Positions 1 through 64,000 of a stretch of 64,000 nucleotides of DNA are shown here, piece by piece. This DNA comes from Promethearchaeota archaeon Loki_b32 (GTDB lineage Archaea; Asgardarchaeota; Lokiarchaeia; Sigyniarchaeales; SOKP01), in contig NJBH01000005.1 of NCBI GenBank assembly GCA_005223125.1, positions 70,509 to 134,508 on the forward strand, read 5' to 3'. The position numbers and the translations under genes were made by a program. Numbering within the stretch: the first letter of the stretch is position 1; every line of letters starts with the position of its first letter. Below the pieces are notes generated by a model. The model did no database searches. It was not told where the DNA came from and saw nothing but the letters and a program-made list of their open reading frames with translations.

Positions 1-1
1 G

Positions 2-247
2 ATGAATAACAACTCAATCTCAGTTACTGTTAAGTTTTTTGCTACATTAAGGCAATATGGACCAGATAAGGATGTCTTAATAATTCCAGAAAACAGTAAG
101 GTTAAATTACTATTCGATAAATATAGTATTCCAAAGGAAGAACGAAGAGCAATTATATTAGTCAATGGACGACCTCATAAGGACCTTAACACTGTTATCA
201 AAGATGGAGATTTAATTTCAATTTTTCCTCCAATTGGGGGCGGATAA
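2..247 (+). CDS. MoaD/ThiS-type ubiquitin-fold sulfur carrier
   Basis: An 81-residue beta-grasp protein of normal MoaD/ThiS length. The N-terminal strand VTVKFFATLRQYG is typical of MoaD, and the protein ends in IFPPIGGG, giving the C-terminal di-glycine that an E1-like enzyme adenylates in this family. Members carry sulfur for molybdopterin or thiolation, and archaeal SAMP/Urm1 relatives can also be conjugated to proteins. No partner (MoaE, E1) lies inside the window, so the exact role is open. The ATG is two bases from the window edge, so an upstream start or operon partner cannot be excluded. Confidence 0.8.
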   Translation: MNNNSISVTVKFFATLRQYGPDKDVLIIPENSKVKLLFDKYSIPKEERRAIILVNGRPHKDLNTVIKDGDLISIFPPIGGG

Positions 248-539
248 TTCTCTACAAAATCTAAATATCTTTTTTTTATTTTTATTTCTAAATTATTAGA
301 AATTCAAATTTTATCAATTTCTTGTATTTAATTATATGGGAGAATTATTTAACATTCTATTGAAATATATAACAAATTTAACTGTAATTTTTTATTTGTA
401 CGGGACATCGGAACGTAAATTATCAATATCTTATAGAATATTACATGAAACATAAAATAATGTTTGTGATATTATCTATTAAATTAGATATTTTTGCGAT
501 TATACTTAATATATAAGAAATTAGAAGGAATCCTTAATC
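248..539. other. AT-rich intergenic region, no gene seen
   Basis: A stretch of 292 bases between the ubiquitin-fold gene and the histidine kinase. It is very AT-rich and presumably holds the terminator of the first gene (T-rich run near 270-280) and the promoter of the second. No convincing gene or structured RNA is visible. A purine-rich AGAAGGA lies about 10 bases before the kinase ATG. Confidence 0.5.
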
Positions 540-3449
540 ATGAAATCAACAGAAAAGAAACTTAGAGAATCTGAGGAAAGATTCAAAGCATTATTTAAGA
601 TAAGTCCAGTTCCGACTTATGCTTGGCAAAAAGTAGGAGTATCGTTTAAATTGATTGATTATAATAATGCTGCTGATATTATTACGCAAGGAAACGTGCA
701 AAATTATTTAGGAATTAAAGCTTCTGAAATGTACAGAGAACGTTTGGATATTTTAGAAGATATTAATAGTTGTTTTGATAAAAAAACTACTGTTGTTCGA
801 GAAATGAAATATTTTTTTTCAAGTTTAAAAGAAGAAAAAGAGCTATTAGTGAAATATGCTTTTTTACCTCCAGATTTAGTCTTAGTTCATACAGAAGATA
901 TCACAGCCCGAAAGAGAGCGGAGGAAAAAATTCAATATCAAGCTAAACTTGTTGAAGACGTTTCAGATGCAATTGTTTCCAGTGATTTAGACTTTAACAT
1001 TGTATCTTGGAATAAAGCAGCAGAATCTATATATGGATGGAAAGCTGAAGAAGTAATTGGGAAAAATATTAAGGATACAATTCCCGTAGAATACCCCTAT
1101 GATGATCAAGAAGCTGTTCTAAAACAATTTTTTGAAGAAGGATTTTGGAAAGGAGAAGTAATTCAACCACAGAAAGATGGTACACCTATTAATATCTTAA
1201 CCTCAGTTTCATTAATTAAAGATATCAAAGGAAATCAAGTAGGTGCTGTAGCAATTAACCGAGACATTTCTGAGCGCAAATTAGTAGAGCAAAAATTAAA
1301 AGAATCTGAATCTAAGTTTAGAAGTATCTTTGAAGCTATTCCAGATTTATATTTTTTACTATCTGAAGATACAACAATATTAGATTTTCGGGGGAAGAAA
1401 CAAAATTTATATGTTCAACCCGAAGAGTTTATGTGGAAAAAAGTTGTAGACCTCTTACCACCTCATATCGGAGAACAGACAATGAATTTGATCAAGAAAA
1501 CCATTATGACGAAGCAACCACAAAATTTAGAATATGAATTACTTATACAAAATAAAATTCATTATTTTGAAGGAAGATATTTTTATCTTTCTAAGAATAG
1601 AGTTTCTTGTTTTGTTCGAGATATTACGGAAAGAAAAAAGATAGAAAAAGAAATTTCTGATTTAGCAAAGTTCCCTTCAGAAAATCCAAATCCCGTATTG
1701 AGAGTGGATAAAAAAAAGATTCTTTATATCAATCAGTCGGGTAGAAATTTGTTTGATACAACTGAAGGTAGTAAGATTCCAATTCTATTAGAAGAAATAA
1801 TTGTTGAAGCATTTGACGATAATACTACTAAAGTTTTTGAAATTGAAGTTGATGATAAAATATATTCATTTGATATAGCACCGATACAACAAGAAGGATA
1901 TGCTAATATTTATGGACAGGATATAACAGAGAGAAAGAAATCAGAGATCGGCCTCAATATCGAGAAACAATTTACAGAAGATATATTAAATTCTTCACTG
2001 GATACTATCTTCGTTTTTGAACCAGAAACAGGTAAAGCACTTAGATGGAATAAAGTTTTTAATGAAATGACTGGTTATTCTGATGAAGAAATTTCTTCAA
2101 TGAAAGCCCCAGATTCATATTATAATGAAGAAGATTTAAAAGTTTCTTCAGAAGCAATAAAAAGATTAAAAGAGGAAGGAAAAACTACACTTGAAATTTC
2201 ATTAATTACTAAGGATGGCAGGAGAATTCCATATGAGTATAAGGCAACGGTACTTAAAGACCCCCACGGGAAATTTTCAATTGTTTCTATTGGAAGAGAT
2301 ATGACTGAAAGAAAGGAAGTAGAGCAAAAATTAAAAGAATCTGAAATTATATTTAGAGACTTATATGAAGAAGCGCCTAATGCGTATTTCTCAATAGGGC
2401 CAGAAAAGTCAATAATTCGAACCAATAAAGCAGCGGAAAGACTTTTAGGCTATACAAAAGAAGAATTTTCAAAGTTGAAAGTCTATGAATTATATACTGA
2501 TACAAAATATGGATTAGAGAAAGCTGAAAAAGTGTTTAAACAATTCATGAATGGAGAGGCTATTAAAGATATTGAACTTCAAATGAAACACAAAAATGGA
2601 AACACCGTGTGGGTAAGCTTATCTGTTAAACCCATTTTCGATTCAGATGGAAGAGTTATTGAATCTCGTTCTATGGTTTTAGACATTACAGAACGTAAAA
2701 ATACAGAGGAAGCTTTAAAAAAATCAGAAAAGAAATATAAGGAGGCCTATGACAAGGCTAATTTCTATAAAGATCTTTTTACTCACGATATGAATAACAT
2801 CCTACAAATTATAAATTCTTCAGCAGAAATAATTGGATTCCAGCTAGGTGATTCTGAAATGTCAATGTATATTGAAAATATGACTAAAATGATTAAAAAC
2901 CAAGTTGATAGAGGTTCCAAATTAATTTCCAACGTTCGCACTTTAACCGAACTTGATGAACAGGAGGAAATTTCAACAAAACAAGTAAATATCTCCAAAT
3001 TCTTAAATTCTTCAATAAATTTTGTTAAAAAAGCATATATTGGTAAAAATATATCCATTTTTGCAGAAAAACTTGATCAAAAATATTACACTAATGCTAA
3101 TGAACTTCTTCAAGACGTCTTTGACAACATTTTAATAAATAGTATAAAGTATAATGAAAACTTAGAAATAGAAATATCTATAAAAATTTCTAAGCAAATT
3201 ATGGATGGGAAAAATTATTTCAAATTAGAATTGAGTGATAATGGGATCGGTGTTTCTGATGATAGAAAAGATGTTATATTTCAACGGGGTAATAGAGAAC
3301 TTAAAGGAACTAAGGGAATGGGAATTGGTCTCTCCTTAGTAAAAAAAATTCTTGAAATTTTTGAAGGTAAAATTTGGGTTGAAGATAAAATTAAAGGAGA
3401 CTATACAAAAGGGAGTAATTTTATTGTATTATTGCCCGAAGTAAACTGA
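540..3449 (+). CDS. Multi-PAS sensor histidine kinase
   Basis: A 969-residue soluble kinase. About six PAS/PAC modules follow one another through roughly residue 730, each closing with a DITERK-like linker (for example near 125, 245, 365 and 475). The dimerisation/phosphoacceptor segment reads FTHDMNN, with His749 followed by D-M-N-N instead of the usual HELRTP. The HATPase domain has an N-box around residue 863, a DNGIG G1 box at 900-904 and a GMGIGLSL G2 box. No transmembrane segment is seen, so it is probably a cytoplasmic sensor of small ligands or redox state. No response regulator is adjacent; as is common in archaea, its partner is unknown. Confidence 0.9.
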   Translation: MKSTEKKLRESEERFKALFKISPVPTYAWQKVGVSFKLIDYNNAADIITQGNVQNYLGIKASEMYRERLDILEDINSCFDKKTTVVREMKYFFSSLKEEKELLVKYAFLPPDLVLVHTEDITARKRAEEKIQYQAKLVEDVSDAIVSSDLDFNIVSWNKAAESIYGWKAEEVIGKNIKDTIPVEYPYDDQEAVLKQFFEEGFWKGEVIQPQKDGTPINILTSVSLIKDIKGNQVGAVAINRDISERKLVEQKLKESESKFRSIFEAIPDLYFLLSEDTTILDFRGKKQNLYVQPEEFMWKKVVDLLPPHIGEQTMNLIKKTIMTKQPQNLEYELLIQNKIHYFEGRYFYLSKNRVSCFVRDITERKKIEKEISDLAKFPSENPNPVLRVDKKKILYINQSGRNLFDTTEGSKIPILLEEIIVEAFDDNTTKVFEIEVDDKIYSFDIAPIQQEGYANIYGQDITERKKSEIGLNIEKQFTEDILNSSLDTIFVFEPETGKALRWNKVFNEMTGYSDEEISSMKAPDSYYNEEDLKVSSEAIKRLKEEGKTTLEISLITKDGRRIPYEYKATVLKDPHGKFSIVSIGRDMTERKEVEQKLKESEIIFRDLYEEAPNAYFSIGPEKSIIRTNKAAERLLGYTKEEFSKLKVYELYTDTKYGLEKAEKVFKQFMNGEAIKDIELQMKHKNGNTVWVSLSVKPIFDSDGRVIESRSMVLDITERKNTEEALKKSEKKYKEAYDKANFYKDLFTHDMNNILQIINSSAEIIGFQLGDSEMSMYIENMTKMIKNQVDRGSKLISNVRTLTELDEQEEISTKQVNISKFLNSSINFVKKAYIGKNISIFAEKLDQKYYTNANELLQDVFDNILINSIKYNENLEIEISIKISKQIMDGKNYFKLELSDNGIGVSDDRKDVIFQRGNRELKGTKGMGIGLSLVKKILEIFEGKIWVEDKIKGDYTKGSNFIVLLPEVN

Positions 3450-3503
3450 ATAATTCTACCAGAAGATATCTAGATTTTTAAGGATAATTTTTTATTTCTC
3501 CTT

Positions 3504-4073
3504 TTATCCTATCCAATCTTTTCTATAAATAGCAAATTGATGCATATCAACATATTCTCCATCAACATATAGATGATCTTTAAAATGTGCTTCTTGTTTG
3601 AATCCTAATTTTTCGGCAGCTCGAAGTGATCTTTTGTTAGGAATGTAAACCCCCGCATAAATTTTATGGAAATTTAATTCTTTAAATCCATAATTTATTA
3701 ATAATTTTGCAGCTTCACCAACAATTCCCTTACCCCAATAATCTGGTTCTCCTATCGTCGCGGAAATAAAAGCATTACGATTTAGCCAATCGATACTAAA
3801 AAAGCCAATACTGCCTATTGGGCATTTATCTTCTTTATGGTAAATTGTAAAGAATATATATTCCTTAAGACCTCGTCCCGGAGATGGTTCAAACCATTTT
3901 TTTATCTGTTCGGGAGTGCTAGGCATTGTGTGTCTAGCATAATGGCGTACTTGTGGGTTATTATTCCATTTGCAATATAAAGGAATCCATTTAGAATTTT
4001 GAGCAACTAAATCTATCCTTTCTCCCTCAATAAAGGGAAAAACTTCAATTTTTTCTTGTTCTTCTTCTGGCAA
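3504..4073 (-). CDS. GNAT acetyltransferase, RimJ/RimL type (array copy 1, subfamily A)
   Basis: A 189-residue Acetyltransf_3/RimJ-RimL-like enzyme that would transfer acetyl from acetyl-CoA to an amine. Family landmarks are the opening FIEGERIDL strand, GEPDYWGKGIVGEAA (acetyl-CoA loop) and the C-terminal PNKRSLRAAEKLGF and YVDGEYVD strands. It is the 3'-most of five tandem paralogues and is closest to copies 3 and 5 (shared NKxSLRxAEK). No in-frame ATG opens the gene. TTG is used here, but an in-frame ATC-AAG-TTG six bases upstream resembles the ATA-AAA-TTG start of copy 3, so the N-terminus is uncertain. Substrate unknown. Confidence 0.85.
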   Translation of the reverse strand: MPEEEQEKIEVFPFIEGERIDLVAQNSKWIPLYCKWNNNPQVRHYARHTMPSTPEQIKKWFEPSPGRGLKEYIFFTIYHKEDKCPIGSIGFFSIDWLNRNAFISATIGEPDYWGKGIVGEAAKLLINYGFKELNFHKIYAGVYIPNKRSLRAAEKLGFKQEAHFKDHLYVDGEYVDMHQFAIYRKDWIG

Positions 4074-4210
4074 CTTGATACATCTAGGGTTTTTATGTAA
4101 AATATTAGAATTGCTATGTTTATTTAATTAAAATACAAGATTAAATTTTACTTTTTGTTCATGGTCGAGTTAATAATATGGCAAGAATAATAAAGAGAAT
4201 TTTATTGATC

Positions 4211-4780
4211 CTAGTCGATTTCTTTCTTTCTTTTCATCCAATCCTCCTTTAAAATCCCATAGGTTTTAACATTATAATATTTTCCATCAACATACATCTC
4301 ATCTTTTCGGATTCCATTAAACTTAAAACCTACTTTTTCTGCAACACTCCATGAGCCAATATTTTCAACAGCAGCTCCACCTTGCAATTTGTGAAGATTT
4401 AATTCGTTAAAAGCATATTCAACAAGCATTTCAGTAGTTTCAGTTGCGATATTTTGCCCCCAATATTCAGGTTCTCCAATAGAAAGAAAGGCATTTGCCC
4501 ATCCACTAACCCAATCTATCCATGCTAATCCACATGAACCAATTGGTTTATTATCTTTATTATGCCAAATCTCAAAAACTATAAAATTATGCACTCTTCC
4601 TTTTCGAGGTTCAAACCATCTCTTAATATCTTCAAGTCTTATAGGCATCTCCCATCGAGCAAACACACGCACTTTTGGATTATTCATCCACTTCGCATAC
4701 AAATCGATGTGCTCTGAATTTTGAACAGCCAAACAAATGGTCTCTCCCTCAATAAAAACTGGAACGTCTTTATCTTTCAT
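4211..4780 (-). CDS. GNAT acetyltransferase, RimJ/RimL type (array copy 2, subfamily B)
   Basis: A 189-residue RimJ/RimL-like acetyltransferase starting at an ATG. It is strikingly similar to copy 4: both carry GGAAVENIGSW, FKFNGIRKDEMYVDGKY and an ANAFL strand, which the A-type copies lack. The acetyl-CoA loop reads YWGQNIATE, with Asn where A-type copies 1 and 3 have Gly. Alternation with A-type neighbours suggests that a two-gene unit was duplicated. Target unknown; no ribosomal-protein gene is near that would argue for classical RimJ/RimL activity. Confidence 0.85.
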   Translation of the reverse strand: MKDKDVPVFIEGETICLAVQNSEHIDLYAKWMNNPKVRVFARWEMPIRLEDIKRWFEPRKGRVHNFIVFEIWHNKDNKPIGSCGLAWIDWVSGWANAFLSIGEPEYWGQNIATETTEMLVEYAFNELNLHKLQGGAAVENIGSWSVAEKVGFKFNGIRKDEMYVDGKYYNVKTYGILKEDWMKRKKEID

Positions 4781-4816
4781 TTAATTAATTAAAACCCCAT
4801 TATATAGATTATTTTA

Positions 4817-5395
4817 CTAAATTTTTTTAGAATTGAGCCAATCTTTTTTAAATATTGCAAGCTTCACTTCATCAACATACTCTCCTTCAATATATACCTG
4901 TTCTTTCAAGGTTGCTTCAAACTTTAAGCCAACCTTTTCCGCAGTCCTTAAAGATCTTTTATTTGGTGCATTTATACATGCATGAATCTTATGGAAATTT
5001 AGTTCTTCAAATCCATAATCCACTAATAATTTGGCAGCTTCTGGTCCTATACCTTGCCCCCAATATTCAGGTTCTCCAATACTCGTAAAAATATTTGCAT
5101 TTCGGTCTAACCAATTAATACTATCAAAGCCTGCTGTCCCAATAGGTTTTTTATCCTTTTTATGCCAGATTTCAAAAGTTACATCTCTTTTTCCACTTTC
5201 TTTCTGTTGCTCAAACCATTTTTTCACCTCTTCAAGATTCCACGGAAACATATTTCTAGCATATCGGCGTACTTCAGGATCATTACCCCACTTAGTATAC
5301 AGATTCACATGTTCTAAGTTAATTGGACCCAAATCAATAATTTCTCCTTCAATGAAAGGCATGACTTTTTTTGTTTCCTTATCTTCCAATTTTAT
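4817..5395 (-). CDS. GNAT acetyltransferase, RimJ/RimL type (array copy 3, subfamily A), probable AUA start
   Basis: A RimJ/RimL-like acetyltransferase of about 192 residues, with FIEGEIIDLG, GEPEYWGQGIGPEAA and NKRSLRTAEKVG. Standard start choices are TTG at 5389 or an internal ATG at 5362. The AAGGTGG Shine-Dalgarno (5401-5407) sits five bases before an in-frame ATA at 5393-5395, giving M-K-L-E-D-K. An upstream in-frame TAG prevents further extension. The N-terminus then parallels array copy 1 (I-K-L-P-E-E). The CDS coordinates assume AUA initiation; the TTG alternative shortens it by two residues. Confidence 0.82.
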   Translation of the reverse strand: MKLEDKETKKVMPFIEGEIIDLGPINLEHVNLYTKWGNDPEVRRYARNMFPWNLEEVKKWFEQQKESGKRDVTFEIWHKKDKKPIGTAGFDSINWLDRNANIFTSIGEPEYWGQGIGPEAAKLLVDYGFEELNFHKIHACINAPNKRSLRTAEKVGLKFEATLKEQVYIEGEYVDEVKLAIFKKDWLNSKKI

Positions 5396-5400
5396 CTATT

Positions 5401-5407
5401 CCACCTT
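5401..5407 (-). promoter_or_regulatory. Shine-Dalgarno AAGGTGG pointing at an ATA codon
   Basis: On the minus strand AAGGTGG is followed by AATAG and then ATA. The match to the archaeal anti-SD is good and the five-base spacing is normal, which favours the ATA at 5393-5395 over the TTG 11 bases away. Confidence 0.5.
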
Positions 5408-5438
5408 TTTACATTAAAATTCCATAAATTAATAAAAT

Positions 5439-6041
5439 TCACATAGAGTTTTTTCTTTTTAGCCAATCTTCCTTTAATAAGCTATGTGTCTTGACATCTA
5501 CATATTTTCCATCAACATACATCTCATCTTTTCGGATTCCATTAAACTTAAAACCCATTTTCTCAGCTACAGTCCAGGAACCAATATTCTCTACAGCAGC
5601 TCCCCCCTGTAATTTATTTAGATTCAATTCATTAAATGCATATTCAATAAGCAATTCAGTAGCTTCAGTGGCTATATTTTTATTCCAATATTCAGGTTCT
5701 CCAATGAAAAGAAATGCATTTGCCCACCCATTAATCCAATCTATATGTCCTAATCCTAAATTTCCAATAGCTTTTTTATCTTTCTTATGCCAAATATCTA
5801 AAGATATATGATCCTTGAATTCTTCAACTTTAGATTCAAACCGTTGCTTTTGATCTTCAAGGGTTCTTGGTACCACATTTCTGGCATATTTTCTTACACG
5901 AGGATGATTTTTCCAACGAACATATTGTTTAAGCAATTTAGAATTTCGCACGCATAGATCAATATTCTTCCCTTTAATAAAAGGAAAAGGTTCAATTTCT
6001 TCAGTTTCTGGATTTTCTTCTGATTTTTCTTCTTGTCCCAT
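5439..6041 (-). CDS. GNAT acetyltransferase, RimJ/RimL type (array copy 4, subfamily B)
   Basis: A 200-residue acetyltransferase, the longest of the five because of an acidic N-terminal extension (about 20 residues rich in Glu) before PFPFIKGKNIDL. It is the close twin of copy 2: ANAFLFIGEPEYW, GGAAVENIGSW and FNGIRKDEMYVDGKY. The acetyl-CoA loop YWNKNIATEA is further modified, lacking the Gly after Trp. It starts at ATG with an AGAGGT motif upstream. Its substrate is unknown. Confidence 0.85.
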   Translation of the reverse strand: MGQEEKSEENPETEEIEPFPFIKGKNIDLCVRNSKLLKQYVRWKNHPRVRKYARNVVPRTLEDQKQRFESKVEEFKDHISLDIWHKKDKKAIGNLGLGHIDWINGWANAFLFIGEPEYWNKNIATEATELLIEYAFNELNLNKLQGGAAVENIGSWTVAEKMGFKFNGIRKDEMYVDGKYVDVKTHSLLKEDWLKRKNSM

Positions 6042-6073
6042 GAATCAAACCTCTTCTTCAGGATTTATAATCT

Positions 6074-6637
6074 TCATTGTAATTTCATCCAATCTTCTTT
6101 AAAAATTGAATACTCTAAAGCATCAATGTGTTCACCATCAATGTAGACTTCTTGTTTAAGTGTTATTTCATGTGTAAGCCCGATTTTTTCTGCCACTCTT
6201 AAAGAAGCTTTATTTGGAGAAAACATTCTAGCGGTAATTTTATGTAAATTCAACTCTTTGAAACTATATTCTAAAACCAGTTTGCCTGCCTCAGTTCCGT
6301 TGTTTTGACCCCAATAATTCGGTTCGATAAGATAAAATATATGTGCATTACGAGTAAGCCATTGAATCCGAATAAGCCCAACAAATCCTATTGGTTTCTC
6401 ATCCTTTTTATGCCATATTTCAAAAAAAATTTCATTTTTTACAGGTTCTTCTTTTGGTTCAAATAATTTTTTAACTTCTTCAATAGTTTGAGGCATATTG
6501 TATCTGGCGTATTTTCGTAATTGTGGATCATTCATCCATTTAGTATAAAGATGAATGTGATCCATATTTACTGGACAAAGTGAAACGTTTTCTCCTTCTA
6601 TAAATGGAAAAACTTTATCTTCTTTAACTTCAGACAT
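6074..6637 (-). CDS. GNAT acetyltransferase, RimJ/RimL type (array copy 5, subfamily A)
   Basis: A 187-residue member and the first gene of the array in transcription direction. It keeps PFIEGENVSL, YTKWMNDPQLRKYAR and the A-type NKASLRVAEK helix. The loop YWGQNNGTEAG deviates from the Q-x-x-G-x-G/A acetyl-CoA signature. Gaps between the five genes are only 32-137 bases and all point the same way, so they are probably co-transcribed from a promoter near 6640-6750. Confidence 0.85.
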   Translation of the reverse strand: MSEVKEDKVFPFIEGENVSLCPVNMDHIHLYTKWMNDPQLRKYARYNMPQTIEEVKKLFEPKEEPVKNEIFFEIWHKKDEKPIGFVGLIRIQWLTRNAHIFYLIEPNYWGQNNGTEAGKLVLEYSFKELNLHKITARMFSPNKASLRVAEKIGLTHEITLKQEVYIDGEHIDALEYSIFKEDWMKLQ

Positions 6638-6753
6638 TTTTATGATAACGATATATTTGATTTTGTAATTAATTGTTGAAATACGCCGTCCAATATTAAA
6701 TTTAGCAAATTATGGGAATACTTGGAGCTAATACCAAAAGAATGTTAAATTTT

Positions 6754-7962
6754 TTAGAGATATTCACTTTTTACTCGAGTAAATAGGGTGAGTATCAATA
6801 TTAGTATTCCTATTATAATAAATACAGCATAAAGATTCCACATTACAATAAGTCCTACAAATGGGTAAATAATTGCCATTATTAAACTACCAATCATGTT
6901 AATCGTACTAAGAACTGTTGCTCTATCATCAGATTCGATTTGATTATTAATTCCATTCACATATATTAAAAATCGAGGATATCCAAATCCAACAATTATT
7001 AAAATCAATATAGTGCCTAAAATTTGGTTCATAGTAAACCCTAGAAGAATAAATGCAATTCCATTTATTATATCAATTATTACTAGTAATAAGATTTTCT
7101 TTTTAACGTGTTTAAATAATTTTGGGTAAATATTCATAAAAGCAGCATTCATAATATTCATTAAAGATGTTATTATACCGATCCAAAAATAAGTGGTGTT
7201 AAATGATAGTAGAAAAGGTTGGTATGTCCAGAATAGAAAAAAAATTAATACACCGATAAAGACCCTATCAAAACATAAAATCCTTAGTACTTTATTTTTT
7301 TTCAATTCTTTAAATCCTTCTTTTAGAGTGGATACATAACTCTTTGAATACCTTTCATTTCGATATGGAGGTTCTTTTAGTGTAAATGTCATTAGAAAAG
7401 CGGCAAAATATACTACCGCTAAACAGTTCATAGTAGATTGTAAAGAAAATACATCCGCTATTATTGCCCCGAGAGGAGCGGATAAAGTTAAGGCAACTAA
7501 ATTCAGTGTTTGAACCCTTCCTAAAATTTTAGAGAGTTCTTTCTCCTCTCCATACACTTTTAATGTACTATACAAGAATGCTTCCTGTGTGCCAGAACTT
7601 AAAGCCAAACTAAATGCCCAGAATGTTTCTGCAATAAAAAACAAGAAAATGCTCGGATAAATGCTATAGAATGTTGCTGCCAACACCAAAGTAATACCTG
7701 CCAAAGAAAGTGCCTTTTTTCTTCCTAAATAATCTGCTATTGCACCTGAGGGTATTTCAAAAATAAAAATCATGAACATAAAATAACTTTGTAAGATCAT
7801 TATTCCAAAAAAGGTAAGTCCGCCCCATACGGTGCTAAATGCGTAATAAACTGCTCTAACTGTATGAATCCCTAGAATAAAATATAAAATATACGATTTG
7901 TATATATTTAACTTATAGTTTTTAGGCTTTTCTTCTAAAACTAGGTTATTTGTTACTTCCAT
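6754..7962 (-). CDS. MFS transporter
   Basis: A 402-residue major facilitator with about 12 hydrophobic segments. Between TM2 and TM3 it has the MFS loop motif GAIADYLGRKKAL (related to G-x-x-x-D-R-x-G-R-R). The central cytoplasmic loop (about residues 195-225) is basic. Drug or small-solute efflux is plausible, but the sequence does not identify a substrate. It starts at ATG. The upstream region (7980-8035) holds AGTTC-N6-GAACT, which shares TCCGAACT with the arsM operator region described below. Confidence 0.85.
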   Translation of the reverse strand: MEVTNNLVLEEKPKNYKLNIYKSYILYFILGIHTVRAVYYAFSTVWGGLTFFGIMILQSYFMFMIFIFEIPSGAIADYLGRKKALSLAGITLVLAATFYSIYPSIFLFFIAETFWAFSLALSSGTQEAFLYSTLKVYGEEKELSKILGRVQTLNLVALTLSAPLGAIIADVFSLQSTMNCLAVVYFAAFLMTFTLKEPPYRNERYSKSYVSTLKEGFKELKKNKVLRILCFDRVFIGVLIFFLFWTYQPFLLSFNTTYFWIGIITSLMNIMNAAFMNIYPKLFKHVKKKILLLVIIDIINGIAFILLGFTMNQILGTILILIIVGFGYPRFLIYVNGINNQIESDDRATVLSTINMIGSLIMAIIYPFVGLIVMWNLYAVFIIIGILILILTLFTRVKSEYL

Positions 7963-8071
7963 ATCTATAATTTTAAGTGTTTATATTATTAATAGAGTTC
8001 TAGTCCGAACTTTTTGTGAACTTTTAATAGAAATTAGAATAATTTTTATTAGAATTTTTAAGGTAATTTTA

Positions 8072-8248
8072 TTATTTAGAATTAATCTTATCTAATGAAA
8101 AATCTAGTGAAGGATTTTTCACTATTTTATATGGTATTTCTAAAGCTTTTAATACTAACTCAGCTGCATATAGTCTTCCTTTAATTTCTGAAGAGATTTC
8201 TATTGTTGGAGTCTCTTTATAACAGATTGTCAGTACCTTATCACTTTT
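8072..8248 (-). pseudogene. Unrecognised 58-codon coding-like segment (gene fragment or non-ATG small gene)
   Basis: The 420-base gap between the MFS and esterase genes holds an open minus-strand segment bounded by stop codons. Its amino-acid composition is protein-like (for example TPTIEISSEIKGRLYAAEL followed by KALEIPYKIVKN). It contains no ATG, GTG or TTG in frame. An AAGGT lies just before an in-frame ATC. It could be a decayed gene tail or a small gene with a non-standard start. I do not recognise the family. Confidence 0.35.
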
Positions 8249-8382
8249 TTATATTTTTTTGTGGTAAAAATAAGATTATTCCTACTAAAAAAATAAAAGA
8301 ATTTATATTTATATTTTTCTTTTTGTAAACAGAAAATAGTTTGTGGTAAAAAAAACCTTTAAGGAAAAATTCTAATTTATTT

Positions 8383-9462
8383 TTAAAATAATTTTTTAAT
8401 GAATTCAGCGATTTTAATTATTGCCTCTTTTGCTTCTGGAAGGTCATGTAATCCAAACCCTTGAAAAACATGAATAGTATCTTTCCATTCTTGTAATGTA
8501 ACGTCTACACCAGCAGCTTTAGCTTTCTCCGCAAAACGTGTTGAATGATCATATAACATTTCACTTGTACTTACTTGTAGTAGAATTGGAGGTAATCCTT
8601 TTAAATCTGCATTTAAGGGTGATATTAATGGATTCTCTGGATCTTCTCCTGCTAAAAAAGCTGTTAGCCACCAAAATACACCAATATCCGCTAAAATTGG
8701 GTCAGTCTTGGCGTTTTTATAGAAAGTTTCACTATTATCTGTATAATCAGTAGCGGGTGATAATGCTACAGCCCCAGCAGGTAATGGAATTCCATCATCT
8801 TGTAGTTTAATCATACTTGTTAGTGTTAAATTTCCTCCTGCAGAATCTCCAGCAATTACTATATTTTCTGCTTTAAATCCTTGTGTAAGAAGCCATCTGT
8901 AAACATTAACACAGTCTTCTAATTGAGCAGGGAAAGGATGCTCGGGTGCAAGGCGGTAATCAACGCTTAATACACGCATCTTCGTAAGCTGTGCAATTTC
9001 TATAGTTAACGCTCTATGTGTCTTTGGTGACATTAAAACCATACCACCACCATGTAAGTATAAAATCACCTTATCATCAACTGCCCCGGGTACTATTTGC
9101 CATTCCGCAGGAACTCCTCCAGCGTCTATTTCTTTTATTTTCACATCTTCAGAAATTGGATATTTCTCTAATTCAGTTTTGATGTAGTAATCTACAGCAA
9201 ACCGAAAAAATTTCGCAAGCATCCGCATTTCTTCATCAGTAAAGAATCCATATAGATCTTCTATAGTTCCTTCTTTATTAGATAACATTTGAAAAAATTT
9301 CTCGTTTGCTTCTGCTATTTTTTGCAAATAACCTTGCAGGTTAAACCCTTTATTTTCTTCAAATTTAAGATATTCTAATGCACCTTTTAATTGAAGCTTC
9401 TGAGTCTCATCTATTGATTTAAGAACCTCAGGACGAATTTTTGATCTATCTAATATAGTCAT
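8383..9462 (-). CDS. Alpha/beta-hydrolase of the hormone-sensitive-lipase (HSL) family
   Basis: A 359-residue carboxylesterase/lipase-like protein. It has the HSL oxyanion motif HGGG (LYLHGGGMVLM, about residue 136), the nucleophile elbow GDSAGGN, the acid in the DHSTRF region and a C-terminal His (DTIHVFQGF). The 100-residue N-terminal helical cap is typical of archaeal HSL esterases. Members hydrolyse short or medium acyl esters in the cytoplasm. The ATG is preceded by GGGGATAATAAC. It is transcribed alone, divergent from nothing and downstream of the histone gene on the same strand. Confidence 0.88.
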   Translation of the reverse strand: MTILDRSKIRPEVLKSIDETQKLQLKGALEYLKFEENKGFNLQGYLQKIAEANEKFFQMLSNKEGTIEDLYGFFTDEEMRMLAKFFRFAVDYYIKTELEKYPISEDVKIKEIDAGGVPAEWQIVPGAVDDKVILYLHGGGMVLMSPKTHRALTIEIAQLTKMRVLSVDYRLAPEHPFPAQLEDCVNVYRWLLTQGFKAENIVIAGDSAGGNLTLTSMIKLQDDGIPLPAGAVALSPATDYTDNSETFYKNAKTDPILADIGVFWWLTAFLAGEDPENPLISPLNADLKGLPPILLQVSTSEMLYDHSTRFAEKAKAAGVDVTLQEWKDTIHVFQGFGLHDLPEAKEAIIKIAEFIKKLF

Positions 9463-9557
9463 GTTATTATCCCCTAATAACTAAAATTAAAATTATAATA
9501 TCTTAATTATTCTTTCCTTTTGAGTTTTGCATTTAGAGAATTGAACTATTTAAAATA

Positions 9558-9576
9558 AAGTAAAAAAAAAAAGGGG
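9558..9576 (-). terminator. T-rich terminator of the histone gene
   Basis: On the minus strand, 30-40 bases after the histone stop, the sequence reads CCCC followed by an 11-base T run (9562-9572 read as A on the plus strand). Poly-T tracts are the usual archaeal intrinsic termination signal. Confidence 0.45.
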
Positions 9577-9602
9577 TATTAAAATATATTAGATAAGATA
9601 AA

Positions 9603-9815
9603 TTAGAGTATTTTCATTGCCAAGTCCATATCATTGAGAGTTAATTTCTTCCTTCCGGCGTGTCGTGTCATTTCAAGAGCTTTATTTGTCATGACTTTAG
9701 CTAATTTTTCTAAATAATCAATTAAGGCATCAACAGCATCTCGAGCCACCATCTCAGCGCCATTGTCTTTCATTAACTTTCGTACAGGAGACCAGGCAAA
9801 AACTTTTTTGGCCAT
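9603..9815 (-). CDS. Archaeal histone (HMf-like)
   Basis: A 70-residue single histone fold, the normal length for an HMf-type histone. It has the conserved loop-2 motif RHAGRKKLT and helix alpha-3 NDMDLAM. A longer frame opens at a TTG 22 codons upstream, but the ATG at 9815 is preceded by GTGGAGG with a nine-base spacer, which decides the start. It would dimerise and wrap DNA. No eukaryote-like lysine tail is present; the N-terminus is only MAKKVFAWSP. A strong TATA-like box lies about 130 bases upstream. Confidence 0.93.
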   Translation of the reverse strand: MAKKVFAWSPVRKLMKDNGAEMVARDAVDALIDYLEKLAKVMTNKALEMTRHAGRKKLTLNDMDLAMKIL

Positions 9816-9942
9816 TTTATTATTCCTCCACTTTTTAATTGTTTTGGTTAATTTGCTCGTTTTAAGAGGTTCATCAACCAATATTTTTTTTCTGAAGTTT
9901 TTAAAATTTAACTTTAAACTTCTTTAACTAATATACATTAGC

Positions 9943-9955
9943 CAAATATATAAAG
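9943..9955 (-). promoter_or_regulatory. TATA-box-like element of the histone promoter
   Basis: Minus strand reads CTTTATATATTTG, a strong archaeal TATA-like box. A start site about 25 bases downstream would leave a leader of roughly 105 bases before the histone ATG. Confidence 0.4.
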
Positions 9956-10159
9956 ATTACGGTAAATTTTCGGTAGAGTATGTTTCGGTTAATAAATTCA
10001 TTAATAATTTCATTGCGATGTCTGAGAAGAACACCGTCAGATATGGATCTGAGCTTTTAGATCTAAGATTTTTTTTGATTTTAAATTTTTTAATCGAAGA
10101 AGGTTAAATGGTTTAAATTTTATACCATTATTATAATTCAAATAGGTTTATTATTAATT

Positions 10160-10720
10160 TCAAAGTTCTTTACGCATTACATAATAATCTTTAAATTCTT
10201 TATATATAGAAAATCTTTCAGAGAGATATAATGAAATTGGCCCTCGATAACTATGGGCATCTGATAAGATTTCTCCTTTCCGGGGGTAAGCTTCAATTAG
10301 ATCATAACCATTATTTTGAGACGAAGAACATGCAAATCTCAACATTTTTCTTGCGATACCTTGTTTTCTGTGTGAAGGGGCAACTACAAAACAAATAAGG
10401 GAAGCAATTTTAGCTTTTGATTTTTTTTCATAAGGGATTTTTGCATAATTATCCTTAGAATTAACGTTACACCATCCAACTGGTTTTTCATCTAAATATG
10501 CAATCAAACCATTCATCTTTCCAGTAAGAATTAATTCCTTTGAAGCATTTCTATTCTCTTCAGCAGTTCTTTTAAAAAAATTTTTATTTTTTCCAGCAAA
10601 ATGATAAAAATGACAATAGCAGGTAGCCCAATCAGGATTATCAGAAAAACCAACATTTTCAAAAAAGTAGAGAAAGTCTTCGAGAATATCGGGAGTTAAA
10701 GACTTAATCTTGATATCCAT
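10160..10720 (-). CDS. GNAT-family N-acetyltransferase
   Basis: A 186-residue GNAT, unrelated in detail to the RimJ/RimL array. The strand VAPSHRKQGIARKML contains the Q/R-x-x-G-x-A acetyl-CoA loop. The N-terminal half carries WATCYCHFYHF (Cys/His cluster) and NRNASKELI, which recalls small GNATs of unknown substrate. It starts at ATG after GGAGAATACTATA. It lies 40 bases downstream of the first Roadblock-GTPase gene on the same strand and may be its last co-transcribed gene. Confidence 0.85.
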   Translation of the reverse strand: MDIKIKSLTPDILEDFLYFFENVGFSDNPDWATCYCHFYHFAGKNKNFFKRTAEENRNASKELILTGKMNGLIAYLDEKPVGWCNVNSKDNYAKIPYEKKSKAKIASLICFVVAPSHRKQGIARKMLRFACSSSQNNGYDLIEAYPRKGEILSDAHSYRGPISLYLSERFSIYKEFKDYYVMRKEL

Positions 10721-10759
10721 TATAGTATTCTCCTTACATAAAGAAATAAAAATTGAGGA

Positions 10760-12319
10760 TCAATATTTATCATCTATATGGGATAGCATCACTTTCAATT
10801 GATCGAATATATCCAGCCTGAAATCAGTCCCAATTCTAAAGAATAAGAGATCAACTAATTTTTTGTCAAGGTGATCATCAACATTTAGTTGTTCAATTAT
10901 CTCTGACCAATTACTACTCTCAGATACCCTGATTCCAATTAAAAGTACAGTATTTTCCTTTGCATTTTCAATCATTTTAATAATCATTTCTTTCCAGTTT
11001 GATACTACTTTCAGTTGGCCATGTGTATCGAAAATACAAAATATTCCGTCAGTACTGGAAATATCCTCAATAGCAGAATATTCATGTTGTTTGACAATCA
11101 TCCCATTTGTATACTGATAGACTTGTTCATCGTCATAATCTCTAATCATTGATTTCTCTCCTAACTTCCTCATATTAGTTATGATCTGTAATCCAGGACT
11201 CCATTGTGAACTTTCTGTTATAAAAGATAATGTGAAAACTATCTTTTTTTCTAAGATAGATTTAATAAGTTCTAATAAAACGTCACTACGTCTTTTGTCT
11301 TCAATTTCCTTACTCCTCATGACATAATGATATGAAATTAGATTAAATGCATCCTCTACATTGCTCCCATTTAACGCACTAGTCTCAATATAACTTAATT
11401 TAATTTTCTCGCGTTCTGATAACATGTTAGCTAATTTAGCACCTTCCTGATAAAAAACTCTTCTCTCTTCAACTAAATCAGTTTTATTCCCGACGATTAT
11501 AATTGGAATATCTTCTCCGGGTGTAAAAAGTTTTAATTCCTCATACCAATTGGTAATATTATCGAATGATTCACGTTTAGTTAAATCAAATACAATAAAT
11601 CCCGCTTGGGTTCCTGAATAATAGACTTTTCTAAATCTTTTAAAATATTTTTGAGCTCCCAAGTCGTATAAAGTGACGCCAATCTGGTTTCCAAAAAACT
11701 CAAATTCATGAGATAAGATATTGATTCCAATTGTTGCTCTATAGTCAGTATTGTATCTTTTTTCTACGAATCGTCGAATTATTGAAGTCTTTCCAACTTC
11801 ATGATCTCCCAAAATAACGAATTTAAATCTGTATTCACCTTTAATACCCATAGGCATCTGATACAACTGATTTTTTAATCGTTCGACGTTCCCTGCTTCA
11901 TATTCAAAGTTTGGAATTGATACTTGAATTAAAGCATCTTCATCAGCAGTGAGAATTTGAGCTGTCTTTTCTGTTAAAAAAAAACCATAAGGCGTAATTT
12001 TTTCAATTGAAGCCATGCTTTCTAAAACCAAACTCAGGATTCGTTCCTCATCAACAGAGATGAATAAAAGGCGATGATCCTCTGTATCAAAACTCGCATT
12101 CCCAAATTTCTGAAAGTCAAATTCACTTCGCATTCTTTCTAAGATTGGATTGATAATTGATGTCAAAACTGAAACGAGTTCTATATCAATATCTTTCCTT
12201 TTCTCTCCCGCAATGACTAATCCTTCAGAATCAGAAACAATTACTGATTCTACTTCTTGGTTAGCCTCTAAAAACTTGTTGAAAAGTTCTCTAAAGAGTT
12301 TATTTTTTTGGATAGGCAA
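10760..12319 (-). CDS. Roadblock/LC7-Ras-like GTPase fusion with C-terminal degenerate G-like domain (copy 1)
   Basis: A protein of about 519 residues. Residues 1-125 are Roadblock/LC7-like (VIVSDSEGLVIAGEK). Residues 160-340 are a Ras-superfamily G domain with GDHEVGKTS (G1), DLGAQ (G3), NKTD (G4) and ETSAL (G5). Residues 360-519 have no family I can name, but follow G-domain order: LSFITESSQWSPG in the P-loop position, then FCIFD, a conserved NW, and LLIGIRVS where the main domain has IIVGNKTD. The start is TTG at 12319: GGAGTGA lies six bases upstream and the N-terminus then aligns residue for residue with copy 2. A MglA/MglB-like self-regulating GTPase is inferred. Confidence 0.9.
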   Translation of the reverse strand: MPIQKNKLFRELFNKFLEANQEVESVIVSDSEGLVIAGEKRKDIDIELVSVLTSIINPILERMRSEFDFQKFGNASFDTEDHRLLFISVDEERILSLVLESMASIEKITPYGFFLTEKTAQILTADEDALIQVSIPNFEYEAGNVERLKNQLYQMPMGIKGEYRFKFVILGDHEVGKTSIIRRFVEKRYNTDYRATIGINILSHEFEFFGNQIGVTLYDLGAQKYFKRFRKVYYSGTQAGFIVFDLTKRESFDNITNWYEELKLFTPGEDIPIIIVGNKTDLVEERRVFYQEGAKLANMLSEREKIKLSYIETSALNGSNVEDAFNLISYHYVMRSKEIEDKRRSDVLLELIKSILEKKIVFTLSFITESSQWSPGLQIITNMRKLGEKSMIRDYDDEQVYQYTNGMIVKQHEYSAIEDISSTDGIFCIFDTHGQLKVVSNWKEMIIKMIENAKENTVLLIGIRVSESSNWSEIIEQLNVDDHLDKKLVDLLFFRIGTDFRLDIFDQLKVMLSHIDDKY

Positions 12320-12469
12320 ATATTTCACTCCACGTAATAATAATTATAATTTGATCTATTTCTTATCAAATATCTTATTTATTTTTGAGATTTTTATTAT
12401 TATTGATTATTAACTATAAATGATAATCTTTTGACCAATTGTTTTCATGATTTGTAATAGTAGAAGATC

Positions 12470-14056
12470 TTAAAGATACTTAATGGTATTTAGCATAACT
12501 TTGAGTTGATCATATATTTCTAATCGATATTCGAGTCCTAATTTGAAAAACAATAGTGATACCATTTTTTGTTCAAGTAGTTCATTTACATCAAATTCCT
12601 CCATTATCGCCGACCAATCGCTTTTATCTGAAACTCTAATACCAATCAATACAACCTTATTCTCATTGATTTCACTGATAATTTTAATAACAACATCTTT
12701 CCACTTTGGGTCAATATGTTCTTTTTGACGGGCATCAAAAATGCAAAATACTCCATCAGAACCACCAACATCAAAATTATTGTAGAGAAAACTTTTTAAT
12801 TCCACGCCGTTTGAAAATTTATATAATTTTTCTTCTCTATCATCTTTGACTTTTTCACATTCACTTAAATTATTGATCTCTGAAAGAATTTGCAATCCAG
12901 GACTCCAGAATTCATTTTCAGAGATGATTGTCAGAGTTAATAACGAATCAAATTCTTCACCAATTACTTTCCTTTCCTTCAAAATTGAATTGAGTTCCTC
13001 TATTAAATCATTTTTAACAATTTCCTCTTCGTCTGCTTTGCTTTTTGATATATAATGATATGCTATCAAAGTAAAGGCATCCTCAACATTTTCGCCTGAA
13101 AGGGCTGATGTTTCGATGTATGATATCTTAATATTAGGGTTCTGGGATAATTCATTTACCATATTTACTCCATCTTGGTATTCAATTACTCTTTGATCGC
13201 TCAAATCTGTTTTATTTCCAATAACTATAATTGGAATTTCTCTTCCGCCAATGAAATTTTCTAATTCTCCATACCATTCCTTTACGTTTTCAAATGATTC
13301 TCTATTCGTTAGGTCAAAAACTATAAAAGCTGCTTGGCTTCCCAAATAGTACGTTTGACGGAAGCGTTTGAAGTATTTTTGAGCCCCTACATCCCACAAA
13401 CTATAAATGATGCTATTTCCAAAGAATTCAATAGAATGTGCTAAAATATTAAGCCCAATTGTTGCTCTATAGTCATGAGAAAATTTACTTTCCACAAACC
13501 TTCTCACTAATGAAGTCTTACCCACTTCATGATTCCCAATAATTACGAATTTAAATCGATATACTCCACCCTCATCTAATCTCATTTGATAAATTTGATT
13601 TTTTACTCGATCAAAATGAGCAGTTTCATCCGTTTCATATTCGAAATTAGGGATTGTAAGTTGAATCATATCACCTTCTTCAGCATGTAAGATTTGTACA
13701 GATTTTTCTGCTAAAAGATAGGCATATGGACTAGCTTTGTCAACAGATGCTAAACTATTTAATACAACACTAAGAGTTCTGCTTTCGTCCAAAGAAATAA
13801 ACAGCAGTCTATATATCTCGGTATCGAAACTAGCAGTCCCGAATTTTTTGAACATAAATTCATCACGAATTCTTTTAACAATAGGATTAATTATTGAAGT
13901 TAATACTGAGACAATTTCCATATCAACTTCACTTCTCTTTTCACCGGCCATAACTAAACCTTGTTTATCGCTTACTATTACTGCTTCTACATCAGGATTA
14001 ATTTCTAGGAATTGGTTGAATAACTCGGTAAAAAGCTTTTGTCTATTTATTGACAT
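12470..14056 (-). CDS. Roadblock/LC7-Ras-like GTPase fusion with C-terminal degenerate G-like domain (copy 2)
   Basis: A 528-residue paralogue of the downstream gene, 150 bases away in the same orientation. Domains are Roadblock (1-125, VIVSDKQGLVMAGEKR), Ras-like G domain (about 165-345: GNHEVGKTS, DVGAQ, NKTD, ETSAL) and the same 160-residue tail (EFWSPGLQI, VFCIFDA, VVLIGIRVSD, EIYDQLKVML). It starts at ATG. Neither copy has a C-terminal cysteine, so prenyl anchoring is not expected. The conserved tail in both copies argues that it is functional and not debris. Confidence 0.9.
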   Translation of the reverse strand: MSINRQKLFTELFNQFLEINPDVEAVIVSDKQGLVMAGEKRSEVDMEIVSVLTSIINPIVKRIRDEFMFKKFGTASFDTEIYRLLFISLDESRTLSVVLNSLASVDKASPYAYLLAEKSVQILHAEEGDMIQLTIPNFEYETDETAHFDRVKNQIYQMRLDEGGVYRFKFVIIGNHEVGKTSLVRRFVESKFSHDYRATIGLNILAHSIEFFGNSIIYSLWDVGAQKYFKRFRQTYYLGSQAAFIVFDLTNRESFENVKEWYGELENFIGGREIPIIVIGNKTDLSDQRVIEYQDGVNMVNELSQNPNIKISYIETSALSGENVEDAFTLIAYHYISKSKADEEEIVKNDLIEELNSILKERKVIGEEFDSLLTLTIISENEFWSPGLQILSEINNLSECEKVKDDREEKLYKFSNGVELKSFLYNNFDVGGSDGVFCIFDARQKEHIDPKWKDVVIKIISEINENKVVLIGIRVSDKSDWSAIMEEFDVNELLEQKMVSLLFFKLGLEYRLEIYDQLKVMLNTIKYL

Positions 14057-14200
14057 GAATTTTTCTACCCTTGTTCATTTTAATATTAATTAGATCTTAT
14101 CCTTATAATCAAAATATGTCTTTTTAATATTTATTAAATCGTTGTTTTGAAATACATATTTTTATAAGGTTCTAGTTTTTTCTTTTTACTATATTACACG

Positions 14201-14222
14201 TTGAGTACTTTAATAAACTCAA
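14201..14222. promoter_or_regulatory. Inverted repeat before the RING-TPR gene
   Basis: TTGAGT and ACTCAA are separated by ten bases, ending about 20 bases before the RING-TPR ATG. The element lies between this gene and the divergent GTPase gene, so it could be an operator or a 5'-UTR hairpin. Short AT-rich repeats arise by chance. Confidence 0.25.
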
Positions 14223-14241
14223 AAAACCAAGATAGACTATT

Positions 14242-14826
14242 ATGCCCTCTTGTATAGTATGCCATTTAAATATTGATGAGAACACAGATTCTCTTTTTAA
14301 ATGTAATAATGACCATCCTGTTCACAAATACTGCCTCGCGGAATGGTTGATGCATTCTCAGAACTGTCCTTTATGCAGTGATCCTTATCCTCAAAATGTA
14401 ATTAATCAATTTAAAGATTATATGGAAAAAAAAGAACAAGAGAAACAAGCAGCACTAGATAAAGAACTACAAAAAGAATCAATGAAAAAAATGGAAGAGG
14501 TCGCTGGAAAGGCAGTATTTCTTAAATTTATTGAATATATTGAACAAATAATAGAAGAAGAAAAGTATAATGAAGCAATTGATAAACTCTTAGATTCTTA
14601 CGATGAAAGTTCCGTTGATGACAGAAATCTCAATATTCTTTTTTTGTTAGGGAAAGCAAATTATCTAAAGGGGCGATTTGATTTAACAATTAGCTTTTTA
14701 TTTAAATTAGTTAAAATTAAATTTGATTATCCTGAAGGATTCTTATATTTAGGTAAAGCGTATGAAAAATTAGGTCTTAAAGATAAAGCCCAATGGGCTT
14801 ATGATCGAATCAAAGAAGGAAAATAG
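14242..14826 (+). CDS. RING-H2 zinc finger protein with C-terminal TPR
   Basis: A 194-residue protein. The N-terminus is a complete RING-H2 array: Cys4, Cys7, Cys21, His25, His28, Cys31, Cys42, Cys45 (C-x2-C-x13-C-x3-H-x2-H-x2-C-x10-C-x2-C). A charged helix (about 55-95) links to TPR-like helices (about 100-194, for example GKAYEKLGLKDKAQWAY). RING domains recruit E2-ubiquitin in eukaryotes and in Asgard ubiquitin systems, so an E3-like or scaffold role is a reasonable inference. No E1, E2 or ubiquitin gene is adjacent. It is divergent from the Roadblock-GTPases. Confidence 0.88.
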   Translation: MPSCIVCHLNIDENTDSLFKCNNDHPVHKYCLAEWLMHSQNCPLCSDPYPQNVINQFKDYMEKKEQEKQAALDKELQKESMKKMEEVAGKAVFLKFIEYIEQIIEEEKYNEAIDKLLDSYDESSVDDRNLNILFLLGKANYLKGRFDLTISFLFKLVKIKFDYPEGFLYLGKAYEKLGLKDKAQWAYDRIKEGK

Positions 14827-14854
14827 ATTTATTTTTATCTTACCTATAAATATT

Positions 14855-16261
14855 ATGAAACCCATTTGTTTAACAATAGCAGGATCAGATCCTACTTCTG
14901 GAGCTGGAATTCAAGCAGATATTAGAACTTTTGATAGATGTGGTGTTCATCCTTTTTCTGTGATCACAGCGATTACTTATCAAACCGTTACTGAATTTCT
15001 TGGATATAAATCTCTTTCAGATGAATTGAATCAACAATTAGATGCTATACTAAAAACATATCCTGTAAAATATGTTAAGATTGGAATGATACCAGATGTT
15101 AAAGCATTAGATATAATTATAGAAAAGATAAAGAAATATGATTTGAAGGCTGTTCTTGATCCGATATTTATGGCGAGTGTAGGAGAAAGACTTTCTAGTG
15201 AAGGATTAGAACTAGAGATAGAGAGAACTCTATTTCCTTATGTGAAAATAATTACACCAAATATATCAGAAGCGAACTTTTATTCAAACAGGGTTATACC
15301 TAAAATAACTAACAAAAAATTTGATGAGGTTGAAGAAGTTGCTGAAATTTTACTTAATAAATTATATATTAATGAAAATTCGAAAAATATGGAAAAAGCA
15401 GTAATAATCAAAAGCGTGGAAACTGATCTTGATGAAATTTATGATATTGCTTTGATAAACAAAAAAGTTCATGATAAAATGGAATCTGAACTTCTGTCAT
15501 TTAAGAAGAAGAAAGTTCTATTTGAAGGAAATATTCATGGAACGGGGTGTGTATTTTCTTCCGCCATTACTGCTTTTTTAGCCAATGGATTTTCTATAAA
15601 AGAAACTATTGTTAAAGCAGAAGAATTTTTTGATAAGAAATTCCAATCCTTTATTGAATTACCAGATAGAGGTAAAATAATCGATTTAACAATATCTGAT
15701 GAAGAATTAAAAGTAATAGAACAGATAAAAAAAATTTATAATTTTATTTCTCAATCAAAAGAATTTAGTAAATTAATTCCTGAAGTTAGAATGAATATAT
15801 CTGGTTCACTTCCAAATGCCACAAAAATAAAGGAGATCGCCAGTATTGAAGGGAGAATTACAATTATTAATGGATACCCAAAAGCTTCTGGGGAAATTAA
15901 ATTTGGGGTTTCTGATCATACTGCGAGATTAATTCTTTCAGCTAAGAAGTTTGATAATTCTATCAATTTCGTAATGAATTTAAAGTATAATCCAAACTGG
16001 ATTATTTTAATTAAAGAAAACACGGGTTTAGAATTAAAAGAGATTATTAGAGAAGATCAGCCAGAATTTATTAAAGAAAAAGAGTTTTCCACTATGCAGT
16101 GGTTAATAAAAGAAAGTGTAGAAAAAATTGGAAAAATACCCGATATTATTTGGGATATTGGATCTCAAGGGAAAGAGCCAATGATGAGATTGTTCGGGAA
16201 AAATTCTAAGGAAATGATTGAAAAGCTCGAGAAAATTAGGAGAGCAATTAATAATGAGTAA
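14855..16261 (+). CDS. thiD: Hydroxymethylpyrimidine (phosphate) kinase fused to ThiN thiamine-phosphate synthase
   Basis: About 468 residues. The N-terminal 270 residues are ThiD (ribokinase fold): TIAGSDPTSGAGIQADIRTF, DPIFMASVG and HGTGCVFSSAITAFLANG. The C-terminal part (about 290-468) is ThiN, the archaeal replacement for ThiE, with MNISGSLPNA and a DIIWDIGSQGKEPMMRLFG segment. The fusion phosphorylates HMP and couples HMP-PP with thiazole phosphate to thiamine phosphate. A longer frame opens at 14801 inside the RING gene; the ATG at 14855 fits the ThiD N-terminus exactly. It converges on thiC with a one-base gap. Confidence 0.93.
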   Translation: MKPICLTIAGSDPTSGAGIQADIRTFDRCGVHPFSVITAITYQTVTEFLGYKSLSDELNQQLDAILKTYPVKYVKIGMIPDVKALDIIIEKIKKYDLKAVLDPIFMASVGERLSSEGLELEIERTLFPYVKIITPNISEANFYSNRVIPKITNKKFDEVEEVAEILLNKLYINENSKNMEKAVIIKSVETDLDEIYDIALINKKVHDKMESELLSFKKKKVLFEGNIHGTGCVFSSAITAFLANGFSIKETIVKAEEFFDKKFQSFIELPDRGKIIDLTISDEELKVIEQIKKIYNFISQSKEFSKLIPEVRMNISGSLPNATKIKEIASIEGRITIINGYPKASGEIKFGVSDHTARLILSAKKFDNSINFVMNLKYNPNWIILIKENTGLELKEIIREDQPEFIKEKEFSTMQWLIKESVEKIGKIPDIIWDIGSQGKEPMMRLFGKNSKEMIEKLEKIRRAINNE

Positions 16262-16262
16262 A

Positions 16263-17570
16263 TCATTGTTTTTTAGATTTTTTCTTACTTTCTAAAGCAT
16301 CTTTTAATAGTTTAATGGCACAGAATTCTCCACACATACTACAAACATCATTATCAATAGAATTACCATTTCTATAATGAATCTCCCTTGCTAAATCAGG
16401 ATCAATGGAATGTTTTATCATTCCCTCCCAATCTAAATTTTTCCGAGCGATATCCATCTTATAATCCCAATCTGACGCTCTTCTTCCATATTTAGCAATA
16501 TTGACGGAATGAGCTGCAATCTTAGATGCTATAACTCCTCTTTTAACTTCTTCTTTAGTTGGTAATCCTAAATGCTCTGAGGGAGTTACATAGCATAAAT
16601 AATCTGCTCCAGCTAATCCAGCAATGGTTCCTCCAATTGCACTTACTAAATCATCATATCCAGGAGCAATATCAGTAACTAAGGGCCCTAAAACATAAAA
16701 AGGAGCTTCATCGCATAAAGATTTTTGCAGCTTAACATTTCGCTCAATTTCATTGGCAGGAATATGACCAGGACCTTCAACCATTACTTGGACGTCTACT
16801 TTCCATGCTCTTTTTACTAACTTTGAAATTTCAAGTAATTCTTGTACTTGGGCATAATCTGTTGAGTCGAATATGCATCCAGGTCTAAATCCATCTCCTA
16901 AAGATAATGTAAAGTCGTATTCTTGAGCCATTTCAAGTAAATAATCATATCTACGATTGTAGGGATTTTCCATCTCATTTTCTAATATCCAAGAAGCTAA
17001 AAAAGTTCCCCCTCTTGAGACGACTCCCATTGTACGTGGATGTTGAACCAAATAATCAACTATTTCTTTTGTCACTCCAACATGGATGGTAAAGAAATCA
17101 ACACCTTCTTTTGCTTGTTCCTCTATTACATTGAACATATCATCTTCATCCATGTGGATAATAGCACCTTTAGTTTCAATAGCTCTTAAAGCAGATTGAT
17201 AAATTGGAACTGTCCCAACTGGAACTTTAAGCTCTCGTAATATTTGCTTTCTAATTGTTTGAACATTAGGCTCAGTTATACCTGTACTTAAATCCATAAC
17301 TGTGTCTGCGCCAAATTTAACCGCTATCTTTGCCTTTTCTAATTCTTCTTCAATATTACATATAGTTTTTGAAGAGCCAACATTTGCGTTTATTTTTACT
17401 AATAAACCTTTTCCAATTCCAATTGGAGGATCTAGCTCTCTTCTATTTGATTTAGGGATAATTATTCTGCCTTTTTCAATCCCTCTTCTTATGAATTCAA
17501 CATCTATTTGTTCGTTTTTGGCAACAATTTCCATTTCTCTGGTGAGATTTCCATTTCTAGCAGTTTTCAT
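16263..17570 (-). CDS. thiC: Phosphomethylpyrimidine synthase ThiC
   Basis: A 435-residue radical-SAM-type enzyme converting AIR to HMP-P. Landmarks are GADTVMDLSTG, SLGDGFRPGC, VEGPGHIPANEI and GPLVTDIAPGYDD. The [4Fe-4S]-binding tail reads CSMCGEFC, spaced C-x2-C-x3-C, one residue tighter than the C-x2-C-x4-C of bacterial ThiC. I set the start at the ATG at 17570, not the TTG four codons upstream. No TPP riboswitch signature was found in the 280 bases upstream. Together with thiD-thiN this supplies the pyrimidine half of thiamine. Confidence 0.94.
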   Translation of the reverse strand: MKTARNGNLTREMEIVAKNEQIDVEFIRRGIEKGRIIIPKSNRRELDPPIGIGKGLLVKINANVGSSKTICNIEEELEKAKIAVKFGADTVMDLSTGITEPNVQTIRKQILRELKVPVGTVPIYQSALRAIETKGAIIHMDEDDMFNVIEEQAKEGVDFFTIHVGVTKEIVDYLVQHPRTMGVVSRGGTFLASWILENEMENPYNRRYDYLLEMAQEYDFTLSLGDGFRPGCIFDSTDYAQVQELLEISKLVKRAWKVDVQVMVEGPGHIPANEIERNVKLQKSLCDEAPFYVLGPLVTDIAPGYDDLVSAIGGTIAGLAGADYLCYVTPSEHLGLPTKEEVKRGVIASKIAAHSVNIAKYGRRASDWDYKMDIARKNLDWEGMIKHSIDPDLAREIHYRNGNSIDNDVCSMCGEFCAIKLLKDALESKKKSKKQ

Positions 17571-17763
17571 CAATGTAGACAAATTTTAAAACCTTCACAT
17601 AATTTCTTTTTCATATTTCATGAAATCATACTCTATTACAAAATAATAATGATAAAATTATATTCTTTTGTCTTATGATTTAGAAAAATAATACTACATT
17701 ATTTTTTTTTTACTAAATCAAACTAATATGGATACTTTTCTAATTTTATGATTTTATAGAAAT

Positions 17764-17780
17764 CTATATCCAGGATATAG
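17764..17780. promoter_or_regulatory. 17-bp perfect palindrome between thiC and the Nudix gene
   Basis: CTATATCC-A-GGATATAG is perfectly self-complementary about a central A. It sits 190 bases upstream of thiC and 70 bases beyond the Nudix stop. It could be an operator for thiC or a terminator hairpin for the Nudix gene; no T run follows. Confidence 0.35.
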
Positions 17781-17847
17781 TCTGATTATGTTTCTCCCTC
17801 TATTTGCTATTATCACATTAATAGTTCTTCGAACGAAATGTAAATCA

Positions 17848-18315
17848 TCAAAAACCAATTTTTAATTGTTTTAGTAATTCAATTAAAGATTCAGTTAATT
17901 TATATTTTTTAAGTTGGTCAAAGGGGACAAATTTAGCATCCTGAGCGTCATCAGCTGCCTTGGGAGGTTGATTAGGATATCCTTCTATTTGCTCTACAAA
18001 ATAATTGATGAGAACATAGTGATATTCTATTCTTCCTGTATTATCGTACATGATTTTATCTATAATAACTGCTAATCTTGAAACCTTAACTTTAAAACCT
18101 GTCTCTTCATAAGCCTCTCTCACTGCGGCTTTTTCTACTCTTTCTCCAAGATCTAGATGTCCTCCAGGAATACTCCAGTAACCCGCATCAGGATTGTATT
18201 TCCTTTTTATTAATAATAGATGGTTACCTCGGATTAACAGAACACCTACCCCTATATGTGGTCTCACAGGGTATTTTCGTGTATCAAAAGCACTAAGTTC
18301 ATATCTATCAACCAT
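17848..18315 (-). CDS. Nudix hydrolase
   Basis: A 155-residue Nudix protein with a complete box G-x5-E-x7-REUxEExGU at residues 52-74 (GHLDLGERV...REAYEETGF). Such enzymes hydrolyse nucleoside-diphosphate-linked compounds using Mg2+ held by the REAYEE glutamates. The GYWSIPGGHLDLGE context resembles ADP-ribose/nucleotide-sanitising members, but the substrate cannot be read from sequence. It starts at ATG and has no same-strand neighbour within 190 bases. Confidence 0.92.
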   Translation of the reverse strand: MVDRYELSAFDTRKYPVRPHIGVGVLLIRGNHLLLIKRKYNPDAGYWSIPGGHLDLGERVEKAAVREAYEETGFKVKVSRLAVIIDKIMYDNTGRIEYHYVLINYFVEQIEGYPNQPPKAADDAQDAKFVPFDQLKKYKLTESLIELLKQLKIGF

Positions 18316-18446
18316 AATTCCAAACTATAATATATTTGTTAAATACTAGTACAATTAGAAAATATTAAATTTAAGTTCTATTATCAAATTTATGTAATAT
18401 AATTTTTATAGCATCATTGAACTATTCAAAAATGAAAGTGATTTAA

Positions 18447-18716
18447 ATGATCCAAGAAAATGAGTTAATAACATTCATGATTTGTATTGGTGTACTTATT
18501 TTTTTTATTTTGAATTATCAAAAATTAAAAAAACTTTCAGGATATAATTTATTTTTAACATCATTTATTTTATACACATGTGCCTGGTGTTTTACTGTAA
18601 TTGAAGGTATTATTTTTGAAGAAGTTTTTAATCTCATTGAACACATATGTTATATAAGTAGTTCGGGAATTATGGTTGCTTGGATTTTAATTGCTTTTTG
18701 GAAGAGAAAAGAATGA
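18447..18716 (+). CDS. Small three-TM membrane protein coupled to histidine kinase
   Basis: An 89-residue protein with three hydrophobic segments (about residues 6-23, 33-52 and 66-84) and a basic loop after the first. Its TGA overlaps the kinase ATG as ATGA, so the two are translationally coupled. The layout TM1-basic loop-TM2-acidic stretch-IE-TM3 with late Trp matches the membrane module at the N-terminus of the kinase itself. It may be a paralogous sensor subunit. AGTGATTTAA precedes the ATG. Confidence 0.75.
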   Translation: MIQENELITFMICIGVLIFFILNYQKLKKLSGYNLFLTSFILYTCAWCFTVIEGIIFEEVFNLIEHICYISSSGIMVAWILIAFWKRKE

Positions 18717-20104
18717 ATCTGATAGGAATTCTTGATTTATTTACCCTTTTGTTTACTATTTTAGTGTTTTCGATTATTTTAATAAGATGGAAACATCAAT
18801 TTTCTTTACATTCCAAAGTATTTTTAATTTTTTCATTAAGTGCAATTTTATTTTATTATTTGAGTAATTTTTTAGAATGGTCAGGTATAAGTGATATTCT
18901 TATTGATATTGAAGATTATATAGCAATTTTAGTTCCATTATTATGGTTTTTCTTTTTATATTCGTTCTTCCAAATGTTATCAGGACAAGAATTAAAAGCT
19001 TCGGAGAAAAAATTTAGGGTTATAGCTGTACAATCTTCAATGGGCATAATTATTATACAAAATAGAAAATTTAAATACCTGAATCCAGCTATATCAAAAA
19101 TTATTGGTTATTCTATTGAAGAATTGTTAAATTGGAACGAAATGGACATCGCTAGTGTCATTCCCAAAGAAGATTTAATATTTATGATGGAGTTGTTTAA
19201 AAAAGGGAAGGAAGGAGAAATAAATTTTACTCCTAACTCATCATTTAGAACTATTAATAAGAAAGGGGAAGTAAAATGGTTAGAAAACCTTGTGAGTATT
19301 ATCTCGTACGAGAATAAACCTGCAAATTTAGTTTGCGTAATTGATATTACAGATAAGAAAAGAGCTGAAGAACTTATTGTTGAAGAAAATAAGAGGTTAT
19401 TGGAACTCAGCAAAATGAGAGAGGATATCATTACACGAGTTTCACATGAACTTAAGACACCTATTACAGCTATGTATGGAGCTACTCAAATGTTACTGAA
19501 CCAATTTAGAGAGGAAATGAATACAGAAATTTTGGAATTCACAGAGATTTCTCATAGAGGAGCTCTCCGTTTAAAAAAATTAGTAGACAATTTAGTGGAT
19601 GCTACAAAGTTACAAACTGGTAAACTTGAACTAAACTTACAAAATGAAGATATTGTTAATTCAATAAAAGAATGTATAGAAGAGATGAGTTATCTAGTCA
19701 ATAATCGTAATCTAACTTTAACATTCGAACCTTCAAATGATATATTTCTTTTAATAGATAAATATAGAATACAACAAGTAATCACTAATATTCTTTCCAA
19801 TGCAATTAAAAATACCCCAAAAGGAGGGAAAATTAATATTGTTGTATTTGATAAGAACAAGCATATTGATATCCTGATAAAAGACACAGGAGTTGGGTTG
19901 ACAGTTAAAGAACAAGAATTGTTATTTGAGAAATTTGGAAAAATTGAAAGATATGGCATGGATTTAGGCGTAGATATTGAAGGATCTGGTCTGGGTTTAT
20001 ATATATCTAAAGAGATTGTCGATTTGCATGGTGGACAAATTCTTGTTGAGTCTGAAGGAAGACATAAAGGAGCTACTTTTACAATCAGGTTACAAAAAAA
20101 TTAG
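18713..20104 (+). CDS. Membrane-anchored PAS histidine kinase
   Basis: A 463-residue kinase. Three TM segments occupy about residues 1-90, followed by one PAS domain (about 100-220, ending in DITDKKRAEE), a HisKA domain with VSHELKTP (His245) and HATPase_c with an N-box (ILSNAIKN), DTGVGL and GSGLGLYISKEI. This is a complete classical kinase, in contrast to the HDMNN type at 540-3449. The start is the ATG at 18713, in ATGA overlap with the preceding small membrane gene; a frame start at 18680 would lie within that gene. No response regulator is adjacent. Confidence 0.92.
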   Translation: MNLIGILDLFTLLFTILVFSIILIRWKHQFSLHSKVFLIFSLSAILFYYLSNFLEWSGISDILIDIEDYIAILVPLLWFFFLYSFFQMLSGQELKASEKKFRVIAVQSSMGIIIIQNRKFKYLNPAISKIIGYSIEELLNWNEMDIASVIPKEDLIFMMELFKKGKEGEINFTPNSSFRTINKKGEVKWLENLVSIISYENKPANLVCVIDITDKKRAEELIVEENKRLLELSKMREDIITRVSHELKTPITAMYGATQMLLNQFREEMNTEILEFTEISHRGALRLKKLVDNLVDATKLQTGKLELNLQNEDIVNSIKECIEEMSYLVNNRNLTLTFEPSNDIFLLIDKYRIQQVITNILSNAIKNTPKGGKINIVVFDKNKHIDILIKDTGVGLTVKEQELLFEKFGKIERYGMDLGVDIEGSGLGLYISKEIVDLHGGQILVESEGRHKGATFTIRLQKN

Positions 20105-20187
20105 TAATAAGTCAAATAATTAATTGGATATATTAATTTTTATAATTAGGAAGAAAAAATAATCAAATTAGAATTACTTTAATTATT

Positions 20188-20380
20188 ATGAAATTAACTG
20201 TTATTTATTTTTCAGCAACAGGGAATACTGAAAAAATTGCTAAAGTTGCTAAGGAGCAATTTATTGAATTAAACAATGTTGGTGATGATATAAATATTAC
20301 AAATAAGATCTTATTATAAATTATATAATTATTTGTTGATCCTATGGTTCGCCCATCGTATTGGCCTAAAGAATAACCCA
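20188..20380 (+). pseudogene. Truncated flavodoxin-like gene remnant
   Basis: An ATG opens a 43-codon frame whose first 25 residues (LTVIYFSATGNTEKIAKVAK) are the FMN phosphate-binding loop of flavodoxins (T/S-x-T-G-N-T). It stops at TAA 20317-20319. A further piece downstream (around 20335-20380, reading PSYWPKE then a stop) resembles a later flavodoxin loop. Full-length family members exceed 130 residues, so this is a decayed copy. It lies between the histidine kinase and the convergent LRR gene; the rest of the 348-base gap shows nothing else. Confidence 0.55.
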
Positions 20381-20452
20381 AAAGATATTTTCTCAGTTCC
20401 ATTCACTATTACATAAACATAATTAGATAAAGTTCAAGTCACTGCTTCTATA

Positions 20453-21607
20453 TTAATCTATCATATGAAGGATATCTCTTAATATATGGTTAATAGTTTG
20501 CTTTTTAGATTTGATAAGTTTTTGCATTCTTAGGAACTCAACAAGATCTGTTCTATTTAGCCACCACCTCAGGCTTAATAGATGACAAAAAAGTCCAAAT
20601 TTCTTTCGACGTTCAGAAAATAACTGCTTTGATTCAAATTTTGCATCTCTGATTAATTCAAATTTTTGAATACTAAATTTTATATTTGGATTCGAAATAG
20701 ATTGTGGATTCGATGACCATTCAAGGCATCCCCAAACTTCGCCAGTTCGGGAAAGTACGCTACAGGGATAAAACATTTTTTCTTTAGTAATTAAAACAGG
20801 ACTCTTCCAAATCTTTTTTTCCATTGAAAGACCTTTATTAGTGTGCTGGAATTGAGTTTGAGATCGGATTTTACAAAGTGTACTATATATAATATCTTCT
20901 TTATTTAAAGAATCCGGTAATAATCCTTCAATTGGATAATAAATCTGATTTTCATTCAAAAAATTATATTCAAGAATTTTATCGATCTTTTGTATAATTT
21001 CAGACATGTCTATTCCTAGATATTTCTTATTTTCGACAACAATTTTTCTTGCCTCGTCAAATTCCTTTCTTTTTTCGAATGACTGTTTAGAATATAATAA
21101 AATAGCTAGATCTAAATTTTTTTTTTTTTTTAAGGCATACTGATAATCCCTATAATACTTAAATGTATTACGAAATTCTATATAACAAGGATTTCCCCCC
21201 AATTCTAATTTATTTAAATTTTCAAAATTTTCAAAATTCCCAATTTCTTCTATAAGGTTACTTCTGAGATCCAATACTTCAAGCTGTGTGAGTTTTTCAA
21301 GTCCTTCAATTTTTTTTATATTATTTTTTTGCATCTGTAAAGTCTTAAGATTAGTACATCTTTCTAACCCTTTAATTTGTGTAATTTTATTTTGGGTTAA
21401 GTTAAGTTCCTGTAAATTCAGCAAATTTTCTAGACCTTTTATCTCAGATATTTGATTATTGTAAAGGTTTAATGATTGGAGATCAGTTAAGTTGTCGAGA
21501 TTCTTGATTTCATCAATTTCTTTTATTTGTTTTGATTGCAATTTAAGCTTTAAAGAACCTTTTTTCCCTTTAACTTTATAATTTTTCCCCCTTATGTCTA
21601 CAAACAT
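20453..21607 (-). CDS. SDS22-like leucine-rich-repeat protein
   Basis: A 384-residue protein. Residues 20-135 hold five 22-residue LRRs of the SDS22 type (L-x-L-x-x-N-x-I-x-x-I-x-G-L), ending in a cap that starts LELGGNPCY. The remaining 250 residues begin with a charged helical part and end in a Trp/Cys-containing module (GEVWGCLEWSS, LSLRWWLNRTDL) that I do not recognise. SDS22-like LRRs bind proteins; a phosphatase gene lies 1.3 kb away, but no link is shown. It starts at ATG and is cytoplasmic. Confidence 0.85.
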   Translation of the reverse strand: MFVDIRGKNYKVKGKKGSLKLKLQSKQIKEIDEIKNLDNLTDLQSLNLYNNQISEIKGLENLLNLQELNLTQNKITQIKGLERCTNLKTLQMQKNNIKKIEGLEKLTQLEVLDLRSNLIEEIGNFENFENLNKLELGGNPCYIEFRNTFKYYRDYQYALKKKKNLDLAILLYSKQSFEKRKEFDEARKIVVENKKYLGIDMSEIIQKIDKILEYNFLNENQIYYPIEGLLPDSLNKEDIIYSTLCKIRSQTQFQHTNKGLSMEKKIWKSPVLITKEKMFYPCSVLSRTGEVWGCLEWSSNPQSISNPNIKFSIQKFELIRDAKFESKQLFSERRKKFGLFCHLLSLRWWLNRTDLVEFLRMQKLIKSKKQTINHILRDILHMID

Positions 21608-21676
21608 AATTTATCAACTCTCAAATTTTATTTTTTTTGTAATACTTTATATTTTTTGAACTGATACTATGAAATA

Positions 21677-21970
21677 CTAAATTTTCTTACCACAAGTGGG
21701 ACATTCGGTGATATCTATATTTATAGTTGTCATACATGCTGGACAAACTCTTTTCTCTAACATTGTCTCGTTAACTTTTATTTGAGACTTATTTTTTTTC
21801 ATTCCTCGAACAATAAGAATTATGATTCCAATAATTATCATTAAAAAACCTATTAATGCAGGTGTTAGGCTCTGAAGACTAAAACTATATCCAAAAATCC
21901 CTCCTACTGCTAAAAACAATATTCCTGTACAAATTAGATAATATGGATTGGAATATTTATTGTATGATAT
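21677..21970 (-). CDS. Two-TM protein with C-terminal zinc ribbon, probable AUA start
   Basis: About 97 residues: two hydrophobic helices (LICTGILFLAVGGIFG and LIGFLMIIIGIIILIV), a basic stop-transfer segment and a zinc ribbon CPAC-x11-CPTC at the end. The only conventional start is a TTG at 21919 that would cut the first helix in half. AAGGTG at 21978-21983 instead precedes an in-frame ATA (21968-21970) by seven bases and an in-frame ATT by four; either restores the full first helix. It lies 70 bases upstream of the LRR gene on the same strand and may be co-transcribed. Function unknown. Confidence 0.7.
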   Translation of the reverse strand: MSYNKYSNPYYLICTGILFLAVGGIFGYSFSLQSLTPALIGFLMIIIGIIILIVRGMKKNKSQIKVNETMLEKRVCPACMTTINIDITECPTCGKKI

Positions 21971-21977
21971 AATGCAA

Positions 21978-21983
21978 CACCTT
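21978..21983 (-). promoter_or_regulatory. Shine-Dalgarno AAGGTG pointing at ATT/ATA
   Basis: Minus strand AAGGTG-TTGC-ATT-ATA. No ATG, GTG or TTG lies within the allowed distance, so initiation at an isoleucine codon is implied if this motif is used. Confidence 0.4.
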
Positions 21984-22106
21984 GTATCTAAATTTTAAAT
22001 GTTTATCTTTTTTATGGCTAATTTTGACTCAAATATAAATTTTATCCTAATTATGATTTTTTCTTTAATTTGCTATACCCTTCTCATCTCAAACAAACTA
22101 TATTTC

Positions 22107-22175
22107 ACCGCTCCAGACACGCCTCACTAACCCTCATGCCCTAAGCCTGAACTTCCCGTAATCAAGGCAATCGCG
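22107..22175. ncRNA. GC-rich island, candidate non-coding RNA
   Basis: About 70 bases at roughly 57% GC (40 of 70 counted) inside a 900-base gene-poor, very AT-rich stretch. The minus strand is G-rich (for example GAGGGTTAGTGAGGCGTG) and can form GCCT/AGGC pairings. In AT-rich archaeal genomes, GC peaks outside genes often mark structured RNA. No tRNA T-loop, SRP or RNase P motif was recognised, so strand and class are open. Confidence 0.35.
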
Positions 22176-22192
22176 AAAAATATGTTCAAATC

Positions 22193-22210
22193 CTTAATAG
22201 GAATTAAGGA
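22193..22210. repeat. Short hairpin CCTTAAT/ATTAAGG
   Basis: A perfect seven-base stem with an AGGA loop, immediately beside the GC-rich island. It could be part of the same RNA or a terminator. Confidence 0.3.
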
Positions 22211-22353
22211 AAATTTTCATTAGAAAAACCAAAATTTTTCACTAAAATTCCTTCGAAATCAGACTCTGAATTTACCTTTTGTATATAACAGCAAGAATTT
22301 TAAAAATTTCAATTAAAAATTTTATTTTATAAACCTCGAATCGAAGTAAATTA

Positions 22354-22600
22354 TTAATATTTTTCTCTGCGTTCTTGGAAAAATTCTTCAAACTCTCTAA
22401 ATTGTCCGTTTCTAGTATTCATTCTATGTTTTTTAAGCACTACCAATAAGACTTTTTCAATAAATCTTGTAAGTAATATTTTTTTTGGCTTAATTGAAGG
22501 TTATTATGTTTTCAAATAAGATTATAAAAGTGTTGTACACACTTTTTTCATACATCTCATGTTTGTATTTTTCATAGGTACAGTTCCAGAGGGTGTCCAT
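22354..22600 (-). pseudogene. Decayed reading frame (two overlapping coding-like segments)
   Basis: Two minus-strand segments in different frames abut: 22490-22600 (ATG start, 36 residues, YEKYKHEMYEKSVYN-like) and 22354-22500 (48 residues, ending GQFREFEEFFQERREKY). Further in-frame coding-like sequence lies upstream, broken by TGA and TAA. The composition is protein-like and the frames join with a shift around 22495, as expected for a degraded gene, perhaps a transposase tail. I cannot assign a family. Confidence 0.35.
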
Positions 22601-22710
22601 TTATGTTTTTAGGCTTCAGTCGACCTTGAGCTGTGCGAAAGGGAAAAACTTAAATAGGATATCTCTCTGACTCTATTTTTGAAAAATACATAACAAAGGG
22701 GTGGTAAAAA

Positions 22711-22773
22711 GTGAAAAGCAACGGAATCAAAACCAAGAAAACAATTCAAAACAACCATATTGGATATATATGA
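22711..22773 (+). CDS. Possible 20-residue micropeptide with strong SD
   Basis: A GTG start is preceded by GGGGTGG at normal spacing (22699-22705). A TATA-like AACTTAAATA lies at about 22646-22655. The frame encodes only 20 residues (VKSNGIKTKK...), ending in TGA. It may be a leader peptide, a truncated gene start or chance. Confidence 0.25.
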   Translation: MKSNGIKTKKTIQNNHIGYI

Positions 22774-22838
22774 TCTGCGAAAAATCATTAAGAAAATATA
22801 TAGTATGAAAAATTATATTTCAAAAATAAAAAAGAAAT

Positions 22839-22859
22839 AACGAGACACGAAATCTCGTT
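22839..22859. promoter_or_regulatory. Hairpin before the phosphatase gene
   Basis: AACGAGA and TCTCGTT form a perfect seven-base stem around a seven-base loop, ending 29 bases before the phosphatase ATG. It is either the terminator of whatever is transcribed from 22650-22770 or a 5'-UTR structure or operator of the phosphatase. Confidence 0.4.
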
Positions 22860-22888
22860 TGTATCTTTGTAACTTTTAAACGAAACTC

Positions 22889-23341
22889 ATGAAAAATAAT
22901 TCTGAGCCTTTTACTTGGATTGTTAAAAATAAAATGGCTGCTTCTTGGTGGCCAGATGCATCAGAAATTGAGATTTACAAAAGAGAAAAGATTAAAATTA
23001 TAATTAATTGTTCTGAATTTGATAATCGGAAAGAACTTTCAAAGGATTTTGAATATTTTCATATAAATATACCCGATTTTGGAACACCAACAAAATCTCA
23101 ATTAGATAAATTCTTGGAAATTACTAGTAAGTATGGAGCTAATGGAGATCCTATAGTAGTCCACTGTGTAGCAGGTTGTGGAAGAACTGGTATAATGATT
23201 GTTGTATGGGCTGCGTATAATGGATATATTCCAAAAGGGCTGGATCCAGTAAAATGGATTCGAAAACTTAGACCATGTTGCTTAGAAACAAAAGAACAAA
23301 TGGATTTGGCACGCCAAATAGCTAGAAAGTATCAAAAATAA
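22889..23341 (+). CDS. Dual-specificity/tyrosine-type protein phosphatase
   Basis: A 150-residue cysteine phosphatase with the P-loop HCVAGCGRTG (H-C-x5-R, Cys93 and Arg99). The likely general acid is Asp63 in INIPDFGTP, placed 30 residues before the cysteine as in DSPs. It lacks targeting or membrane segments. Archaeal members dephosphorylate Tyr/Ser/Thr or RNA 5' ends. Start ATG; upstream hairpin noted separately. Confidence 0.9.
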   Translation: MKNNSEPFTWIVKNKMAASWWPDASEIEIYKREKIKIIINCSEFDNRKELSKDFEYFHINIPDFGTPTKSQLDKFLEITSKYGANGDPIVVHCVAGCGRTGIMIVVWAAYNGYIPKGLDPVKWIRKLRPCCLETKEQMDLARQIARKYQK

Positions 23342-23425
23342 CGATAATGTAAAGTATTTAAGATTGAAATATATTTTATTATTAGGAATATGATTTTTTG
23401 ATTGTAAAATTACTTTGAAGTGTGG

Positions 23426-24595
23426 ATGCTTATGCAAAAAATTGACTATATTTATATGATTACAGATAATATCTTGGTATATCAAATTAGTTTACCCGCG
23501 GAACTTAGAGGAAATCAAATGCAACAGCATCTAGATAAATATGATGAGAAATTTCTTAAAATTATTGCTGGTTTTGATAAGAATTTCTTAGAGCATTTCC
23601 TTATTATATCAAAGGGGAGAAATCCAGAAGAATTTACTGATATTCTTAAGAAAATGGAAAAGATATCTTTTATGATTGGTCCTACAGGGAACTTAAATTA
23701 TCTTACAACTAATCAAATACAGTATATCCTCACTAAATTAGGATCTCTAAATTTAAATGAAATTAAAGAAAAGATAATTAGCAAAATTGCAGATGAACAG
23801 ATTGAAAAGGAATTTGGAACATCACATAGTGCTACATCGGCTTTAGAACGACAACTCTCAAGTGCCGCATTTTATTTACAATCAATTGGATATTCGAATC
23901 AAGAGATACAAGAAAAGTTTAATGAAGTAAGACAAGATCCTTCAAAATTGGATACCTTATTTACCTTACAATCTAAAGAAATTTATAGTATACCTGCAGA
24001 AATCCAACCAAGAAGCACTCCACCCTCAAGATCTCAACAAAACTCAACTGCTCAATCTACCTCTATTGAGAGTGGTCCAGAAACTCAAAATGCGATTGAG
24101 CAACATGTCCGTTCAATTGAACATGAAATAACTGGAGAAAGAGCAAAGAAAGTACACGAAATTATGGAACTGATAAAAGCTCACGTTCGAGAAATCATGG
24201 ATGATAGTTATGAGAGAGTCTTTAGGCAAATACATCCCGATAGGCTTAATAAAGCTTATAAAATGTTAAAAAATACAAAGAGAAAATCAAAAAGAATGAA
24301 ACTTTATATGGAATGGTTTTTCTGCTCAGCTCTCTTATCTAAAATTGAACTAAAAGTAGAACATTGGCAAGTATCATCCCAAGCAGGTCATGGACAGACA
24401 GGAGTATACACTGCTGGGATCAGTTTTTCTCGATATGACAATATTATAAGAGATTTCCCAGATCCTAAATTGACTAAAGTCATAAATATAGAAAGAAGGA
24501 TTCTCCAAAACCCAACTAAAACAGCGATTCAAAAGCTAGCAACAGATTTGGTAGCCGAAACAGGTTTTGACGAGCACCTTTATTTTACAGATTGA
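23426..24595 (+). CDS. Unrecognised 390-residue protein
   Basis: No family recognised. Residues 1-190 are helical and charged, with HLDKYDEKFLKIIAGFD and an LQSIGYSNQEIQEKFNEV helix pair. A low-complexity Ser/Pro/Gln linker follows (about 195-225). The C-terminal 170 residues have a helix ITGERAKKVHEIMELIKAHV, then a hydrophobic YMEWFFCSALLSKIEL strand and a Gly-rich loop (QAGHGQTGVYTAG). No membrane segment is clear. Possible starts are GTG 23420, ATG 23426 and ATG 23432; no SD decides. It follows the phosphatase by about 85 bases on the same strand. Confidence 0.6.
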   Translation: MLMQKIDYIYMITDNILVYQISLPAELRGNQMQQHLDKYDEKFLKIIAGFDKNFLEHFLIISKGRNPEEFTDILKKMEKISFMIGPTGNLNYLTTNQIQYILTKLGSLNLNEIKEKIISKIADEQIEKEFGTSHSATSALERQLSSAAFYLQSIGYSNQEIQEKFNEVRQDPSKLDTLFTLQSKEIYSIPAEIQPRSTPPSRSQQNSTAQSTSIESGPETQNAIEQHVRSIEHEITGERAKKVHEIMELIKAHVREIMDDSYERVFRQIHPDRLNKAYKMLKNTKRKSKRMKLYMEWFFCSALLSKIELKVEHWQVSSQAGHGQTGVYTAGISFSRYDNIIRDFPDPKLTKVINIERRILQNPTKTAIQKLATDLVAETGFDEHLYFTD

Positions 24596-24700
24596 AATCT
24601 ATATTTTATGACAAATAAAGCCTATTTTTAATTATGCTAACTTAATTAATTAGATTTCAAATTTTCATAACAGATGAGATGAGCGAAAATTCCTGATTTT

Positions 24701-25497
24701 ATGTATGATGATGTTGAATTATATTATATAAAGGAAGGAGAAGGTCAACCACTTGTATTAATTAGTGGATTAGGAAGTAAAATGAGTTGGATTTTCCAAA
24801 TTCCATTTTTCAAGGAAAAAATGATGGTGATAGCGCCACATAATCGTGGAGTTGGAAAGAGCTCACGACCTAATTATCTCTATACAATGGGTATGTATTT
24901 AAGAGATATTAAAGAATTATTTGAACATTTAAACTTAAGAGAAAAAATTCACCTATGCGGACTTAGTATGGGGGGATAATTGCTCAAAATTACGTTCTAA
25001 AATACCCTGATACCGTCAAAACATTGATATTATGTGCGACAACCTCTTACCATCCTGAAACTTCCGTGAAAGCGATTATTGAATCACAACAACTTATGGA
25101 AAATTTCAACTTAGAACAAAAGTTAAGAGTAAGAATTGGTGTTCTATATTCAAGACCATTCCAGAAGAAATTAAGATCTGATAAAGAGTTGTATCAAAAA
25201 ATCAGACATAACTTTATTGAGGACCCTACAAGGTTACAAGATTGGATAAATCAATGTGCTGGAATAAAAAATCATGATACAAGAGATTCATTGCATAAAA
25301 TTCAGCAACCAACATTAATTTTGGCAGGTGATGAGGATAAAATTATGGTTGGATTGGAACATTCAGAATTAATGCATGAGAAAATTCCCAATTCAAAACT
25401 TGAAATTATTAAAAATGTCGGTCATAGATTTGTAGATGAAGAGCCAGAAAAAGTAAATAATCTAATCTGGGATTTCATTAAAGAAAATATGGGATAA
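24701..25497 (+). pseudogene. Alpha/beta-hydrolase with frameshift in a G6 run
   Basis: Two frames make one alpha/beta-hydrolase of about 265 residues. The first (24701-24979) reaches the nucleophile elbow GLSMGG and then meets TAA. Restoring one base in the G6 run at 24970-24975 continues as IIAQNYVLKYPDTVKTLILCATT into the second frame (to 25497), which supplies the acid (LAGDEDKI) and His (VGHRFVDEE). All catalytic residues survive, so this is a recent mutation or a homopolymer sequencing error. The intact protein would be an esterase, peptidase or haloperoxidase-like hydrolase. Confidence 0.85.
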
Positions 25498-25506
25498 AGA
25501 AGTATA

Positions 25507-27114
25507 TTAATTATTTTTCTTAAATACTGACTTACCTCTAATGATAGTTTCAACTATTTGAATATCCTTAATCTTATCTTTTAGAACTTCAAGGGGATTT
25601 TGATCTAAGATTACAAAATCTGCTAATTTTCCCGCTTCTATACTACCTTTAATTTTTTCTTCAAATGCTCCATAGGCTGCATTTAACGTATAAGTTTTTA
25701 TTGCTTCTTCCATTGGAATGCATTGCTCTGGAATAAATCCATTTCTATTAACTAATGCATGAAGTCCTAGTATTGGATTTGGGTCTTCAATTGGAGCGTC
25801 ACTTCCTGAAATCAGTACTACGCCTGCATCGATTATTGATTTCATTGGATACGTATATTTGCATCTTTCTTTTCCCAATCTCTTTTCGAGCCATTTATAT
25901 TCTGAATTTATGAAAGGTGGTTGACATGATGCTATAATTCCATACTTATTCATATCTTCTATAACATCATCAGTTAACATTGAAGCATGCTCAATTCTAT
26001 GTCGATGATCATCTCTAGGAAATTCTTTTAGGAGGCGTTTATATAAATCTACACAGATCCTGTTTCCTTTATCCCCGATTACATGAATAGATATTTGAAA
26101 TCTATTGTTATGAGCTACCTTCATTTTCTCATAGATATTATCTTCTTCAACAACACAAAAACCGCACATATCTGGAGCATCAGAAAAAGGTTCCCACATA
26201 CAAGCAGTCTTCGCTCCAAAAGTTCCATCAAGAAATAATTTCAGGCTTCCAACTTTGAATTTACTATCTTCTGAGCCCCCATCTAAAGGTGGCTTTTTAA
26301 TTTTACTCAATTTCTTTGGATTATCTGTAGAAATAAGGCCATACCAGCTCTGAAGAATTTTCTCTTGAACAGATTTAAAAATTAGTGTTTCAACAAGCCC
26401 CAAATCTCCGCCTTCACCGCTTCTACCAAGTTGTATAATTCCATGAAGAGAAGTTATACCTTTTTTAGCTAAAAGTTTAAATGCTTTATCGGCAGTTTCT
26501 TGTATAACATCAGGTTCGGGGATAAGATATTTAGTTATTTTTGAATAAATTAAATCTAAAGCATTTTCAGTTATAACTCCTGTTAATTCCCCCTCCACAT
26601 CCTTTTTTATTTCTCCACCTTCAGGTACTTTAGTCTCGAAATTAAACTCGAACAAATCGAGAGCTTTTGAGTTTGCTATGCCAATATGAGAATCATATCT
26701 TAACATAAATAATGGATTTTCTGGACATGCCTCATCCAGATCCCATCGTGTAGGTAATACAGGGACATCAAATTCCTCTTCTTTTAAGCTCAGTCCAAAG
26801 ATAAATTCTCCTTTCCTTTTTTCTTTAGCAGTATTTTTTAATACTTCCTGAAGTTCTTTTAAACTTTTAACAGAAGAAAGATCAAGATTTATTAAAAACA
26901 ACATAAACGTAACTGGATGTATATGACAATCAATAAATCCAGGAAGTAGTGAATTCCCTTCTAGATCAATCAATTTCACATCTTTCCCCATTTTTTTTTT
27001 TACTTCTTCAAGACTACCCGTAGCAACAATTTTATCTCCTTCAATACCCACAGCATCAACAAAAGGTTGATTATCATTCATGGTAATAATCAGTCCACCA
27101 TAAAAAATAATCAT
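25507..27114 (-). CDS. YtcJ-like metal-dependent amidohydrolase
   Basis: A 535-residue Amidohydro_3 protein. The metal site begins with GFIDCHIHP (H-x-H) and includes IHVIGDKG, RIEHAS and SGSDAPIEDPNP. The C-terminus (GSIEAGKLADFVILDQNPLE) is the usual beta-sandwich closure of this family. Such enzymes hydrolyse C-N bonds of unknown substrates. It starts at ATG and converges on the frameshifted hydrolase with about 10 bases between stops. Confidence 0.9.
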   Translation of the reverse strand: MIIFYGGLIITMNDNQPFVDAVGIEGDKIVATGSLEEVKKKMGKDVKLIDLEGNSLLPGFIDCHIHPVTFMLFLINLDLSSVKSLKELQEVLKNTAKEKRKGEFIFGLSLKEEEFDVPVLPTRWDLDEACPENPLFMLRYDSHIGIANSKALDLFEFNFETKVPEGGEIKKDVEGELTGVITENALDLIYSKITKYLIPEPDVIQETADKAFKLLAKKGITSLHGIIQLGRSGEGGDLGLVETLIFKSVQEKILQSWYGLISTDNPKKLSKIKKPPLDGGSEDSKFKVGSLKLFLDGTFGAKTACMWEPFSDAPDMCGFCVVEEDNIYEKMKVAHNNRFQISIHVIGDKGNRICVDLYKRLLKEFPRDDHRHRIEHASMLTDDVIEDMNKYGIIASCQPPFINSEYKWLEKRLGKERCKYTYPMKSIIDAGVVLISGSDAPIEDPNPILGLHALVNRNGFIPEQCIPMEEAIKTYTLNAAYGAFEEKIKGSIEAGKLADFVILDQNPLEVLKDKIKDIQIVETIIRGKSVFKKNN

Positions 27115-27181
27115 TTTTTATTAACTCCTATTATTATAAACAGATTATGAATTCTTAAAGAAAAATATTAATAAAATTTTA

Positions 27182-27760
27182 TTATTTTCTCTTAAGTTTT
27201 AATTCTATGGATTTAAAATTTGCCAACTTAGTAAGATTATCTTTTAGGACTTTAGATTTAGCCTTTAAGTCTTTTGCATCGATTTTTTCCTCTTTAATTT
27301 GTCGTTTACTTTCTTTTAAACCCTTTTCTAAATCATCTATTGGAAGTAAAGCTGTTGCAATACAAAAAAAACTCTTTGACCTACCTTCATTAAATTCTTC
27401 CAACATAAGTTCAAGCAGTTCAATTCTTCTTTTCTGTTGAGTTAGGAATTGTTCAATGCCTTCTTCCTTTATTATTTCCAAATTTGAAAGCGATACTTTA
27501 TGAGAGATAAAGGAATCATATTTATCCCATTTATTTATTTTTGAGCATGGAAATTCACTACACTCTGCACACGTCTCAAAATTACTTTTTTTTACGCAAC
27601 ATGTAATTATTGAACATGAAGGATGCTTATTAATAAAGTTAGGGCCACAACAACCAGGGCATTTTGAAGGTCCTTTAGTATAATACATTGGACATAACCC
27701 ACAATCTAATCCACAGCAAGCAACTGTAGGATATTTTTTAATTGGATATTCTGTAGTCAT
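27182..27760 (-). CDS. Cys-rich DUF3795-type protein
   Basis: A 192-residue protein whose first 85 residues carry about 15 cysteines (ACCGLDCGLCPMYY, KCPGCCG, CSIITCC, CAECSEFPC), the DUF3795 pattern expected to hold zinc or an Fe-S cluster. The C-terminal half is a charged helical region. Function unknown in the family. It lies about 65 bases upstream of the amidohydrolase on the same strand and may be co-transcribed with it. Confidence 0.8.
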   Translation of the reverse strand: MTTEYPIKKYPTVACCGLDCGLCPMYYTKGPSKCPGCCGPNFINKHPSCSIITCCVKKSNFETCAECSEFPCSKINKWDKYDSFISHKVSLSNLEIIKEEGIEQFLTQQKRRIELLELMLEEFNEGRSKSFFCIATALLPIDDLEKGLKESKRQIKEEKIDAKDLKAKSKVLKDNLTKLANFKSIELKLKRK

Positions 27761-27894
27761 TATTGGAACCTTCTAATAATTGAATTTAATACTTATTACT
27801 TACATTTTAAGAAATAAAAAGATTATAAGAAAAATATTAAAAATATGAAATAATTTTAGGATTAATCAATAGGGAAAAATGTGAAATTTAGAAA

Positions 27895-30237
27895 ATGAAA
27901 CCCTCACTTTTGAAAAAATTAAATTTAATAATTGAAGAAGCTAATGCTTTTAAAAATAAAAACAATTTTCAAAAAGCGATTAAAAAGTTCCAAGAAGCGA
28001 TAACTTTTATTAATGAAAAAGTTAAAGAAGAAGAAGATAAAAATACAGAAATTATTAATATCAAAAATGCGATTAATCAAACTTACTCTGTTCAAGTTGA
28101 TAACGTAGTTCAAGGAGCAATACGTTTAACAGCACAAAAAAAATTTGATAAAGCAAAAGAGGAATTTCAAAATGCCTTAAAAGTTGTTGATGATATTGAT
28201 GATCCTGATCTTCAAGAAGCTGAACTTGATGAAATTAATAAGTTAATTAAGGAAAATGAAATAGAACAATTAATGACAAAAGGATTTGAGTTGAAAATTG
28301 AAAATAAATCTGATGAAGCTGTAGAATTCTTCAAACAAGCGTTAAGTATTGCAGAGGTTGTTTATGTATCAGATTTCAGAAATGAAGGATTAGCAAGAAT
28401 TAAAATTGAAATTACTCAAATTTATGATTCTAAGATTGATGATATTGTTGAACAAGGCAAAAAATTTAAACATGAGGGTCAAAATGATGATGCTATCAAA
28501 ACTTTTAGAGAAGCTTTACAAACAATCGAAAAATACTTCGATCTTGATGCCAAGAAAACTCAAATAACTACAATTAAAAATTCTACAAATGAAATTTATT
28601 CTAATCGCATTAAACCGCTAGTTAATGAGGGAAAAGATTTATTAAAAAAAGATTTAATTGAACAAGCCATTTCTGAGTTCAATAATGCGGTTTCTTTAGC
28701 AAATAATATGTATGCTTCTGATCTCAAAAATCTTGAGATAAGTCTTATTGCTGAAGCGTTAAACCCTATTTATATAGAACGCATTAAACCAATAATAGAA
28801 AAAGGAAGAAAAGTTACGTCTCAAGAAAAATTTGAAGAATCAATTAACTTAATTAATGAAGCAGTTGATATTTTCCATCAAGCTCTTGATATAGCTAATT
28901 CTATGGTAGCTTCGGAAAGAAAAGAAATTGAAATTAAAGAAGTTAGTGAATTGATTAATGGTGCATGTAGCTCTGGTATTGATGTAATTAAAGATAATTC
29001 AATTCAGTATATCGTCCAAAAAAAATACGTTGACGCTGTAAGTGATTTATACATTGCTTTAAGTTTGGCAAAAAGAATGGCTTTTCCTGAAGAAGAGAAC
29101 CCTGAACTAGATAATCTTAAGAAACTCGTTAACAAGGTCTATACAGCCGAAGTCACAGAAGTTGTAAATAAAGGAAAGAAATTGGACGAACAAAAAGATT
29201 ATGAAAATGCAATTGAAACCTATAATAAAGCATTAACCATGACAAACAAAATGTATTTAACAGATGAAATGGAGAAGGAGGTCGGAATGATTAAAAGTTT
29301 AATCTACGAAACTGAAGTAAAACTATTGGTTGGCGTGGGAGGATTAGCAGAAGAACAAAAATTAAAAGAAAAAGAAATTGAGAAACTAAAGAAACGATTA
29401 GATTATGCTCAATCAATTGACGATCCAGAACGGAGAGCAGCAGAAATGACTAAGATTAAACTCCTAATCGATGATGTTCATTCTGAAGAAATAAAATTGC
29501 TGATTGAGAAGGGTAACCAACTTGCAGATACAAAAAATTACGATGATGCCTTTAAATTTTATGAAAGAGCGTTAAAAGTCACTGAAATGATGGAATCACC
29601 AGATGTAAAAAATAAAGATTTAATAAAAACCTCCTATAAAAGAGAACTCATTAATCGAGCAAAGATAGAAATTGAGAATAAAGAATATGATAAAGCTATA
29701 AAAAACTGCCGAAGAGCGTTAGATCTTGATGATATATTTGTTGAGGCATATTATCACATTGGACTTGCTTTTAATTATAAGAGGAAATATGATAGTGCAA
29801 TTGAAAACTTTCAAAAAGCTGTTAATTTTGATAAAAAACATGTTAACTCTTGGAATTCTCTGGGATTAGCATTTGAAGCAAAAGAAGAGTATGATAATGC
29901 CCTTAAGAATTTAAATAAATCAATAGAAATTGAGCCTAATTTTTCTGATGGCTGGTTTAACATTGGAAATGTGTACAAACTAAAAGAAGAATATGATATG
30001 GCTATTGAAAATTACACTAAAGCAACTGAAGTAGACCCCGAATTCGCAAAAGCATGGTTCTTCATGGGTTGTGCTTATTTTGATAAGAAAGATTATAATA
30101 GTGCAATCCAATATATTGAAAACGCAATTAAAATTGATCCAAACTTAGGTCGAGATGTCAATCCAATTATTAAAGATTTAATGGTTAATCTAGATAAACT
30201 CAAAGAAACCCTTTCGTTGTCCTTTATAAATAAGTAA
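27895..30237 (+). CDS. Large TPR-repeat protein
   Basis: A 780-residue, almost entirely helical protein. The first 580 residues contain degenerate repeats of about 60-75 residues (pattern G-K-x-L...FxxAI-x-x-F-x-x-A-L), each ending near D-x-E-x-x-x-I. The last 190 residues are canonical 34-residue TPRs (AYYHIGLAFNYKRKYDSAI, WFNIGNVYKLKEEYDMAI, WFFMGCAYFDKKDYNSAI). No signal or TM segment. A scaffold role is likely; the partner is unknown. Thirty-two bases separate it from the ICMT-like gene downstream. Confidence 0.9.
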   Translation: MKPSLLKKLNLIIEEANAFKNKNNFQKAIKKFQEAITFINEKVKEEEDKNTEIINIKNAINQTYSVQVDNVVQGAIRLTAQKKFDKAKEEFQNALKVVDDIDDPDLQEAELDEINKLIKENEIEQLMTKGFELKIENKSDEAVEFFKQALSIAEVVYVSDFRNEGLARIKIEITQIYDSKIDDIVEQGKKFKHEGQNDDAIKTFREALQTIEKYFDLDAKKTQITTIKNSTNEIYSNRIKPLVNEGKDLLKKDLIEQAISEFNNAVSLANNMYASDLKNLEISLIAEALNPIYIERIKPIIEKGRKVTSQEKFEESINLINEAVDIFHQALDIANSMVASERKEIEIKEVSELINGACSSGIDVIKDNSIQYIVQKKYVDAVSDLYIALSLAKRMAFPEEENPELDNLKKLVNKVYTAEVTEVVNKGKKLDEQKDYENAIETYNKALTMTNKMYLTDEMEKEVGMIKSLIYETEVKLLVGVGGLAEEQKLKEKEIEKLKKRLDYAQSIDDPERRAAEMTKIKLLIDDVHSEEIKLLIEKGNQLADTKNYDDAFKFYERALKVTEMMESPDVKNKDLIKTSYKRELINRAKIEIENKEYDKAIKNCRRALDLDDIFVEAYYHIGLAFNYKRKYDSAIENFQKAVNFDKKHVNSWNSLGLAFEAKEEYDNALKNLNKSIEIEPNFSDGWFNIGNVYKLKEEYDMAIENYTKATEVDPEFAKAWFFMGCAYFDKKDYNSAIQYIENAIKIDPNLGRDVNPIIKDLMVNLDKLKETLSLSFINK

Positions 30238-30269
30238 TATATCATTAATTTTTAAAGAGATTAATATAG

Positions 30270-31298
30270 ATGAGAAATGCAAAAAGCAATGATTGTTATA
30301 AATTAATTATTTTAGCTTTCATATTTACTGTGGTTTTATTATTTTTATCACTTGAAATCCCAATAATTTTAAACACTTATTTAGAGCCAATTTTTCCTGA
30401 TATACATCCTGTTATAGAAGCGGATAAAGTTACAGATTTTATTAATTTTATGAGACCAATAGGCTATATTTGTCTTTTTGCTATTCTAGTTTTGATAATT
30501 ATTGGATTCTTGATAAACAAAAAAAAGATAACAACAACAAGTTCATTTCTATTATTTCTTCCTACATTTGGTCAATTTATACAAGCAATGCTCTTTTTGG
30601 CAGGAATTGGAATCCTTCAAGTAATCTGGCTTCCTTTATGGTATCCAAAATTAAATTTTCTTGATTTAGGATATATTATTAATATTCCCTTCTTGTTTAC
30701 AGATATTATGTGTTTATTAATATTTCCAAATCATCCCTTTTACCTCATAATAAAATATTTGATTGTGTTTGTAGGTCTCTTTATATTTATGTATAGTATC
30801 CTCATTTGGTTCCATGAGAAACGTAGAGAAAAAGAAGTTTTTAATGTGTCAATTTATAAATACTCAAGACATCCTCAATATCTTGGATTCCTTATTTGGA
30901 GCTATGGAATGCATTCTTTGGCAAATTACCCCTTAAAAGCGCTACCAATGGGAGCTCTTTGGATAGATTATAGTTTACCTTGGCTTTTATCCGCTTTAAT
31001 AATAATTAGCGTTGCTTTAATCGAAGAAATTGATATGAAAAAAAAATATTCAGAGAACTACATAAATTACCAAAAAGAGACACCATTCTTGTTTCCTCTT
31101 CCTAAGACTATTAAATCTATACTGATGTTCCCTTTAAGAAAAGTATTTAAAAAGAATTTCCCGGAAAATAAAAAAGAAGTTCTTTTTATTGTTTCATTCT
31201 ATGGAGGGATTCTTGTTTTGATCTCTTTTATAACTCTAGCCGTTAATTTAGATGATTTGATCATTCAATTGATGATTGACATAATTTATAAGTTCTAA
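30270..31298 (+). CDS. Integral-membrane methyltransferase of the ICMT/PEMT type
   Basis: A 342-residue membrane protein with roughly seven hydrophobic segments. The C-terminal half has the isoprenylcysteine-methyltransferase/PEMT signature: YKYSRHPQYLGFLIWSYG and, after two helices, LIEEIDMKKKYSENY followed by TPFLFP (SAM-binding R-H-P-x-Y and E-E pair). The target could be a prenylated protein or a lipid; none of the GTPases in this window has a C-terminal cysteine motif. Same strand as the TPR gene. Confidence 0.8.
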   Translation: MRNAKSNDCYKLIILAFIFTVVLLFLSLEIPIILNTYLEPIFPDIHPVIEADKVTDFINFMRPIGYICLFAILVLIIIGFLINKKKITTTSSFLLFLPTFGQFIQAMLFLAGIGILQVIWLPLWYPKLNFLDLGYIINIPFLFTDIMCLLIFPNHPFYLIIKYLIVFVGLFIFMYSILIWFHEKRREKEVFNVSIYKYSRHPQYLGFLIWSYGMHSLANYPLKALPMGALWIDYSLPWLLSALIIISVALIEEIDMKKKYSENYINYQKETPFLFPLPKTIKSILMFPLRKVFKKNFPENKKEVLFIVSFYGGILVLISFITLAVNLDDLIIQLMIDIIYKF

Positions 31299-31350
31299 AT
31301 ATATCTCTTTAATTTTTATGAGTTAGTATGTTTCGACTCCTCCTCCTCAT

Positions 31351-31368
31351 ATTTCAAAATTTTGAAAT
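31351..31368. promoter_or_regulatory. 18-bp perfect palindrome before the DUF1624 gene
   Basis: ATTTCAAAATTTTGAAAT is fully self-complementary and lies 88 bases before the ATG at 31457. It is a candidate operator; AT-only cores also arise by chance in such DNA. Confidence 0.35.
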
Positions 31369-31456
31369 TACAAAAATGTAATAATGATAATAACATATTT
31401 CTCTTTACAGCTTTAGTTACAATTTAATTGGTATATACGAAATCTTAGGATTATAA

Positions 31457-32581
31457 ATGAAAAGAATAAAAAGCATAGATACTTTTCGCGGTTGGTGTTT
31501 ATTTATGATGATTTTTGGACATATGCTTTCCTGGTGGGTAAGATCTGAGGATCGTTGGTTAACTTCAGCAATTCATTCAATTTTCGGTGATATAATAGGT
31601 ACTGGATTCTTATTTGTTTCAGGATTAAGTGCTGTATTATTCTTCAAGAGTAGACTTATTAAAGCTGAAGCTTCAGAAGATATTAATATAGAGCATGTAA
31701 ATAATGAATATTTATTTCGGGCTTTACTTATATTAATTGCTGCTTTAATATTTAATAGTATTACAGCAATAGGGACATTAAACCCTTTAAATATTTGGAA
31801 ATGGTATATCCCACTTACAATTGCGATTTCACTCTTATTTGCGTTTTCAACATTAAAAACTCCAAAATGGTTTAGAATATTACTAGCCGTGATTATTTGG
31901 ATCTTCCATTATTATATTCTTTCAATTCTTTTACCTTATCAAGGACAGATTCATGTTTTTGGAGTATTATTTCATATTCTATATAATTCCATGGGTTTAC
32001 ATCCCATTCTATTCTATTTCAGTTTTTTTCTAATAGGAACAGTTGTAGGAGATGTAATATTTGAAATTTACCTTATAGATAATCAAAAAGAAAGAAGATC
32101 ACAATTTAAAAAAAAAATTTTACTTCCTTTATTAACAATTGGCTCAATTCTATTATTAATAGCATTTTTATTCCTTTTTCCTAGTTTTTTATTACATGCT
32201 ACTTTTTCATCAACAGTTTATTCTCTAGGAACGTTGTTTGTTTCATTCTCAGTTTTATTAATCTTTGAAGAATATAAAGTCATAAAAGTAGAAAAAAGCT
32301 ATAGATTTTTCTTATTCTACTCTTTTTATTCTTTCACCATCTATTTTTCACATTTTATCTTATATTTTATTTTTTTAAATCGATTAAATGCATTTAACTT
32401 CTGGATCGCCTTTTTCGGGACATTTATTTTGTTAACTTTATTAATTAGAATCGTGTATAAAAAATATAATATAAAGGCTTCTTTAAAGGTACAAATTGCT
32501 AGGATATCGTTAATTTTAGTAACAAGGATGGAAGTAAAAAAAAAAAAGAAAGACAGAATTCTTTTACAAAGTAAAACATAA
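31457..32581 (+). CDS. DUF1624/HGSNAT-like membrane acyltransferase
   Basis: A 374-residue polytopic protein with about ten TM helices. It opens with IDTFRGWCLFMMIFGHML and continues GFLFVSGLSAVLFF, matching the heparan-alpha-glucosaminide N-acetyltransferase catalytic domain (DUF1624), where the helix-borne His (here in FGHML) is catalytic. It would move an acyl group across or at the membrane, perhaps onto surface glycans. The C-terminus is a Lys-rich cytoplasmic tail. It converges on the GGR-type reductase. Confidence 0.8.
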   Translation: MKRIKSIDTFRGWCLFMMIFGHMLSWWVRSEDRWLTSAIHSIFGDIIGTGFLFVSGLSAVLFFKSRLIKAEASEDINIEHVNNEYLFRALLILIAALIFNSITAIGTLNPLNIWKWYIPLTIAISLLFAFSTLKTPKWFRILLAVIIWIFHYYILSILLPYQGQIHVFGVLFHILYNSMGLHPILFYFSFFLIGTVVGDVIFEIYLIDNQKERRSQFKKKILLPLLTIGSILLLIAFLFLFPSFLLHATFSSTVYSLGTLFVSFSVLLIFEEYKVIKVEKSYRFFLFYSFYSFTIYFSHFILYFIFLNRLNAFNFWIAFFGTFILLTLLIRIVYKKYNIKASLKVQIARISLILVTRMEVKKKKKDRILLQSKT

Positions 32582-32586
32582 AATAT

Positions 32587-33855
32587 TCATAATAACATAG
32601 CTTTAAAGAATTTAGGACTTAAAGTTATTTTTGAAAGAGTAGGAAGTTTACCAAACCATTTTTCTCCCACGTATCGATCATTACTAGTATTGTGGTTTGC
32701 TAAGTCATGATTAATATATGCTTCGTAAATGTATTTTCTGGCTAATTTATTTTCATTAAGTAATTCTGTATATATACGCCATAAAGACTTTACATGTGAA
32801 CCTTCGTTGTAGATCAAGTATTCAAGGGCATTTCCATTCTTAAAATAAGGCAATAAGACACGTTTAACTTCTTTATCGTATTTTTGTAATTCTAATCGAC
32901 TAAATTTACTTCCTTTCTCAAAGAGAGGTTTTAGCGTGTTATTTGCTATATCCGCACATGCTACTCCAGGTAACAACCCCTCATAAAAAAAGGCAGTGAC
33001 TAATCCCGTTGCTTCACCAAGAACGAGAACTCGATCTTTTGAGAAACTTTTAATGGGATGTTTTGAGATATCGCCAACAATAGCAGTAGATAAATCATAT
33101 TTCAATCCTTCGATTATGGGTTGAATTGGTTTATAATTTTTTAAAATTCGATCAAGTTTATCAATAACTGCATCCTTCGATTCATTTTTTCCACCTAGAA
33201 ATCCAGTTGCTATTCTCTCTTTACCTTTATTAAAATAAAAAGGTCCCATACTCGAGATCTTGGGATTTATGTGAAATACATAATTATATTCTAAATTTTC
33301 ATTTATTTTATCTTCATTTCCAAATAAATGAATTAATGCTCCAGTGTAATGATCAGGTATTTCAAATCCTAAAGATCGTTGTAGATCAAATCCTCGTGAA
33401 CCAGTCGCGAGAGCTAATAGCCTTGTATTATAAGATTCACCTTTATTATTGATTAATTCCAAATAATCATCATGTCTATTAATTTTAGAAATTTTTTCAT
33501 TTGAATTGAATGTTCCTCCTTGTTGCTCAAGTTGATTAATAAATTCTTGTAAAATGTTTTCAGTATAACACATATTTCCTAAAGGAATTCCAAATTCTGT
33601 AGAATCGATGATACCGTTAAATTCATCGCTCATATAATTCGATTTAATATGTGGGCATGGAAAGATTACTTTATCATCCCAGTTTATTTCCTCCTTTATA
33701 AAAGGTTTATTATGTTCGGGAAATACGTTTGTCCTAATTGGTATTTCTTTTCGGTAATCCTGCGCTTCAATTAGAAGCGTTTTTGCGTATTTAGAAATTT
33801 TAGATGCAAGTGTCGCACCAGCAACTCCCGCACCAATAATTATAACATCATACAT
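32587..33855 (-). CDS. Geranylgeranyl-reductase-family FAD oxidoreductase
   Basis: A 422-residue flavoprotein. The Rossmann motif GAGVAGATLA is at the extreme N-terminus, and VLVLGEATGLVTAFFYEGL matches the GD/GE-A-x-G-x-x-x-P/F-x-x-x-E-G segment of this family near residue 280. Archaeal members saturate the isoprenoid chains of membrane lipids, though paralogues with other substrates are common. The C-terminal 110 residues are helical. It starts at ATG. No lipid-synthesis neighbour confirms the substrate. Confidence 0.82.
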   Translation of the reverse strand: MYDVIIIGAGVAGATLASKISKYAKTLLIEAQDYRKEIPIRTNVFPEHNKPFIKEEINWDDKVIFPCPHIKSNYMSDEFNGIIDSTEFGIPLGNMCYTENILQEFINQLEQQGGTFNSNEKISKINRHDDYLELINNKGESYNTRLLALATGSRGFDLQRSLGFEIPDHYTGALIHLFGNEDKINENLEYNYVFHINPKISSMGPFYFNKGKERIATGFLGGKNESKDAVIDKLDRILKNYKPIQPIIEGLKYDLSTAIVGDISKHPIKSFSKDRVLVLGEATGLVTAFFYEGLLPGVACADIANNTLKPLFEKGSKFSRLELQKYDKEVKRVLLPYFKNGNALEYLIYNEGSHVKSLWRIYTELLNENKLARKYIYEAYINHDLANHNTSNDRYVGEKWFGKLPTLSKITLSPKFFKAMLL

Positions 33856-34008
33856 AATTAATCATAACTTTCAAATGAATTGAAATTATTAGTTAAAATC
33901 TTCCTCTTGTTTTTAATTTTTAGTTGGAAAGTTTTTATAGGTGTGACATTCTAATTAACATGAACAAAAAATTTTATTATCTAAACAAAAAAAAATTCAA
34001 TTAAATTA

Positions 34009-34015
34009 AAGGTGG
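34009..34015 (+). promoter_or_regulatory. Shine-Dalgarno AAGGTGG pointing at an ATA codon (htpX)
   Basis: AAGGTGG, six bases, then ATA-GGA-TTA-AAA-TTA. This is the usual layout for strong starts in this DNA except that ATA stands where ATG is expected. Confidence 0.55.
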
Positions 34016-34021
34016 TAAATT

Positions 34022-35728
34022 ATAGGATTAAAATTAGCTTCGGGACTTGCTATAACATCCCTATTTGCATTGATTTATGCTGTCATTTTCGTGATAGGCG
34101 TTTGGTTTTTACCTTCGTCAATATTCGGTCTTCTAATCATGGTTGCTCTTACAATCGGTATGGTACTATTACAATATGGAATATCTCCATTAATCATCAA
34201 TTGGCTCTATAGAATAGATTGGATTCCTTACGAACAATTTGCGGCAGAATTCCCCCATTTAGCAGACTCTCTTGATAAAGTGGTAGCTTATAACCGTATA
34301 AAGATGCCACGACTAGGAATTATTAGGAATGATTTTAACCCTAATGCTTTCACTTTCGGATATACTAAAAATTCAGCAAGAGTTGTACTAACAGACGGAA
34401 TATTGAAATATTTAAACAAGAAAGAGCAAAATGCCGTATTTTCACATGAATTAGGACATGTTGTTCACTCTGATTTCATTTTAATGACTGTAGTTTTTGC
34501 AATTCCTTTATTGCTTTTAACAATAGCTAGATGGGCTTATTATGCTAGTTTATTTTCAAGAGGTAGAAGAAGTGATAGTGATGAGGCTTCTTATCTTCGA
34601 CTTGCGTTAATTGCGATAGCAGTATTATCTTATTTGACTTATTACTTAAGTTATTTTATCTCACTGATTATAAGCAGAATTAGGGAATATTACGCGGATG
34701 AGCATAGTGCTGAAGTTTTAGAGGATCCAAATGCATTATCGACGGGACTTGTTAAGATAGCTTACGGTTTATTAGTTGATGGTAATATTGAAGAAAGAAA
34801 AAAATCACGAGTGCGAGCACTTAGAGGAATGGGTATATTTGATCCTAGAGCTGCAAAGGGACTTGGTATCATAAGTGTTGGAACTACACAGACCTTCTCT
34901 ATGGAAGCGATACAAAAAGCTGCAGCCTGGGACTTATACAATCCTTGGGCTAAATATTATCAAGCTATGTCAACACATCCGTTACCAGCGAAAAGAATAA
35001 TGCGCTTAAATATGTTATGTGAAATTTACGGCATTCAACCAGAAATTGATTTTTCTGATGCGAAACGATTAAAAGAAGAACAAGCAGGAAAATCAATGTG
35101 GGATGAATTTCTGTGGGATCTTTTCATGAAAACACTTCCTACACTAGTTTTCATTGCTTTACTAGGAATAACAATTGTTTGGATCTTAGATCCATTCATA
35201 ACTGCATATAGTATATCGTTGTTCACTCCCAAATTTATGTTATTACTCTGGGCGGTTGGCTTTTATGTTATAGGCTTTATGTCGATATTAAAAACGAGAT
35301 ATATGTATAAAAGTGGTTTTGAAGATAAAACAGTATTAGACTTGGTTACTAATGTGAAAGTTTCTCCAATCAGAACAGTACCTGCCTTTTTGGAGGGAAA
35401 GATTGTTGGAAGAGGGATTCCAGGGTATTACTTTAGTGAGGATATGTATTTCCAAGATAATACTGGCTTGATGTATGTAGATTATAGGTTCGGAATTGGG
35501 CTTGTAGATCTTATATTCTCACTAAGAACTGTTAAGCGCTTAATGGGGCAAAGGGTGAGAATTAAAGGATGGTATAGAAGGGGTCCAAGTCCATATATTC
35601 AAGTAGATACAATTTGGTCTGAATCTGGAAAAAGATACAGAAATTATTCTAAAGCTTTCAGGTATGTCTGGGCTGTTTTAGCATTCATTCTAGGGATCGT
35701 GTGCATTTACTTTTGGTTCCAATTTTAA
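34022..35728 (+). CDS. htpX: HtpX-like M48 membrane metalloprotease, probable AUA start
   Basis: About 568 residues. N-terminal TM pair, then FSHELGHVVHSD (HExxH zinc site, His142 and His146), two more TM segments and REYYADEHSAE (third ligand). HPLPAKRIMRLN is the expected M48 C-terminal motif. A further 150 residues add TM segments and a beta-rich module (LEGKIVGRGIPGYYF, DNTGLMYVDYR). The conventional start (TTG 34070) deletes 16 residues of the first TM. AAGGTGG directs ATA at 34022, giving GLKLASGLAITSLFALIYA, which matches the usual HtpX N-terminus. It degrades damaged membrane proteins in known cases. Confidence 0.88.
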   Translation: MGLKLASGLAITSLFALIYAVIFVIGVWFLPSSIFGLLIMVALTIGMVLLQYGISPLIINWLYRIDWIPYEQFAAEFPHLADSLDKVVAYNRIKMPRLGIIRNDFNPNAFTFGYTKNSARVVLTDGILKYLNKKEQNAVFSHELGHVVHSDFILMTVVFAIPLLLLTIARWAYYASLFSRGRRSDSDEASYLRLALIAIAVLSYLTYYLSYFISLIISRIREYYADEHSAEVLEDPNALSTGLVKIAYGLLVDGNIEERKKSRVRALRGMGIFDPRAAKGLGIISVGTTQTFSMEAIQKAAAWDLYNPWAKYYQAMSTHPLPAKRIMRLNMLCEIYGIQPEIDFSDAKRLKEEQAGKSMWDEFLWDLFMKTLPTLVFIALLGITIVWILDPFITAYSISLFTPKFMLLLWAVGFYVIGFMSILKTRYMYKSGFEDKTVLDLVTNVKVSPIRTVPAFLEGKIVGRGIPGYYFSEDMYFQDNTGLMYVDYRFGIGLVDLIFSLRTVKRLMGQRVRIKGWYRRGPSPYIQVDTIWSESGKRYRNYSKAFRYVWAVLAFILGIVCIYFWFQF

Positions 35729-35785
35729 ATTTAAGTATTATGAATTGATTTTTTTATCTTATTTTTTATTTTTTTTGTATATTGT

Positions 35786-36544
35786 CTAAATTATATTAGT
35801 AATCCTATTAGCTGTTTTCCGTAGGTTCATTTCAGCCATTCCTAAAGGTACTGTATCGTCAAAAAGAACAACAAATAAAAGCGGGTCTAATTTCCAAGGA
35901 ATATCAATTATTTTGGAAAATACTTTTTGTCCATTCTCTAGACCGTAATACATTTCTGGAAGATTTAAAGCACCCACCATATATCTGATTTCTAATTCTT
36001 TCAAAGAATTAACCAATATCTCACTTGGAAGAGAAGTATAAATTATGTTTCCCTTAGTTGTAAGGAGTGCAGCTCCAACAATTTCATTCTCATGTAATAA
36101 TTCTTCAAAAAGATCGATTGCTTTTTGGTAAAAAGTTTTACTCATATAGATTTCATCTTCTCCTTTAATTATTGATTCAATCATTTTATCCAGTTTTGGG
36201 TTTTCAATTTGTTGGTAATCTTTAATTTCACTACTATCTGGATACTCCTCAAGAAAAACATCAGATATTCTTTCCAAACGAGTACTTACAAACAAAAGAC
36301 TCGCTGTTGAATCCGATAAAATTGAAAAGATGAGATCTTGATGTACCTTAAAGACAAATCTCAATTCTCTCATTTCAAGAATCTCAGGGGTTTTACGAGA
36401 AATTACATTCTCAGAAAAAGAAAATATTGCTGAAAAGAAAGGTGTAATTAAATTAACCTCTATATTCTCAAATTCTTTCGTAAAATTTTTATGAAAGATA
36501 CAAACACCTGACTTTTTGAGTATAAAAAGTGAATGTATTTTCAT
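35786..36544 (-). CDS. Longin/Roadblock-type regulatory protein
   Basis: A 252-residue protein. The N-terminal 115 residues (KIHSLFILKKSGVCIFHKNF, ISRKTPEILEM, then helix LFVSTRLERISDVF) follow the longin-like profactor fold. The C-terminal 115 residues (about 135-252: VGAALLTTKGNIIYTS then MYYGLENGQKVFSKII) look like a second longin/Roadblock module. In Asgard archaea such proteins accompany small GTPases and may be GEF or GAP subunits. The frame extends to 36661, but the ATG at 36544 fits the fold and avoids overlap with the next gene. Confidence 0.7.
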   Translation of the reverse strand: MKIHSLFILKKSGVCIFHKNFTKEFENIEVNLITPFFSAIFSFSENVISRKTPEILEMRELRFVFKVHQDLIFSILSDSTASLLFVSTRLERISDVFLEEYPDSSEIKDYQQIENPKLDKMIESIIKGEDEIYMSKTFYQKAIDLFEELLHENEIVGAALLTTKGNIIYTSLPSEILVNSLKELEIRYMVGALNLPEMYYGLENGQKVFSKIIDIPWKLDPLLFVVLFDDTVPLGMAEMNLRKTANRITNII

Positions 36545-36632
36545 TGTGAGTGATACCTTAATTATCTTATAAGTTAAATTATAGCAATACAGTCTTTTAA
36601 GTATTTTTAATATAGATTTTAATAAAAGAAAT

Positions 36633-37496
36633 CTATTTGAATTCTTGTAAGCATTTTTCAATATCTGGTTTTATTTCTTCCCAAGATGCCATTCTATTAA
36701 TAACGGGAGTCCCGTTTAAACATACTCCCCTAGATAACCCTAATTTCTGAATGAATTCCCTCTTATTTGAATCTACAACGTTAACTTTTATGTTTGAATA
36801 TTTATCTAGTCCTTTTTTAATCGTATTGATCATAAATCTTGACCATGGACATTGATCATTAGCAAAAATATCAAAGTTGATTTTTTTACTCTTCTTAGAA
36901 TCCTTAGCTTTATGGAATATAAATTTGGGCTTTGCTTTAGAATCTAAATTGAGGAACATAAGAACCCGACTTCCATCTCGATCAACTTCCTGAAAACCAA
37001 ATTTATTAAAAAAGGATGAGGGCATGTATTTTATGGAGGTTCCAAACCATCGGTCTCCATCATATGCTAATACACTAGCTCCACTATAATGTTTTGCTCT
37101 AAGAATAAATGAATCAACCAAAGCTGTACCTACTCCTGTATTCCAAAATGGTGGCAAAACCCACATACAATTAATAAAAAGTGATTCTGCTCCTATTATT
37201 GGTTCTAATGCATGTTCTATAGGGATATATTCGAGCAGTCCCATTGGTACCTGTCCTTGAATTGCTAAATCTGAATGAAGCATTTTACCAACCCATTTAT
37301 AATGGATTTCTTCCTGTCTAGGATTTTCAAGTGCTACTAATATTTCAAGACCTTTAGTCATCATCTTCTTAATCCAACAAATTCTTTTGTCCATACCATT
37401 TTCCATAAGGTCTCTTGTTTCTTGATCCACACTAGGATCAAGACAAATAGCACAAATTAAATCTAACTTGTCCTCTGTTATGATTTGAATTTCCAT
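36633..37496 (-). CDS. GNAT acetyltransferase fused to YoaP-like thioredoxin-fold domain
   Basis: A 287-residue fusion. Residues 1-185 form a GNAT domain with MWVLPPFWNTGVGTALVD (acetyl-CoA loop) and VLAYDGDRWFG. Residues about 200-287 form the YoaP-like module, NFDIFANDQCPWSRFM then GTPVINR (thioredoxin-like cis-Pro loop), with one cysteine in place of CxxC. The pair occurs in bacterial YoaP proteins; activity is unproven. It is 88 bases upstream of the longin gene and in the same direction. Confidence 0.8.
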   Translation of the reverse strand: MEIQIITEDKLDLICAICLDPSVDQETRDLMENGMDKRICWIKKMMTKGLEILVALENPRQEEIHYKWVGKMLHSDLAIQGQVPMGLLEYIPIEHALEPIIGAESLFINCMWVLPPFWNTGVGTALVDSFILRAKHYSGASVLAYDGDRWFGTSIKYMPSSFFNKFGFQEVDRDGSRVLMFLNLDSKAKPKFIFHKAKDSKKSKKINFDIFANDQCPWSRFMINTIKKGLDKYSNIKVNVVDSNKREFIQKLGLSRGVCLNGTPVINRMASWEEIKPDIEKCLQEFK

Positions 37497-37563
37497 AAAT
37501 CTGATGTTATTTTTAATAAATTTAAATTAATATGGTTACAATATTTTTGGAATTTATGGAGAA

Positions 37564-38352
37564 TTATTCCTTTTTCACCCAATCTTGAATAGCAACTTTA
37601 ACTGAACGACTCATTTCTTGCGAGAACTCAGAGCCTGTTTTCCCTAAATAGTAATCTTGTCCAAGATTCTCAGCATTTTTTACTAAGGTATCTTTTGCAA
37701 AGTCCTTAAACATTTCAGAGAACTCTTCTTTATTCAATCGTTTATAAGTATCTATAAAATGGATGAATTTTTTAGGAAATCGTTGTTTGAGTATCCTTTT
37801 GGATGGATCCTGCTTAGGATATCCAAAACATAACATTATAATTGGAAATACCCATTTTGATAGATTAAACATTTCACGATGAGTTTCAATATTTTCTATG
37901 ATATCCGCTATATAACATGAACCTATTCCCATTGATTCAGCGACAATAACAGCATTCTGGGCTGCAATAATAGCATCACAGCATGCAAGTAATAGATCCG
38001 ACTCATCTGGAGTACGATACACGAGATCTTTCTCAGCACATAATTCTGGTATGCCCGATACTACATAATAATCATACCAGCGTTGCATATCAGCTAAAAA
38101 AATAAGAACTAAAGGTGCTTTTGCTATATGAGGTTGATTATCACAAGTCGTTACTAATTTATCCTTCATTTTTTGATTCTGAACTTCAATAATAGAATAA
38201 AACATCATGTTCCCTGCGGTTGGAGCACGCATAGCTCCGTGAATGATCATATCTACTTCTTTTTGGGATATGAGTTTTTTGTCGTAAGCACGAACAGTGC
38301 ATCTGTAATTTATTACTTCTAATACCTTGTTAATTTTTTCTTTTTCATTCAT
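37564..38352 (-). CDS. Nitroreductase-family FMN oxidoreductase
   Basis: A 262-residue protein of the nitroreductase fold. NYRCTVRAYDKKLIS matches the R-R-S-x-R-x-F FMN-binding start and APTAGNMMFY the second FMN loop. ESMGIGSCYIADI and IIMLCFGYPKQDP are the usual central and P-loop-like motifs. It reduces nitro, quinone or flavin compounds with NAD(P)H in known members. Start ATG. Divergent from the HTH-methyltransferase gene over a 163-base promoter region. Confidence 0.88.
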   Translation of the reverse strand: MNEKEKINKVLEVINYRCTVRAYDKKLISQKEVDMIIHGAMRAPTAGNMMFYSIIEVQNQKMKDKLVTTCDNQPHIAKAPLVLIFLADMQRWYDYYVVSGIPELCAEKDLVYRTPDESDLLLACCDAIIAAQNAVIVAESMGIGSCYIADIIENIETHREMFNLSKWVFPIIMLCFGYPKQDPSKRILKQRFPKKFIHFIDTYKRLNKEEFSEMFKDFAKDTLVKNAENLGQDYYLGKTGSEFSQEMSRSVKVAIQDWVKKE

Positions 38353-38515
38353 AACTTCTTACCTATCAAATATTTACAAAATTGTTGTCAATTATACCTT
38401 ATTAAATTTTGTTAAATTTTTTTTGTTAACTTTCTTCGATTGTTTGTCTCAAAACTAGGCTCGTTTATTTCTATGTAGAATATTTTTATTAGTTAACACC
38501 TTAAATAAATTTGTC

Positions 38516-39268
38516 ATGAAAGAAAAAGATAATATTATATTTTATAATAGTGCTGAAATCTCTGAGAAATTTTTTCACAATAGGGTAAAACCAGAAGAAA
38601 TCATTGATTATTTTGAAGCAGGAAAAATAGAAGGTAAAAAAATAGATAATAAATGGCATGCTGATGAAAAAAACATTGAAAATTTTATCCGAAATGTATA
38701 TTTGAAAGAAAAGAGTTATGAAGCGGGGCTTCACAAAGTTGATTTATCTCAAATTACTTTAAATGGGAGAATTTTAGATATTGGAGGTGGAGGAGAGGGT
38801 ATTATAGCGCAATTTAAAGGGGAATCTGTTGTAGCTATAGATCCTAATAAAAAAGAACTTGAAGAAGCACCAAGTAAAGGCGATTTAAAAATAGTTATGG
38901 ATGCAAAAGACCTTAAATTTTTAGATAATACATTTGATACAGTAACTTCATTTTACACATTGATGTATATCCCGAAAGAAGATCATAAAAGGGTTTTTCA
39001 AGAAATTTATAGAGTATTAAAAAATGATGGAGAATTTGTAATATGGGATTCCATAATGCCTACAAAAGGAGATAATGATAAATTAATATTTTTTATAAGT
39101 CTTGAAGTTAATATAGGTGCTAAGAAAATTGAATCGGGTTATGGTGTACAATGGAAAAATGAACAAAATTCTGAATATTTTTCAAACTTAGCAAAAGATG
39201 TAGGTTTTGAAATGCTTGAAAGTAATGAAGAGAAATTTACTTTTTACTTAAGATTAAGAAAAAAATAA
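38516..39268 (+). CDS. SAM-dependent methyltransferase with N-terminal excisionase-like HTH
   Basis: A 250-residue protein. Residues 10-60 (NSAEISEKF...VKPEEIIDYFEAGKI...KWHADEKNIENFI) look like a MerR/excisionase-type winged HTH (HTH_17). Residues 75-200 are a class-I methyltransferase: RILDIGGGGEG (motif I), VVAIDPNKKEL, DTVTSFYTLMYIP and EIYRVLKNDGEFVIWD. This could be a DNA-guided or self-regulating enzyme, or the N-terminus may be only a substrate-binding wing. Substrate unknown. It starts at ATG. Confidence 0.75.
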   Translation: MKEKDNIIFYNSAEISEKFFHNRVKPEEIIDYFEAGKIEGKKIDNKWHADEKNIENFIRNVYLKEKSYEAGLHKVDLSQITLNGRILDIGGGGEGIIAQFKGESVVAIDPNKKELEEAPSKGDLKIVMDAKDLKFLDNTFDTVTSFYTLMYIPKEDHKRVFQEIYRVLKNDGEFVIWDSIMPTKGDNDKLIFFISLEVNIGAKKIESGYGVQWKNEQNSEYFSNLAKDVGFEMLESNEEKFTFYLRLRKK

Positions 39269-39375
39269 CTTGATAAAATCCAGTACAAATTAAATCTGGT
39301 TTAATTTCTATATTTTTAATTATTAATAAAGCGGTTTTTTGAATCTTTTTATAGGATTTCGACCAAATAAATATT

Positions 39376-40725
39376 ATGAAAAATAAAACTCATCAATCTT
39401 CAATTATTTCTATACTGTTATTCATTGTTATTCTTTCATTAGTTAATTCTGTTCAAAATTTGATTTCGCCAAATTTAATTATAATTTCAAATTACTTTGG
39501 ATTTGGTGGTAATACATCTCAATTAGGTGTTTTAACATCGACATTTATGATATTATCTGGGATATCAATAGTATTTTTTGGTTATCTTGCAGATAAAATT
39601 ACAAGAAAATGGATTGTTCTTAGCGGTACGATATTTTATTCAATTTTTTCAGTTCTTACGATTTTAGTATCCCCAAACTTAGATGGTTATTATTTATTTT
39701 TTTTCCTCACAGCTATGAATGGAATTGGTTTTGGAGCTATAATTCCGAGCATCTTCTCTTTAATAGGTGATTTAATATCTCAAGAAGATAGATCAAAGGG
39801 ATTTTCATTTTTTTCGATTACCTCCCTTTTAGGAATGGCATTGGGGCTAATAATAGCCACAATCGTCGGCCCCATGGATTGGAGGTTTTCATATCTAATT
39901 ATAGGAATAATTGGATTAAGTGCTGCTTTTTTTATTCTATTCTTTAATGAACCTTCACGAATTGGTAAGGATTTCTCTTTTTTAACTGAAAAAGGCGCAA
40001 TAGATTATACTTATAGAATAAAAAAGTCCGATTTAAAGGTAATCTTCAAAAAAAAATCAAATGTCTGGTTAATAATTAATTTTGTTGATACAATTCCAAC
40101 AGGAATAATCTTGTTTCTAATATTCTATTATATGAGTGATTATCATAACGTTCCGGAAGATATTTCATTAATATTTTTAGGTACAATTTTACTTAGTACT
40201 TTAATTGGCACAGTAGTTTTTGGATATGTTGGTGATAATTTATTCAAAAAAGGTAGAAAAAATGCACGCGTATTGCTAGCTTTAATAGGAAATGTTGTTC
40301 CTATACCACTTCTATTTGTAGCTCTAATTATTCCCTTTCAAGCACCAAATAATGTATCTACGGGAGAACTTTTTGCAATTCCAGAAGCAATTATTATGTT
40401 AATCTTAATGATGATAGGGATGTTTGCTAATGGAGCCGTGAATGGAAACTGGTATGCTACAATTGTAGACTTAAATCTTCCGGAACATAGGGGGACTACT
40501 CTAGCTACGGCTAATCTTTTTGATGTAATTGGAAGATCTCTGGGCCCTCTTATCGGATCTTTTGTCAGAGACGCTTTTAGTTCTGTGTACGGCATGATGA
40601 TGTCGATAGTTGCGTGGATCCTAATTCCATTCTTCTGGATACCTGTTCTTAAAAATGTTATAACGGAAATGAATGCTACAGAAAAGATTTTCTCAGAACG
40701 TATAAAAAAATTAGAAAATTCTTAA
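39376..40725 (+). CDS. MFS transporter
   Basis: A 449-residue major facilitator with 12 predicted TM helices. FFGYLADKITRKWIVLSG is the TM2-3 motif and FGAIIPSIFSLIGDLISQEDRSKG matches the TM4-5 region of Spinster-like/sugar-phosphate MFS members. The repeat of the loop motif in the second half is FGYVGDNLFKKGRKNA. Substrate unknown. Starts at ATG; converges on the ferredoxin with about nine bases between stops. Confidence 0.88.
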   Translation: MKNKTHQSSIISILLFIVILSLVNSVQNLISPNLIIISNYFGFGGNTSQLGVLTSTFMILSGISIVFFGYLADKITRKWIVLSGTIFYSIFSVLTILVSPNLDGYYLFFFLTAMNGIGFGAIIPSIFSLIGDLISQEDRSKGFSFFSITSLLGMALGLIIATIVGPMDWRFSYLIIGIIGLSAAFFILFFNEPSRIGKDFSFLTEKGAIDYTYRIKKSDLKVIFKKKSNVWLIINFVDTIPTGIILFLIFYYMSDYHNVPEDISLIFLGTILLSTLIGTVVFGYVGDNLFKKGRKNARVLLALIGNVVPIPLLFVALIIPFQAPNNVSTGELFAIPEAIIMLILMMIGMFANGAVNGNWYATIVDLNLPEHRGTTLATANLFDVIGRSLGPLIGSFVRDAFSSVYGMMMSIVAWILIPFFWIPVLKNVITEMNATEKIFSERIKKLENS

Positions 40726-40734
40726 TATATTATT

Positions 40735-40956
40735 TTATCTCCAAGCTGCATGTTTCAATATAGCATTAAATGGGCAAGTGTCTTGACATGCTCCGCATTC
40801 AATACACTCACCAATATTTTCCGCATCAACTTTTCCATTAATAACTTCATAGACTTCAGCTGGACACACACTAACACATTCCCCTGATCCCATACAGAGA
40901 TCCAAATCAATTTCTACCCAGTGATTATCTTCTTCCCATTTTTTAATATCAGTCAT
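40735..40956 (-). CDS. Two-cluster ferredoxin lacking one cysteine
   Basis: A 73-residue bacterial-type ferredoxin. Cluster II is complete (CIECGACQDTCP, Cys51, 54, 57, 61). Cluster I reads CMGSGECVSVCP: Cys21, Cys27 and Cys31 are present but Ser24 replaces the second cysteine, so this site may hold [3Fe-4S] or a Ser-ligated cluster. It is divergent from the OYE-like reductase across a 94-base promoter, which suggests that it could be the electron donor. Start ATG. Confidence 0.9.
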   Translation of the reverse strand: MTDIKKWEEDNHWVEIDLDLCMGSGECVSVCPAEVYEVINGKVDAENIGECIECGACQDTCPFNAILKHAAWR

Positions 40957-41050
40957 GGATAAATTAACCTTCCTACTTTTCTTATATGGAAGATTATTTT
41001 ATATAATTTATAATCAAAAAAATAAATATTTTCTGTAAATAATATAACTT

Positions 41051-42205
41051 ATGACTAGTTTAGAAACTCTTTTTAGTCCAGAAAAAATTGGAAATATTCA
41101 AATTAAGAATAGAATTGTGCGTTCTGCGACCTTCATGGCAAGTACAGAAAAATATGGGTATGTCAGCCAGAATCTTATTGATATTTATAGCGAATTAGCA
41201 CGTGGAGGTACGGGATTAATAATATCTGGTTTTACAGCAGCAGATCCAGGAGGAACTGCTAGTCCTTTTCAGGCAGGTTTGTATGATGATTCATTTATCC
41301 CTGGCCAAAAGAAGTTAGTAGAAGCAGTTCACGAGTATTCAGGTGTGAAGATTGCTATTCAAATAGCGCATACGGGTCGGCAAGGATATCATCCAAAATA
41401 TCACCCCGTAGCACCATCTCCTATACCCTTCAAAACAACAGGTTTAACACCACGAGAATTATCATCTGAAGAAATAAAAGATCTAATACAGAAATTTATA
41501 GACACAGGAAGAAGAGGGTATGAGTGTGGCTATGATATGATACAATTACATGCAGCTCATGGATATCTCTTGAGTAACTTCATTTCACCATTTACAAATA
41601 AAAGAACAGATGAATATGGTGGAAATATTGAGAATAGAGCAAAGATTTTAATTGATATATTTACTGGGTTAAAAGATGAATTAGGCAAAAATTTCCCATT
41701 GATTATAAAATTACAGACAGAAGATTTTATTCCAGAAGGATTAAAATTAGAGGAGGGGGTTCAATTTGCTAAACTTCTTTCAGAAATTGGATTTGATGCA
41801 ATTGAACCTAGCGGAGGTGGAGGAGATGCCCAAATTCTTAGCAAAAAAGCATATCCTAGCCTAGTTATCAAAAACCCTGAAGAAGAGAATTATTTTTTAT
41901 CACACGTTAGAGAAATCAAGCAATACATAAATCGTAGCAAATTAATCTTAATGGGAGGAATTAAAAATCCAATTTTCGCTGAGAAAATCCTTAAAGATAA
42001 AATCGCTGATTTTATTTCGATGAGTCGCCCTTTAATCTTTGAACCAAACCTTCCAAATCGTTGGAAAGAAGGAGATCATTCACCGGCGAAATGTATCAGT
42101 TGTAATGGTTGTTATATGACTGTGCGAGATGGTCCTGTATATTGTGTTACCAAAAAAAGATTAGAGAAAAAGGCTAAAAGGTTATCAAATTCTAAGAAAA
42201 TATAA
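41051..42205 (+). CDS. Old-yellow-enzyme-family FMN oxidoreductase with Fe-S cysteines
   Basis: A 384-residue TIM-barrel flavoenzyme: LFSPEKIGNIQIKNRIVRS, QIAHTGRQG, LHAAHGYLLSNFISP and NKRTDEYGGNIENRA are diagnostic of the OYE/2,4-dienoyl-CoA reductase family. The C-terminus has C-x2-C-x2-C-x10-C (about Cys348-365), the 4Fe-4S site of 2-enoate/dienoyl-CoA reductases, but the FAD/NADPH domain that usually follows is absent. Electrons probably come from a separate carrier, plausibly the divergent ferredoxin. Start ATG. Confidence 0.9.
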   Translation: MTSLETLFSPEKIGNIQIKNRIVRSATFMASTEKYGYVSQNLIDIYSELARGGTGLIISGFTAADPGGTASPFQAGLYDDSFIPGQKKLVEAVHEYSGVKIAIQIAHTGRQGYHPKYHPVAPSPIPFKTTGLTPRELSSEEIKDLIQKFIDTGRRGYECGYDMIQLHAAHGYLLSNFISPFTNKRTDEYGGNIENRAKILIDIFTGLKDELGKNFPLIIKLQTEDFIPEGLKLEEGVQFAKLLSEIGFDAIEPSGGGGDAQILSKKAYPSLVIKNPEEENYFLSHVREIKQYINRSKLILMGGIKNPIFAEKILKDKIADFISMSRPLIFEPNLPNRWKEGDHSPAKCISCNGCYMTVRDGPVYCVTKKRLEKKAKRLSNSKKI

Positions 42206-42228
42206 AATTATCTTAAACAGGAACTAAT

Positions 42229-43152
42229 ATGGAAAGTAATCGAAGCAAAAGTGCCTATTCGGACCATTTGTTCCAATTTCGCTTGGTAGAACGAAGGAAA
42301 TTAATCTTATCTCTATCAATTACAATAGTCGTAATGATTTTAGAGATACTTGGAGGATTTATTACTAACAGTATTGCTCTACTTAGCGACGCAGGACATA
42401 TGTTTACACATGCATTTGCTATAGGGATTAGTTTGTTAGCTACAACAATCGCGAGAAAACCACCCTGCCATCATAAAACCTTTGGGTTATATCGAGCTGA
42501 GGTTTTAGCTGCTTTTATTAATGGTTTATTTCTTATTCCTATTGTGGGCATTATTATTTATGAGGCTATTCTTAGATTCTTAAACCCACAAGATATTATT
42601 GGTTCTTATATGCTAATTGTAGCGTTTATTGGGTTGGGAGTAAATATTACAAGCATTCTTATCCTTCAAGGTAGCCAAAATAATAATTTAAATATCAGAA
42701 GCGTCTTCTATCATATGATCGCGGATGCCGCATCATCAATAGGAATTGTAATTGCCGCTTTTATTATAATATCAACTGGATTAGTAATTCTTGATCCTAT
42801 TGTAAGTTTAGGGATATCTATACTCATTATTTATTGGGCTTATGGAATTTTAAAAGAATCAACCCGTATTTTACTTGAAATGGCACCAAAAGGAATGAAC
42901 ATAGATACTATTAGTGAGGATTTAAAAGTTAATTTTCCTGAAATTATCGAATTATTTGATGCCCATTTATGGACAATTATTCCAGATATGCTTATATATT
43001 CCGTACATGTCAAACTTAATAATGACCCGATAGAAGGTAATCAAGAAGAACTCATATCAAAAATCAACGATTTCCTGTCAAAATACTATAAAATAATTGA
43101 ATCCACTATACAGATTATGCCTAAAGAATCAGTAGAAGCCTGTAGTATTTAA
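42229..43152 (+). CDS. CDF-family cation efflux protein
   Basis: A 307-residue cation diffusion facilitator with six TM helices and a C-terminal ferredoxin-like cytoplasmic domain (from about residue 215). Metal-site residues lie in LLSDAGHMFTHAF (TM2) and HMIADAASSIG (TM5, H-x3-D). A ZitB/CzcD-like proton-coupled Zn2+ (or Co/Cd/Mn) exporter is likely. Its start, an ATG, is 23 bases after the OYE-like gene, so the two are probably co-transcribed. Confidence 0.9.
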   Translation: MESNRSKSAYSDHLFQFRLVERRKLILSLSITIVVMILEILGGFITNSIALLSDAGHMFTHAFAIGISLLATTIARKPPCHHKTFGLYRAEVLAAFINGLFLIPIVGIIIYEAILRFLNPQDIIGSYMLIVAFIGLGVNITSILILQGSQNNNLNIRSVFYHMIADAASSIGIVIAAFIIISTGLVILDPIVSLGISILIIYWAYGILKESTRILLEMAPKGMNIDTISEDLKVNFPEIIELFDAHLWTIIPDMLIYSVHVKLNNDPIEGNQEELISKINDFLSKYYKIIESTIQIMPKESVEACSI

Positions 43153-43255
43153 AACCATTTCCATTCAAAATATAAAATAAACATTTAAATAATCCTCTAA
43201 CCCAAAATTATTAATAATAAAAAATTTCTTATGAAAATTTAACGAGGAATTTATT

Positions 43256-43690
43256 ATGTCATCCGAAAGGAATATAGATCCGTTTGCCGTAATGATTTTA
43301 GTTCTTAGTGTTATTGGGTTAATATTATTAGCGGCTTTAGACTTTGCAGCTTTTGATTTAAATGGTTCAGGAACCAGATGGTCATGTTTAAGTTGTGAAT
43401 ATAGTACAACAGGTGATATAATCGCACAAGTGGTAATTCTAATTTTACTTATACTACAAATAGTTATTGCCTTAAATGAGCTTCTGCCAAAAAGATTAAT
43501 TGAGAAAGATCTTAACTTAATCGGTATGATTTTAGCATGTCTTACTATACTTTTTGTTATTATTGGAATAGCTTCATTTGGTATTGAATATAGTGAATAT
43601 TATTGGTGGCCAGAAACAGGATTTTATGGTGCTATTATAGCAGGAATACTCAATTTAGCTTTGTTCTTCCTAAAATTTAAAAATAGATAA
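43256..43690 (+). CDS. Four-TM membrane protein, unknown
   Basis: A 144-residue protein with four hydrophobic helices (about 9-32, 53-72, 83-106 and 119-138). The first extracytoplasmic loop contains a GSGTRWSCLSCEYSTTGD segment with a Cys-x2-Cys pair, the second an acidic/aromatic IEYSEYYWWPETG. The tetraspan plan recalls claudin-like folds but no homology is claimed. Start ATG after GAGGAATTTATT, a good SD. Neighbours give no clue. Confidence 0.7.
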   Translation: MSSERNIDPFAVMILVLSVIGLILLAALDFAAFDLNGSGTRWSCLSCEYSTTGDIIAQVVILILLILQIVIALNELLPKRLIEKDLNLIGMILACLTILFVIIGIASFGIEYSEYYWWPETGFYGAIIAGILNLALFFLKFKNR

Positions 43691-43754
43691 GTTCTAGATT
43701 TTTAAACCCTTTTTTTTCTTTCTTGAATAATCTGATTAATTGAATAATTTCAAA

Positions 43755-45452
43755 TTAACTTTTTAAGATTTGATGGCTCTCTCTTAATTTCCTCCTAAAA
43801 ATTTTACCAACTACAGTCCGAGGCAATACATTTACAAATTCTACCTTACGAGGATATTTATAAGCAGCCATTTTTTCTTTTGACCATTCAATAATATCGA
43901 TTTCTGTAACTTTTTCTTTATATTCTGGTCTAAGAGCTATATATGCTTTTATGGTTTCTCCAATATTTGGATCGGGAGCGGAAACTACTCCCGCTTCTAA
44001 AATTCCTGGGTGTTCACATAATTTTTCTTCGACTTCTTTTGGCATAATCTTATACCCTTTGTATTTTATTATATCTTTTGTACGACCTTCGATATAAAAA
44101 TACCCTTCATCGTCCATTCTGGCAAGATCACCTGTTCTAAGCCACCCATCGACTATTGTTTCAGCAGTTTCTTCTGGCTTTTTCCAATATCCTTTCATGA
44201 TTTGGGGTCCTTTTATTAATATTTCTCCTATTTCGCCTGGAGGAAGTTCTTCTAATGAATCGGGATTCACAATTTTTACATCAGTATCAATAAGAGGAAT
44301 ACCGATACTTTCGATTATTATTTTAGGTAACCAAGTTGGGCTCATATGTGTTATTGCCGCGGTTTCTGTTAGCCCAAAACCTTGCCCAACTTTAAATCCA
44401 ACCACTTCTTCCCATTTTCTGTTTAATTCTGGAGACAATGCTGCTGACCCAGAAATTGCTGATTCAAGACTTGAAAGATCTCGATTTCTAAAATCAGGGG
44501 AGTTAACTAACATTTGAAACATAACTGGTACACCAATAAATATAGATGTTTTGTAGTATTCAATCGCTTCTAGAACTTCAGAAGCATTAAATGACTGGAA
44601 CATAACAAGCATCGTTGCTAGCACTGATGATGAAAGTAAGATTTGAAAACCAAAAGAGTGGCAAATAGGAAGAACTGTTAAAACTGTATTTTTACCATAT
44701 ATATCAATGTCTTCTACATCATCCTTTTTCAAACCATTTAAGCTCGCAAGAGAGCAAGCTACTAAATTATTATGTGTTAGCATAACTCCTTTCGGTAAAC
44801 CTGTTGTACCACCAGTATACAATAATGCTGCAATATCGTTCATTGGATCTATGTCCACTTCGGGAGGTTTTGGTGTCTTTCCACTTATAAACTCTTGGAA
44901 GGTGATAGTATCAGGTTTAGCTTCTTCTGTTCCAAGAAGAATAACGTTCTTAAATTCAATATCCTTTCTAACTTTCTTAATAACCCTGAAATTATTTTTG
45001 TGAACGAAAATAGTATCAATAATTCCAGCATCTTTAATAATATGTGTAACATCCACCTCTTTGAGAAGGGGGTTTATTGGAACTAAACTTGCGCCAGTTT
45101 CCATAATACCTAAACAACAGAATAAAAACTCAGGACAATTACTTGTCATAATCGCTACTCCATCTCCTTTTTTCACACCCGCCTCGTGTAAAGCATTTGC
45201 GATTCTGTCTGAAATATTGACAAGGTCTCGATATGTGTATTTTTTATCTTTCGGTTTATAATAAACACAAACATTATTAAGATATTTAGTAATTGTCCTT
45301 TTTAGATATTCATGCACCGGGATAGGATCAAATTTAATTGATTTTGGAATGTAGTCAGGCCTAAATTTTAACCAGGGACGATTTGGATTCTCGAGATAAG
45401 GAGATTCATTTTCGTAATCTAAATATGGTTCCCAATCTGAATAATCTTTCAT
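43755..45452 (-). CDS. AMP-binding acyl-CoA synthetase
   Basis: A 565-residue ANL-superfamily ligase of standard length. P-loop LLYTGGTTGLPKGVMLTHNN, A5 motif GFGLTETAAI, A7-A8 WLRTGDLARMDDEGYFYIEGRTKDIIK and the catalytic Lys in RTVVGKIFRR are all present. It activates a carboxylic acid (probably a fatty or aromatic acid) to the CoA thioester. Start ATG. It is single, convergent with the tetraspan gene. Confidence 0.92.
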   Translation of the reverse strand: MKDYSDWEPYLDYENESPYLENPNRPWLKFRPDYIPKSIKFDPIPVHEYLKRTITKYLNNVCVYYKPKDKKYTYRDLVNISDRIANALHEAGVKKGDGVAIMTSNCPEFLFCCLGIMETGASLVPINPLLKEVDVTHIIKDAGIIDTIFVHKNNFRVIKKVRKDIEFKNVILLGTEEAKPDTITFQEFISGKTPKPPEVDIDPMNDIAALLYTGGTTGLPKGVMLTHNNLVACSLASLNGLKKDDVEDIDIYGKNTVLTVLPICHSFGFQILLSSSVLATMLVMFQSFNASEVLEAIEYYKTSIFIGVPVMFQMLVNSPDFRNRDLSSLESAISGSAALSPELNRKWEEVVGFKVGQGFGLTETAAITHMSPTWLPKIIIESIGIPLIDTDVKIVNPDSLEELPPGEIGEILIKGPQIMKGYWKKPEETAETIVDGWLRTGDLARMDDEGYFYIEGRTKDIIKYKGYKIMPKEVEEKLCEHPGILEAGVVSAPDPNIGETIKAYIALRPEYKEKVTEIDIIEWSKEKMAAYKYPRKVEFVNVLPRTVVGKIFRRKLRESHQILKS

Positions 45453-45578
45453 AATAACTACCCCTAATATTCAAATTTACATATATTAAATCTTAAAATA
45501 TATAAACTCTAATATAAAAAATTCAATCTAAATATTTAAAAGTCTTCACTTATGAAAGAGACGGAATTGTAAATGAAA

Positions 45579-45920
45579 TTACATCCATGAAACTATTTTT
45601 TCTGATTCTACTAGAACGTCAACTAACTGATCATATCCAATACCTTTTACTTTATCATTTAGAGTTTTAGGGTCCATTCCTCTAGCTTTAATATCAGGTA
45701 TTAAAGCATAAACACTGATGGGCAGATTTAAAAGATTCCTTAGTTTTTCAGTTGTTAGTGTTCTTTTTGATGTGCCAATTACACCATCATGTAAAAAAAT
45801 TATTATCATATCGATATTTAATTGGGAATGTTCTTGTATGATCTCGAATAAAATATCGAATTTTGCATCATTGGTATGGCTAAAACCATACAAGTAAACA
45901 ATTTTTTTTTTTTCTTGCAT
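45579..45920 (-). CDS. dsrH: DsrH/TusB-like sulfur-relay subunit
   Basis: A 113-residue protein of DsrH/TusB size, with IIIFLHDGVIGTSK and VYALIPDIKARGM typical of the family. It is the last gene of a three-gene DsrE-DsrF-DsrH set. In known systems the hexamer DsrEFH/TusBCD carries persulfide for tRNA thiolation or sulfur oxidation. GGTGAT four bases before the ATG at 45920 decides this start over the upstream TTG/GTG. The usual DsrH cysteine is not obvious here. Confidence 0.8.
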   Translation of the reverse strand: MQEKKKIVYLYGFSHTNDAKFDILFEIIQEHSQLNIDMIIIFLHDGVIGTSKRTLTTEKLRNLLNLPISVYALIPDIKARGMDPKTLNDKVKGIGYDQLVDVLVESEKIVSWM

Positions 45921-45933
45921 TTCTATCACCAAA

Positions 45934-46302
45934 TCAATACTTAAAGCTCATATCAGCGTCTAAAATGAGCTGAGAAATTTCTTGAATATTTACAATTTTT
46001 AAATTTTCCTTTAAACTTAGATCATTAACTTCTAATCCTGCTATTTTTAATGCTTCATCATGAATTAGTATTTCAAGTTCAGAGAGTTCTATTAATCTCA
46101 TAACATTTGTAAATTTGTCCACGTTTAAGGCCTCTGGATTTAAATTCTTATCAAAAAAGTAAACAGCATCTTTTAAAATAATAACTTTTACATCCTCTAC
46201 ATCTCCTACTGCGAGGATTCCCGCAGCCATACGAATAGATTCTATTACCGAATTTTTGCCAAATGGAGATTCTTCACACATAATAACAACTGACTCGACC
46301 AT
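45934..46302 (-). CDS. dsrF: DsrF/TusC-like sulfur-relay subunit
   Basis: About 122 residues: VIMCEESPFGKNSVIESIRMAAG is the DsrF/TusC N-terminal pattern (x-x-P-Y/F-G-x-x-x-x-x-E-x-x-x-x-A). An ATG at 46311 overlaps the upstream stop as ATGA, but GGAGG sits better before the ATG at 46302 (nine-base spacing), used here. Thirteen bases separate it from dsrH. It is probably a structural partner in a DsrEFH-type heteromer. Confidence 0.8.
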   Translation of the reverse strand: MVESVVIMCEESPFGKNSVIESIRMAAGILAVGDVEDVKVIILKDAVYFFDKNLNPEALNVDKFTNVMRLIELSELEILIHDEALKIAGLEVNDLSLKENLKIVNIQEISQLILDADMSFKY

Positions 46303-46307
46303 TCCCC

Positions 46308-46676
46308 TCATCCTCCAGGACCAAAAAATATGACTTTATCGGATCTAGCAATTAAATCAGATAATCCGCCCAAACCTTCTCGATAAGCACCTTCAATAAA
46401 TTCTTCCTTTTTAATCCCAGTAAAACCAATCCAAGTACTGCAAGCTAAGAGTTCTATATTATAAACTTTACAAAAATTTTCAAGAAGATCTGATAAATTA
46501 CGATCAGAAGTACTCTTGATAATTCTCTTTTTAATATTATACACACCGCTGCCATAGAGAAATATTCCTAAAATTTTATGCCCTTTTTTAATTATAGCTT
46601 CACCTAAATTAAGTAAAGTATCCATAGCTTCATATTTATAGGGTTCTGCACATACGACAAAAGTAAATGATACCAT
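46308..46676 (-). CDS. dsrE: DsrE/TusD-like sulfur carrier subunit
   Basis: A 122-residue DsrE-fold protein and first gene of the set. Cys79 in LLACSTWIGFTG aligns with the active Cys78 of E. coli TusD that carries the persulfide. It ends GPGG-stop. Directly upstream (104 bases) lies arsM copy 1 in the same direction, so sulfur relay and arsenic methylation genes share a neighbourhood; co-transcription is uncertain because of a T run between them. Confidence 0.82.
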   Translation of the reverse strand: MVSFTFVVCAEPYKYEAMDTLLNLGEAIIKKGHKILGIFLYGSGVYNIKKRIIKSTSDRNLSDLLENFCKVYNIELLACSTWIGFTGIKKEEFIEGAYREGLGGLSDLIARSDKVIFFGPGG

Positions 46677-46765
46677 CTTGAATTATCTTTATATTTTAAT
46701 TTTTCGTTAGAATTAGAAATTTAATAATAAATTTAATTCTTATTTTAACAAAAAATAATAAAGTT

Positions 46766-46774
46766 AAAAAAAAA
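46766..46774 (-). terminator. T run after arsM copy 1
   Basis: On the minus strand a nine-base T tract follows the arsM stop by a few bases, a likely archaeal terminator separating arsM from the dsrE gene. Confidence 0.35.
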
Positions 46775-46780
46775 TGGACC

Positions 46781-47692
46781 TTATTTTAAAGGTTTTATAG
46801 CTTTAACATTTATACTTGTATTAGAAACATCTAATTCAGTAAAATCATTGAATGATTTAACTTGATCTCCCAAAAGTTCTTTAACATTTGGATCATTCAG
46901 CAAGAAATCAACTGTAGAGAAGTTGCTATCTTCAAGGATCTCAACCTCTTGAAATCCTGCCTTTTCAATTGCTTCTATATATTTATCTTTTAAAATCGCT
47001 CCACCTATACAACTGACATAAGCTTCTATATTAGATTTTATTTCTTCAGGGAGTTCCTTTAATAAAACTATGTCTGAAACCATAATCCTCCCTCCAGGCT
47101 TTAAGACTCGATAAGCTTCTCTAAACACTCTTTCTTTATCTGGCGCAAGGTTAATTACACAATTTGACATAATAAGATCAACTGAATTATCAGCAACCGG
47201 TAAATTTTCTATTTCGCCAAGTCTAAACTCAACATTATCAAAATTACCTTCTTTAGAATTTTTACGAGCTCTATCTATCATTGCAGGGGTCATATCTACT
47301 CCGATTACTTTTCCTGTTCTTCCTACACTGTTTGCAGCAATAAAGCAATCTAACCCTCCACCAGAACCAAGATCGAGAACAACTTCTCCCTCTTTTATAG
47401 AGGCATGAGCCGTTGGGTTCCCACATCCTGCGCCTAGATTTGCTCCTTTAGGAATACTTTTAAGATCATCTTCAGTATATCCTAAGTGAGCACTATAATT
47501 CTTCATAAAATCTTCAATCTTATCAGCAGGAATTGCGATTGGGGCACAAGTACCCGTCCCACAAGAACTTGATGAAATATTTTCTGAATTTGTAGAGGGA
47601 CTGCAACAACTTGAACCCCTAGATCTTGTAGCTACTTTACCATATGCTTCTCTTACAATTTTCTTTATCTTATTATCTTCTAATTCAACCAT
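46781..47692 (-). CDS. arsM: Arsenite S-adenosylmethionine methyltransferase (copy 1)
   Basis: A 303-residue ArsM. SAM motif VLDLGSGGGLDCF, GVDMTPAMIDRAR and FRLGEIENLPVAD are typical, and the three As-binding cysteines are present (GAGCGNP, SNCVINL, SCIGGA). It has an extra cysteine-rich N-terminus (SSCCSPS, Cys44 and Cys49). It methylates As(III) with SAM and thiol reductant. Start ATG with GAGGTAAAAAAT upstream. A paralogue lies 200 bases upstream in the same orientation. Confidence 0.92.
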   Translation of the reverse strand: MVELEDNKIKKIVREAYGKVATRSRGSSCCSPSTNSENISSSSCGTGTCAPIAIPADKIEDFMKNYSAHLGYTEDDLKSIPKGANLGAGCGNPTAHASIKEGEVVLDLGSGGGLDCFIAANSVGRTGKVIGVDMTPAMIDRARKNSKEGNFDNVEFRLGEIENLPVADNSVDLIMSNCVINLAPDKERVFREAYRVLKPGGRIMVSDIVLLKELPEEIKSNIEAYVSCIGGAILKDKYIEAIEKAGFQEVEILEDSNFSTVDFLLNDPNVKELLGDQVKSFNDFTELDVSNTSINVKAIKPLK

Positions 47693-47717
47693 ATTTTTTA
47701 CCTCTATCCTATTATTT

Positions 47718-47846
47718 CTATTTTATACCTTTAAATAGGCAGTAGCCCAATGTTCCATTAAGAACTACTTCCAAAAATTTTCTTTGATTTTCAAGTGCTT
47801 TATTTACTCCTTCTTGAACATATTCATTAGTGATTTTATCTCTTTG
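47718..47846 (-). pseudogene. Unrecognised 42-codon coding-like segment between the arsM genes
   Basis: A minus-strand open segment bounded by stops, with protein-like composition (VQEGVNKALENQRKFLEVVL then GYCLFKGIK). No ATG or GTG opens it; in-frame ATC-ACT-AAT-GAA and an internal TTG are the only candidates. It may be the remnant of a gene or a small gene with an unusual start. No family recognised. Confidence 0.3.
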
Positions 47847-47896
47847 TTATTTTAAATTTTTAAAAAAAAGAATAATAGTAAAATAAAATTTTATTT

Positions 47897-48745
47897 CTAG
47901 ATATCTTTAGGTTTATATGCCTTAACTTTCAAACTTATCCCTGCCTCACCAAAATTTCGAATTTCTTCTATTTGTTCAGGAGTCAAGTCTAATTTTTCCT
48001 TGAATTCAAGTAAATTATGATCTGATATCATGAATTTGATTGGAAAATAAGATTCTCCAACTATTTCAACATTTTGAAATCCCGTTTCTTGAATGATTCT
48101 TATATAATCTTCTCTTAATAGTGCTCCTGCTACACAGCCAATATATGCTTCTAAATTTTGCTTTAATAGATAGGGTAATTCTTCCATTAAAACAATATCA
48201 GAAATCAATATCCTTCCACCTGGTTTTAAAACACGATAAGTTTCCTTAAAAACCTTTTCTTTTTCAGGAGAAAGGTTGATAACACAGTTAGAAATCACAA
48301 GATCAGCAACATTATCAGCAACAGGTAAATTTTCAATTTCACCAAGTCGGAATTCTACGTTTTTATAATCTTCTTTTCTTGCATTTTCTCGAGCTGTATC
48401 AATCATCTGAGGTGTCATATCTACACCAATTACTTGGCCATTTTTTCCTACTTTATTTGCTGCTAGAAAACAATCAAATCCGGTACCTGAACCAAGATCA
48501 ACAATAGTTTCGCCTTCCTTTATAGAAGCAAGTGCAATTGGATTTCCACACCCTAAACCTACTGTACCTTGAGGAACATTTTTAATTTCCTCTTCTGAAT
48601 ATCCGATTTTAGTACTATAATTTTGTGCTGTCTTAATTGAATTCGTCGAAGAGCAACCACAAGCATAACTCTTTGCACGATCTGCTGTTTTACCGTATTG
48701 CTCTCTTACAATTTTTCGTATTTCTTGAGTATCTAATTCTACCAT
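47897..48745 (-). CDS. arsM: Arsenite S-adenosylmethionine methyltransferase (copy 2)
   Basis: A 282-residue ArsM paralogue: VDLGSGTGFDCF, GVDMTPQMIDTAR, and the three family cysteines (GLGCGNP, SNCVINL, GCVAGA). Its N-terminal cysteine patch is shorter (YACGCSS). The ATG at 48745 has GGAGTGTGGT upstream and replaces an in-frame TTG six codons earlier. Tandem palindromes lie 80-110 bases upstream. The two copies share the same opening (MVELxxxxIxKIVRExYGK), so they arose by duplication. Confidence 0.92.
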   Translation of the reverse strand: MVELDTQEIRKIVREQYGKTADRAKSYACGCSSTNSIKTAQNYSTKIGYSEEEIKNVPQGTVGLGCGNPIALASIKEGETIVDLGSGTGFDCFLAANKVGKNGQVIGVDMTPQMIDTARENARKEDYKNVEFRLGEIENLPVADNVADLVISNCVINLSPEKEKVFKETYRVLKPGGRILISDIVLMEELPYLLKQNLEAYIGCVAGALLREDYIRIIQETGFQNVEIVGESYFPIKFMISDHNLLEFKEKLDLTPEQIEEIRNFGEAGISLKVKAYKPKDI

Positions 48746-48824
48746 TTTTTTACCACACTCCAATTCAATAATTATTTTTTATAATTTTATTCAATTATAA
48801 ATAATCAACTATAGAATATAAAGG

Positions 48825-48858
48825 TTCCGAACATTTCGGATCCGAACTATTTCTGAAA
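48825..48858. promoter_or_regulatory. Tandem palindromic operator upstream of arsM copy 2
   Basis: TCCGAA-CAT-TTCGGA (48826-48840) is followed at once by TCCGAA-CTAT-TTCTGA (48841-48856). Two inverted repeats lie in direct tandem, sharing an internal perfect palindrome TTCGGATCCGAA. The site lies between arsM and the MarR gene and is a good candidate for MarR binding. Confidence 0.55.
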
Positions 48859-48885
48859 ATAAAAAAGCTATTTCAAATAATGAAA

Positions 48886-49371
48886 TCAAGCTTGATATAC
48901 GTCCATCTCATTCATTTCAAATGAATTATCTAATTTTTTCAGAAGATGGACCAGGTATTTAATCTCTTCAGCTTCAAAACCACCACAACAATCCTTTACA
49001 ACAATCTTAATAGGTCGAGGTAGAGATTTTAAATTTTTTCCTTTTTCAGTAAGTTTTACTAAAAGACTTCGTCTATCATTTGGATTTGATTCTCGTGTTA
49101 CTAGATTATTTTTTTCCATAGTATCAACAATCCCTGTTATTGTTGATTGAGAACAACAATATGCTAAAGCTAGCATTTTAAATGGTTTTTCATCTGATTT
49201 CCAGAGTTCTTGTAGGATTGAGTATTGAGGAGGAGTGAGATTTGATTCCTTAATAACACGACGTTGTAATTTTTTATATTTTTTATTAATTCTATTGATC
49301 AATTCGAAGATCTCTGAAAAATAAATTATTTCTACATCATCATCGTTGCTTTCAATATTAAGTTCAGTCAT
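48886..49371 (-). CDS. MarR-family regulator with two vicinal cysteine pairs
   Basis: A 161-residue winged-helix MarR protein: QYSILQELW, TITGIVDTMEKNNLVTRESNPNDRRSLLVKLTEKG. Cys72-Cys73 sit in the recognition-helix region and Cys128-Cys129 in the dimerisation region. Vicinal cysteines are well suited to As(III) or persulfide sensing, and the gene lies directly upstream of arsM in the same direction. The start is the ATG at 49371, not the TTG five codons earlier. Sensing function is inferred from context. Confidence 0.85.
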   Translation of the reverse strand: MTELNIESNDDDVEIIYFSEIFELINRINKKYKKLQRRVIKESNLTPPQYSILQELWKSDEKPFKMLALAYCCSQSTITGIVDTMEKNNLVTRESNPNDRRSLLVKLTEKGKNLKSLPRPIKIVVKDCCGGFEAEEIKYLVHLLKKLDNSFEMNEMDVYQA

Positions 49372-49573
49372 TATATTTTTTACCAAATTATTAGGATATT
49401 AATTATTTACTTCCTTAATATATTAATAATTTTATAATTTATTATTGTTTCGCTTTATTTATGATAAATAAAAAAAGAATTGGTAGTTTCACCTAATATA
49501 TATTAAACTATTGATTAAAATTTAAGTGGAAAATAATATCTTTCTCTTTCAAATAGATGGTATTGAACTCAAA

Positions 49574-50188
49574 ATGAAAAATCCCTATGATATCTGTATT
49601 TGGAAAGATACTGCAGAGTGTGGAACTTGCCCAATTAATGGTAAACTAATATGCCACTTTCATAGAAAATATTTGTTTAGTTTTATTGGATTCTTTTTTG
49701 CTTTTGCTGTTACTGCTTTTATCGGGGTTATAATAGCAGGTTACGGTTGGTTTTTATTGGGTTGGGTTGGTTTTTGGTTATTTTTCTTTGAATTTTGGGA
49801 AATTCGAATTCTGTGTAGCCATTGTCCCTACTACGCTGAAAAAGGGAAAACATTACATTGTATTGCTAATTATAGCAGCTTTAAACTCTGGAAATATCAC
49901 CCTGAACCTATGAATTTATCCGAGAAAATCCAATTGTTAATTGGTTTTATTATTCTTATTGGATATCCTTTAATTTTTTTGATGATCGGTGGTCAATTTA
50001 TCTTTTTAATAATTACAATTATCGAAATTTTCATTTTTTTTGGCTTTTTAATAGTAAAAAGGTGTGGAAATTGTTTGAATTTCTCGTGTCCTTTCAATCG
50101 TGTAAAAAAAGAATGTGTTGATATTTTTCTAAAAAAAAATCCAGTAATGAGAAAAGCTTGGGAAGATAAAGGGTATAAAACAGATTAA
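49574..50188 (+). CDS. Cysteine-rich membrane protein, unknown
   Basis: About 204 residues with four hydrophobic stretches. Cysteines cluster at three cytoplasmic positions: an N-terminal C-x8-C-x2-C-x6-C (CIWKDTAECGTCP), a central CSHCPYY and a C-terminal RCGNCLNFSCPF. These could bind metal or an Fe-S cluster. A GTG at 49526 would add 16 residues; the ATG precedes the cysteine motif directly. It is divergent from the MarR gene, so it might share its regulation. Family not recognised. Confidence 0.65.
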   Translation: MKNPYDICIWKDTAECGTCPINGKLICHFHRKYLFSFIGFFFAFAVTAFIGVIIAGYGWFLLGWVGFWLFFFEFWEIRILCSHCPYYAEKGKTLHCIANYSSFKLWKYHPEPMNLSEKIQLLIGFIILIGYPLIFLMIGGQFIFLIITIIEIFIFFGFLIVKRCGNCLNFSCPFNRVKKECVDIFLKKNPVMRKAWEDKGYKTD

Positions 50189-50233
50189 TTTAGAAAAATT
50201 AATATAAAAAAAAGTCTAAAATTTGTTCTTTAA

Positions 50234-50689
50234 TTATATTTTTATTTTTATAGCTATTATTTCTCCAGTTACATATTCTATTTCTTTAACGAAAAGCGAG
50301 CAGGATACAGTTATTTTTCGTTCTTTCATTTCCTTTATTCGTGCTCGAAAGACCCACGGTTTATTCAATGGTGTTGGTTTTAAGAATTTCACAAATAACG
50401 AACCGGTTGCATATGCGATTGGAGGATCGGTACCTTCCTCTCGACCTTCTGCTCTGTGAGCTGCTGAAGCAGCAGTATTAAGACAGTGACAATCAAGAAT
50501 AGTTGCTATTATTCCTCCACATCCTCTACCAGGATATGCACAGTGATATCTTTTTGGTTTCCAAGTACAGACACATTCATCTCCTTCCCAATAGCTTTTG
50601 ATTTGTAATCCATGTTCATTATTCTTACCACATCCCCAACAGTAGTTTCCCATATCAGGCCATTTATCTTGAATGGCTTTATTTTCCAT
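50234..50689 (-). CDS. Hotdog-fold thioesterase-like protein
   Basis: A 151-residue protein of the PaaI/4HBT hotdog type: NYCWGCGKNNEHGLQIKSYW opening, GGIIATILDCHCLNTAA central helix and LFVKFLKPTPLNKPW strand. The N-terminal C-x2-C and Cys/His-rich C-H-C patches are common in a subset of such proteins. It probably hydrolyses an acyl-CoA; the family is broad. Start ATG. Confidence 0.82.
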   Translation of the reverse strand: MENKAIQDKWPDMGNYCWGCGKNNEHGLQIKSYWEGDECVCTWKPKRYHCAYPGRGCGGIIATILDCHCLNTAASAAHRAEGREEGTDPPIAYATGSLFVKFLKPTPLNKPWVFRARIKEMKERKITVSCSLFVKEIEYVTGEIIAIKIKI

Positions 50690-50818
50690 ATAAAATTCTC
50701 CTTTTTTTTTACTTTTTCATAAAATCTATTGAATTTCATTAATAAATTTTTTTGATAGAAACGTCAATTTTTAATTAAATAAAAAGATTATTTAACTCTT
50801 ATGGGATTTATTGATTTC

Positions 50819-51448
50819 TTATAATGCAAATTCCTGACCTATTGAGAGAAATTTTGAATTAATACCATTATCAACAAGATACTCTGTTAATTTTTTTGCT
50901 TCATTCTCCTTTTCATAGTTAAAATGATATGGTATTGTTATTTTTGGGTGTATAATTCTAAGAAATTCTAAATAATCATTAAAATTTGACTCAAAACAAG
51001 CAACAAAACACAGATCGATACTTTCATCTATAGATTTTAATTGATCTGAAAATTCAGCTGAATCAGCTGTGTGTAGAATTTTTTTGTTTTCAATAGTAAA
51101 TAAATAAGCAACACAACCTTCTGCTTTCCAACATTTATTTTCAAAAACCTCTACAAATCCATCGTTCAAATTAATTCTTGAATTCGGTTGAATAAGGGTA
51201 AAATCAATATTTAATTCTTCATAAACACACAACGGACCAAAAATCTCCAGTTCTTTATCTTCTTTCTTATAATTATTCAAAATTTCTTTTAATTTTTCTT
51301 GAGAGACGTGATCTGAATGATGATGTGTTAAAAAGACCTTTTCGATTCCTTTTTGTGGCGCAGATAAAAATACTGGATCAATGATAATATGATCTTGTTT
51401 ACTGATAATTTCTATACATGCATTTCCTAAAAATTGAATATTAACCAT
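50819..51448 (-). CDS. UlaG-like metallo-beta-lactamase-fold hydrolase
   Basis: A 209-residue MBL-fold protein: FLGNACIEI, IIIDPVF, then TTH-like FLTHHHSDHVSQEKL (H-x-H-x-D-H) and HTADSAEF. Short UlaG-like proteins of this kind act on phosphoesters or lactones, substrate unknown. Start ATG with GGTGAT nine bases upstream. Divergent from the SH3 protein. Confidence 0.85.
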   Translation of the reverse strand: MVNIQFLGNACIEIISKQDHIIIDPVFLSAPQKGIEKVFLTHHHSDHVSQEKLKEILNNYKKEDKELEIFGPLCVYEELNIDFTLIQPNSRINLNDGFVEVFENKCWKAEGCVAYLFTIENKKILHTADSAEFSDQLKSIDESIDLCFVACFESNFNDYLEFLRIIHPKITIPYHFNYEKENEAKKLTEYLVDNGINSKFLSIGQEFAL

Positions 51449-51611
51449 ATATTATATCACCATAAATTTAGATTTATATCGTTCTTGAAATTTTATTAGG
51501 ATTTTGAAAAGTTAAGATGATTATTAATAAAAAAATATTTTTTTTATTCTTTTGAAGTTTACTTTTATACTATAATTTAAGTTTTCGACATACTTAATAA
51601 TCAAGATAATT

Positions 51612-51965
51612 ATGAAAGAAAAAAAATGCCGAGTTAAGGAGGATTATAATTCTCCTTACACAGAACCACTCCTGATTACTAAAGGAGAAATATTATCAAT
51701 TGGAGAGAAAGAAAGTGAATGGTCAGGATGGATTTGGTGTACTAATAAAGAAGGAAAAAGCAGGTGGGTGCCTGAAAATTATCTTGAAATTCATGGAAAT
51801 ACAGGTAAAGCAAACCAGGATTATAATGCAACAGAACTTACTGTTTCTATTGGAGAAGAATTAATCATTGAAGAAGAGGAAGCTGATTGGTTCTGGGTTA
51901 CAAATCAGCAAGGAAAAAGCGGTTGGGTTCCTATTAAAAATGTTCAAATAATTAATAAAATATGA
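51612..51965 (+). CDS. Tandem SH3-domain protein
   Basis: A 117-residue protein made only of two SH3 domains. Each has the ALYDY-like start (KEDYNSPYTEPL; NQDYNATEL), the acidic RT-loop/n-Src stretch, the Trp (WIWCTNKEGKSRW; WFWVTNQQGKSGW) and the WVPxNY-like end (WVPENYLEI; WVPIKNVQI). No linker, catalytic domain or signal. It most likely binds proline-rich or peptide ligands. Start ATG; same strand as the next MBL gene. Confidence 0.8.
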   Translation: MKEKKCRVKEDYNSPYTEPLLITKGEILSIGEKESEWSGWIWCTNKEGKSRWVPENYLEIHGNTGKANQDYNATELTVSIGEELIIEEEEADWFWVTNQQGKSGWVPIKNVQIINKI

Positions 51966-52021
51966 AATTTTAGATAAAACAAAATTGCTAAATATTTTAC
52001 CTTTGAAAAGTCAATAGAATC

Positions 52022-52828
52022 ATGTTCAAATACTCAAACAGTAAAGATTGGTTCGAAATCATAAAATATAAGGATTATCTATATGTAATCCGGGAAAGGT
52101 TGGATGAAATTGATCCTCGGTTTTATACTTCTTATACTAATTTATATTTAGTTGTTGGTTCTCATTCCGCTTTATTAGTAGATACTGGTTCTGGATTATT
52201 TCCCCTTAAACCAGTTATTAGCGATCTTATCTTAGATAAAAGATTGATTGTAATAAACACTCATTCTCACTTTGATCACATTGGTGGAAATAATGAATTT
52301 GATGGAGTTCTCATTCACAAGAAAGAGTGTAAAGAAATTTCTAAATCTTGTGATATATTATTCTTAAAAGATTCTTCTAATGAAATAGTTAAACTTTATG
52401 AGAGAACAAATTATACTCTTCCGCCCGCTAATAATATCCAATCAATAAAAGATGAGGATACTATAGATTTAGGTGAATTATCAGTAAAGATTATTCATAC
52501 TCCCGGACATTCACGAGGCTCAATATCTTTATTAACTAACAGAAATGAACTTTTCACGGGAGATACCGCTCATTATGGTACTATGTACCTCACAAAAAAG
52601 ACTTTTCCAATTGTATTATCAAGCATATCAAAATTACTTGATTTATTTCAAGAATCTAAAATTGAAGTTTATCCATCTCATGAAGAATTTGCTGTTGGTA
52701 AAGAATTATTAGTAGAACTAAGTAATGGGATAAAAAATATTGATAAAATCTGGGATACAAAAGTTAGAGATGATTTCCTAGAAGCTTGGATATTATCAGA
52801 CGAATATTTCAAATATGCAATATTTTAA
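52022..52828 (+). CDS. Metallo-beta-lactamase-fold hydrolase
   Basis: A 268-residue MBL protein with NTHSHFDHIGG (H-x-H-x-D-H), IIHTPGHSRGSISL (His3) and FTGDTAHY (bridging Asp). YPSHEEFAVG supplies the last His. The fold covers glyoxalase II, lactonases and related hydrolases; the substrate is not indicated. Start ATG 56 bases after the SH3 gene, so probably one transcript. Confidence 0.85.
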   Translation: MFKYSNSKDWFEIIKYKDYLYVIRERLDEIDPRFYTSYTNLYLVVGSHSALLVDTGSGLFPLKPVISDLILDKRLIVINTHSHFDHIGGNNEFDGVLIHKKECKEISKSCDILFLKDSSNEIVKLYERTNYTLPPANNIQSIKDEDTIDLGELSVKIIHTPGHSRGSISLLTNRNELFTGDTAHYGTMYLTKKTFPIVLSSISKLLDLFQESKIEVYPSHEEFAVGKELLVELSNGIKNIDKIWDTKVRDDFLEAWILSDEYFKYAIF

Positions 52829-52863
52829 AATGCAAATAATGAAGATAACCGATTCTCTTTTAC

Positions 52864-53421
52864 TTATATCAGTTTTATTTGAGCATATCCCTGTTCACTA
52901 AGTATCCTCAACAGTAAATCTTTAAATACTAATTCCACATTCTCTCCGGTTTTAGATGAACATTCAATATAATTATGGAATTTATATAATTGCATTATGT
53001 CTATAGCGTCTTCTTCTCTACATATTCGTTTCTCTTCAAGATCTAGTTTACTACCTACCATAATTAGAGGAACTCTTCTAGCTATTTTTCTAAATTCTGG
53101 ATGCCAATTAATTACATTGATTAAACTATCATAATTGGTGAGATCAAACATAAAAATTCCTCCTGATGCTCCTTGAGCGTAAGATGAGATTAGAAATTTG
53201 AACTTTTCTTCGCCCCCAAAATCCCAAACTTGAAGGGTTGCTTTTCCCTTATCTAAATCTACGTATTTAATATGTATTGCAGCCCCCAGAGTTGATTTAA
53301 TATTTGTAAGAAAATTATTCGTGAGATAACGATTTACTATTGTTGTTTTTCCAACACCGCTGTCCCCAAATATACAAATCTTATATGTTAGGTTTAATTC
53401 ATTTTGTTCTGTTACTATCAA
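52864..53421 (-). CDS. Rab/Ras-like small GTPase with altered G3 and G4
   Basis: A 185-residue single-domain GTPase: GDSGVGKTT (G1), a Thr in switch I (IKSTLG), WDFGGEEKF (G3), VGSKLDL (G4) and CSSKTG (G5). Two positions are unusual: Glu in place of the catalytic Gln after DxGG, and Ser in place of Asn in N-K-x-D. The C-terminus (GYAQIKLI) has no cysteine for prenylation. The only start in reach is TTG at 53421, bounded by an upstream TAA; there is no clear SD. Confidence 0.88.
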   Translation of the reverse strand: MIVTEQNELNLTYKICIFGDSGVGKTTIVNRYLTNNFLTNIKSTLGAAIHIKYVDLDKGKATLQVWDFGGEEKFKFLISSYAQGASGGIFMFDLTNYDSLINVINWHPEFRKIARRVPLIMVGSKLDLEEKRICREEDAIDIMQLYKFHNYIECSSKTGENVELVFKDLLLRILSEQGYAQIKLI

Positions 53422-53647
53422 ATCTAACCAGGGTAGTTATATTATTGATTAATTACGAGTTACCAATCCTATTCTCATACCTTAACTTCAAGTCATTTCG
53501 AGAAGTATATCTTTTAGAAAATGATTTTATATATTTAAAATTTTCATCTTAAGATTTATTAATAATTTCAAGTGGGGAATTTCGATAGTTTTTATATAAT
53601 ATTATCAACTTAAAAAATGAAATCCGAGTATGATTATGATCATAAAA

Positions 53648-54361
53648 TTAATGTTTTTTCCACCAATAAGGTATTTCTACGGTAATCAATTTATTAGAAT
53701 CAAGAAGTAAGATGTTATCCTCTTTAAATGAAAAAGCAAAACCTCCAAGATAATTTATCCACTTTTTGTCGGGAGGTATTCCAAACCAGCCAAACCTTAA
53801 AGCTAATAAATGAAGGTCATGAGTTACGTGAATATCTAATAGTGATTCTGAGGACTCTTGATTTTTTACCCACATGAGTTCTGCAGCTTTTTGAGAGTAT
53901 GGTGTTAAGGGAGCCCAAAGTTCAGGAGAATAAAGACCTGCACTCCAACGATTAAAAATTTCAAGTATATTATATTTTTTGTTTTCTTCTATAAAAAATT
54001 CTATACTAATACCTATACGATATAATGGAAGTAAATTCCCCTCTAAAACAGCTTCACCGCCAATTTTTTTAAAACCATTGAAAATTTCTTCAGCAGTCTC
54101 CTTACATCTGTCAGCTTTACTGTGAAAGAAACGAATTGGTTTATTTTCTGGTAAATTTTCACCAAAAACCTTAGCTATTTCTCGACCTTGATTTGTCAGG
54201 TTTAAATCTGCATCCACGTCAAATTCTTTAGGTTCATTCCTTTGAGAGTGTCTTAAAAGAAGAATTATTTTTGAATCATCTGGAAATTTCTTAAGTCCGT
54301 TGATTAATTGTCTTGCTTGAGATGGCCAATCGGCTTCCTTCCAGATTTTATTGATGTCCAT
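53648..54361 (-). CDS. Histidine-phosphatase-superfamily protein
   Basis: A 237-residue branch of the RHG superfamily: LLRHSQRNE (catalytic R-H-x-x-R), LTNQGREIA, FHSKADRCKETAEEI and VTHDLHLL (second His). It would dephosphorylate a metabolite or phytase-like substrate. No signal peptide. Start ATG; the 226-base gap before it holds the GTPase start and nothing else visible. Confidence 0.85.
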   Translation of the reverse strand: MDINKIWKEADWPSQARQLINGLKKFPDDSKIILLLRHSQRNEPKEFDVDADLNLTNQGREIAKVFGENLPENKPIRFFHSKADRCKETAEEIFNGFKKIGGEAVLEGNLLPLYRIGISIEFFIEENKKYNILEIFNRWSAGLYSPELWAPLTPYSQKAAELMWVKNQESSESLLDIHVTHDLHLLALRFGWFGIPPDKKWINYLGGFAFSFKEDNILLLDSNKLITVEIPYWWKKH

Positions 54362-54499
54362 ATTATTTTGAATATTTTATAGCTTTAGAAAATTTTCTTC
54401 TTATACAATAAATGATAGGATTAGGTATGAAACTATAAATAAGATAAAAGTGACGATATAATATTATAACCAAATATAAAATTTAAAAAAATTGATTAA

Positions 54500-55381
54500 A
54501 TGACAACCATTAGGAAAGAAGGAAAAGTTAATGACGATACAATTCTCATCGATATTAGAATGTTTGGAGTTCCGAAAATCACAGCTATTTATCTTATAGA
54601 ATCTGGAAAGACATGCTTAGTTGATGCGGGGACTCATACAGAAGCTCGAAAAATCCTTAGACAGTTAAAAGCATTAGATGTATTCCCTCCAGATATGATT
54701 ATTCTAACCCATTCTCATTGGGATCACTGTCAAGCAATTCCTTTTTTATTGCAAAGAGCTAAAAAGGAGGGAAAGGAAATTGAGATATTAGCTTCAGAAA
54801 AAGCTATCCCTAATCTAAGAGATCAATCCTATAATGAAGTTTTTGGAACAGGACCTTTTACCAATATTGAAGAAGATATTAAGCCACTAAAAGAAGGAGA
54901 TATTGTTGATCTTAATGGTATAACTTTAAAAGTTATTGAAACACCGGGTCATATGACCGATCATATTTCCTTTCTAGATGAAAAAAATAAAAACCTTTTC
55001 GTGGGAGATGTTCTTGGAGACAAGGTCTCAGATATTGTATTTGTACCACCATTCATGCCTCCCTATTGGGATAAGGATGCATATCTTAATTCAATCGATA
55101 AACTTAAGAAACTTGATTTTGAGACAATAAGTTTACATCATTTTGGCTTGGTCTATGAAGATGAAGCTAAGAGTATTTTAGACGAATCTATAACTAATTT
55201 AAATAAATACTGGGAATTGTATGAGGAAAATATTGAACATCTAGACGATATCCCTTTTTTGATTGAAAATGCACTTACTAGATATATACCTAAGTCAGAA
55301 CTTGAGAAATATCCCCAAAAACTTAAAGAAGCTATAGCATTTTGGTTAAGTGAAGGTTTTAAAATCTCGAAAGGGATTTGA
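54500..55381 (+). CDS. Metallo-beta-lactamase-fold hydrolase
   Basis: A 293-residue MBL protein: LTHSHWDHCQAI, VIETPGHMTDHISF and FVGDVLGDKVSD metal motifs, and LHHFG for the last His. The C-terminal helical extension (about 230-293) resembles RNase Z/lactonase-type alkylsulfatase-like proteins but is not diagnostic. It converges on the winged-helix regulator of the ABC operon with 17 bases between. Confidence 0.85.
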   Translation: MTTIRKEGKVNDDTILIDIRMFGVPKITAIYLIESGKTCLVDAGTHTEARKILRQLKALDVFPPDMIILTHSHWDHCQAIPFLLQRAKKEGKEIEILASEKAIPNLRDQSYNEVFGTGPFTNIEEDIKPLKEGDIVDLNGITLKVIETPGHMTDHISFLDEKNKNLFVGDVLGDKVSDIVFVPPFMPPYWDKDAYLNSIDKLKKLDFETISLHHFGLVYEDEAKSILDESITNLNKYWELYEENIEHLDDIPFLIENALTRYIPKSELEKYPQKLKEAIAFWLSEGFKISKGI

Positions 55382-55398
55382 AAGTATAAAAAGAATGT

Positions 55399-55734
55399 TT
55401 ACTTCTCGCTTAATCCGCTTAACATTCTCTCCATTTTTTTCCGATAAACTTCAAAGGATTCTCTGCCTTGTTTACTAAGCTTTAAAATCGTCTGAGGTTT
55501 TTTACCCTTAAATTTTTTTTCTACTTCCACATATCCAGCAGTTTCAAGTTTACTTAAATGAGATGATAAATTCCCATCAGTCAGTCCAGTTTGGTTTCTC
55601 AAGAAAACGAAATCAGCACTCTCAACAACATATAGATATGACATAATCATCAACCTTGCAGGTTCATGAATTATTTTATCAATATCGCTGAGAGGTTGGA
55701 TAATATCGTCTGATTCCGCCTTCTTCTTTGCCAT
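55399..55734 (-). CDS. Winged-helix transcriptional regulator of the ABC/6-TM operon
   Basis: A 111-residue ArsR/MarR-like winged helix: PARLMIMSYLYV, then FVFLRNQTGLTDGNLSSHLSKLETAGYVEVEK (helix-turn-helix) and a wing with KKPQTILKLSKQGRESF. It ends in a helix suited to dimerisation. It is the last gene of a leftward operon whose other members are membrane proteins, ten bases after the third 6-TM gene. GGTGGGTC precedes the ATG. It likely senses the cargo or the membrane state, and the repeats upstream of the operon are candidate targets. Confidence 0.85.
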   Translation of the reverse strand: MAKKKAESDDIIQPLSDIDKIIHEPARLMIMSYLYVVESADFVFLRNQTGLTDGNLSSHLSKLETAGYVEVEKKFKGKKPQTILKLSKQGRESFEVYRKKMERMLSGLSEK

Positions 55735-55744
55735 TAAGACCCAC

Positions 55745-56380
55745 CTATTCTGATAAAGGATATTTTTTTAAGAAGCGAATAAAATAATATAATCCGATTA
55801 TTACAATTGCCCCTCCAGTAATAGCAAAAGAGAGAATAATATCCAGAGGAGAACTTACAATTGGATTAAGCATTTCAGTTAAGAATAACCCAATTCCTGC
55901 TAAAAAGGCATAAAAATACAATCGTGTAAATTCTAAATAATAAGGTACAACACAAAACGGAAGAGTAAATGCGCCCAATCCTAATACTAAAGTTAACATG
56001 AGAGGTTGGATTTGAATGTTTCTAAGTACGCCCGTAAGTGGTATAAATAGTAAAATTATATTTACTAAAAACATAAAAAGCAAAAAAATTTTTAATTTTA
56101 GCTGTTTAACCTTTCTTTTAGGGCCAAATTTAACAAAACCCATGCGCGGGATAGTAATAAACTTCTTACCTAAATAAAATATCAAGAATGCAATTATATT
56201 CATTATTAACACTGGAATAATTGTATCCCAGCCTTCAGGTAAATTAAGTATTGTCCCAATAAATGTACTAAGACCTATACTTAAAATAATCAAGCCCATA
56301 AACAAATCCCATATCCCGTCATCAAATATTGACCTATACGCTTTTCTCTCAAGTGCTTTTAATTCATCATCTTCAGACAT
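55745..56380 (-). CDS. Six-TM membrane protein (paralogue 3 of 3)
   Basis: A 211-residue protein with six hydrophobic helices. It shares with the two upstream genes an N-terminal amphipathic motif (YRSIFDDGIWDLFMG), a basic loop after TM2 (KKFITIPRMGFVKFG) and a C-terminal RFLKKYPLSE. GGAGGTGA precedes the ATG. It lies four bases after the second paralogue. No family name is recognised; transport or assembly with the ABC exporter is inferred. Confidence 0.78.
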   Translation of the reverse strand: MSEDDELKALERKAYRSIFDDGIWDLFMGLIILSIGLSTFIGTILNLPEGWDTIIPVLIMNIIAFLIFYLGKKFITIPRMGFVKFGPKRKVKQLKLKIFLLFMFLVNIILLFIPLTGVLRNIQIQPLMLTLVLGLGAFTLPFCVVPYYLEFTRLYFYAFLAGIGLFLTEMLNPIVSSPLDIILSFAITGGAIVIIGLYYFIRFLKKYPLSE

Positions 56381-56383
56381 TAA

Positions 56384-57022
56384 TTAACTCACCTCCTCCT
56401 TCTTTAATGGATACTTTTTAAGAAATTTAATAAAAATGACCAATCCTATAAAAAAAATAATACCTCCTATAATCCCATATGATAAAAGCCATCTAATTCT
56501 ATAATCTATGGGATCATATAATAGCTCGTTGATGAATATAGCCAACCATATAAGCATTCCAATAAAATATAATCGTGGATATTTCATTAAATATGCTATA
56601 ATAGCGAAAATGGGTATAAAAAATAAACCTATCATTAATATAAACATCATTCCTTCTACGTGTATTCCACGACCAATTCCAATAACTAATAGGATAACAA
56701 ATGTTAAATGGATTACAAATTGAATAAAAGTAACAATGAATAACTTCTTTCTCATTGATTTTAAGGATGGACCAGGTTTAGCAATTCCTGTTCTAGGCTG
56801 AATGACGTATTTGATAATAATAAAAAGTAATAAATCTGCAATTATAACAAGAATTAATGGCCATAAAAAATATTTATGTGGTGAAGGTAGACTCTCACGG
56901 AAAAAAGGACCAAACGCCATTCCCGTTACAACAAAACCAATAAACATATCAAAAAAACCATGTTGGTGAGCTGATTTGAGAATGTTTTTCTCAATAACTT
57001 TCAAATCAATATTCTCTGCCAT
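56384..57022 (-). CDS. Six-TM membrane protein (paralogue 2 of 3)
   Basis: A 212-residue protein of the same plan: AENIDLKVIEKNIL at the N-terminus, HGFFDMFIGFV in the first helix, a basic loop with VIQPRTGIAKPG and the end KFLKKYPLKKEE. GAGGAGATGA lies before the ATG. Gap to its neighbours is two to three bases, so co-translation is likely. Its N-terminus is the reference that sets the unusual start of paralogue 1. Confidence 0.78.
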   Translation of the reverse strand: MAENIDLKVIEKNILKSAHQHGFFDMFIGFVVTGMAFGPFFRESLPSPHKYFLWPLILVIIADLLLFIIIKYVIQPRTGIAKPGPSLKSMRKKLFIVTFIQFVIHLTFVILLVIGIGRGIHVEGMMFILMIGLFFIPIFAIIAYLMKYPRLYFIGMLIWLAIFINELLYDPIDYRIRWLLSYGIIGGIIFFIGLVIFIKFLKKYPLKKEEVS

Positions 57023-57024
57023 TT

Positions 57025-57663
57025 TTAAGTCATCTCCTCTTTAGATAATGGGTATTTCCGAATGAATTTAATTAAAGATATAATCCCCATAGCTATTATT
57101 GCGCCACTTACAATGCTAAATACTATTAAAGTATCGAAAGGTTCAGGTATAAAAATTGAGAATAGATCTGATAAAAAGAAACTCAATCCCACCAGCAAGC
57201 CTATAAAGTAAAAACGGGAATATTGTATGAAATAAGCGGCAAAACATATAGGAGCTGTTATAAAGAGTAATCCAAGAATTAATCCTTCTAAATATCCAGG
57301 AAAATCCAAACTTAATTCAGGGTTAATAAACCGGATTAAAAAGAGGATTAAAAGAATAATAAAATTTATGGATAACATAATTAATGTCTTTAATTTACGT
57401 CCTTTTCGTTTCAATCCAAATTTTACTACACCTAACCTAGGTTGAGTAATAAATTTTTTTGTAGTTAAAAAAAAAGCTAACCCAATTCCAATAAAAATAA
57501 ATGGTATAAATTTATCGAAAGGATTAGGCACCACAGGACTAAGGGTCATACCCATACCAATACCTAAAACTAATATACCAAAATAAATATCCAAAATTCC
57601 ATCTTCAAAAGTAGATCTCCATGATTTTTTCTCGATTTCCTTTAAATCAATATTTTCTGTTAT
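57025..57663 (-). CDS. Six-TM membrane protein (paralogue 1 of 3), probable AUA start
   Basis: About 212 residues, six TM helices, with RSTFEDGILDIYFG, KKFITQPRLGVVKFG and KFIRKYPLSKEE. A GTG at 57672 is the nearest standard start but is itself part of the SD. AAGGTGA (57669-57675) is followed by five bases and ATA. Reading from ATA the protein begins (M)TENIDLKEIEKK, aligning with MAENIDLKVIEKN of paralogue 2. Initiation at AUA is therefore the best fit. Confidence 0.78.
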   Translation of the reverse strand: MTENIDLKEIEKKSWRSTFEDGILDIYFGILVLGIGMGMTLSPVVPNPFDKFIPFIFIGIGLAFFLTTKKFITQPRLGVVKFGLKRKGRKLKTLIMLSINFIILLILFLIRFINPELSLDFPGYLEGLILGLLFITAPICFAAYFIQYSRFYFIGLLVGLSFFLSDLFSIFIPEPFDTLIVFSIVSGAIIAMGIISLIKFIRKYPLSKEEMT

Positions 57664-57668
57664 TTTTT

Positions 57669-57675
57669 TCACCTT
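57669..57675 (-). promoter_or_regulatory. Shine-Dalgarno AAGGTGA pointing at an ATA codon
   Basis: Minus strand AAGGTGA-AAAAA-ATA-ACA-GAA-AAT. The alternative GTG would lie inside the SD itself, which makes it a poor initiation codon. Confidence 0.55.
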
Positions 57676-57686
57676 AATATTAAATC

Positions 57687-57782
57687 TTAGGTTATTTTAT
57701 CTAAGAACATCATAGTAAGCACTACAAAAATTGCAGAAAATGCAATTATTAATATGATTCTTAAAAGTAATAACTTATCCAT
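57687..57782 (-). CDS. 31-residue single-TM micropeptide
   Basis: The frame MDKLLLLRIILIIAFSAIFV continues to LTMMFLDKIT-stop, a single hydrophobic helix with one positive flank at the N-terminus. AGGAGG (57791-57796) lies eight to nine bases before the ATG, one of the best SD motifs in the window. It sits between the ABC permease and the 6-TM genes in the same direction and is 24 bases ahead of paralogue 1. A small regulatory or structural subunit of the exporter is inferred. It is easy to miss because of its size. Confidence 0.65.
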   Translation of the reverse strand: MDKLLLLRIILIIAFSAIFVVLTMMFLDKIT

Positions 57783-57874
57783 TTATTTCTCCTCCTTTGT
57801 TTTATTTTTTTTTATTTCTTAATTGATAACTTATTAAAAAAAAAAGAAATATGTATAATTTCTTGGTTAAAATT

Positions 57875-59554
57875 TTACTCCAGTTTATTCAATTTTTTCA
57901 TGCCAAAATATAGGATTGGAAGACTAACTCCAATGATGTAAAGAAATAAAGGAATTTGTAAAACTAATCTCAGTAATTCAATACTCCTTGGTCTAAAGAA
58001 CACCAATAATCCTATTGGCAAAAACAGAAGTGGTTGCAGTAGTAACATAGAGATCATAGCATTTCCTTTCATGCTTGAGTCTTTCTCACCAAAAGCAGGA
58101 GAAATACATTGAAGCCCCATAGCTTGACACATTGATATCTGTGCAAATAATAGAAATTCGATAAAGAAAATCACCGTATTTAGAAGATCAATATTCGAGA
58201 ATATTGTAAGCATTGTGGTTATGAAAATTGTTAAGAAAACATTAAGTATTAACATCATTAGCAAATAAGAATATACAATTGCTTTTATTCCCCTTGGAGA
58301 TCGCTTATAGACCCATATTAGATCCTTTGAATCAACAAATGCCAGATGTCCTATAATTATACTTCCAATTCCACCCCCCATAGCGATTAGTATAGTGGAA
58401 CTGAAGACTGTCATAAATGCATCATCATTCATTCTTGAAATAAACCAACTCATAAACCCTAAAAGCCCTACTACATAGGCAACTCTGGCAATATTCGCCT
58501 TTTTTCTGAAAAATCTCTTTAGTTGCAGAACTATTAAGCCACCCCACTTACGACCGGAAATTTTTCTTACAAGCACATAAAATAGATTTTCATGCTCGAT
58601 GATCGTAACACTGCTCTTTTCAATGCCTCCTTCTAAAGTATAAAACGATTCAGCTTTTTTATATGAAACATATAAAGTAATAATTGGGATACCAACGGCT
58701 AATAGAACACTTATCCATATATTTAGAATGAATGTATTGAGTAAAACTGGATCTATAGAGTATAATATGATATTTGAAAACCATAGAGATGGATAAAATG
58801 CCAACCAGTTTTTTAGTTCAGGGTGTTCCAATAGAAAATTAAGGAAAAACATTACGGCATACATAATAACAACCAAAATAATTGTAAATACCCATATCAA
58901 AGTCTTTCCTAAATCCCTTGCTTTTTCATTTTTTGAAATTTTATGTTCAAACCAACTTGCGATAATTGATCCTATTAGATTGGCAAAGTATACATGACCA
59001 AAAACTGTCCCATATATTACGACATACTGAATTAAAGTCAATTCAATGATGGGATTTATCAATCCTACGATAATCGGAGCAAGTATTAATATTGCAATAG
59101 AATATATTGGAGATTTGCCCAAGAATTCCCCTAAAAAGATATCATTTTCCTTAACTGGTGTTGCCAGCAAAGTTTCTTTGGTTGCACCTTCGTTTTCCTT
59201 ATAAATATTGTTTAATGGGTATATTACAAGCACTAAAAACAACATCATCATGATAGATTCGATGGTAATTGCAACCACGGGTTTGAATACATCGGAGAAT
59301 TGAACTGCCAAAGTTGGTATAAACAAATCGAATAGATAGGGAGCGATAATCACCGCCCATATTACTAAAAGCGAATACAATGCTATAAAAAATAATCTAC
59401 GATGATTTCGAAAACTACTTGTTCTTATCCTTATCTCATTCCTTGCTATTATTTTCCATGAACTCCTTTTTTGATGTGCTAGATTAAGTGAAAATTTTCC
59501 CTTAATATTATCTGTGGATGAATCGATTACCTCCTCTTCTGTTAGAACCGTCAT
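57875..59554 (-). CDS. ABC-2-type exporter permease
   Basis: A 559-residue membrane protein with roughly 12 hydrophobic helices in two halves (about 50-320 and 340-559). The cytoplasmic N-terminus contains KIIARNEIRIRTSSFRNHR, and NNIYKENEGATKETLLATPV is the ABC-2-type coupling motif. It pairs with the ATPase encoded eight bases upstream. A T10 tract lies about 30 bases after its stop, which might partially terminate before the micropeptide. Substrate unknown. Confidence 0.85.
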   Translation of the reverse strand: MTVLTEEEVIDSSTDNIKGKFSLNLAHQKRSSWKIIARNEIRIRTSSFRNHRRLFFIALYSLLVIWAVIIAPYLFDLFIPTLAVQFSDVFKPVVAITIESIMMMLFLVLVIYPLNNIYKENEGATKETLLATPVKENDIFLGEFLGKSPIYSIAILILAPIIVGLINPIIELTLIQYVVIYGTVFGHVYFANLIGSIIASWFEHKISKNEKARDLGKTLIWVFTIILVVIMYAVMFFLNFLLEHPELKNWLAFYPSLWFSNIILYSIDPVLLNTFILNIWISVLLAVGIPIITLYVSYKKAESFYTLEGGIEKSSVTIIEHENLFYVLVRKISGRKWGGLIVLQLKRFFRKKANIARVAYVVGLLGFMSWFISRMNDDAFMTVFSSTILIAMGGGIGSIIIGHLAFVDSKDLIWVYKRSPRGIKAIVYSYLLMMLILNVFLTIFITTMLTIFSNIDLLNTVIFFIEFLLFAQISMCQAMGLQCISPAFGEKDSSMKGNAMISMLLLQPLLFLPIGLLVFFRPRSIELLRLVLQIPLFLYIIGVSLPILYFGMKKLNKLE

Positions 59555-59561
59555 TTATAAT

Positions 59562-60395
59562 CTACCTCGATTTTTTGCTTTTCTTTTTCTTTTTTTTACT
59601 ATTATTAGATTCATGATTAATAGAATTCTCCTCTCTCCAACCAAGTAGATCATCTATATGAGAAGCCCCAGTAATTTTTAAGTATGCTTCCTCTAAAATT
59701 TCAGCACCAACAGAGTCAATTATTTCTTTTGGACTACCTTCAATTTTTAGCTGCCCATCTATAATTAACCCAATTACGTCACATAATTCTTCAGCTGTAT
59801 CAAGAAGATGGGTACAAATAAAGATTGTCTTATCTGCTTTCTTAGCTAGTTGAGATATTAAATCTTTTACCATTCTAGCAGCTGCAGGATCTAAATTCGA
59901 TGTAGGCTCATCCAAAAATAATATTTCAGGATCTTGAATCAATGCCGCACATAAACAGACTTTTTGCTTCATTCCTCTTGAATAGCTCTCCAAAAGATCG
60001 TTTTCTCGACCTACCAAATTGAATAACTCTATCAGTTCATTAATTCTGACGGAAATTACATCTTTTTGCAAAAAATATAATTCTCCAATAAACTCTAAGA
60101 ATTCTTTTGCGGTAAGTTTAGAGTATAGTCCAGGAGATTCTGGTAAAAAACCACATATCATTTTCACTTTCTTACTTTCAGAAACAATATCATACCCGCC
60201 GACTGATGCATTTCCTGAAGTCTTAGAGATAATTGCATTAAGCATTCTTACAGTTGTAGTTTTTCCAGCTCCATTTGGTCCCAATAAACCATATGTTTTT
60301 CCATAAGGAATATTTAAAGTTAATTTGTCGACTGCAAGAACAGTACCAAAATTTTTAGAAAGATTCTGAGTTCTAATTGCGTATGCTTTACTCAT
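59562..60395 (-). CDS. ABC transporter ATP-binding protein with Lys-rich tail
   Basis: A 277-residue ATPase of the export type. Walker A GPNGAGKTTT, a degenerate signature SYSRGMKQK, Walker B ILFLDEP and the switch His in ICTHLLD are present. The last 25 residues (after GWREENS) are mostly Lys/Ser (KKKKKKSKKSR), an unusual basic tail. It powers the adjacent permease. Start ATG after AGGTAAAAAAAG. It lies 56 bases after the small TM protein. Confidence 0.92.
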   Translation of the reverse strand: MSKAYAIRTQNLSKNFGTVLAVDKLTLNIPYGKTYGLLGPNGAGKTTTVRMLNAIISKTSGNASVGGYDIVSESKKVKMICGFLPESPGLYSKLTAKEFLEFIGELYFLQKDVISVRINELIELFNLVGRENDLLESYSRGMKQKVCLCAALIQDPEILFLDEPTSNLDPAAARMVKDLISQLAKKADKTIFICTHLLDTAEELCDVIGLIIDGQLKIEGSPKEIIDSVGAEILEEAYLKITGASHIDDLLGWREENSINHESNNSKKKKKKSKKSR

Positions 60396-60451
60396 CTTTT
60401 TTTACCTCCTTTTATTTTTTTAATTTTTTTTTTTAATTTTAAAATTTGAAG

Positions 60452-60733
60452 TTATAATATACTTAGAATTAAATTCATGCTCTCAGTTATGATTAAGCAT
60501 GACATTAATACCCATAATACTTTTTTATATTGAAATGATTTATTTTGTTTCATTTCTAGCTCCTTCTTAGTTTCTAAATAAACTGCTGGCATAACTATAA
60601 GAAATATTGGAATCATATATCGTTCTCCAGGTGCTGCAAACAAAAAATTATATAAAATTAATAATAAACTTACAATGTCCGAGATAACCAATGAAGCAAT
60701 CAAACCTCTCTCAGATGTATTCAAAGTTTTCAA
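60452..60733 (-). CDS. Small membrane protein, first gene of the ABC operon
   Basis: A 93-residue protein with three hydrophobic segments (about 11-32, 38-53 and 70-90). TTG start six bases after AAGGTGA; an in-frame ATA lies three bases nearer. No family recognised. Position as first gene, with the repeats directly upstream, suggests that it belongs to the exporter. Confidence 0.7.
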   Translation of the reverse strand: MKTLNTSERGLIASLVISDIVSLLLILYNFLFAAPGERYMIPIFLIVMPAVYLETKKELEMKQNKSFQYKKVLWVLMSCLIITESMNLILSIL

Positions 60734-60785
60734 TATCCCTCACCTTTTTCTTATCCATTTTTTTCATCACTTCTTTTTTTTCTAA

Positions 60786-60839
60786 ACCTAAATTGAACTA
60801 ATTGATATATTTTAAATTTGATTACCTAAATTGGACTAA
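60786..60839. repeat. Direct repeats ACCTAAATTGRACTAA upstream of the ABC operon
   Basis: Two 16-base copies (60786-60801 and 60824-60839) differ at one position and lie 38 bases apart, about three and a half DNA turns. They sit in the leader or promoter of the leftward operon and could be a regulator-binding pair. Confidence 0.45.
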
Positions 60840-60879
60840 GAGTATAAACTATGAATTTGATTTTACTTCTCTTATCCAG

Positions 60880-60899
60880 TGGGACTTTCTTAAGTCCCA
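60880..60899. promoter_or_regulatory. Hairpin TGGGACTT/AAGTCCCA
   Basis: A perfect eight-base stem around a four-base loop in the divergent region between the ABC operon and the WD40 gene. It could be an operator or an RNA hairpin. Confidence 0.4.
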
Positions 60900-60929
60900 A
60901 TAATATAATAGAAAAGTTACTATTTAAAG

Positions 60930-60980
60930 CTTTGTATTGCAAAGTACAATTGAATGACAAAGTTGAGAACCAATACAAAG
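60930..60980. promoter_or_regulatory. Nested inverted repeat (CTTTGTATTG ... CAATACAAAG)
   Basis: Ten-base arms at 60930-60939 and 60971-60980 are perfect inverted copies. Inside, TTGTA/TACAA (60932-60936, 60945-60949) forms a smaller repeat, and ACAAAGTT recurs. This recalls operators of regulators with a dimeric winged helix, such as the one at the end of the ABC operon. The rest of the region between 60734 and 61196 shows no gene. Confidence 0.45.
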
Positions 60981-61196
60981 TTATAATTAAATTAATTAAA
61001 AATAATATATATTAAAAAATTGGGCAGATTTGCCTGTAAATCTGAATTATTGTAGGATAAATGTTTTAATAGACATAATATGATTTAAGAAAAAGCGAGA
61101 TTCTTTAATAATTTAATAAATAAATTGAAATTTGAAGGTATAAATAATATTAAATCATATTATTATAATAATCCAAAATTACAAGTGATTTTAAAA

Positions 61197-62108
61197 ATGG
61201 AAAGTAGTTATGTCCATAGAACGATTAGGAAAAGAGAAGATGTAGGTAGACAAGGAACAATATGTTCATTAAAATTTACGCCTGATGGTAAAAATATTGT
61301 TTGTGCTTCAAAAAACTACATTGAAGTATGGGATATTGAATCTGGCAATCAAATTAGAAAAATTAAAGCGACCACAGGTACGTTTAGTTGGGTAAATGAT
61401 GTTGCAGTTTCTCTAGATGGAAAATATATTGCGTCTGGAATAGAAAATATTAGAATAAAAGTGTGGGAATTTTCATCTGGAAACTTAGTATGGGAAGCTA
61501 AGACAATGAGCGCTGTCATAAAGGTTGATGTTTCTGCTGATGGGAAGTATGTAATTGGAGCAGCTACGCCATATAGTGGAATACGCACATGGGATTTGGA
61601 AACAGGGGAATTAATTGATAAATTTAAAACGGGGGGATATTCTAGGACATTTGCAATCTCGTCAGATAATAATTATATAGTTTATCAGAAGGGAAAAAAA
61701 GCCATTTATGTATGGGATGTTTCAAGCAGAACTAAAATCAGAGAACTTAAAACTAAAAAAATCGGGTGGGTTTACGCGCTCGTAATAACCCCTGATATGA
61801 AATATGTCATTAGTGGTTCATATAATAAGCGTATACATGTTTGGGATTTTTCTACAGGTGAAAAAATTACTACAATTGAGGGTCATAAGGGGCCAGTGTA
61901 TTCTCTTGTATGTACTCCTGATGGAAAATATTTAATCAGTGGATCAGGGGATTGGACTATAAAAATATGGGAGATATCCACTGGTCAATTAACTCGCACT
62001 TTAACCGGGCACAAGGGTGCGGTATTTGCGGTTGCAATCTCACCTGATGGAAAATATATTGCCGGTGGATCAACGGATCAAACTATAATAATATGGAAAA
62101 TTACATAG
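61197..62108 (+). CDS. Seven-bladed WD40 repeat protein
   Basis: A 303-residue protein made of seven WD40 repeats, for example FTPDGKNIVCASKNYIEVWD, SGSYNKRIHVWDFSTGEKI and ISPDGKYIAGGSTDQTIIIW. Seven blades close one beta-propeller with nothing left over. The last three blades carry canonical GH...WD spacing (GHKGPVYS, GHKGAVFA). The frame opens at a TTG 24 codons earlier, but no SD supports it; the ATG at 61197 starts just before the first blade. A protein-interaction platform is likely. Confidence 0.88.
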   Translation: MESSYVHRTIRKREDVGRQGTICSLKFTPDGKNIVCASKNYIEVWDIESGNQIRKIKATTGTFSWVNDVAVSLDGKYIASGIENIRIKVWEFSSGNLVWEAKTMSAVIKVDVSADGKYVIGAATPYSGIRTWDLETGELIDKFKTGGYSRTFAISSDNNYIVYQKGKKAIYVWDVSSRTKIRELKTKKIGWVYALVITPDMKYVISGSYNKRIHVWDFSTGEKITTIEGHKGPVYSLVCTPDGKYLISGSGDWTIKIWEISTGQLTRTLTGHKGAVFAVAISPDGKYIAGGSTDQTIIIWKIT

Positions 62109-62191
62109 ATACAAAATCTCTTTCAATATAGAATAGATAATAGAAGATTTTTTTGAATAAAATGAGATCAAAAAAATAATGGAATTTTTTT

Positions 62192-62509
62192 TTAATTTTC
62201 TTCTTGTTTCTTGGCTTTCTTCGTTGCCTTTGCTTGTTTCAACTCAAGGAGAGTTTTTTTTAAGTAATCTGGTTTTAAATAATAAGTTAATATAAATGCA
62301 CCTCCGACAAACATAGGAATTAAACACATCACAATGCTCAAAACATATAAACCAACATCGGAATATGCTCTCAAAGCTATAATAATGTTTAAAAAAACTA
62401 GACCTATGATAAAAGCTGCTATACCACTATTACGCGCCTTATTTAATTCTTTATCAGTAATTTCAATTTCTGAAATTTTACTTACGCCTCTCTTATATTT
62501 TAAATACAT
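62192..62509 (-). CDS. Two-TM membrane protein, unknown
   Basis: A 105-residue protein: a charged N-terminus, two hydrophobic helices (about 29-48 and 54-77) and a Lys/Glu-rich C-terminal tail (LKQAKATKKAKKQEEN). Start ATG. It converges on the WD40 gene. No family recognised. Confidence 0.6.
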   Translation of the reverse strand: MYLKYKRGVSKISEIEITDKELNKARNSGIAAFIIGLVFLNIIIALRAYSDVGLYVLSIVMCLIPMFVGGAFILTYYLKPDYLKKTLLELKQAKATKKAKKQEEN

Positions 62510-62599
62510 TTCAAGATATGGGTAATCATCCTTATTTCATTCCGGAACAAAAATATTTCTTAAATTAGGAATAGATTACAAAAAATTTACGATTAAACT

Positions 62600-63190
62600 T
62601 TAAATTTTCCTACAAACCAATTCTCCTTTTCCGATAGGCACTATCAAAGCATCTACTCGCCCATCAGCAAGTGCTTTATCCAACATCGGTTTTAAAGTTT
62701 TATAATGATTAATCGCATTATCGGCTATAAGAATACCCCCTTTAACCATATTTGGTATTACTAGATCATAACAATCTTCATAAACTTCTTTCTCAGCATC
62801 TAAAAAGCAAAAAGAAATGTTCTTATATTTTGGAATATAATCTCGTGCATCACCCTCAATTAATTCGATAACATCTTTTAAATTAGTTAACCTGAATGTT
62901 TCTCTAGCTAATTCAGCTTTTTCTTTTAAAATTTCAAATGTAATTAGTTTATTTCCATTGAGTTTACATGCAAGAACTATCCAAAGAGCAGAATATCCTG
63001 CACTAGTCCCTATTTCTAAAAATTCCCCTTTTGGAGCACTAGCAGCGAGAAGTGATATAAATTTACCGGTTTCAGGGGGGATCTGACGGAGTCTTTTCAT
63101 TCTAGGTGTCCCATCAAGTCGATCTTGAGTATCCAATTTTTCTAAGTATTCCATTCGATCTTTTATTACATCAGGTATACTATGAAACAT
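62600..63190 (-). CDS. CCoAOMT-type O-methyltransferase
   Basis: A 196-residue class-I SAM methyltransferase: [16 protein letters not shown] (motif I), [13 protein letters not shown] (motif II) and [17 protein letters not shown] (metal-binding Asp). [11 protein letters not shown] supplies the second metal ligands. Bacterial and archaeal relatives methylate small catechol-like or other hydroxyl compounds. Start ATG. The SDR gene lies 40 bases upstream on the same strand. Confidence 0.88.
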
Positions 63191-63230
63191 ATCTCATCAA
63201 TTTGGATTATTTGAAAAATTATAAAATGAA

Positions 63231-64000
63231 TTAGATAATTTTAAAGTTTGTCATTTTGGTACTAATCTCCCAGATTCGCTTAGCATTTTCTTCATTGTAA
63301 GATTCTTCGGAAGACTTATGTTGTTCCTTTTTCGTCCAGTATTTACCTGTTATGCCCTCTACATCAGGAGACGAAGCTAGATAAATTGATGTTTCTGCTC
63401 CTTTCTCTGGACCTTTGAAAAATGCTTTTCCAAAACCCTGGCTAAATTTAGATTGATCTCGACCTAAATTAGTATTAATCAAACCAGGATGGAGAGCATT
63501 AATAGTTACACCGGTTCCTTCTAACTTCCTACTTAATTCATATGTAAAAAGCATCACTGCTAATTTTGAGACTCCATAAACTCTAAATAAACGATACTTT
63601 TTTTTTTCACTCTGAAGATCATCAAAATCCATTTTTGCCATTCTGTGTGCTGCAGAACTTACAATAACAATTCGACTCGGAGCACTCTTTTTTATTACGT
63701 CAAGCAATAAGTTCGTCAATAAAAATGGTGCTAGGTGATTTACGGCAAAATTCATTTCAATTCCATCAACGGATAATACCCGATTTTTAAGCATAACTCC
63801 AGCGTTATTTATTAATACGTGTAAATTTTGATATTTTTTTTTAAATTCTTCAACAAGATTTCGAATTTGCCATTGAGACGATAAATCACAGAGTAATAAA
63901 TCAATATTTTTATTTCCCGTTTGATTTATTATATCTTCTCTGGCTATTTCTCCACGCTCTTTATCACGACAAACCATTATTACTGTAGCATTCATTTCAG
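63231..64000 (-). CDS. Short-chain dehydrogenase/reductase (5'-truncated by window)
   Basis: At least 254 residues of an SDR. NNAGVM, SSAAHRM (catalytic Ser) and YGVSKLA (Y-x3-K) are present, as is CRDKERGE after strand 2. The N-terminal TGxxxGIG cofactor loop is missing because the gene runs past the window edge, so the in-frame ATG at 63995 is not the true start. The pattern resembles retinol-dehydrogenase-like/WW-domain-oxidoreductase SDRs using NADP(H). Confidence 0.88.
   Translation of the reverse strand, partial: EMNATVIMVCRDKERGEIAREDIINQTGNKNIDLLLCDLSSQWQIRNLVEEFKKKYQNLHVLINNAGVMLKNRVLSVDGIEMNFAVNHLAPFLLTNLLLDVIKKSAPSRIVIVSSAAHRMAKMDFDDLQSEKKKYRLFRVYGVSKLAVMLFTYELSRKLEGTGVTINALHPGLINTNLGRDQSKFSQGFGKAFFKGPEKGAETSIYLASSPDVEGITGKYWTKKEQHKSSEESYNEENAKRIWEISTKMTNFKII

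Follow-up and report, generated by a model that had tools for sequence, protein, structure and literature searches.

The 64-kb window analysed here (the whole stretch of 64,000 nucleotides) comes from a Lokiarchaeon, an Asgard archaeon and kin of the ancestor of eukaryotes. A membrane-protein gene that belongs to no Pfam family (57025..57663) lies on its minus strand. It is the first of three tandem paralogues (55745-57663, minus strand), which adjoin an ABC transporter (57875-60395), an arrangement retained in relatives. Read along the minus strand, a Shine-Dalgarno (SD)-like AAGGTGA (57675-57669) is followed by AAAAA (57668-57664), by ATA (57663-57661), and then by ACA GAA AAT ATT, which is the layout described in an earlier sequence-only reading. 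That reading had also placed the sole standard start inside the SD, and the listing of the frame upstream of the ATA confirmed it: GTG 57672-57670 is the only ATG, GTG, or TTG in frame between the upstream TAA and ATA 57663, and the ORF lister puts the start of the gene there. The downstream paralogue begins MAENIDLK at ATG 57022, and it was from the paralogue alignment that initiation at ATA 57663 had been proposed.

Same-genus orthologues of the membrane-protein gene were recovered in a search of 39 genomes, and they agree with this proposal. The comparison of ATA versus ATG in relatives, which had been suggested as a check, showed that ATA is kept at the start codon in all of the orthologues with at least 67% identity (10/10, own genome counted), each with a conserved SD of the form A/GAGGTGA or AAGGTGG, while ATG occupies the aligned codon in two more distant orthologues (G006 and G016) and in most paralogue copies. 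If the gene instead started at GTG 57672, the ATA would be an ordinary isoleucine codon (MKKITENIDLK), and this genome and several orthologues do have the GTG in frame. However, G013, G018, and G007 retain the ATA but have the GTG of the SD out of frame, at a distance of 10 nt, which excludes it as the start there. No SD is present upstream of the GTG, and four further genes treated below (M48, DUF134, aIF1, and uL16) have no comparable GTG, which makes a GTG start very improbable.

The second case in the window is an HtpX-like M48 peptidase gene on the plus strand (34022..35728), recognized by PF01435 and HtpX models. Its SD-like element AAAGGTGG (34008..34015) precedes ATA 34022..34024, the start codon suggested by orthologue comparison, and AGGTGR is kept in 15 congeneric orthologues. 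The frame opens with TAA ATT ATA GGA, and its next standard start, TTG 34070, is located within the N-terminal hydrophobic stretch. Among the 15 congeneric genomes, the start codon is ATA in 13 and ATC in two, each with an SD and with an in-frame stop 2-5 codons upstream. ATA is also found in G022, from another genus, and ATG stands at this codon in seven genomes from other genera. The same layout had been claimed for this site from the letters, and the congeneric ATA/ATC, the stop just upstream, and the ATG in most other genera bear it out. Judged by sequence comparison, both the membrane-protein gene and the M48 gene very probably begin at ATA.

The two other sites named in the sequence-only reading had different outcomes. 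ATA 5395 had been given as the start of a GNAT gene on the minus strand, which proved wrong. Orthologues have ATG in place of TTG 5389 (e.g., ATA AAA ATG), with ATG or TTG at the aligned codon, and the gene therefore starts at this TTG (5387..5389). About five GNAT acetyltransferase paralogues stand in tandem at 3504-6637 (minus strand); nine homologues are present in the genome, and similar arrays occur in relatives. The site at 21970 belongs to a small zinc-ribbon-like ORF (21677..21970, minus strand) with an SD-like AAGGTG upstream and a possible ATA (21970-21968) or ATT start; the search of relatives returned only weak matches and no close orthologue.

Orthologue support adds four families to the two in the window, namely uL16 (ATC), DUF134 (ATA), an aminotransferase (ATT), and aIF1. 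The start of uL16/L10e is ATC in five species, with ATG, GTG, or TTG at the aligned codon elsewhere in the family; that of DUF134 is ATA in nine and ATG in eight. The aminotransferase has ATT in most genomes, ATG in several, ATC in G013 and G020, and ATA in G023 and G024, and in some of its orthologues the SD contains an in-frame GTG, located three codons upstream. For M48, DUF134, uL16, and aIF1, the AUH codon (third base A, U, or C) stands at SD spacing without a usable ATG, GTG, or TTG in most genomes. All six AUH families have AUG at the aligned codon in orthologues at some distance, and such switches between AUH and AUG at a single position mark this position as the start. Comparison of the aligned sequences thus shows a codon that holds the start position, is conserved, and interchanges with AUG between relatives, and we consider it highly likely that these genes of Lokiarchaeota start at their AUH codons. 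Since every genome used is a metagenome-assembled genome (MAG), sequencing errors, decayed starts, or pseudogenes might be suspected. The MAG origin is offset by the agreement of independent assemblies of many species on the same codon, which also upholds the earlier judgement that a point error is unlikely, and the proteins are full-length and conserved; the probability of such an artefact is practically negligible.

A genome-wide count of SD-spaced codons with shuffled controls had also been proposed. The scan covered 1.54 Mb of the 4.13 Mb genome, sampled as stretches, in which 1,409 coding frames were called with our own simple hexamer model. A codon was scored if the upstream stop was at most 10 codons away and the first ATG, GTG, or TTG followed no sooner than 12 codons later, with coding signal between; an SD match was the selection criterion, and the counts thus cover SD-led AUH starts. 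An SD match in register accompanied 119 of the scored codons; ATT, ATA, and ATC together made up 41 of these, where codon frequencies predict about 18 (P = 2e-8). ATT was the commonest non-canonical start (26 observed versus 9.3 expected), ATC was found four times (2.7 expected), and the excess of ATA alone was modest (11 versus 5.9, P = 0.03). Out-of-frame controls in the same scan gave no AUH excess, and shuffled SD motifs in the first 1.2 Mb yielded a mean of 5.1 sites versus 26 for the real motif. A plain count of SD plus codon, with a standard start allowed nearby, gave only a small ATA excess and is left out as proof. When 101 genes were set against as many as four relatives, the clear cases to emerge were the two in the window.

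The claim that this lineage initiates at AUA in SD-led genes therefore stands for the ATA starts at 57663 and 34022, but an AUA-only rule is too narrow: AUU is the commonest and AUC is present, so the set is better described as AUH. Altogether, 34 genes carry an SD-led AUH site in the 1.54 Mb, some of them by chance, and AUA/AUU/AUC would accordingly serve as genuine initiation codons in about 1-2% of Lokiarchaeota genes, a rough estimate. Elsewhere in this genome, a small ORF on the minus strand (G000:C37:19270-19503) has a strong SD (AGAGGTGATTAAAT) immediately 5' of a CTG, which is a possible CTG start.

The decoding of AUA was examined through internal codons and tRNAs. Internal AUA is read as isoleucine, aligning mostly with AUA, AUU, or AUC and with ATG in 33 of 1432 pairs (2.3%); AUA as a methionine codon was rejected on this alignment. 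An initiator-like tRNA at C48:102855 contains GGGCTCATAA and an apparent intron, which together give the anticodon CAU and make it the candidate initiator, and the partial tRNA survey found no initiator tRNA with another anticodon. ARAGORN does call a tRNA-Ile(UAU)-like gene of unclear fold on L015, which would fit a reassignment of AUA to methionine or its reading by an initiator with another anticodon; against the rarity of ATG opposite internal AUA and the CAT of the initiator-like tRNA, and with the AUU and AUC starts left unexplained, there is only a very small chance that such a change has occurred. An elongator-Met-like tRNA of 138 nt at L018 1501-1638 apparently contains more than a single intron, and at L405 ARAGORN misses an initiator-like tRNA that has an intron. 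With internal AUA read as isoleucine and CAU as the initiator anticodon, the normal initiator likely accepts a third-base mismatch with assistance from the SD. In the most likely mechanism, the SD, a few bases 5' of the AUA, AUU, or AUC, would pair and park the 30S subunit, the ordinary initiator tRNA (CAU) would tolerate the mismatch at the third base, and Met-tRNAi would initiate at the AUH codon.

The most informative case is aIF1. The SUI1 gene of this genome matches PF01253, and its closest solved structure is aIF1 (4mo0/5jb3). The gene (locus L191, G000:C48:127286-127600) lies outside the 64-kb window and has an ATT start; a stop is located three codons 5' of it, and no standard start follows until 58 codons further on. 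Across related genomes, most of the order starts aIF1 with ATT, ATC, or ATA; ATG occurs in G027, and TTG in four genomes that belong to a single family. A search of that family for further aIF1 genes gave no additional genomes. One relative has a second aIF1 copy with 61% identity (G013:C101:70373-70684). The start is likewise ATT, ATC, or ATA in about 50 Lokiarchaeota records (group assigned by the named collection; one record masked), and this codon is the sole possible start in most of them, with an in-frame GTG upstream in six (L289, L293, L294, L297, L298, and L304). ATG is found near the same position in Hermodarchaeota, Bathyarchaeota, Thermoplasmata, and others, and TTG in one Helarchaeote.

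Among the 38 aIF1 records with more than 75% identity, 37 have ATT, one has ATC, and none has ATG, and a conserved leader with AAAGGTTGTGA precedes the start in nearly all. The leader at L191, AAAGGTTGTGAWAAGAGAGT, is strongly conserved and differs from the usual SD by two middle bases. ATT occupies the start in 43 of 44 rows, a few of which represent duplicate genomes, and is more fixed than any of eight internal isoleucine columns, in which the commonest codon has a mean share of 0.61. A GTG in another frame of the leader opens a short frame (GTG ATA AGA GAG TAT TAA) that ends at the ATT in many species, as if aIF1 might be reached by programmed frameshifting. This short frame is not conserved, with an early stop in L290, a different end codon in L291, and no stop there in L264, and the frameshift was ruled out on these grounds as extremely unlikely.

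Previous studies reported a destabilising effect of aIF1 on non-AUG complexes in S. solfataricus (PMC6237735) and found that bacterial IF3 limits its own synthesis via the ATT start of infC, which is AUC in Streptomyces (PMC5472188), and, in work cited in PMC6237735, that eIF1 limits its own synthesis via an AUG in poor context. Given this role of aIF1 and the self-limitation of IF3 and eIF1, an AUU-started aIF1 would have the wiring of a negative feedback, and since its start is fixed as AUU, AUC, or AUA in most genomes, aIF1 probably limits its own synthesis in an infC/IF3-like manner, a reading by analogy that we favour slightly. As a rejecter of non-AUG complexes, aIF1 would set the efficiency of AUH initiation and may tune other AUH genes. 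The fuller proposal, that Lokiarchaeota control aIF1 via its own AUU start, convergent with infC/IF3 and with a logic like that of eIF1, and that the aIF1 level sets the output of the conserved AUA/AUU/AUC-started genes including uL16, has in our view an even chance of being right.

A somewhat less probable alternative is that the AUH starts are real but just tolerated, arising without any regulatory loop from AT-rich drift and a relaxation of start selection. The alternation of AUH and AUG in uL16, DUF134, and the aminotransferase fits tolerance, as does the GC content of the genome (30%). Unlike uL16 or DUF134, however, aIF1 does not return to ATG within the group of 38 closer records, its AUU is more fixed than the internal isoleucine codons, and the factor is known to discriminate against such codons (PMC6237735), all of which argue against mere tolerance.

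The arrangement proposed for Lokiarchaeota resembles bacterial infC in that a factor for start-codon fidelity is itself encoded by a gene with a conserved non-canonical start, AUU. It is not a member of that system: aIF1 is archaeal and belongs to the SUI1/eIF1 family, with no homology to IF3, and its feedback is deduced here. With the autoregulation of eukaryotic eIF1 it has in common a homologous factor of the SUI1 family and a weak start on its own message, but the weak start of aIF1 is ATT, ATC, or ATA with an SD-like element rather than an AUG in poor context. Further genes with non-canonical starts under a fidelity factor recall Streptomyces sigR, whose GTC start is repressed by IF3 (PMC5472188); the codon and the factor differ, and regulation was shown for sigR, whereas in Lokiarchaeota it is presumed. 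The SD element and spacing resemble archaeal SD-led initiation at AUG, GUG, and UUG, but the start codon lies outside this set, AUG, GUG, and UUG being the only starts named in the parts of an archaeal review that we consulted (PMC7531240). A survey of 36 prokaryotic genome triplets found one AUG-to-AUU switch among 61,358 ancestral AUG starts (PMC5622118), and a 2026 review of Asgard archaea describes SDs as rare in Lokiarchaea, with such starts unmentioned in the sections consulted (PMC12993045). The literature searched, which included no preprints and few subscription sources so that earlier notice is possible, contained no AUU-started aIF1 and no non-canonical Asgard starts.

Several gene families in one archaeal lineage thus have conserved AUA/AUU/AUC starts, for which the literature searched offered no precedent. 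AUH genes, those for aIF1 and a ribosomal protein among them, would be shortened or missed by standard gene callers. The fixed AUU of aIF1 also poses the question whether regulation of e/aIF1 through a weak start, as in bacteria (IF3) and eukaryotes (eIF1), was already present in the archaeal relatives of eukaryotes.
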